This document shows, in pieces, positions 1 to 22,788 of a DNA stretch of 22,788 nt. Each line of letters begins with the position of its first letter. The first letter of the stretch is position 1. The stretch comes from a virus. The translations under genes and the position numbers were made by a program. Where the stretch lies: positions 1-22,788 of the IMG/VR virus record IMGVR_UViG_3300027759_000451. One strand, 5' to 3'. Under the pieces are notes generated by a model. The model did no database searches. It was not told where the DNA came from and saw only the letters and a list, made by a program, of their open reading frames with translations.

Positions 1-334
1 TAAAGATGACTCGATCCATATCGATACCAAAGGACGTAAAGTATCCTTCAGGCGTGCCGAACTCTGAGTCATAGAATAAAAGAACACTATCAGGATACTG
101 CTTCATATATGCAGACGCCATAAGGAGAGAAAAGGCGCTCTTGAAATGCTTTGACGGACCTGCCAATACAGTAAGTCCTGGTGTCAAACCACCATCAACT
201 TTACCTGATAGTGCTACGTTCACCATTGGAACGCTAGTAGGAATCATATCCTTGTGACCATAGATCTTACTGTCTGCAAGAATAGATGTTTCTTTGATTG
301 TAGAATTTTTAATAAGACGTGCAACGAGTGACAT
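1..334 (-). CDS. uvsX: UvsX RecA-like recombinase (N-terminal part, cut by window edge)
   Basis: This is the N-terminal 111 residues of the T4-type strand-exchange recombinase, which forms filaments on single-stranded DNA for recombination-dependent replication and repair. I translated the reverse strand from an ATG at 334. The start MSLVARLIKNST, the segment PMVNVALSG, a Walker A variant GPSKHFKS (T4 has GPSKSFKS) and LLFYDSEFG closely match T4 UvsX. The rest, including Walker B, lies beyond position 1. A good ribosome site (AAGGAAACAAT) precedes the ATG. A possible sigma70-like promoter lies in the end of the upstream methyltransferase gene. T4-like phages usually keep uvsX close to gene 43; here three cargo genes separate them. 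Confidence 0.93.
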   Translation of the reverse strand, partial: MSLVARLIKNSTIKETSILADSKIYGHKDMIPTSVPMVNVALSGKVDGGLTPGLTVLAGPSKHFKSAFSLLMASAYMKQYPDSVLLFYDSEFGTPEGYFTSFGIDMDRVIF

Positions 335-350
335 ATTGTTTCCTTAACAT

Positions 351-977
351 TTACTTTTCAAGCACCCAATTTAACTTATTGTAGTGTATTTCTATATCTT
401 TGTCAATACTAAATTTATTGACAATAGGAGTCATTTTGTAGTTAGGTTTATTTAAATGATAACCGCCGCCAACAAGAAAACCCGTTTTATTCAGTATATC
501 CCAAAAGAAATCAAACATATTATGTATTACATTTTTATGATGTTCTTGCGTATTTGCTATGATGTTGTAGTAAATCAAATCATACGTTTCTGTAATTTTA
601 ATTTTAGAAGCATCTATATCAAATAAATTACATTCTATGAGATTAAAATCAACATTAAACAAGTCGCAGTTTTTTAAGAAATTATCTTTTGTATTGTCAA
701 TATGATTGTTTCTATAAAATTTGTTGTTGCGGTGTATAAATGGTTCCGACCAGTTATCTATCAAATCTATTTGACTATCAGGAAGAAACAATTTAAAACA
801 TAATGCCTCAAATCCTTGTCCGCTTCCTGCTATTAATATTTTACTATTAGGTTTCATAAATTTAGACAAATTAAAAAACAACAAAGCATCATCCCAAGTT
901 CTAAATGATGCTACTGTGTTATAGTAATTTTCTAATTCTTGTATATATTTCTTATCTATTTCTTTATAGAAAAACAT
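351..977 (-). CDS. Class I SAM-dependent methyltransferase-like protein
   Basis: This is a 208-residue protein with a Rossmann-type SAM-binding motif I, ILIAGSGQGFEA, near residues 47-58. It is followed about 20 residues later by an acidic strand end (IDLIDNW) that would bind the SAM ribose, and by a motif IV-like YDLIYYNII near residues 132-140. The fold is therefore probably a class I methyltransferase; the substrate cannot be read. Its ATG overlaps the stop of the upstream small gene by one base (TAATG), which implies translational coupling. The coding sequence is strongly AT-rich (Asn, Lys and Ile abundant), more so than gp43, like the neighbouring radical SAM gene. The three genes between gp43 and uvsX look like one cargo block, perhaps modifying a common target. 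Confidence 0.65.
   Translation of the reverse strand: MFFYKEIDKKYIQELENYYNTVASFRTWDDALLFFNLSKFMKPNSKILIAGSGQGFEALCFKLFLPDSQIDLIDNWSEPFIHRNNKFYRNNHIDNTKDNFLKNCDLFNVDFNLIECNLFDIDASKIKITETYDLIYYNIIANTQEHHKNVIHNMFDFFWDILNKTGFLVGGGYHLNKPNYKMTPIVNKFSIDKDIEIHYNKLNWVLEK
378..406 (-). promoter_or_regulatory. Putative sigma70-like promoter for uvsX
   Basis: Read on the minus strand, TTGACA is followed after 17 nt by TACAAT, about 40 nt upstream of the uvsX ATG and inside the 3' end of the methyltransferase gene. The -35 overlaps one arm of a 9-bp inverted repeat (TTGTCAATA at 400-408 and TATTGACAA at 416-424). The fit is good, but the element lies in AT-rich coding DNA and could be chance. Confidence 0.45.
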
Positions 978-1207
978 TACGAATTTAACTTATCATATAG
1001 TCTTTTGATAAATTTGTCAATATCTTTCTCACGATTAGGCCAAACAATATTTGGCTTGTCAGGATTTTTCTTTAAGTTATTAAGTAAAGGCAACACCATA
1101 TCAACTATATCCTGTGCCTTTGACTGATGCTTTTCAATTGTTGGTTCGAGATCGTCTGAAAATCCAAAGTCCCATTCGTCATCTTTAATGTCTTTAATAT
1201 TAGCCAT
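977..1207 (-). CDS. Small acidic conserved protein of marine T4-like phages
   Basis: This 76-residue protein has no enzymatic motif. It has an acidic aromatic N-terminus (EWDFGF near residue 11), a helical middle (IVDMVLPLLNNLKKNPDKP) and an end with IVWPNREKDIDKFIKRL. From memory, small proteins with the DFGF, PLLNNLKKNP and WPNR pattern recur near uvsX and gene 43 in marine T4-like phages, so it is probably a conserved core-accessory gene of unknown role. It overlaps the stop of the radical SAM gene by 8 nt and the start of the methyltransferase by 1 nt. A TTGACA-17-TATGAT pattern (992-1020, minus strand) lies inside its 3' end and could start a shorter transcript for the methyltransferase. 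Confidence 0.7.
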   Translation of the reverse strand: MANIKDIKDDEWDFGFSDDLEPTIEKHQSKAQDIVDMVLPLLNNLKKNPDKPNIVWPNREKDIDKFIKRLYDKLNS

Positions 1208-2234
1208 TGATTCTTTCCTTCTGTGTTAAGAGACAGGTGATACATGAACATGAAGTAACAGGACATACTGTTGGCTCATCATGCAATTTAAAAGTTCCTT
1301 CATATATATTGCCTAGAACTGCTTCTTTGTTTTTTACATCAAAACATCTTTGAATATTTCCATTATGTGATATAGAAAGATGATTATATCCTGCAGAACA
1401 ATTCCATCCACTAAAATCTAAACCATTACCGTAAAACAAACCCATCTCACTATCAATATTTTTTTCTATTCCTTTATCATCAAATAGAGATATTTTTATC
1501 AATTCAGCATCAGAAATATATTTAGATGATCTTTGTATTTCTTCTAATTGATTAAACATCTTGTTAGTAAATTCTTCATGGATTTTTTTACCAACAAAAA
1601 TTGTTGTGGTATCTTTTTTCTGCGGCGCATTATGCAGGTAAGGTTTCATTTCAAAATATAGACCCTCACTTTCAAATCTATGAAAAAGACCTATACAATA
1701 ATCTATGTCTTGTTCTGTAGGATTCACAACTTTTCTAATTATAATGCCGACACCTTTTTCTTTTAAATATACTGCTTTTTTTATAAAAAGATCTATATCT
1801 GCAAACTCATGGTGAAAACTTGCAACAATAAAACGAGCGTTTGCTCTGTTTGATATCTTTAAAAATTTATCCCACCAAGATAGTGCAGGACTTAGATTTG
1901 TGTTAAGTAATAGATTGTTCTTAATACGAGTATCATCATTACAAAAATTCTTTATAACTTTTGGTAGAAATTTATATGCTGTTGGTTCGCCGCCTGTAAA
2001 TAAGATAGTCAAACTTTCAAATTTTCTTTTGTAGATCTCATCCTTTAAATCATCTATGAATAATGAATAGAAGTTGAAATTTCTAAAAGGATATGTCCCA
2101 GAATGAACTGCTGGCCAGCAATAACTACATGAGTAATTACAGAAATTGCCCAAACTAAAATTGACTAGAAAATTCTTGTTGTCTATCATAATATTGCCAC
2201 CGACCTTGACAATATTTTGTGCTACTTTATTCAT
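1200..2234 (-). CDS. Radical SAM enzyme with C-terminal cysteine-rich domain
   Basis: This protein of 344 residues starts from the ATG at 2234. That ATG forms an ATGA overlap with the gp43 stop; a start 14 codons upstream is open but would run into gp43. The radical SAM CxxxCxxC motif is C32, C36, C39 (NFCNYSCSYCWP). A glycine-rich strand follows (LFTGGEPTAY), a typical SAM-contacting GGEP motif. The C-terminal third has further cysteines (WNCSAG, RCFD, then CPVTSCSCITC), suggesting a SPASM or Twitch-type auxiliary Fe-S domain. Such enzymes usually modify peptides or proteins, but the substrate is not evident. It is co-transcribed with gp43, the small protein and the methyltransferase. Base composition is more AT-rich than gp43. 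Confidence 0.85.
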   Translation of the reverse strand: MNKVAQNIVKVGGNIMIDNKNFLVNFSLGNFCNYSCSYCWPAVHSGTYPFRNFNFYSLFIDDLKDEIYKRKFESLTILFTGGEPTAYKFLPKVIKNFCNDDTRIKNNLLLNTNLSPALSWWDKFLKISNRANARFIVASFHHEFADIDLFIKKAVYLKEKGVGIIIRKVVNPTEQDIDYCIGLFHRFESEGLYFEMKPYLHNAPQKKDTTTIFVGKKIHEEFTNKMFNQLEEIQRSSKYISDAELIKISLFDDKGIEKNIDSEMGLFYGNGLDFSGWNCSAGYNHLSISHNGNIQRCFDVKNKEAVLGNIYEGTFKLHDEPTVCPVTSCSCITCLLTQKERING

Positions 2235-4747
2235 CCAAAGAAACTTTCTAAATTGCTTGTCTTCTCGACTTGCCATCCGATAGCATCGAGAATTGTCTTG
2301 AGTGGTTCGACAAATGATTTTTCATACTGCAAGTCGTAGTCGATATATCTATCCAAACCAAATTGTCTTGGCAAATCGCCTGGACATGCAATCACGTTCT
2401 CCTTCAAAGGATTGGGCATCTTCATATAGCAGAACTTGATCTTGTCACCATTCTTAATTAGAGGATAGCGTGATTCTAGTTTAGAATCCTTGATCAGTTT
2501 GTTGTAGAGCAATGCACCACGGACATGGATCGGCGTTGCTTTGATATATATTTCTGTCTTGCTTTGATACTTCTGCGGATGTTTGACACCTCGTGGGAAA
2601 GCAACTTCCTCGAAAGGCAACTGTCTAAACTCATACTTGAACTTCTCAATGAATGAGATGACTGTGTCCTCGTCCTTTGTCATAATCAGGTTGAGACACT
2701 TCTTAATGTTATCACGGCACGCCTTTGGGGTCGAAGAACGCACTGCCTCGATGCCCGTCATCTTTAACTTTGCTTCTGTATAAGCAACACCTTCATTATT
2801 CCAGACATTGAGGATGTAGCGTTTCTTTGCTGTCCAGATTCCTTTGTCAGCAATTGCTTCACGCTTCATGACCATCTTTTGTTGGAAGGCATTAACATAT
2901 CTGCTAAGAGACTCATAGCAATCAGCAATAAACGGTTCAAACTTATTTTCACAAGCCTTGTCCAAGAACTCGACAATCTCAACAGTCGGTCGTTCTTTAA
3001 TGCCAAGGTGATTGACCAGTTGGTCAAGCGTAATATACATGCTATCCGTATCGCAAGCAATGACATAATCATAGTCCTTCGTCTTAAATAATTTATTGAG
3101 ATATCTGTTCATATCACGTTCCATCCATTTGATGGACAACTGACCAGACAGTGTGATTGATTCTGCTAACTTATCATCAAACCATCTGAACCATTCATTG
3201 GACAATGCACCATAAGCAGAATTCAACTGAATCTTCTTTGCCAACTGCATGTTGTGATGGCGAGCAATGAGTTTGATATTTTCTTCACAAGGATTTGCCT
3301 CTTGCGCTTTCTTTGCCTCGATCATCTTTTCTTTATATACGACTCGGTCGTTATACATCTTGTGCATGAGTTTAGGCAAGAATCCGTCTCGCTCACGCCC
3401 GAACATACAACCAGATCCACAGACAGTCACGTTCTGTTCAAACATATAGTTCTTGATTGCAGAATTGTCTAGGTGACCATTGAGGATCTTCATCACACCT
3501 TCTTCACCAACGATGTCTGGGAGTTGTCCAACATATGTTTCTGGTGAGATGTTATACTGCATGATGAGATGAGGATATAGTGAGTTCAAGTCGAAAGACA
3601 CAACCCAATTATACATGCCAGGTTTTGGTTCCTTGACGAACCCGCCAAGGATAGAATGATCCTTACGAATCTTTGTTGGTTGTGGAACAACTACACGCTG
3701 GTTGATGAGATAGTTATGAATGATAACATCCCACAACTTCACAGAAGTGAAGGCATCTTGATAGTTAACCTTAGCATCATAGGCAATCGCATATACCTGT
3801 TCAATGAACTTCAGTTTATCATCAAGTCGATCAACTAGATCAACGTCTCGGATGTTGTATTCAACAAACTTCTGAAAGTCACGCTTATACAGATCAAACA
3901 AAGAATCATACTCTGAATAATCCATCTTGCGCTCGCCTAGTTCAACAGAACAGATATGGTCGAGGCGATATGATTCCTGGTTCGAGAATGAAAACTTCTT
4001 GTAGAGCGGCATGTAGTCAAGGATTGTAATTCCTACAGGAATATATCCTTTCTGCGTCTGTGTCCCAATCAACACTTCACGTTCTTCGAGCATGTTCCAT
4101 GGCGACAACTTCTTTGCCATCTCAACACCCATGAGGCGCTTGATACGGTTGACGATATACGGAATATCGAAGAACTCAACGTTCCATCCCGTGATAACAT
4201 CTGCATCAATTGAACGCCAGATATCTAAGAACTTTGTGAGGAGAGTAACTTCATCCTTGCATTTTGAATATCTAATGTTAGGATTGCAAGATTCATAGTC
4301 GCCACAACCAAGTGCCCAATACTTGCTGCCAAACTTCATAGTGATTGCTGTAATTTCTTTGTCCGCAGATTCGATTGACGGGAATCCTTCGTCTGCGGCA
4401 ACTTCTATGTCAATATTAAGTTTAGAAATAAGTGATACATCATAGTCAATATCACCGGGATAATAATCATTGATAAAAGGATACAGATGATTAGTGAACC
4501 CGAAGATGTCAAACCCATCAACATCCGTATAACGCTTAACAAAATCCCGAGCGTCAGAAGGGGAAGCAAAATCGATACGATCAACTGGGCGTCCTTGTAG
4601 TGTATGCCATGGCGACTCACCTGTCTTTGAATTCAAGAATAGGTAAGGTTTACATGGAATAGATTGATGGATACGCTTGCCGTTCTCGTAACCACGAAGC
4701 AAGACGTTGTTGAAATGTAGTTGTGCGGATGTATAAAATTTTGTCAT
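2231..4747 (-). CDS. 43: Family B DNA polymerase gp43
   Basis: This is the replicative polymerase with 3'-5' proofreading exonuclease. Exonuclease motifs are NIDIEVA (near residue 117), NVEFFDIPYI (near 194) and YNIRDVD (near 322). Polymerase motifs are SFDLNSLYP (A, near 389), KIQLNSAYG (B, near 520), ACDTDSMY (C, near 569) and a later KKRY; numbers count from the open frame's first codon at 4762. The C-terminus SNLESFFG matches the clamp-binding tail of T4 gp43. I prefer the ATG at 4747 (838 residues) because MTKFYTS aligns with the T4 start MKEFYIS; the codon at 4762 has its AGG directly against it. The length is slightly below T4's about 900, and all catalytic motifs are intact. It is separated from regA by about 15 kb of accessory genes. 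Confidence 0.97.
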   Translation of the reverse strand: MTKFYTSAQLHFNNVLLRGYENGKRIHQSIPCKPYLFLNSKTGESPWHTLQGRPVDRIDFASPSDARDFVKRYTDVDGFDIFGFTNHLYPFINDYYPGDIDYDVSLISKLNIDIEVAADEGFPSIESADKEITAITMKFGSKYWALGCGDYESCNPNIRYSKCKDEVTLLTKFLDIWRSIDADVITGWNVEFFDIPYIVNRIKRLMGVEMAKKLSPWNMLEEREVLIGTQTQKGYIPVGITILDYMPLYKKFSFSNQESYRLDHICSVELGERKMDYSEYDSLFDLYKRDFQKFVEYNIRDVDLVDRLDDKLKFIEQVYAIAYDAKVNYQDAFTSVKLWDVIIHNYLINQRVVVPQPTKIRKDHSILGGFVKEPKPGMYNWVVSFDLNSLYPHLIMQYNISPETYVGQLPDIVGEEGVMKILNGHLDNSAIKNYMFEQNVTVCGSGCMFGRERDGFLPKLMHKMYNDRVVYKEKMIEAKKAQEANPCEENIKLIARHHNMQLAKKIQLNSAYGALSNEWFRWFDDKLAESITLSGQLSIKWMERDMNRYLNKLFKTKDYDYVIACDTDSMYITLDQLVNHLGIKERPTVEIVEFLDKACENKFEPFIADCYESLSRYVNAFQQKMVMKREAIADKGIWTAKKRYILNVWNNEGVAYTEAKLKMTGIEAVRSSTPKACRDNIKKCLNLIMTKDEDTVISFIEKFKYEFRQLPFEEVAFPRGVKHPQKYQSKTEIYIKATPIHVRGALLYNKLIKDSKLESRYPLIKNGDKIKFCYMKMPNPLKENVIACPGDLPRQFGLDRYIDYDLQYEKSFVEPLKTILDAIGWQVEKTSNLESFFG

Positions 4748-4784
4748 GTTGTATACTAACATCCTTTGTATAATAAATCAACTT

Positions 4785-4811
4785 AAAAATAATGGGGGGA
4801 TTGCTCCCCCC
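4785..4811 (-). terminator. Rho-independent terminator after the hsp20-DUF1127 transcript
   Basis: On the minus strand GGGGGGA, a four-base loop GCAA and TCCCCCC form a 7-bp GC-rich stem, followed by ATTATTTTT. It lies 26 nt beyond the DUF1127 stop and before gp43. It should end the hsp20-DUF1127 message and insulate gp43. The remaining 36 nt up to the gp43 start hold only a weak promoter-like TTGATT-17-TAGTAT. Confidence 0.85.
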
Positions 4812-4837
4812 AGGTATCTTAGTAGTATTCGTTCACT

Positions 4838-5008
4838 TTAGATTTTGCTCAGTGAATGTTTACGAGCAATATATTCAATATCACAGCGAGCAATACCTAG
4901 ATCATATAGATCACGGTTTGTCAAATGATTGAGTTCATATACTGTCTTACGATACTCAAAGTATCTCTTCAAGTATCTTTGGACATTTGCTAAGATTGTA
5001 AGCAACAT
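4838..5008 (-). CDS. DUF1127 small protein
   Basis: This is a 56-residue protein. The N-terminal half is a basic amphipathic helix (VQRYLKRYFEYRKTVYEL). The C-terminal half, LNHLTNRDLYDLGIARCDIEYIAR, matches the DUF1127 signature (L..L.dreL.DiGi.R.dI). DUF1127 proteins are very common in Alphaproteobacteria and enterobacteria; characterised members are arginine-rich and have been linked to RNA turnover and to phosphate and carbon metabolism. Its ATG overlaps the Hsp20 stop by one base (TAATG), so the two are translationally coupled. The gene was probably acquired from a host. The precise role in the phage is unknown. Confidence 0.85.
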   Translation of the reverse strand: MLLTILANVQRYLKRYFEYRKTVYELNHLTNRDLYDLGIARCDIEYIARKHSLSKI

Positions 5009-5520
5009 TATTCTTTTCCTTCTGCTAGAAATTCTTTTTTTGCAGGAGGAGATGTTTCTGACTGTGGATCATTTATCACAATCTTCTTTGGTTTCTTATG
5101 CTCTGGAATAATATTTTCCAACCAAACCTTAAGCATGCCATTCATTAGTTCAGCATTCTTAATCTCGATTGAGTCAGCAATATTAAAGTGACGAGTAAAA
5201 GAACGGTCAGCAATACCCTTGTAAAGATAAGCGCCACTTGCATCATCTGTTGATGTTGTTTCACCAGCGATTGTCAAAGTGCCATTAGCAATTTCAATAT
5301 TCAAGTTTTGCTTACCAAAACCTGCAACTGCCATTTCGATAACATACTTGTTATCATCTACTTTAGCAATATTGTAGGGCGGGTAGTTCGGGATTGCTTT
5401 GGCAAGTGCAGTATGTGCGTCTGCCATACGCTTAATCATGCCATCATATCCAACAAAGTATTTGTCGAATTTAGTCATATCTCCGAAAAGATGATTGTGA
5501 TCAATTTTAAAAGTAGTCAT
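5008..5520 (-). CDS. Hsp20/IbpA small heat-shock protein
   Basis: This 170-residue cytoplasmic holdase is of the alpha-crystallin type. The N-terminus (HLFGDMTKFDKYFVGYDGM) and NYPPYNIAKVDDNKYVIEMAVAGFGKQNL match bacterial IbpA. The beta-sandwich core continues to about residue 140 (LTIAGET, YLYKGIADRSFTRHF, MLKVWLENIIPE), with a basic KPKKIVI near the end in the position of the IxI region. Length is near normal for the family. A strong AGGAGG lies 7 nt before the ATG. Hsp20 genes occur in many marine T4-like phages and are thought to protect proteins during infection. The message is probably started by the 5596-5624 promoter, carries a leader hairpin, and continues into the DUF1127 gene. Confidence 0.93.
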   Translation of the reverse strand: MTTFKIDHNHLFGDMTKFDKYFVGYDGMIKRMADAHTALAKAIPNYPPYNIAKVDDNKYVIEMAVAGFGKQNLNIEIANGTLTIAGETTSTDDASGAYLYKGIADRSFTRHFNIADSIEIKNAELMNGMLKVWLENIIPEHKKPKKIVINDPQSETSPPAKKEFLAEGKE

Positions 5521-5558
5521 ATAGACCTCCTATTAAGCAAGGTTGATTTAGGATTAGT

Positions 5559-5566
5559 TATAAATA
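5559..5566 (+). promoter_or_regulatory. T4-type late promoter for the holin
   Basis: An exact TATAAATA, the T4 late promoter -10 recognised by the gp55 sigma factor with the clamp as activator, lies about 90 nt upstream of the holin ATG on the same strand. A second near-match, CATAAATA, lies at 5588-5595. Confidence 0.75.
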
Positions 5567-5590
5567 TGTAGTCCCAAAAGGCAACTACAT
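5566..5590. repeat. 7-bp inverted repeat between the divergent hsp20 and holin genes
   Basis: ATGTAGT (5566-5572) and ACTACAT (5584-5590) are perfect inverted arms around an 11-nt centre. The repeat sits between two late-promoter-like motifs on the plus strand. In the minus-strand hsp20 message it would form a leader hairpin about 40 nt before the ribosome site. No T-run follows on either side, so it is not a normal terminator. It could be an operator or an RNA element. Confidence 0.5.
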
Positions 5591-5595
5591 AAATA

Positions 5596-5624
5596 TATAT
5601 ATGATATTTTCCTTTATTATGCAA
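5596..5624 (-). promoter_or_regulatory. Putative sigma70-like promoter for hsp20
   Basis: On the minus strand GG-TTGCAT, a 17-nt spacer and TATATA precede hsp20 by about 75 nt. The -35 matches TTGACA at four of six bases. The preceding GG is shared with the stronger accessory promoters in this window. Confidence 0.5.
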
Positions 5625-5656
5625 CCAAAAACGTATAGCTGATAGAGAAAAATAAC

Positions 5657-6109
5657 ATGGCTGAAGATACTAACTCAGAACACTGGTTAACATCAAAATG
5701 GCGTCCAGCAATGGGCTGGATGTATATGGTTGTCTGCACGATGGATATGGTTGTCTTTCCAATCATATGGTCGATTGCTCAGGTGATCACCAAGCAACCA
5801 ATCACTCAGTGGGACCCATTAACTCTAAGAGGTGCAGGTCTGTTCCATATGGCAATGGGTGCTGTTTTAGGGATTGCTGCATTTGGTAGAACTCAAGAGA
5901 AAGTTGCTGGGGCGTCTGTTGTGACAGTTCCACCACCTTCAAGTCCTTCAACTCCTGACGTAAGTCCTCAACCTGTTTCTGTAGCAACATCAATTGCTTC
6001 TGTGTCCACTGAAGTTCAACCTGTAGTTTCTTCAACTCCTGATCCAACAGAACCTCCTCTAGTGTCATCTAAGATGGCAGAACGCATGGCACGCTTTAAG
6101 AAATCATAA
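5657..6109 (+). CDS. Holin of the GTA-type 3TM family with a Pro/Ser-rich tail
   Basis: This is a 150-residue membrane protein. SKWRPAMGWMYMVVCTMDMVVFPIIW (from about residue 13), followed by a loop with an amphipathic stretch and a second hydrophobic segment ending GAVLGIAAFGRTQEKVAG (to about residue 86), is the pattern of 3TM holins first named from gene transfer agents: WRP..GW near the N-terminus and a G.RT.EK.KG-like end. The remaining 65 residues are Pro/Ser/Thr-rich and end in a basic helix. Holins permeabilise the inner membrane at lysis. An exact late promoter upstream fits late expression. Its stop overlaps the convergent glycosyltransferase stop by 6 bp. No endolysin is next to it. 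Confidence 0.75.
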   Translation: MAEDTNSEHWLTSKWRPAMGWMYMVVCTMDMVVFPIIWSIAQVITKQPITQWDPLTLRGAGLFHMAMGAVLGIAAFGRTQEKVAGASVVTVPPPSSPSTPDVSPQPVSVATSIASVSTEVQPVVSSTPDPTEPPLVSSKMAERMARFKKS

Positions 6110-7117
6110 TGATTTGTGATTTTTAAGATTACTATTTGAGTCAACAAGATTTGCGGCAAACATCCTTGCCGCAAATTCCCATGAATATTTTGTTGCATGA
6201 TCTACACAATCTTGTCTGTTCAACCTCATTGCTTTTGATACAGCATTTCCTAAATTTTCATCCATCACACCTGTCTTGTGTGTTAAGATATCCTTTGGTC
6301 CTGTCACATTATAAGCAGCAACAGGTGTGCCGCAAGCAAGTGCTTCAATGATGACTAATCCGAAAGTATCTGCTTTGCTAGGAAAAACGAAGACATCTGC
6401 ATCTTTATAATACTGTGCAAGCTCTTTACCTTTTTTATATCCAACAAATTCTACTTTCTTATAAAGATCTTTTAGACGTTCTAGATCAGGCCCATCACCA
6501 ACAACAACTTTCTTAAACTGTGTTGAGTTGACATTAATTCTTAAGAAATCTTCAATACTCTTTTCCTTAGATACACGACCCACATAAAGCATCGTCTTTA
6601 TAAATTTACTGTGATCTAATGATGGCGTAAACTGCTCAAGATCAACACCTCGTGTCCACTTAACAAGATTCTTGAATCCACGTTCTGCTAATTCTTTTTC
6701 TAAAGATTCTGTTGCAACCATCACACCAGAACTTGCAGAATGAAACCATTTAAAATACCAGTATGTCATCCATGTAGGTATCTTGAAATAAGCATGAAGG
6801 AATTCAGGAAATTTTGTGTGGTAAGATGTTGTGAACTTCTTGTTGTTCTTGAGGCACCATTTACGAGTTGCAAGCCCGATAGGACCTTCAGTCGCAATAT
6901 GGATATAATCAGGATTATATAGACTCACATTCAATTCTAATTTCTGTTGATTGATATAAGCAAGTTTGATCTCTGAATAGAATGGCATATCAATACACGG
7001 AAAATCATTAGGTGTGATAAACATCACATCTGGGATGTATTCTTTTATCTTCTTTAGTGTAGTGACAACCCCATTGACTTGAGGTTCCCAGGCATCAGTT
7101 GCTATTAATATTCTCAT
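6104..7117 (-). CDS. Glycosyltransferase family 4, Agt/MgtA-like glycolipid synthase
   Basis: This 337-residue GT-B glycosyltransferase starts MRILIATDAWEPQVNGVVTT, the opening of bacterial enzymes that transfer a sugar to diacylglycerol. IHIATEGPIGLATR (73-86), FTTSYHTKFPE (95-105), YVGRVSKEKSIE (178-189), VVGDGP (205-210) and FPSKADTFGLVIIEALACGTP (245-265) cover acceptor and nucleotide-sugar sites; D250 stands where many GT4 enzymes have Glu, as in this subfamily. The family includes Agt, which makes glucosyl- or glucuronosyl-diacylglycerol in phosphate-starved Alphaproteobacteria. The ATG overlaps the stop of the 56-residue gene (ATGA), two genes after a PlcP-like phospholipase, the same pairing seen in bacteria. 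Sugar donor and product are not determined. The 3' end carries a strong hairpin. No phage DNA-glucosylation context is visible. Confidence 0.85.
   Translation of the reverse strand: MRILIATDAWEPQVNGVVTTLKKIKEYIPDVMFITPNDFPCIDMPFYSEIKLAYINQQKLELNVSLYNPDYIHIATEGPIGLATRKWCLKNNKKFTTSYHTKFPEFLHAYFKIPTWMTYWYFKWFHSASSGVMVATESLEKELAERGFKNLVKWTRGVDLEQFTPSLDHSKFIKTMLYVGRVSKEKSIEDFLRINVNSTQFKKVVVGDGPDLERLKDLYKKVEFVGYKKGKELAQYYKDADVFVFPSKADTFGLVIIEALACGTPVAAYNVTGPKDILTHKTGVMDENLGNAVSKAMRLNRQDCVDHATKYSWEFAARMFAANLVDSNSNLKNHKSL
6150..6177. repeat. 11-bp perfect stem inside the glycosyltransferase 3' end
   Basis: ATTTGCGGCAA (6150-6160) and TTGCCGCAAAT (6167-6177) are perfect inverted arms with a 6-nt loop. 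It lies 41 nt past the holin stop on the plus strand and within the last codons (AARMFAANL) of the glycosyltransferase on the minus strand. There is no T-run on either side. It may act as a 3' RNA-stabilising hairpin or weak terminator for the holin message. Confidence 0.55.
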
Positions 7118-7284
7118 GTTTTTTTACATTCAGAAATGACTTTGAAACTGTCAAATTTTAATTTATATTCTAGTGATTGTCTTGCCTTGAGACATTGCTG
7201 TTCTGTCTCAAATCTAATCGAGACACGACCAGGAACGTCGCTTGGATTATTAATGTTAACCGCTAGTATCAATAGTATCCACAT
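7114..7284 (-). CDS. 56-residue exported or membrane-anchored peptide between plcP-like and agt-like genes
   Basis: A short hydrophobic N-terminus (MWILLILAV) is followed by a polar domain with two cysteines (PGRVSIRFETEQQCLKAR near residue 19 and VISECKK at the end), spaced about 22 residues apart and probably able to form a disulfide in the periplasm. The gene overlaps the end of the phospholipase-like gene by 29 nt and the glycosyltransferase start by an ATGA junction, so it belongs to the same operon. Small phage proteins with a hydrophobic start and this F.T.EQC.KAR...C pattern occur in other T4-like marine phages from memory; no function is known. The ATG at 7284 is chosen because the frame is closed further upstream; its ribosome site (GGGA) is distant and weak. 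Confidence 0.65.
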   Translation of the reverse strand: MWILLILAVNINNPSDVPGRVSIRFETEQQCLKARQSLEYKLKFDSFKVISECKKT

Positions 7285-8017
7285 TATCGCTAAGTTCCCA
7301 ATGGATTAATTCAAACATTCCATCTTCATGCTCAACGAGTGCTGTGCAGGATTCTACCCAGTCTCCACAGTTCATATATTCAATATAATTAATTACAGAA
7401 ATATTAGCCTGATGAATATGTCCACAGATGATACCATCAACGTGTTTAATTCTAGCGTAATTCGAGAGAGAATTTTCATAGTTACCTATAAAGTTGACTG
7501 CCTCTTTTACTTTGCCTTTCGCCCACTTTGATAATGACCAATACGGTAGTCTAAAATAAGATCTAATCCAGTGTAGTGCTGTGTTAATATTAAGTAGTGC
7601 AGTATAAGCCCAATCACCGATATGAGATAGCCACTTCATATTCATAGTAACAAGATCAAACTTATCACCATGAATAACGATATATTTCTTACCAGAAACA
7701 GATTTGTAGATCATCTCATTATGAAGTTCAACAGTCCCAAAAGAATGTTCTAAGAACTGTCTCATAAACTCATCATGGTTGCCGGGAATATAATAGACTT
7801 TTGTTCCCTTACGAGCCATACGAAGTATCTTCTGAATGACTGTAGAATGTTCTTGAGGCCAGTACCAACCCTTTTGCAAGCGCCAACCATCAAATATATC
7901 ACCAACAAGAAATAAATTTTCGCATTCTAAATCTTTAAAAAAGGAAAGAAGTTCGTTTGCTTTCGAACCTCTCGTGCCCAGATGTGTGTCTGAGATGAAT
8001 ACGCTTTTAAATTTCAT
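7256..8017 (-). CDS. plcP: PlcP-like metallophosphoesterase (phospholipase C; LpxH superfamily)
   Basis: This is a calcineurin-like phosphoesterase of 253 residues. The metal ligands are all present: SDTHLG (9-14), GDIFDGW (39-45), PGNHDE (78-83), HGDKFD (116-121) and GHIH (199-202). The whole pattern, with WYWPQEHS, NFIGNYE and CGDWVESCTALVEHEDG, is that of the homologues often annotated UDP-2,3-diacylglucosamine hydrolase, among which Sinorhizobium PlcP is a phospholipase C that removes phosphorylated head groups from phospholipids to give diacylglycerol. True LpxH is less likely because the next enzyme is an Agt-like glycosyltransferase and no other lipid A gene is present. I choose the ATG at 8017 (GGAG 8 nt before) over a longer frame from 8035, since a late-promoter motif would start the RNA near 8030. 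Confidence 0.85.
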   Translation of the reverse strand: MKFKSVFISDTHLGTRGSKANELLSFFKDLECENLFLVGDIFDGWRLQKGWYWPQEHSTVIQKILRMARKGTKVYYIPGNHDEFMRQFLEHSFGTVELHNEMIYKSVSGKKYIVIHGDKFDLVTMNMKWLSHIGDWAYTALLNINTALHWIRSYFRLPYWSLSKWAKGKVKEAVNFIGNYENSLSNYARIKHVDGIICGHIHQANISVINYIEYMNCGDWVESCTALVEHEDGMFELIHWELSDNVDTIDTSG

Positions 8018-8033
8018 GAGTGTCTCCGCTAAC

Positions 8034-8049
8034 AATATTTATAAATATT
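8034..8049. promoter_or_regulatory. Palindromic, bidirectional late promoter
   Basis: AATATTTATAAATATT is a perfect 16-bp palindrome that contains TATAAATA on both strands (plus 8040-8047; minus 8043-8036). The plus copy faces the 8123-9920 operon. The minus copy faces the plcP-like operon and would place the RNA start about 12 nt before its ATG. A weak sigma70-like TTGACT also lies on the plus strand near 8067, without a convincing -10. Confidence 0.7.
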
Positions 8050-8122
8050 AACGAATTTGGTAATGATTTGACTATTTTTTGTTTATGATTTGAAATATAC
8101 CCAACAAAAAGGTAGGAAAACA

Positions 8123-8542
8123 ATGTTACCAACAGATCCAAAGAAGGCAGCTCAGCTTGGTAAAGCATGGGGTGAGGTTCTTGCAGAATCAATCTTTGGT
8201 GTTGCTGATGTTCTAAGAGACGGCAAGAACATGAAGGCAGCAGCTAATTCAAAAGCAAAGCAACAGAATGCTGCTGTTGCTGCTAAGAATTCAGTGACTC
8301 GTGCAAAGAATGAGGCTAAGTTAAAAGAGCAGCAAGAAGCTGCATACATGAACATGAGCCATTCAGAGCGTGAAGCATATAAGAAGATACTACAAGAACA
8401 GCGTGTTTCTACTACAGTCAAGAAAGCACAAGATGATGAGATGATGGGTGTTGGTCATATCCTCCTTATCATCACAATAGTGCTTGCGATCTTTGGGGGA
8501 ATGTTCTTTGGCGCTGTTGCTCTTGGTTTAATTCATAGGTGA
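8123..8542 (+). CDS. Coiled-coil protein with C-terminal membrane anchor
   Basis: This 139-residue protein is of unknown function. The first 105 residues are Ala/Lys/Gln/Glu-rich and helical (LRDGKNMKAAANSKAKQQNAAVAAKN and onward), probably a long coiled coil. Residues of about 110-135 (GHILLIITIVLAIFGGMFFGAVALGLI) form one glycine-containing transmembrane helix with a very short tail. The tail-anchored layout suggests a cytoplasmic rod held at the inner membrane. I choose the ATG at 8123, preceded by AGGTAGGAAAACA, rather than the in-frame codon at 8090 that would start in the promoter leader. It opens the late plus-strand operon and ends 4 nt before the Fe-S carrier gene. Confidence 0.7.
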   Translation: MLPTDPKKAAQLGKAWGEVLAESIFGVADVLRDGKNMKAAANSKAKQQNAAVAAKNSVTRAKNEAKLKEQQEAAYMNMSHSEREAYKKILQEQRVSTTVKKAQDDEMMGVGHILLIITIVLAIFGGMFFGAVALGLIHR

Positions 8543-8546
8543 TATA

Positions 8547-8855
8547 ATGATAACAGTTACAGATCTAGCACGTGATTATCTAACATCGTTTGATAAAGAT
8601 ATAAGAATTGAAGTTAAAGGAGGAGGATGTGCTGGCTTTAGTTATGATTATAATTTCAATAGTGATGAGCCTGACCCTCTTGATTTCATTGTTGATCTGG
8701 GATCTGACAGGAGATTGATAGTAGATAAAACTAGTTTATTGTTTGTAATAGGAACACAATTAGATTATGAAAAGAAACTTGGTTCATCTCAACTAGTATT
8801 TAAAAACCCAAATGAGAAAACATCTTGTGGGTGTGGAAAGAGTTTTAGCGTATAA
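8547..8855 (+). CDS. A-type iron-sulfur carrier (IscA/ErpA/HesB family)
   Basis: This 102-residue protein has the HesB signature. C28 lies in GGGCAGFSY, and the C-terminal pair C94 and C96 lies in TSCGCGKSF; these three cysteines hold iron or a 2Fe-2S cluster for transfer to apoproteins. The length is typical. The reading frame follows the upstream stop by 4 nt, with AGGTGA serving as ribosome site and stop, and its stop overlaps the next ATG (TAATG). HesB-type genes are known in some marine T4-like phages. Plausible clients in this window are the two radical SAM enzymes, although those lie on the opposite strand and under other promoters, so the link is inference. Confidence 0.92.
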   Translation: MITVTDLARDYLTSFDKDIRIEVKGGGCAGFSYDYNFNSDEPDPLDFIVDLGSDRRLIVDKTSLLFVIGTQLDYEKKLGSSQLVFKNPNEKTSCGCGKSFSV

Positions 8856-8992
8856 TGAATATGACTAACTTTGGAAGTCAAAATGATATCTGGGCTTTTG
8901 GTTATAGGTTACCTATTGAGGCGGCCATATTTCTTGGAACACTTTTTGCTTTGTTATGCGTTGCCGCACTATGTCAAGCAAACAAATGGTAA
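8855..8992 (+). CDS. 45-residue single-pass membrane protein
   Basis: A short polar N-terminus (MNMTNFGSQNDIWAFGYR) is followed by one hydrophobic segment, LPIEAAIFLGTLFALLCVAAL, and a tiny tail CQANKW. The ATG overlaps the Fe-S carrier stop by one base (TAATG), which supports its being translated although it is short. A second in-frame ATG is at 8861. There is no recognisable family. It is part of the late operon of membrane-associated proteins. Confidence 0.6.
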   Translation: MNMTNFGSQNDIWAFGYRLPIEAAIFLGTLFALLCVAALCQANKW

Positions 8993-8997
8993 TAACA

Positions 8998-9180
8998 ATG
9001 GTAAAGAAACCAGTTCGTCATAAAAGAATATCTAAAACTATCGAGGTAATACCACCTCCTGCTCCTCCTGCTGCATCTAAGAATGTGATGGGATTAGGTG
9101 GCATTGCTATGATTCTTTTGACTAATTATCAAGCTGAAATTAAACAATCACTATCAATATTATTTGGATTCGTAAAATGA
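8998..9180 (+). CDS. Small membrane protein with basic N-terminus and proline-rich linker
   Basis: This 60-residue protein begins with a basic stretch (MVKKPVRHKRISK), then a proline/alanine linker (IPPPAPPAASK), then a moderately hydrophobic segment NVMGLGGIAMILL and a C-terminal amphipathic part ending LFGFVK. The start could be 8998 or the ATG at 8986, four codons earlier and overlapping the previous stop; neither has a clear ribosome site. Its stop overlaps the next ATG (ATGA). The KKPVR motif also occurs in the tail of the following protein, which suggests that the two act together or bind the same partner. There is no family assignment. Confidence 0.55.
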   Translation: MVKKPVRHKRISKTIEVIPPPAPPAASKNVMGLGGIAMILLTNYQAEIKQSLSILFGFVK

Positions 9181-9920
9181 AGTACTTAGATAAGTTTATC
9201 GAGATACCTAAACTACCTTTCATCCTTAGCGGTATAATCTTTATTAGTAGTTTAATATTCTTATCAACTAACAAATATACTGCAGAGCAAGCACAGATTC
9301 AGCAACGTGCTATGGCATTTGCGTTTCTTGTAGGTAAGAGCAGCGATGAACTTACCATGTATGCAAGGTATCATGTAACAACAAAGAATCCTGTGTGGCG
9401 TGAGAAGTTTGAGGAAGTTCTAAAGATTCGTGCTGGTGAGATGCCTGACAAGAAGGGTGTTCAAAAATCTTTGGTTGAAAAAGCAAAGGAGATTGATTTT
9501 TCAAAAGAAGAACTTGATATCTATGAGAGTGCAGTCAAGCAGTCAAACATTCTTGCTGGTAGAGAAACTGAGGCATTCCAATTGATTGCTAATTTAAGAT
9601 CTGGTAAAGCATACAATGCTGAGATCGATGAGGTCAAAGCGCAAGAGCTAATGTTTGGTAATGAGTATCAGAGACACAAGAATGAGATCATGGTAACGAT
9701 AGCCAAGTTCCATGATACAGTAAAGAAAAGAACAGACGAAAAAATAGCGCTATCAAACACCATTGAGTGGTCTTTGGTAACGCTAATTAATTTGTGTCTA
9801 TTGCTTCTTGTGATGGCACTTAAGCATAAAGAAGAACTTGAAAGAAAACCCGTTAAGCGAGTTGTTAAGAAAAAGAAACCTGTAAGACGAGTTGTCAAGA
9901 AACCTGTTGTTGTTACTTGA
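9177..9920 (+). CDS. Two-TM membrane protein resembling a chemoreceptor sensor domain, without signalling domain
   Basis: This is a 247-residue protein. TM1 is about residues 13-31. A helical periplasmic domain follows with SSDELTMYARYHVTTKNPVWREKF near residues 56-80, then EVLKIRAGEMPDKKG, an ILAGRETEAF segment and a KNEIMVTIAKFHDTVKKRTDEKI helix. TM2 is about 197-215. This order strongly resembles the four-helix extracytoplasmic part of some methyl-accepting chemotaxis proteins (SDELT..AR.Y..TGDP.Y...). The expected HAMP and methyl-accepting domains are missing; instead there is a 32-residue tail rich in KPVKRVVKK repeats. It may sense the periplasm, compete with host receptors or act in lysis timing; none of these is shown. 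The stop overlaps the convergent oxygenase gene by 8 bp. Confidence 0.65.
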   Translation: MKYLDKFIEIPKLPFILSGIIFISSLIFLSTNKYTAEQAQIQQRAMAFAFLVGKSSDELTMYARYHVTTKNPVWREKFEEVLKIRAGEMPDKKGVQKSLVEKAKEIDFSKEELDIYESAVKQSNILAGRETEAFQLIANLRSGKAYNAEIDEVKAQELMFGNEYQRHKNEIMVTIAKFHDTVKKRTDEKIALSNTIEWSLVTLINLCLLLLVMALKHKEELERKPVKRVVKKKKPVRRVVKKPVVVT

Positions 9921-10587
9921 ACTTATCTTCTCTATAGTTAATCATGTTTTCAGGCGATGCTTCTTGATAGTCATACCTATCAAACGTATCATGGTTTGTC
10001 TTGCCCAGAGGCATAGTATTGAATGAAAGGATGTGTCTTACTGCATTTGTCATAGCTAAATTATTCATTCCTGTGCTATGTTCTAACCAAGAAGGAAATA
10101 TATACAAACATCCTTCTTCAAATTTAGTAGTATGACTACTTTGTATTTTTGTATGCGTTTCAGGTTTCATAGCGGGAATTATATAGTTATGGTATTTGTG
10201 AGTGTTATAAAAAATTGTTCCAGAATTGTATGATGAACCATGTAAGTAATAAACACCCGCAAGAAATGAATTGCCGTGAGTATGTCTGTGATGAGAACCA
10301 TTGTTAATATGTCTTGTTGCCCATAATCCTGTCATCTGTATATTTGGCAAGAATCCTAGATCATCCATAACAGATTCTAAACTAGACATAGAAAAATCAA
10401 CAAACGGTTTAAAGACATCTTCTTGATGAAGATTTGGTGCTGTGAAATTTAAAGCATTTCCAGGCGATGTATTTTTCTTATAAATTTCATCATTGCTAAG
10501 ATATTGCATAAAAGAATTTTTATATTCTTTATGATCTTCAAATTTAAATTTATAGAGTGGAATAGAAAATAACTCAATACATTCCAT
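9913..10587 (-). CDS. 2OG-Fe(II) oxygenase family protein
   Basis: This 224-residue protein is similar to the phage/marine 2OG-Fe(II) oxygenase family with a cupin-like double-stranded beta-helix. An early LFSIPLYKFKF, a histidine cluster in GSHHRHTHGNSFLAGVYYLHG near residues 116-136, and GCLYIFPSWLEHSTGMN with a downstream RHILSFN supply iron ligands (His ... His) and the Arg that binds 2-oxoglutarate. The usual HxD/E motif is not obvious, and HTHGNS may replace it. Such enzymes hydroxylate or oxidise varied substrates, and many copies occur in cyanophage and pelagiphage genomes with unknown targets. An AGGATG ribosome site precedes the ATG. It follows the 68-residue gene by 18 nt and probably shares its promoter. 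Confidence 0.75.
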   Translation of the reverse strand: MECIELFSIPLYKFKFEDHKEYKNSFMQYLSNDEIYKKNTSPGNALNFTAPNLHQEDVFKPFVDFSMSSLESVMDDLGFLPNIQMTGLWATRHINNGSHHRHTHGNSFLAGVYYLHGSSYNSGTIFYNTHKYHNYIIPAMKPETHTKIQSSHTTKFEEGCLYIFPSWLEHSTGMNNLAMTNAVRHILSFNTMPLGKTNHDTFDRYDYQEASPENMINYREDKFK

Positions 10588-10605
10588 AATTAATCATCCT
10601 ATTCA

Positions 10606-10812
10606 TTATGCAACTGCCTTCTTCACCTTGAAGTTGAAATATTTACCATCACGGTTCAACAATGCAACATCACGTGTCCAACGTTTTGCATCCTGTTCTG
10701 TAACAAAATAAACACGATCTTTGATTGTTAAACCATTAAGGTTGCCTTTGGTGAAATACTTTTCAAATTCCACAACAAATTTATAACCAGAATCAGCATA
10801 GATAGAAGACAT
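10606..10812 (-). CDS. Small hypothetical protein behind a strong promoter
   Basis: This is a 68-residue basic protein (MSSIYADSGYKFVVEFEKYF ... YFNFKVKKAVA) with mixed strands and helices and no known motif. The ATG at 10812 is chosen because AAGGAG sits about 9 nt before it; a longer frame to 10836 would use codons within the leader. A sigma70-like promoter lies immediately upstream, so it is probably expressed early and followed by the oxygenase gene. The YFVTEQDAKRWTRDVALLNRDG stretch resembles the way small phage regulatory or inhibitor proteins look, but there is no evidence for a function. Confidence 0.7.
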   Translation of the reverse strand: MSSIYADSGYKFVVEFEKYFTKGNLNGLTIKDRVYFVTEQDAKRWTRDVALLNRDGKYFNFKVKKAVA

Positions 10813-10841
10813 ATTCGTCACTCCTTTGTTGAACATTAATT

Positions 10842-10870
10842 ATAATACGATATTATATTTATTTTGTCAA
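10842..10870 (-). promoter_or_regulatory. Sigma70-like promoter (GGTTGACA type)
   Basis: On the minus strand GG-TTGACA, 17 nt and TATTAT stand directly upstream of the 10812 gene. The -35 is perfect and the -10 matches five of six bases. It overlaps the stop codon of the 29-residue peptide gene. Confidence 0.8.
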
Positions 10871-10956
10871 CCAAAAATATCAAGAAGAATGATAAAAAAA
10901 ATAGTGAGAATTGGTATCCAATTCATCAGTAGTAAATATCCTATGCCTTGTATCAT
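10867..10956 (-). CDS. 29-residue hydrophobic membrane peptide
   Basis: This short frame is almost entirely a membrane helix (GYLLLMNWIPILTIFFIILLDIF). The ATG overlaps the radical SAM stop (ATGA), which argues that it is translated. Its TGA lies inside the -35 element of the next promoter. Such mini-membrane peptides are often missed by gene finders. The role is unknown. Confidence 0.45.
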   Translation of the reverse strand: MIQGIGYLLLMNWIPILTIFFIILLDIFG

Positions 10957-11906
10957 TTGAACTGTGACTCGAATAAGTTATTGTCTTTCCCGCAGAACTT
11001 AGAACATACGAGAGGTTTACCTTCTTTAATAGAATTTAACTTCCATCTTTTTTCTAAATCATAGAAGTAATCTGTATTCATTATTTCTTTAATAGAATAT
11101 TTTTTTAAATTTATTTTATCAATATCAAACATTGAAGAGTTTTTATATATCTCACCACCAATCCAACAACAAGGAAATAACAATCCTTGTGCACTAATAT
11201 ATATTTCTTTTAATTCTTTAACTCTACAATTAATTTCTATAGAATCAAAATATTCATTGTCTTTAACAAGCACTTTAGTATTTTCATTAAAGTGCTTTTT
11301 AGGTGGTTTAATGTTTATGTCTTTAAATTTTTCAAACCTGTAGGTTTTCTTTAATCTAAAATCTTCAAATCCTAATTGTTTTGATAATTCTCTTGCCTGT
11401 TCAATTTGGTGTTCATTGTGTTCAAAAACTATAAAGTCCCATCTTGCTTTTCCTCCATGATCAATGAAAGTTTTAGCTGAAGATATTACACGGTCCCAAT
11501 TGACACCTACTCTATAGATATGATTTGTATCTTCTAATCCATCAATGCCAAAAACAATATAAGAATGCCCATCATCTAAAAGGCTTGCTAAGTCAATCCA
11601 AAAATCTGAATTTCTAGCACCTGCATTTGTATTGATGCTTATTTGAATTTTTGGATTTGTATATTTAAAATATTCTACAATCTCAATGCAATCTTTAGCA
11701 ACAATAGGTTCGCCAAAATTTCCACATAATGTTATATTTTTTAATTCTTTGATAAATTCTTTTGGAAAAATGTTTTTAATATCTTGTATTGAAAGTTCAG
11801 AATTTGTTAACAGTTTATTTCCTGTCCTAATACACATAGGACAGGATGCTTGGCATTTTTCTGTCAATTCAAGATGAATAGATTTTATTTCTTCATACTT
11901 ATACAT
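10953..11906 (-). CDS. Radical SAM protein with C-terminal cysteine motifs
   Basis: This 317-residue protein has an N-terminal CxxxCxxC: C18, C22, C25 in EKCQASCPMC. The partial TIM barrel continues with LCGNFGEPIV (SAM contact), SINTNAG and FGIDGLEDTNHIYR. The C-terminal part has EINCRV, LFPCCWIGG and CSKFCG, consistent with a SPASM/Twitch-like auxiliary cluster. It is a different paralogue from the enzyme at 1200-2234. The ribosome site AGGA begins at the last base of the upstream tRNA's CCA, and the start is 6 nt later, so tRNA processing and translation of this gene may compete. The DNA is markedly AT-rich. Substrate unknown; possible partners are the methyltransferase upstream and the Fe-S carrier at 8.5 kb. 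Confidence 0.85.
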   Translation of the reverse strand: MYKYEEIKSIHLELTEKCQASCPMCIRTGNKLLTNSELSIQDIKNIFPKEFIKELKNITLCGNFGEPIVAKDCIEIVEYFKYTNPKIQISINTNAGARNSDFWIDLASLLDDGHSYIVFGIDGLEDTNHIYRVGVNWDRVISSAKTFIDHGGKARWDFIVFEHNEHQIEQARELSKQLGFEDFRLKKTYRFEKFKDINIKPPKKHFNENTKVLVKDNEYFDSIEINCRVKELKEIYISAQGLLFPCCWIGGEIYKNSSMFDIDKINLKKYSIKEIMNTDYFYDLEKRWKLNSIKEGKPLVCSKFCGKDNNLFESQFK

Positions 11907-11915
11907 TACAATTCC

Positions 11916-11990
11916 TGGTGGGGGCGGTAGGACTCGAACCTACACTCAGACCGTTATGAGCGGCCGGCTTCACCTTTAAGCTACGCCCCC
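11916..11990 (-). tRNA. tRNA with CAU anticodon (Met, or Ile2 if lysidine-modified)
   Basis: This 75-nt cloverleaf includes an encoded CCA. The acceptor GGGGGCG pairs perfectly with CGCCCCC; D-stem GCTT/AAGC, anticodon stem GGCCG/CGGTC with loop CTCATAA, T-stem GTAGG/CCTAC with loop TTCGAGT. The acceptor has a normal G1-C72 pair, so it is not an initiator. CAU is read as Met, or as Ile (AUA codons) if TilS modifies C34; the sequence does not settle this. Codon AUA is frequent in the AT-rich cargo genes, so Ile2 would be useful. The 5' 15 nt overlap the end of the methyltransferase gene. Confidence 0.92.
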
Positions 11991-12518
11991 TTCTAGGAGA
12001 TACACACCAACGCCGTCATAATCTTCACCTTCAATGATATGGGGGAAACTATTCATAACTTCGGTGTGCGACCAATCTTCTTTGATATGTTTCTCATACG
12101 GATTTTCATACAATGCATCTTGTTTCCAATGCACTACAGGAATACTGATTGCTGCATATCTAGAAACTTCAAGAACCTTAGCGACAACTTCTTGTGCTTC
12201 TTCCTTTGTCATATGCTCTAAAACATCACCCATGAAAGTAAGATCTACAGGAGCAACTTTACTGTAGTCAAAAGTCCTAATATCTTCTACAAAGACCTCA
12301 TCATACATCTCATGTAATTTAAATTCTTCGATATATGGTTCCCATACCTCAACAGCAATCCAGTGACTATCCTTGAGGGCTGTTGTATACTTATCAGTCA
12401 AAAGAATATGATACGTCCCCATGCCAGCGCCAAGATCTAAGATCCTCTCTCGAGGAAGTTGCAACCTGTCAATCCACTTTGCAATGACTTTCTTGTTTGC
12501 CCATCTACTGTGCGGCAT
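11976..12518 (-). CDS. Class I SAM-dependent methyltransferase
   Basis: This 180-residue protein has a clear SAM motif I, RILDLGAGMGTYH (residues 25-37), an acidic residue after the second strand (WIAVEVWEPYIEEF), DIRTFDY and LTFMGDVLEHMTKEEA, the typical motif IV region of UbiE/COQ5-like small-molecule or sugar methyltransferases. The start ATG overlaps the upstream stop (TAATG). The last codons, EGGVA and the TAA, are encoded by the 5' strand of the tRNA acceptor and D-arm. Methyltransferase followed by radical SAM repeats, in different paralogues, the pairing seen at 0.35-2.2 kb. Substrate unknown. Confidence 0.8.
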   Translation of the reverse strand: MPHSRWANKKVIAKWIDRLQLPRERILDLGAGMGTYHILLTDKYTTALKDSHWIAVEVWEPYIEEFKLHEMYDEVFVEDIRTFDYSKVAPVDLTFMGDVLEHMTKEEAQEVVAKVLEVSRYAAISIPVVHWKQDALYENPYEKHIKEDWSHTEVMNSFPHIIEGEDYDGVGVYLLEGGVA

Positions 12519-12706
12519 TAAAATGGCACCTCATATATCTCTCCTAGTTGCATACGGCGTTCAAGTGAGTTGATGTCTTCTTTGAGAATAAGTTTCTTGA
12601 TTTGATCATTATCCCATTCTGCTTCATAATACTGCTTCAACAAACCATTGAGTTTGTCCTGCAGTGATGGGAATGGTTTAGGATTACGCTCATAGTATTC
12701 AGACAT
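12518..12706 (-). CDS. Small helical protein between a tRNA and a methyltransferase gene
   Basis: This is a 62-residue acidic protein (MSEYYERNPKPFPSLQDKLN ... RMQLGEIYEVPF) with helical prediction by eye and no family assignment. A longer frame to 12757 is rejected because it reads into the tRNA-Leu; the ATG at 12706 is 19 nt past the tRNA's CCA. The ribosome site (GAGA) is weak. The stop overlaps the methyltransferase ATG by one base. Confidence 0.65.
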   Translation of the reverse strand: MSEYYERNPKPFPSLQDKLNGLLKQYYEAEWDNDQIKKLILKEDINSLERRMQLGEIYEVPF

Positions 12707-12724
12707 ATCATTCTCACAAATTGT

Positions 12725-12801
12725 TGGTGCGCTCGGTGGGATTCGAACCCACAACAAACAGATTTTAAGTCTGTTACCTCTGCCAGTTGGATCACGAGCG
12801 C
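12725..12801 (-). tRNA. tRNA-Leu (UAA anticodon) with short variable loop
   Basis: This 77-nt cloverleaf includes an encoded CCA. Acceptor GCGCTCG/CGAGCGC is perfect; anticodon stem ACAGA/TCTGT has loop CTTAAAA (anticodon TAA); T-stem GTGGG/CCCAC has loop TTCGAAT. The D-stem is weak (ATCC/AGGT with one mismatch and one wobble). The variable region is only TTGTT, five nt, whereas bacterial tRNA-Leu is class II with a long variable arm. Discriminator base is A, as LeuRS requires. UUA is a common codon in AT-rich phage genes. Confidence 0.88.
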
Positions 12802-12815
12802 AATTGTTTATTTAT

Positions 12816-13070
12816 TCACTTAATCTTATCCTTCAAGAGAGAATCAATAATTGCTTTGTGATCTAACAGCGCAAGACGCAACTGGTCGTTGTCCTTTTCA
12901 ATACGTGCTTGCTTTGTGCGGTATTGTATTGTTAGAATCTCACGGGACAAGAATGCATCATATGGAAGAAGAAACAACAAACAAACAGGCCACAAAGAAA
13001 TCATGGCACCAAAGAATCCTACAAGGAATATCTGTGTTTCTCGGTCGTATGCTATGTGAAGCCAACTCAT
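12816..13070 (-). CDS. Single-pass membrane protein with cytoplasmic or periplasmic coiled coil
   Basis: This 84-residue protein has a long hydrophobic segment (residues about 14-37, IFLVGFFGAMISLWPVCLLFLLPY) followed by a charged helix (SREILTIQYRTKQARIEKDNDQLRLALLDHKAIIDSLLKDKIK) with heptad-like spacing. This resembles the layout of inner-membrane spanins, but no outer-membrane partner is seen. Its ATG overlaps the SGNH hydrolase stop (ATGA). It ends 14 nt before tRNA-Leu. Confidence 0.65.
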   Translation of the reverse strand: MSWLHIAYDRETQIFLVGFFGAMISLWPVCLLFLLPYDAFLSREILTIQYRTKQARIEKDNDQLRLALLDHKAIIDSLLKDKIK

Positions 13071-13474
13071 TTCATATCCTCGACTATCTGTCTATATCCT
13101 GCCTGTGATGGGTGTATGCCATCCTTACTCAAGTTTTTAATATAGATTATTTTGTCATTATTTGCAACCGCTATTTTCAAGACGATCCTTTGAATCTCAG
13201 GTTTGATTGCTGGCATAATCCAATAGACGTGCTTTGCATTGACCTTAGCACGAGTCGCTTTGAGTTCTTTTTCTGTGTTAACACCTGAGTGGTCATTTGA
13301 CCCAAGACTAATGATTGCATGCTTATACTCCTGCATATCAACTGCGGGACGAGACGCATAGTCCTTGTTCCATTGCCAGGTGTTGATGCCGCCCTTTGCA
13401 AGAGAGATGCATTGCTGCAGGACAGACGAGGTCCCAACAGCAATGCTATCTCCTAGGATAAGACAATCCATCAT
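13067..13474 (-). CDS. Small SGNH/GDSL hydrolase
   Basis: This 135-residue protein carries the four SGNH blocks: GDSIAVG with the nucleophile S10, a glycine in AKGGINTW (block II), GSND near residues 58-61 (block III, N60) and DGIHP with the D118/H121 pair (block V). It is short for the family but complete. SGNH hydrolases are esterases or deacetylases of lipids, sugars or cell-wall polymers. Two adjacent ATGs (13474 and 13471) are possible; the first overlaps the HNH gene stop (ATGA). There is no signal peptide, so it acts in the cytoplasm unless released by lysis. Coupling to a membrane protein gene downstream suggests an envelope-related role, but this is inference. Confidence 0.8.
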   Translation of the reverse strand: MMDCLILGDSIAVGTSSVLQQCISLAKGGINTWQWNKDYASRPAVDMQEYKHAIISLGSNDHSGVNTEKELKATRAKVNAKHVYWIMPAIKPEIQRIVLKIAVANNDKIIYIKNLSKDGIHPSQAGYRQIVEDMK

Positions 13475-14016
13475 GCCGCTTCCTCAAAGAAACTTTCTAA
13501 AGAAGCACCAGGTTGTGGTTTATTAGGATTGTTGAATACGGGTTTCTTATAGATTTTCAATCGAATCTTTTCTTGATAATGAATTCGGTTTTCTGTGCTT
13601 GAAGACCACTCAAGATTTGACGGATGATAGTTCATTCTATTAGAATCTAAATGATTGATTTGCATTTCTTTAAAGATATAATCTTTGATATTCTGTGGAG
13701 TATTATCCCAATCTTCTTGAGATACTTCTGCAGGTTTTAAAAAAGGAATGAATGTTTCTGCTACAATTCTATGAACTGCAACACCTCTAGGTTTACGTAA
13801 TCCACTACTGTAATCCTGCAACTTAACTCGTGGATAACGTTTTGACTCATCATACGAATAAGTCATCTTTTCACCAAAAGGCCAAACTTTGGTACTATAA
13901 ATTTGACCCGCATTATCAATGTAGTAATCTTCTAAGACATTACTTTGATATACACAAGGAACAACATTGTGTATCTTATGTTGTTCCTTGATCATTTCTA
14001 TTGTATTTGGTTGCAT
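13471..14016 (-). CDS. HNH homing-type endonuclease with clamp-binding-like C-terminus
   Basis: This is a 181-residue protein. YYIDNAGQIYSTKVW (31-45) is a NUMOD4-like strand motif. GVAVHRIVAETFIP (79-91) and INHLDSNRMNYHPSNLEWSS (120-139) form an HNH_3 nuclease core, with H122 and the N134/E136/W137 region. The tail ends PGASLESFFEEAA; SLESFF is nearly the same as the gp43 clamp-binding tail NLESFFG, and the DNA encoding it shares 17 identical bases with the gp43 end. HNH proteins of this type are usually free-standing mobile endonucleases. It has an AGGA ribosome site 8 nt before the ATG and a strong promoter inside a 17-bp inverted repeat. Confidence 0.85.
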   Translation of the reverse strand: MQPNTIEMIKEQHKIHNVVPCVYQSNVLEDYYIDNAGQIYSTKVWPFGEKMTYSYDESKRYPRVKLQDYSSGLRKPRGVAVHRIVAETFIPFLKPAEVSQEDWDNTPQNIKDYIFKEMQINHLDSNRMNYHPSNLEWSSSTENRIHYQEKIRLKIYKKPVFNNPNKPQPGASLESFFEEAA

Positions 14017-14043
14017 TATAATATTCCTGTGTATTGTGTGTAA

Positions 14044-14088
14044 GTTGACATTGTATTGATTATGTCATTTTATCAATACAATGTCAAC
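14044..14088. repeat. Perfect 17-bp inverted repeat surrounding a promoter
   Basis: GTTGACATTGTATTGAT (14044-14060) and ATCAATACAATGTCAAC (14072-14088) are perfect inverted arms with an 11-nt spacer. Each arm carries TTGACA. The minus-strand promoter for the HNH gene uses the right arm as -35, and its -10 lies across the left arm's inner edge. Confidence 0.85.
14059..14087 (-). promoter_or_regulatory. Sigma70-like promoter (GGTTGACA type) for the HNH-SGNH-tRNA operon
   Basis: On the minus strand GG-TTGACA, 17 nt and CATAAT lie about 45 nt upstream of the HNH ATG. The leader then carries ACACAATACACAGGA, much like the leader of the next HNH gene. It probably drives the whole block down to 10.87 kb, including both tRNAs. 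Confidence 0.8.
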
Positions 14089-14095
14089 CATGAAG

Positions 14096-14716
14096 TTATG
14101 CGACCATAAACTCTTTGCTCTTTCTGCCAGGAGTCGCATAATCTTTAAATATTTTTGTCTTATATGTATGGCAACATCCACACAATGTCTGCAGATTTTT
14201 TGGACGATTATCCCACGGTTTTCCATTTATGTGATCTACTTCTAATTGATCGTTAATCATAATAGTCGTGGTGCATGAAAAACCTAGACGACCATCTAAG
14301 TTTTCACAATAATCCTTACGATATTTCCTATAAGGATGTGTTGAGTTTTTCCAATCTGCTACAGTATCAAAACCTGCTTTTTCTGCTGCTATTTGATTAT
14401 TATATGCAAGATATTCTGCATACGTATCAAATCCTGCATTTAATGCAGTTTGACGCTGAATGTGTTTTGTATATTCTTTCCCAGACGAAAACCCTGCATT
14501 TTTTGCAAGAACATCTGTAAAATCAACCACGCCGTGTTTCTTTGCAACTTTTGCTCTGTAACATGTTGAACATTCAGAACGATACCTAGGACTTCCGTCC
14601 TTGTAAAGTTTACCTGCAATTTGCTTTGGTTTGACTTCGCATGTGATGCACCGAGGACGATCATCCGGGTGCGGGATCATTGGATTAACGCCATACGCCA
14701 TTGATGTTAAGCACAT
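14096..14716 (-). CDS. HNH endonuclease with zinc-finger CxxC pairs
   Basis: This is a 206-residue protein. An N-terminal zinc-ribbon-like region has CITC and CSTC pairs (near residues 23-26 and 49-52). A middle region has repeated NAGF/KAGFDT-type segments (KNAGFSSGKEYTKH, NAGFDTYAEYLAY, KAGFDTVADW), possibly DNA-binding repeats. The C-terminal HNH core is LEVDHINGKPWDNRPKNLQTLCGCCHTYKT, with DH, the N of NRPKNLQ and a terminal H, plus a CGCC zinc pair. The ATG at 14716 is chosen because AGGA stands 8 nt before it. It is a free-standing mobile-type endonuclease, next to a second, unrelated HNH gene. The stop lies close to the promoter of that gene. Confidence 0.88.
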   Translation of the reverse strand: MCLTSMAYGVNPMIPHPDDRPRCITCEVKPKQIAGKLYKDGSPRYRSECSTCYRAKVAKKHGVVDFTDVLAKNAGFSSGKEYTKHIQRQTALNAGFDTYAEYLAYNNQIAAEKAGFDTVADWKNSTHPYRKYRKDYCENLDGRLGFSCTTTIMINDQLEVDHINGKPWDNRPKNLQTLCGCCHTYKTKIFKDYATPGRKSKEFMVA

Positions 14717-14749
14717 ATCAAATATCCTGTGTGTTGTGTGATATTTATT

Positions 14750-14778
14750 ATATTAAGATTTTTTAATTATATTGTCAA
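14750..14778 (-). promoter_or_regulatory. Sigma70-like promoter (GGTTGACA type) for the zinc-finger HNH gene
   Basis: On the minus strand GG-TTGACA, 17 nt and TAATAT, followed by the ACACAACACACAGGA leader shared with other early-type genes here. It begins 10 nt after the coiled-coil gene stop. Confidence 0.8.
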
Positions 14779-14787
14779 CCGTTTATT

Positions 14788-14964
14788 TTATTCTGTCTGT
14801 AGTTGTATCTTCATCTGTTCTACTAATACAGTCATCTCACGAATTCTTATTTCTAAACTATGTATCAAAGCAAAATTCATAGTGACTAGTTTTTTATTCT
14901 GTTGTTGAAGATCAGCAAATTGCTGATCTCTATTGTAGTCGTGTATAGCATCATTATCAGTCAC
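14788..14964 (-). CDS. Small coiled-coil protein with GTG start
   Basis: This 58-residue protein is read from GTG at 14964, which overlaps the Bax-inhibitor gene stop (GTGA). The sequence is helical and heptad-like: DYNRDQQFADLQQQNKKLV, then HSLEIRIREMTVLVEQMKIQL to the end. There is no family assignment. The overlap junction and coiled-coil character support a real gene, probably needing coupling because no ribosome site other than GGGTGACCGC is visible. Confidence 0.6.
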   Translation of the reverse strand: MTDNDAIHDYNRDQQFADLQQQNKKLVTMNFALIHSLEIRIREMTVLVEQMKIQLQTE

Positions 14965-15662
14965 TTGCGGTCACCCATGATATGTAGGAGGCTAGTAAAG
15001 ATATTGACAAAGTCAAGATACAAGTTGAGAGCACCCATCACTCCTGCCTTCTCCTGTTCTTCACCGTATGATGAACCATAGTTGTCTTTGATCTGCTGCA
15101 TGTCATACGCAGTGAATCCGACAAAGATCACCACACCTAAGATGCTACAAACCATCTGAACTGCTGAGCTCTGCAGAAAGATATTGACAAGACCTGCCAA
15201 TACAATCCCAATTAATCCCATCATCAGGAGAGAGCCCATCTTACTAAGGTCACGCTTGGTGGTATATCCCCACAGCGCTGTGGTTCCAAAGGTTGCTGCA
15301 CTGATAAAGAACACTTGGGCAATAGACGCCATCGTATACACAGCAAAGATGCTGCTGAGGCTCAATCCCATCAATCCAGCAAACACCGCAAGACAAACCT
15401 TCGCTGTGTGAGCTCTCATCCCATCTAGCATGTAGCTCATACCAAGTGCCATTCCTAGAGGAGCAAGGATCACTAACCATTTGATTGGGCTTCCCCAGAT
15501 AGCAGCCATGATCTCAGGGCTGATCCCCACACCATAGGCAATCATACCGCTGATACCTAGCGCCATAGTCATATAGTTAAACACGGAGAGTAGATACGAC
15601 CTGAGGCCAGCATCATACTCCGCATACGAACTCGTCTCAGTACTAATCCATGGATTATTCAT
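14961..15662 (-). CDS. Bax inhibitor-1 / YccA family membrane protein
   Basis: This is a 233-residue protein with seven hydrophobic segments from about residue 25 to 225. N-terminal LRSYLLSVFNYMTMALGISG, the middle LSSIFAVYTMASIAQVFF with FGTTALWGYTTKRDLSKMG, and VIFVGFTAYDMQQIKDNY are signatures of the bacterial BI-1 family. The last Asp-containing segment corresponds to the di-aspartyl pH sensor of BsYetJ-type calcium leak channels. Bacterial members are inner-membrane proteins linked to calcium flux or to FtsH. A phage copy is unusual. GGAG stands 8 nt before the ATG. It ends the long DUF932 transcript or starts a subset; no own promoter is seen. The base composition is closer to gp43 than to the AT-rich cargo. 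Confidence 0.92.
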   Translation of the reverse strand: MNNPWISTETSSYAEYDAGLRSYLLSVFNYMTMALGISGMIAYGVGISPEIMAAIWGSPIKWLVILAPLGMALGMSYMLDGMRAHTAKVCLAVFAGLMGLSLSSIFAVYTMASIAQVFFISAATFGTTALWGYTTKRDLSKMGSLLMMGLIGIVLAGLVNIFLQSSAVQMVCSILGVVIFVGFTAYDMQQIKDNYGSSYGEEQEKAGVMGALNLYLDFVNIFTSLLHIMGDRK

Positions 15663-15698
15663 ATCGTCTACTCCGTTCCCGTTGATTTACCTGTATAC

Positions 15699-15992
15699 TC
15701 ATTCAGTCACCACTCGTTTCCATTCACCGCCATAGGACTTTAACCAAAGATTGCCATCTTCGCCAACAGCCATCGAAACCATTTTGGTTGGATCAGTGGT
15801 TGCCCAACCATCTAGTGTTAAGAAATTGCCAGAATTGCCATGAGCAATTTTTCTTGTCTCTTTTTTGGTTGCCGACAACATAAAAGAAGTTTGTTGGTCA
15901 TGAGGCTCACCTTCAGGTTTTGGTTTTGCAATTGCATTGACTGCAATAAAAGGTGAGAGTGCAAATGCTGCAAATAATCCACGTCTATTCAT
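15699..15992 (-). CDS. Small exported protein with Tat-like signal peptide
   Basis: This 97-residue protein has an N-terminus MNRRGLFAAFALSPFIAVNAIAK with a twin-arginine and a hydrophobic core, and a likely cleavage after AIA near residue 22. The mature part holds GWATTDPTKMVSMAVGEDGNLWLKSYGGEWKRV, which looks like a small beta-rich domain. There is no family match. The ribosome site AGAGGAA lies inside the 3' end of the upstream gene. Function unknown; a periplasmic location is inferred. Confidence 0.7.
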   Translation of the reverse strand: MNRRGLFAAFALSPFIAVNAIAKPKPEGEPHDQQTSFMLSATKKETRKIAHGNSGNFLTLDGWATTDPTKMVSMAVGEDGNLWLKSYGGEWKRVVTE

Positions 15993-15996
15993 CGTA

Positions 15997-16209
15997 TCAT
16001 TCCTCTACTTGTTTATAATGTTCAAGAGATTTGTATGGCCTGGTAGTTACCCTAAGAACAACAATCGTACCATCTGGTTTGTCTGATACATTCGTATGTA
16101 TTTGATTATATGTTAAGAGGTCAACATCATTGTCGATCACAGCCGCCTCGCCGATAAGTTGTGCTAGCTCATAAATTTTATCTTCAATAGCTTTTCGTTT
16201 ATTAGTCAT
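15997..16209 (-). CDS. Small hypothetical protein in the DUF932 chain
   Basis: This 70-residue protein (MTNKRKAIEDKIYELAQLIG ... YKSLEHYKQVEE) has an N-terminal helix and a beta-rich centre (IVVLRVTTRPY). There is no family assignment. I choose the ATG at 16209 rather than the GTG one codon earlier because GGGAG is then spaced 7 nt away. It follows the upstream stop by a few nucleotides. Confidence 0.65.
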   Translation of the reverse strand: MTNKRKAIEDKIYELAQLIGEAAVIDNDVDLLTYNQIHTNVSDKPDGTIVVLRVTTRPYKSLEHYKQVEE

Positions 16210-16213
16210 CACT

Positions 16214-16540
16214 CTACTCCCACTTCATATTGATCCAATCGGTGTCCTCAGGCATCAACAACGCATGTTCCTGATGTTCTTCTTTCAAATGATTATATAT
16301 CCCAGCCATCGGCATCTTTAGCATGTAGGTTTCTGGATGACACCAATATTCTGATCCTGTGTGTCCATGGAACACAAAGTATTCTTCGTCTTTCCAGTCA
16401 ACCTTCTTCTCGACTCGAGTGATCCCACTGTTCAGGCGCCAAGCACTGCCGCCTAGATACCCACCAGACCACCCGGCAAGGACCTTGTAGCCCTCTGGCA
16501 ACTTCAGCACGACCCAGCAGTCAGGTTGGTAGTAACTCAT
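16214..16540 (-). CDS. Hypothetical protein, Trp/Tyr-rich
   Basis: This 108-residue protein is of unknown function, beginning MSYYQPDCWVVLKLPEGYKV and rich in Trp, Tyr and Gly (AGWSGGYLGGSAWRLNSG), with HGHTGSEYWCHPETY in the middle. By eye it looks like a compact beta protein. The ATG overlaps the upstream stop (TGATG), with AGGAGA as ribosome site; an in-frame GTG lies directly upstream. It is part of the same tightly packed operon. Confidence 0.7.
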   Translation of the reverse strand: MSYYQPDCWVVLKLPEGYKVLAGWSGGYLGGSAWRLNSGITRVEKKVDWKDEEYFVFHGHTGSEYWCHPETYMLKMPMAGIYNHLKEEHQEHALLMPEDTDWINMKWE

Positions 16541-16788
16541 CACTCACTCTCCTCGATCTGATCATATGCTTTCTTCAGGATCTTATGGATGGTGTCAACT
16601 GCATCACGGAATTCTAGATACTCATCAACCCGTATATCGACTATCTGCGGTTTCTCTGTCCATCCCCATTCTTCCCAGGCATAGTTTTCTAGTAACTTTG
16701 CATCTATCAAGTTAGGGCTATCACCGATGCCACTAGGAATTTCACCATCATCACCAATCACATTGTAATCATCTATATATACTTTCAT
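16540..16788 (-). CDS. Small acidic hypothetical protein
   Basis: This 82-residue strongly acidic protein (MKVYIDDYNVIGDDGEIPSG at the start, EYLEFRDAVDTIHKILKKAY at the end) has no family assignment. The start is the ATG at 16788, just after an in-frame GTG, with GGGGG as ribosome site. It overlaps the coiled-coil gene stop (TGATG). Confidence 0.65.
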   Translation of the reverse strand: MKVYIDDYNVIGDDGEIPSGIGDSPNLIDAKLLENYAWEEWGWTEKPQIVDIRVDEYLEFRDAVDTIHKILKKAYDQIEESE

Positions 16789-16940
16789 CACTTACCCCCT
16801 GTTGCTTTAGCGATTACGGCTTCTGCCTTGGCGATATCATTTACCGACAACTGGTCATGCCAACGCACCATGTGTTTCAACATTTCTACCAACTCAGCGT
16901 TTTGCTCCTGCAACTGTTCAATCTCGGCGATCTGACTCAT
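16788..16940 (-). CDS. 50-residue coiled-coil protein
   Basis: This short gene encodes MSQIAEIEQLQEQNAELVEM, a clear leucine-spaced helix, followed by MVRWHDQLSVNDIAKAEAVI. Both ends overlap neighbours in TGATG junctions, and GGGAG is the ribosome site, so I think it is a real gene despite its size. Function unknown. Confidence 0.65.
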   Translation of the reverse strand: MSQIAEIEQLQEQNAELVEMLKHMVRWHDQLSVNDIAKAEAVIAKATGGK

Positions 16941-17047
16941 CACATACTCCCATTCATTTTATATAAGAAAAACATTACAGAAGAGACACCAGCAACCCAG
17001 GCAAGAGCCTGGATCGCCTGTAGCAAATTTGGACCTATCTCGATCAT
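16940..17047 (-). CDS. 35-residue membrane peptide
   Basis: This short frame has one hydrophobic helix (LLQAIQALAWVAGVSSVMFFLY). Its ATG overlaps the DUF932 stop (ATGA) and its TGA overlaps the next ATG (TGATG). The perfect junctions at both ends are the main evidence. Function unknown. Confidence 0.55.
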   Translation of the reverse strand: MIEIGPNLLQAIQALAWVAGVSSVMFFLYKMNGSM

Positions 17048-17979
17048 GCTGCCTCTGCAAATTCTACTGCCTTTTCCAAAGCAACCAACTTACGCTTGCG
17101 ATTGTCACCATACCAAGCACTCTGCAGACGAGTTTCCTGTGAGTGACCGAGAACGTGGTCGACAACATAGGTAGTCGCATTGAATGCCTGCCAGAAAGAA
17201 TTCTTACCGAATTCTGCACCAGGTTGAGTTTCGAGAACCTCAAAGGCCTGAGTCGCAGGACGAGACATGATTGAGTTGTCTTTCTTGGTCAAAGAAGGAA
17301 ACACTTCCTTAAGATACTCAACGACTGATTCTGTTGTGTATGTCTTGGATGCCAAGAACTCTGCCATATCCTTGTAGGTGCCGAGTTTCTTAGAAGCAAC
17401 ACCAAGGGTCTGCTTTACTAGTTCGGGATTGAAAGCAGAACGATGATTGAGGCGAACCATAAGATCAGACTTACCCGCAAGAGAAAGGGTAAGAGTGTTG
17501 TTGCAAACAACACGGATAGGGGTAAAGCGAATATCAATGCAACGACCATACTCATGAGGATTAGAGAAGAGAAGGTAAGAATCAATTTTGTCGCCTCCTA
17601 AAATCTCGAAGGAATCTTTCACCTTTGCGAGAGCCCAAACATTTTTGCCCTGCTTGAGCGAACCAGCAGTGTGCATTTCCATGTCACCTTCCATCACAAA
17701 GTCATTGAAGAACTCAAATGCTTGGTGATTCTGACAAGGTTTCCAGTCATCAGAAACCATAGACAGGATAGAATTATCTGACGAGCGAACCAGTGCCTGT
17801 TGACCAGTTACGATCTGCTCGCCATTGATATTGACGAAAGAGGGCATCTTGTCGACTGTCCAGTCAAGACCTGCTTTGACCAACATCTGATCAGGAGTCA
17901 AGTCATTGTGAACTGGAACACCTAGACCATGCCAAGGCGTTTCACCTGCATATGCCATTGTTTCTACTTCATGTGCCAT
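17044..17979 (-). CDS. DUF932 phage/plasmid-like protein
   Basis: This 311-residue protein matches the DUF932 (phage/plasmid-like TIGR03299) family: MAYAGETPWHGLGVPV near the N-terminus, QALVRSSDNSILSMVSDDWKP, then DSYLLFSNPHEYGRCIDIRFTPIRVVCNNTLTLSL and a C-terminal FWQAFNATTYVVDHVLGHSQETRLQSAWYG. Length is typical. The family is common on phages and plasmids; the biochemical role is not established. The ribosome site AGGA is 8 nt before the ATG. A strong promoter at 18018-18046 starts here, and at least six small genes follow with overlapping junctions. Confidence 0.92.
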   Translation of the reverse strand: MAHEVETMAYAGETPWHGLGVPVHNDLTPDQMLVKAGLDWTVDKMPSFVNINGEQIVTGQQALVRSSDNSILSMVSDDWKPCQNHQAFEFFNDFVMEGDMEMHTAGSLKQGKNVWALAKVKDSFEILGGDKIDSYLLFSNPHEYGRCIDIRFTPIRVVCNNTLTLSLAGKSDLMVRLNHRSAFNPELVKQTLGVASKKLGTYKDMAEFLASKTYTTESVVEYLKEVFPSLTKKDNSIMSRPATQAFEVLETQPGAEFGKNSFWQAFNATTYVVDHVLGHSQETRLQSAWYGDNRKRKLVALEKAVEFAEAA

Positions 17980-18017
17980 TGTATTAATCCTTTTGTATGT
18001 GTGTTGTTGATTATTTG

Positions 18018-18046
18018 ATATTAGATTATTTTAATAAAAGTGTCAA
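18018..18046 (-). promoter_or_regulatory. Sigma70-like promoter (GGTTGACA type) for the DUF932 operon
   Basis: On the minus strand GG-TTGACA, 17 nt and TAATAT. It lies in a 30-bp segment (18030-18059) that is repeated exactly at 18562-18591. The leader contains CAACACACA before the AGGA ribosome site. Confidence 0.85.
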
Positions 18047-18059
18047 CCATTATTTTAAA
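18030..18059. repeat. Exact 30-bp direct repeat, copy 1 (promoter module)
   Basis: The segment is identical to 18562-18591. It covers the -35 element and part of the spacer of each promoter, and the A/T-rich end of the gene before it. It points to duplication or recombination of a promoter cassette. Confidence 0.9.
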
Positions 18060-18321
18060 AAGATTCGACACTAAGAACTTGATTGAAGTGAACGAAGTAA
18101 CTCGAGCGACCAGCAGGTCCACGGAGATCTTCTTTTGTGTAGAAGGTTCTAACGTCAAAGCCTTCATAGTGCATGGTCTTATATCTGCCACGACCTTCAT
18201 TGAACTTGTTGCGATAGATACGACCCACTCGGCCATACTCAGTGCCGTATTTTTTGCTTTCCGAAAGAATAACGATAGAACCTGGACGGACGTCCTCAGC
18301 AGTAATTTTGATCTTCTTCAT
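18055..18321 (-). CDS. Small basic hypothetical protein
   Basis: This 88-residue protein begins MKKIKITAEDVRPGSIVILSE and contains GRVGRIYRNKFNEGRGRYKTM and FVHFNQVLSVESF. The first part resembles a small SH3-like or KOW-like beta fold by eye, but no family can be named. The ATG at 18321 is preferred over one at 18327 because AGAGGA is then 7 nt away. It follows the 61-residue gene and its stop touches the DUF932 promoter repeat. A plus-strand frame lies across this gene and the next but has no start signals. Confidence 0.65.
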   Translation of the reverse strand: MKKIKITAEDVRPGSIVILSESKKYGTEYGRVGRIYRNKFNEGRGRYKTMHYEGFDVRTFYTKEDLRGPAGRSSYFVHFNQVLSVESF

Positions 18322-18333
18322 AGTCATTTCCTC

Positions 18334-18519
18334 TTAGTTAGAAGTGTAATCTGTGCGGAGAATCTTGAAGTCAAACTTATGAACTTCGCTCGGATCGAGC
18401 ATCAGGAAGCATGTCCGGGCAAGGTCCGTCGCTGCTTCTGGGTTGATAGCACGGAAAGTTTCAATGCATTGGAGCGAACCATTTTCGTAGGTCCCGATAA
18501 CGAAAGTAAACTTTTGCAT
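18334..18519 (-). CDS. Small hypothetical protein with strong ribosome site
   Basis: This 61-residue protein (MQKFTFVIGTYENGSLQCIE ... FDFKILRTDYTSN) alternates strands and one helix (EAATDLARTCFLML). AAAGGAGATACAA before the ATG is a near-perfect ribosome site and is shared with the 18781 gene. There is no family assignment. It probably forms a short operon with the 18055-18321 gene. Confidence 0.7.
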   Translation of the reverse strand: MQKFTFVIGTYENGSLQCIETFRAINPEAATDLARTCFLMLDPSEVHKFDFKILRTDYTSN

Positions 18520-18549
18520 TTGTATCTCCTTTAATTCATCCTATAATTA

Positions 18550-18578
18550 AATATAAGATAATTTAATAAAAGTGTCAA
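18550..18578 (-). promoter_or_regulatory. Sigma70-like promoter (GGTTGACA type), upstream of the 61-residue gene
   Basis: On the minus strand GG-TTGACA, 17 nt and TATATT, followed by an AATTATAGGATGAATTAAAGG leader into the ribosome site. Confidence 0.85.
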
Positions 18579-18591
18579 CCATTATTTTAAA
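18562..18591. repeat. Exact 30-bp direct repeat, copy 2 (promoter module)
   Basis: Identical to 18030-18059, and again at the junction of a gene stop and a promoter. Confidence 0.9.
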
Positions 18592-18781
18592 GAATAATTT
18601 GACCATTGCAGAAAAGTTTCGTAATCCGTTCCCACGCAAGGCAATGCTCGACCAAGGAGTGAAAAGTTCCTGCTTTGAGGACTTTGCCAGTCGCTTTGTG
18701 TTTTGCAATCCAGTTGTTGGACCGATAGATTCTCCACTCAGTTTCAATCTGCTTGAGTTTTTCGTCTGAGACATTATCCAT
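18587..18781 (-). CDS. Small hypothetical protein
   Basis: This 64-residue protein (MDNVSDEKLKQIETEWRIYR ... WERITKLFCNGQIIL) has SNNWIAKHKATGKVLKAGTFHSL in the middle. There is no family assignment. The leader AAGGAGATACAAATG is almost the same as that of the 18519 gene. Its stop codon is inside the 30-bp repeat, immediately before the next promoter. Confidence 0.7.
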   Translation of the reverse strand: MDNVSDEKLKQIETEWRIYRSNNWIAKHKATGKVLKAGTFHSLVEHCLAWERITKLFCNGQIIL

Positions 18782-18810
18782 TTGTATCTCCTTATTTCAT
18801 TCTATAATTG

Positions 18811-18839
18811 AATATAAGATCTTTTTAAAATAATGTCAA
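18811..18839 (-). promoter_or_regulatory. Sigma70-like promoter, upstream of the 64-residue gene
   Basis: On the minus strand TTGACA (preceded by GC), 17 nt and TATATT. It is divergent from the plus-strand promoter at 18853-18881, with 13 bp between the two -35 elements. Confidence 0.85.
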
Positions 18840-18852
18840 GCGAAAAAAACGG

Positions 18853-18881
18853 TTGATTTCTTAAAAAAATTGTGCTATGTT
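18853..18881 (+). promoter_or_regulatory. Sigma70-like promoter for the HAD phosphatase
   Basis: GG-TTGATT, 17 nt and TATGTT, about 32 nt before the ATG, with an AAAAGGAACC ribosome site following. Confidence 0.7.
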
Positions 18882-18913
18882 AACAACATGATAAATAACA
18901 AAAAGGAACCAAT

Positions 18914-19531
18914 ATGCTACCATTCAGACAGTATCTAGAAGAAAAAACTTCTACCCTACACGTCTTCGACATTGACGATACGCTAGTTCATTCGACTGCT
19001 AAAGTTCATGTGAAAGATCAGCATGGGAATACTGTAAAGAAACTTTCTGCTTCTGATTACAATACGCATAAACTTGCATCTGGTCATCATTATGACTACA
19101 GAGAGTTTAAATCAGCGGATGTATTTCACAAGACATCTCGTCCTATACATAGCATGATCAAAACAATCAATGCTGCTCATGCGACTGTTAGGAAGAATCC
19201 AAAGAACAGAACGGTAATCAATACTGCAAGATCTGACTTTGATAATAAAGATAAGTTCCTGCATACTCTGAAGTCACACGGGATCCATCACATTGATAAG
19301 ATTCATGTGCATAGAGCAGGTAATGTGCCAGGTGAAGGATCACCAGCACACAAGAAACTTACTTTCATCAGACAGCATCTTGCAAAGCATCCATACACTC
19401 ATGTGAGGATGTATGATGATTCTCATGAGAATTTACACGCTTTCTTAGGATTAAAACATGAATATCCGCATGTCCGTTTCCATGCCTACCACGTTGGTCA
19501 TCAAGGTAAGATGTCTAAATTTACTGGTTGA
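18914..19531 (+). CDS. HAD-superfamily phosphatase
   Basis: This is a 205-residue protein. Motif I is DIDDT (19-23: nucleophile Asp and general acid Asp), motif II TARSD (104-108), and motif III/IV YDDSHEN (167-173); a lysine between them may be K118 or K120. HAD phosphatases of this kind in T4-like phages include the 3'-phosphatase half of polynucleotide kinase, but there is no kinase P-loop here. The substrate could be nucleic acid ends or a small phosphate ester. The ribosome site is AAAAGGAACC. The stop codon TGA lies within the -35 of the next promoter. Confidence 0.8.
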   Translation: MLPFRQYLEEKTSTLHVFDIDDTLVHSTAKVHVKDQHGNTVKKLSASDYNTHKLASGHHYDYREFKSADVFHKTSRPIHSMIKTINAAHATVRKNPKNRTVINTARSDFDNKDKFLHTLKSHGIHHIDKIHVHRAGNVPGEGSPAHKKLTFIRQHLAKHPYTHVRMYDDSHENLHAFLGLKHEYPHVRFHAYHVGHQGKMSKFTG

Positions 19532-19556
19532 CAATTTTATTAAATGATCTTATACT
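19528..19556 (+). promoter_or_regulatory. Sigma70-like promoter (GGTTGACA type) for the arfA-like gene
   Basis: GG-TTGACA, 17 nt and TATACT; the -35 contains the stop codon of the HAD gene. The ATG of the arfA-like gene is 25 nt downstream of the -10. Confidence 0.85.
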
Positions 19557-19580
19557 TAGTATATGATCGGAGATAAGGAA

Positions 19581-19703
19581 ATGAAACAGCGTTCAGTTAC
19601 TGCTAAGGCGTTAGCAGATTCAAAATACCGCCAGCGCATTGTCCTTGCTAAAAAGGGCAAAGGGTCTTATTCACGTAAAGGCAAAAAGTCATGCGTAAAG
19701 TAA
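19581..19703 (+). CDS. arfA: ArfA-like alternative ribosome-rescue factor
   Basis: This is a 40-residue basic protein. The stretch AKALADSKYRQRIVLAKKGK and the following GSYSRKGK match E. coli ArfA, where [20 protein letters not shown] and SYMRKGK form the RF2-binding helix and the basic tail that enters the empty mRNA channel. ArfA frees ribosomes stalled at the end of broken mRNA by recruiting RF2. The phage protein ends soon after the tail, near the size of the active truncated E. coli form, and has its own stop codon. GGAG stands 8 nt before the ATG. Its last 13 nt overlap the next gene in another frame. Too short for a certain call, but the motif is distinctive. Confidence 0.8.
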   Translation: MKQRSVTAKALADSKYRQRIVLAKKGKGSYSRKGKKSCVK

Positions 19704-20020
19704 TTATAGGTCTTGCTGCAGCGATTGTTGTTTTCGGTGCTTGTTCTGCAGAAGCACAGCATCGCCATCACGGTGGCGGCGGTCGAGGTTATAATGGCGG
19801 CGGGCATCATCATCAGCGCTCAGGCAACGGATGGGTTGCACCTTTAGTCGGAGGTTTGGTCCTCGGCGGAGTGTTGTATGGTTTGAGTCAACCTTCATAT
19901 GCACCACCTCCTCCTATGTATATTGAGCAACCACGCCATCGCAGATGCTGGGTCGAACCAGTGTTCGATAGATATACTCAACAGTATCTAGGTGAACAGA
20001 GAGTTTGCCAGGGTTATTAA
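19691..20020 (+). CDS. Exported His/Gly-rich protein
   Basis: This 109-residue protein has a signal peptide (MRKVIIGLAAAIVVFGACSAEAQ), possibly a lipoprotein signal (FGAC) or a signal cleaved after AEA. Then come a His/Gly-rich stretch (HRHHGGGGRGYNGGGHHHQR) that could bind metal, a glycine-zipper-like hydrophobic segment (WVAPLVGGLVLGGVLYGL), a proline-rich linker and a C-terminal CWVEPVFDRYTQQYLGEQRVC with two cysteines. Similar proteins are common in Proteobacteria and some phages; function unknown. The start overlaps the arfA-like gene. Confidence 0.75.
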   Translation: MRKVIIGLAAAIVVFGACSAEAQHRHHGGGGRGYNGGGHHHQRSGNGWVAPLVGGLVLGGVLYGLSQPSYAPPPPMYIEQPRHRRCWVEPVFDRYTQQYLGEQRVCQGY

Positions 20021-20046
20021 AAAAAGCGCCTCACGGCGCTTTTTTA
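20020..20046. terminator. Bidirectional rho-independent terminator
   Basis: AGCGCC (20025-20030), loop TCAC and GGCGCT (20035-20040), with A-run before and T-run after. It ends the plus-strand arfA-exported-protein message and the minus-strand replication operon behind regA. Confidence 0.92.
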
Positions 20047-20445
20047 TTAGTTTCTATTACCAATTGTATATTTAGTGACTAGATTCCATTTTGATTTTTC
20101 TTTGAATGGTATGATCTTAACTTGGTTGAGAGGAATTATGTTTGATTCTACTCTGCTGTAATCAATAACTTCAACTAGTTCCCATTCATCTAGCAATGCT
20201 ACAATCCTATTGCGTCTGCCAAGATCGCCTTCAGAAAGTGTTGCTTCTTTACCATCAAGTAAAAATAGTTCCTTGAAGTGGACGATATAGTATTTGCCCT
20301 GCTTGTGCAGGATATGGCAGGATTGATATAAGGTATTGTCTTTCTTAGATGCAATACCGATTCTAGATAGTGTTTCTTTTACTTTTAAGAAATCTTCTGA
20401 ATTATATAACCTCACCTCTATCAGTTGATTTAGATCGAAGCTCAT
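20047..20445 (-). CDS. regA: RegA translational repressor
   Basis: This is a 132-residue homologue of T4 RegA, which binds ribosome sites of early mRNAs and represses their translation. EDFLKVKETLSRIGIASKKD, LYQSCHILHKQGKYYIVHFK, and near the end KWNLVTKYTIGN are near-identical to the T4 protein. Start: the ATG at 20445 with AAGGTGGG; a GTG four codons earlier is the other option. It overlaps gp62 by 44 nt. It is the last gene of the clamp/clamp-loader operon, as in T4. Confidence 0.95.
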   Translation of the reverse strand: MSFDLNQLIEVRLYNSEDFLKVKETLSRIGIASKKDNTLYQSCHILHKQGKYYIVHFKELFLLDGKEATLSEGDLGRRNRIVALLDEWELVEVIDYSRVESNIIPLNQVKIIPFKEKSKWNLVTKYTIGNRN

Positions 20446-20839
20446 TACTATTCCCACCTTTTATTATTTTTATTTTTATAAGGTTGAGTTGTTCTTTTGT
20501 GAGCACACTGAGATATTCCTGTGCTTTAAGATGACCAACATTATAATATTCCATCACCGCTTTCATGTCACTAGAATCTTCACTTTTCTTGTGCCATTTT
20601 GAAAAGCGTTTACCGGGTCTGATATTATTTATGTAATAAGCGTTTTGCATTTCATTGGGTAGAAATGAACGCATATTCATCTCATTTGCATGTAGAATAC
20701 AATCCATATAGAATGAAAACCCACGGTTAATCTGCCATGAATTGTATTCTTTTGCTGCGAGTGATGGGTTATCGGATTCACGGATAAGATCTCGCTTTGT
20801 CTTTCCGTTAATGGCATTGATAAAATCAAAGGGACTCAT
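20402..20839 (-). CDS. 62: Clamp-loader small subunit gp62
   Basis: This is a 145-residue homologue of T4 gp62. The family pattern is visible as FINAINGKTKRDL near the start, an N-terminal helix set, YYINNIRPGKRFSKWHK (T4: PRGKRYGKWAK) and YLSVLTKEQLNLIK. It is shorter than T4's 187 residues. The ATG at 20839 is chosen for AGGAGA spacing. It overlaps the CxxC gene by 14 nt and regA by 44 nt. With four gp44 subunits it opens the gp45 clamp. Confidence 0.88.
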   Translation of the reverse strand: MSPFDFINAINGKTKRDLIRESDNPSLAAKEYNSWQINRGFSFYMDCILHANEMNMRSFLPNEMQNAYYINNIRPGKRFSKWHKKSEDSSDMKAVMEYYNVGHLKAQEYLSVLTKEQLNLIKIKIIKGGNSNELRSKSTDRGEVI

Positions 20840-21047
20840 CAGCAATCTCCTCAGGTGCTTTAGCATAGGTTTCAAATTCAGAAATGCATTTCTGACAAAG
20901 ACGCATAGTGATCAACCTATGAATGTTTGGATTCTTTGTGTCGATTGTAAACTTCGCATGGAGGTGATATGTATCAGGTGTGATTGTTACATCACACCCC
21001 TTACACGTTCTAGTTTGAGTTGATTTTTCCCAGACACTTGTATGCAT
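20826..21047 (-). CDS. Small zinc-ribbon-like protein between gp44 and gp62
   Basis: This 73-residue protein has CKGC (residues 15-18) and CQKC (residues 51-54) pairs that could bind zinc, with a beta-rich middle (TYHLHAKFTID). It starts in a TGATG overlap with the gp44 stop and ends 14 nt inside gp62. In T4, genes 44 and 62 are adjacent and translationally coupled, so an insertion here is notable. Function unknown. Confidence 0.75.
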   Translation of the reverse strand: MHTSVWEKSTQTRTCKGCDVTITPDTYHLHAKFTIDTKNPNIHRLITMRLCQKCISEFETYAKAPEEIADESL

Positions 21048-21982
21048 CAGACGAACTCAATATCAATCATAATCTGAGTCAGCGCTGCTGCTAGATTGAT
21101 TTCTGGGTTTGCGACAAATGCTGCTTTGTATTGATAATCTGCCATGATCACAACAAGCAAACCACGACTTGAAGGTTTCACATAGTCATAGATCTGATCA
21201 TACAGTTTAGCAAATATCTCATCAATTGTTAAGTCACCATTATCCACGATCCACTTACGCATCTCCTGCCATTCTTTCTTCTTAAGAATAGAAATCAATG
21301 CCGCAAATGTTTCTGCTGGCATGTTAGCAAAGATACCTGTGTCTATTTGTCCATTGACGGAATATCTTTGTAGTTCATTAAGAACCCGACGCCAATCAGG
21401 CATGTACTTAGAAACAAGAGTGCCAACAACAGTTTTATCATAGGTGACTCCTTCGGTATCAAGAATATTTATGACACGCTTGAAGAATTGAGCAGCAAGT
21501 TTGGGTTGTTCTGACTTTGCAATCTTGAACTCGATAGGAACACATCTTGAATGGATTGGTTCAATAATCTTATTCTTGAGATTACATGTAAGGATGAATC
21601 CACAATTAGAAGAGAATTCTTCCATGAAGTTACGAAGTGCTGGTTGCACTCGCCAGTCAAGATAATCTGCTTCATCAATGATAACATACTTACGCCCACC
21701 TGCAAAAGAAACAGATGTTGCAAATGCAGTGATATCTGTTCTCAACGTCTCGATATTAACATTGAGCGATCCGTTGAGAACGATATAGTCAGAACCCAAT
21801 TCTTCAAGCATCGCTCGAGCGACTGTTGTTTTACCAACACCCGCCGAGCCTGCAAGAATGAGATTAGGAACATCTTTTTGGTCAACATAACCTTGGAATG
21901 CTGCTTTCAAATCAGCAGGTAGAATTGTATCCGCAACCTTTTGTGGACGATACTTTTGTGACCATAAGAATTCCTCACGCAT
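21047..21982 (-). CDS. 44: Clamp-loader ATPase gp44
   Basis: This 311-residue AAA+ ATPase has Walker A GSAGVGKT (45-52), Walker B IIDEAD (101-106), sensor/arginine-finger motif SRC (145-147), and the N-terminal LWSQKYRPQKVADTILP typical of clamp loaders. It is the same length range as T4 gp44 (319). It follows gp45 by 2 nt; the ribosome site GGAGAATAATA lies in the last codons of gp45. Confidence 0.96.
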   Translation of the reverse strand: MREEFLWSQKYRPQKVADTILPADLKAAFQGYVDQKDVPNLILAGSAGVGKTTVARAMLEELGSDYIVLNGSLNVNIETLRTDITAFATSVSFAGGRKYVIIDEADYLDWRVQPALRNFMEEFSSNCGFILTCNLKNKIIEPIHSRCVPIEFKIAKSEQPKLAAQFFKRVINILDTEGVTYDKTVVGTLVSKYMPDWRRVLNELQRYSVNGQIDTGIFANMPAETFAALISILKKKEWQEMRKWIVDNGDLTIDEIFAKLYDQIYDYVKPSSRGLLVVIMADYQYKAAFVANPEINLAAALTQIMIDIEFV

Positions 21983-21984
21983 TA

Positions 21985-22653
21985 TTATTCTCCAAACTTC
22001 GAATCTTTTTCCGCAGCAATATAGTAAACATTCACGCCAGATGCTGAAGTGAACTTGGATATCAATTTACTAGATATTTTAACATTATAATTGGAAGAAA
22101 TCAACTTAATAATGTTGTCTGCTTTAAAAATCATGTTGAAGGTTAGATCAGTAGTAGTAACATCAACACTATATTGATCAGAAGTAATGTCTTTAGCATT
22201 TGTAGCAGCAATAGAAATCTTACCATCCTTTCCAATGATAGAGATTTCTGGCAACTGCAAGACGCTTCCTGCACGAATAACTTTCTGCAGATCTTCTTGC
22301 TTGACTTCGAATTCAATCTCTGCAGATGGGAAATTTAATTCCTTTTCTGGAGGAGCAATGATCATTGATGGATCAGCACAGGTATAACTCAATTGCTGGT
22401 TGTCTGAGTTGATAGTGATCTTCTTATCAGAAAACTTCAACTCAGGTTCATTGAACAATGATACAACACCCAAGAACTTATTCAGTTCATAGATTGCAAA
22501 CTGTTGCGGAAAATTCTCCGCAATAGTTGCACGAGCAAAGATAGATTTTTGTGGTGAACATGTAGAAAGTATGCTTCCTTCACGGATAAGAATAGAAGGA
22601 TTGATTGTCGCATAGTTTTTCAGAATGTCTACGGTATTTGCACTCAATTTCAT
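21985..22653 (-). CDS. 45: Sliding clamp gp45
   Basis: This 222-residue homologue of T4 gp45 (228) forms the trimeric ring that tethers gp43 and, in T4, activates late transcription. MKLSANTVDILKNYATIN, the AIYELNKFLGVVSLF strand-helix, ADPSMIIAPPEKELNFP and a final phage-clamp-type YYIAAEKDSKFGE match. The ribosome site is AAGG, 10 nt before the ATG. It starts the clamp/clamp-loader operon. Confidence 0.96.
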   Translation of the reverse strand: MKLSANTVDILKNYATINPSILIREGSILSTCSPQKSIFARATIAENFPQQFAIYELNKFLGVVSLFNEPELKFSDKKITINSDNQQLSYTCADPSMIIAPPEKELNFPSAEIEFEVKQEDLQKVIRAGSVLQLPEISIIGKDGKISIAATNAKDITSDQYSVDVTTTDLTFNMIFKADNIIKLISSNYNVKISSKLISKFTSASGVNVYYIAAEKDSKFGE

Positions 22654-22669
22654 AATATATAACCTTTTT

Positions 22670-22788
22670 TCACGAGATGATTTTTTTCATTTCTTCATCT
22701 GATATTCCACGACGAAGAGTATAGGAATTCGTTATGCGAATCCTATCTTGAGTAAATGTGACGATTGCACCCGTTGAAAGCGCAACCG
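22670..22788 (-). CDS. C-terminal end of an unidentified gene
   Basis: The last 38 codons of a minus-strand frame end TLRRGISDEEMKKIIS before a TGA at 22670, 16 nt before the gp45 ATG. The rest is outside the window. In T4, rpbA and the gene 46 region lie here, but the visible residues do not identify either. Confidence 0.5.
   Translation of the reverse strand, partial: VALSTGAIVTFTQDRIRITNSYTLRRGISDEEMKKIIS

Follow-up and report, generated by a model that had tools for sequence, protein, structure and literature searches.

A phage-borne PlcP–Agt-like gene module that may free phosphate from host membrane lipids

A three-gene operon in a T4-type phage fragment

The stretch of DNA analyzed here, referred to as the window, is the 22,788-base IMG/VR virus record IMGVR_UViG_3300027759_000451 (positions 1–22,788). 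Its gene content is in part of T4 type. Specifically, the window encodes a DNA polymerase gp43 (2231–4762) that is ~51% identical to cyanophage polymerases, a RegA recognized by PF01818, and clamp and clamp-loader homologues that lie close to its right end and were judged from their translations. An Rfam search returned two tRNAs and no other RNAs.

The operon of interest occupies the minus strand and consists of three overlapping frames, in agreement with the coordinates and gene order of a first-pass annotation. The first gene (7256–8017) encodes a plcP-like metallophosphoesterase of 253 aa, hereafter PE, which matches Metallophos (PF00149, E 9e-15) and begins at an ATG codon with GGAG ahead of it. 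This is followed by a gene for a small protein of 56 aa, SP (7114–7284), so far found as a partner of plcP in viruses only, and by an agt-like gene (6104–7117) for a predicted GT4 diacylglycerol glycosyltransferase of 337 aa, GT (PF00534, E 1e-24; PF13439). The PE and SP frames overlap by 29 bp, and the SP stop and GT start share the tetranucleotide ATGA, a 4-bp overlap; because of these overlaps, translation of PE, SP and GT is likely to be coupled. Upstream of the operon, 26 bp before the plcP ATG, lies the T4-type late-promoter-like motif TATAAATA (8036–8043, minus strand). At the other end, a holin-like ORF on the plus strand (5657–6109; PF11351, E 2e-6; phrog_3427, E 2e-10) converges with the operon and overlaps the end of GT by 6 bp. 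The convergent holin noted previously is thus confirmed, and it is probably a neighbor outside the pathway.

Judged from sequence, the PE-(SP)-GT arrangement is more than chance, because dozens of separate virus contigs show the same order and dN is clearly lower than dS between relatives. Several other genes of the window are recorded here as side observations. An A-type Fe–S carrier gene (PF01521; 8547–8855) is also found close to the plcP cassette at four other viral loci (L246, L247, L261 and L277). Look-alikes of a multi-helix Bax1-I membrane protein (PF01027; 14961–15662) occur near phage plcP in L006 and L159, and two radical-SAM proteins (1200–2276 and 10953–11906) score under every NCBIfam cut-off.

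PE is a PlcP-type enzyme rather than LpxH

PE has the complete set of seven metal ligands (D10, H12, D40, N80, H116, H200 and H202, in the motif D-x-H / GD / GNH[D/E] / H / GHxH), and these residues, along with H81, are invariant in 54/54 aligned viral and bacterial homologues (PE and 53 relatives). In all 54 sequences the GNHD segment (N80-H81-D82 in PE) has a His where LpxH has an Arg. Among metallophosphoesterases, this replacement of the catalytic-site His by Arg (Arg80, GNRD) is found only in LpxH (Okada et al., PMC5016852). The LpxH equivalog models of NCBIfam are the closest curated models to PE, yet its scores of 56.1 and 45.2 bits fall far short of their cut-offs of 134 and 190, and bacterial PlcP-like homologues match the same models too.

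Sequence identity and phylogeny point in the same direction. PE is 48–58% identical to alphaproteobacterial homologues (55% to a Pelagibacteraceae (SAR11) homologue and 54% to one from Rhizobium) versus 24% over 120 aa for E. coli LpxH. In the tree, PE groups with the alphaproteobacterial PlcP-like homologues, SAR11 included, and E. coli LpxH lies far out; this grouping was judged against bacterial homologues linked to a Pho box and to agt, with the characterized PlcPs of S. meliloti, MED193 and HTCC7211 standing outside the comparison. An AlphaFold model of PE (pLDDT 82) resembles LpxH structures with their helical insert, a kinship at the level of the fold only. An LpxH identity for PE was ruled out by the His in place of Arg, the scores below cut-off and the distance from LpxH. 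The assignment of PE as a PlcP-type metallophosphoesterase is well supported, and the enzyme is predicted to act as a phospholipase C, Mn-dependent in the PlcP family, that splits phosphatidylglycerol or phosphatidylethanolamine into diacylglycerol and a head group still bearing its phosphate. The proposal of a PlcP homologue with a full set of metal ligands is accordingly borne out by the alignment, and a grouping with true LpxH was not found as far as sequence allows. In databases, the phage genes are called lpxH, which files them under LPS synthesis and makes them easy to overlook.

GT carries the essential residues of the Agt/GTcp clade

For the GTcp enzyme of HTCC7211, a catalytic dyad (His104–Asp256), a set of donor-site residues (Gly16, Gly82, Gly85, Arg190, Lys195, Thr257, Phe258, Gly259 and Glu264) and a diacylglycerol site (His104, Arg163 and Trp320) have been described, and mutating these residues abolishes or nearly abolishes activity (PMC8231724). 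Alignment with Pelagibacteraceae homologues, which reproduce the GTcp numbering at every essential site and served as a bridge, revealed that the window GT carries all of them, including the clade-typical Asp256. In the numbering of the window GT these are H100, D250, G16, G78, G81, R181, K186, T251, F252, G253, E258, R156 and W313.

GT is 43.6–44.6% identical to glycosyltransferases of Labrenzia and Pelagibacteraceae (44.6% for the latter) and 43–49% identical to the bacterial Agt clade as a whole, as compared to the <25% reported between the Agt/GTcp clade and other GT4 enzymes (PMC8231724). Membership of GT in the Agt/GTcp clade of GT4 is well supported by these data. The earlier call of an Agt-type glycosyltransferase stands, and no grouping with non-lipid enzymes was seen to the extent that sequence can tell. 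The nearest GT matches in deposited phage records, from Acinetobacter "phage" MD-2021a, were set aside; they sit among chromosomal genes and belong to no phage operon.

SP is strictly linked to plcP

In an IMG/VR profile search with an SP alignment, the best 80 viral loci were taken, and PE was found directly upstream of SP in every one of them (80/80), with GT4 also downstream in 50. SP was absent from 289 genomes sampled from the class to which a Pelagibacteraceae genome belongs, in a search run without a positive bacterial control, and the bacterial plcP loci examined had no SP either. Residues C31 and C53 are invariant in 43 SP sequences.

AlphaFold predicts a compact beta-beta-alpha-beta fold for SP in which residues 2–10 form a strand (best pLDDT 89; three of the five models 65–72), and a fold search gave no significant match, the best being PurS at E 0.17. 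The N-terminus has no basic residue and only ~9 hydrophobic residues. SP had previously been described as an exported peptide, which is rendered doubtful, if not decisively so, because the protein is predicted to be a compact domain that lacks an N-terminal basic residue. SP is probably an accessory of PlcP, since the two genes are strictly linked, and as a phage-specific protein it could offer a handle on PlcP control.

The bacterial plcP–agt pair

A profile search of bacterial genome contigs with the viral PE alignment yielded 80 loci, mostly from Alphaproteobacteria. A GT4 homologue lies directly downstream of plcP in 55/80, including 8/8 from Pelagibacteraceae, which matches the plcP–agt arrangement described for phosphate-starved marine bacteria (PMC4796936) and upholds the earlier comparison of the window pair with phosphate-starved Alphaproteobacteria. 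The SAR11 PlcP has already been used to complement a plcP deletion in Phaeobacter sp. MED193 (PMC4796936). A canonical Pho box was found upstream of 31/63 bacterial homologues at p ≤ 0.05 (Fisher P 1e-36); this strong enrichment supports the view that the family to which PE belongs is the phosphate-regulated one.

Modular forms of the cassette among phages

Profile searches of IMG/VR gave at least hundreds of candidate viral plcP loci. A set of 195 viral PE loci was reduced to 104 non-redundant loci at 90% identity, some of which had been chosen for SP, so that the following fractions are biased. The next gene after plcP is a GT4 in 54 of the 104, a GT2 in 20 and another gene in 28, and the contig is cut in 2. 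The pair proposed from the window is thus present in many other aquatic phages, and 28/104 loci have no recognized glycosyltransferase next to plcP. The GT2 proteins (~238 aa) score on Glycos_transf_2 and Glyco_transf_21, and it is a guess that they likewise use diacylglycerol. GT2 takes the place of GT4 directly after plcP-SP, with the same overlap, in L186, L195, L202, L210, L242, L250, L285 and others. A further observation is a 356-aa protein (MLSVHQEWDPLKVCVVGKNYPPEF...) with no Pfam or NCBIfam match, which stands after or close downstream of plcP instead of a glycosyltransferase in L012, L013, L014, L041 and L139.

In a quick tree in which some forks are open, the viral PE sequences fall into deep, separate clades. 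Values of dN are far below dS in PE, GT and SP (for PE of the window versus L006, dN 0.13 and dS 1.6), which shows purifying selection at the sequence level on all three genes. Among isolates, Pelagibacter phage Mosig has a PE (50% identity) without GT, annotated in its record as a UDP-2,3-diacylglucosamine hydrolase, and a pstS divergent from plcP. The genome announcement of Mosig makes no mention of lipid or phosphate genes, and a Lake Baikal viral metatranscriptome lists one lpxH match in a table without comment. In the open PMC literature, to which our search was confined (subscription papers and preprints fell outside its scope), we found no description of plcP/agt in phages. What appear to be new are the phage carrier, the extra 56-aa gene and the modular forms; the enzymes are already known.

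Phosphate links in related phages and regulation of the window copy

A gene for PstS was found in the flanks of 11/104 viral plcP loci, beside plcP in Mosig and near it in L046; the L046 protein matches TIGR02136 at E 2e-42, yet falls under that model's own cut-off. At L273, the gene row reads phosphate-selective porin O/P, plcP, SP, GT4 and UDP-glucose dehydrogenase. Genes of the UDP-glucose dehydrogenase family also lie near plcP in L186, L195 and L278, where they could serve as a source of UDP-glucuronate.

With respect to regulation, the canonical CTGTCAT pair, chosen beforehand, was detected at 13/105 viral loci at p ≤ 0.05, a modest enrichment (Fisher P 0.0015). In 26/105 viral loci, the 100 bp ahead of plcP contain Pho-box-like repeats that recur in tandem every 11 bp and follow the pattern T[GT]T[AC]A[CT]; the remainder of these loci would predict 0.18. 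This comparison is post hoc, with a pattern refined on the data and loci that share ancestry, so that its P value should not be read at face value. Control periods of 9, 10, 12 and 13 gave 0–1 loci in the same upstream regions. The same kind of repeat precedes a SAR11 plcP (L092), where it reads TTTAACAAATTTGTAAC. A stricter version of the repeat occurs 0–5 times per whole phage record, and in three phage records repeats lie immediately ahead of plcP and of pstS alike (L230 in G006, 236 kb; L250 in G010; L240 in G307; 30–349 kb). Shared repeats of this type at plcP and pstS in one phage make for a candidate phage Pho regulon. The intergenic region between pstS and plcP in Mosig (L002) contains several TTAACA repeats that resemble the element upstream of the SAR11 plcP and depart from the 11-bp pattern in its exact form.

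The window copy has neither a Pho box nor a Pho-box-like 11-bp repeat upstream of plcP, and no pstS was seen within the 22.8 kb of the window; for these reasons, we infer its phosphate purpose from its relatives. The late-promoter motif had been taken to favor a late role. It does lie close to the plcP start, and NATAAATA precedes 21/105 viral plcP genes against 1.1 expected. Within the window itself, the three occurrences of TATAAATA compare with 2.07 expected, and 34% of shuffles reach three, a frequency that is not above chance and was rejected as proof of late expression. Between 5.5 and 8.7 kb of the window, sigma-70 promoters are fewer than in shuffles. Late expression of the window operon is possible.

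Proposed pathway and alternative readings

Taken together, we consider it probable that the three genes constitute a phage-borne lipid-remodeling module through which phosphate is drawn from the phospholipids of the host. By analogy with its family, PlcP would work on the cytoplasmic side of the host's inner membrane, where it would cleave phosphatidylglycerol and phosphatidylethanolamine to yield diacylglycerol and a phosphorylated head group. The Agt-like GT4 would then transfer glucose, galactose or glucuronate from a UDP-sugar to the diacylglycerol, as suggested by its family and conserved residues. In this way diacylglycerol would be removed, and the resulting phosphate-free glycolipid would keep the bilayer intact. 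The net gain would be phosphate that a phage in a phosphate-poor cell could put into DNA synthesis; an extra phosphatase or a reuse step would be needed to obtain free phosphate, as PlcP releases a phosphorylated head group. Counting against such a module are the lack of a Pho-box-like repeat and of a pstS in the window, the assignment of function by homology, the 28/104 loci that have no recognized glycosyltransferase and the presence of plcP without GT in Mosig. With respect to the original interpretation of the locus, the PlcP and Agt identities and the bacterial synteny have held, and phosphate links have been added from relatives; export of SP and a specifically late or lysis-linked role have not found support.

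A role of this last kind would have the same enzymes alter the membrane late in infection, through surface charge, superinfection exclusion, or protection or softening before holin lysis, rather than release phosphate. TATAAATA 26 bp before the window plcP, NATAAATA before 21/105 viral plcP genes, the adjoining holin and the lack of a Pho-box-like repeat at the window copy would all suit it. We nonetheless regard it as unlikely, given that the cassette in relatives is accompanied by pstS, a phosphate porin and Pho-box-like repeats, and that the holin is convergent and not co-transcribed. We hold as very improbable a module that alters lipid A or O-antigen, in which PE would belong to the LpxH type or be another metallophosphoesterase and GT would be a glycosyltransferase for LPS or the cell surface: LpxH enzymes are indeed the best solved structural relatives of PE, databases label the phage homologues UDP-2,3-diacylglucosamine hydrolase and GT4 is a broad family, yet the LpxH scores (56 and 45 bits versus cut-offs of 134 and 190), the His at the diagnostic Arg position in 54/54 sequences, the distant placement of E. 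coli LpxH (24% over 120 aa) and the 43–49% identity of GT to the Agt clade (reported <25% to other GT4) all speak against it. Finally, transient host genes do occur in phages as a matter of general knowledge, and the biochemically characterized relatives are all bacterial, but a host gene pair that is carried along passively or is in decay, without function, is scarcely credible in view of the intact reading frames, dN values of PE, GT and SP that lie far under dS, viral clades with a long separate history and a partner gene, SP, not seen in bacteria.

Building from the phosphate-freeing module, a broader proposal can be made, for and against which the chances seem to us evenly balanced. Here, a widespread modular phage system would consist of PlcP, the phage-only modulator SP and an interchangeable sugar transferase of GT4 or GT2 type, and in some phages also of a UDP-glucuronate supply of its own and a phage-borne Pho regulon in which the same tandem repeats precede pstS and plcP. 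During infection it would turn phospholipids of the host membrane into glycolipids and make that membrane a phosphate store for viral DNA. In lakes and in large parts of the ocean, phage production is limited by phosphate, and it is known that phages raise the phosphate uptake of their hosts. Mining of membrane phospholipids would, if the proposal is true, be a second phosphate route in which glycolipid replacement lets the cell survive until lysis, and viruses would thereby act directly on the lipids of microbes and on the cycling of phosphorus.

Comparison with known systems

The likeness of PE to LpxH lies in the calcineurin-like fold with its inserted helical region, LpxH structures being its best solved structural relatives. 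PE differs in having His for the LpxH-specific Arg and in scores far under the family cut-offs.

Phages carry auxiliary genes for phosphate, with pstS, phoH and similar genes known from cyanophages and pelagiphages. Common ground with these is that the module is phage-borne, occurs in T4-like and larger phages and apparently serves phosphate supply; moreover, pstS adjoins plcP in several relatives. Unlike genes for uptake, the lipid module would tap phosphate stored in the membrane, and it would do so by a two-enzyme pathway.

The closest parallel described is the bacterial PlcP–Agt (GTcp) operon of Ca. Pelagibacter HTCC7211 (PB7211_983/PB7211_960; PMC4796936, PMC8231724), with which the window has in common the gene order and the two enzyme families, along with every metal ligand and each GTcp residue essential for activity. 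In contrast to the bacterial operon, the window version is phage-borne, has tightly overlapping genes with an extra 56-aa gene between them and lacks a Pho box, and some phages depart further from the bacterial form by using a GT2 for the GT4 or by adding a UDP-glucose dehydrogenase.
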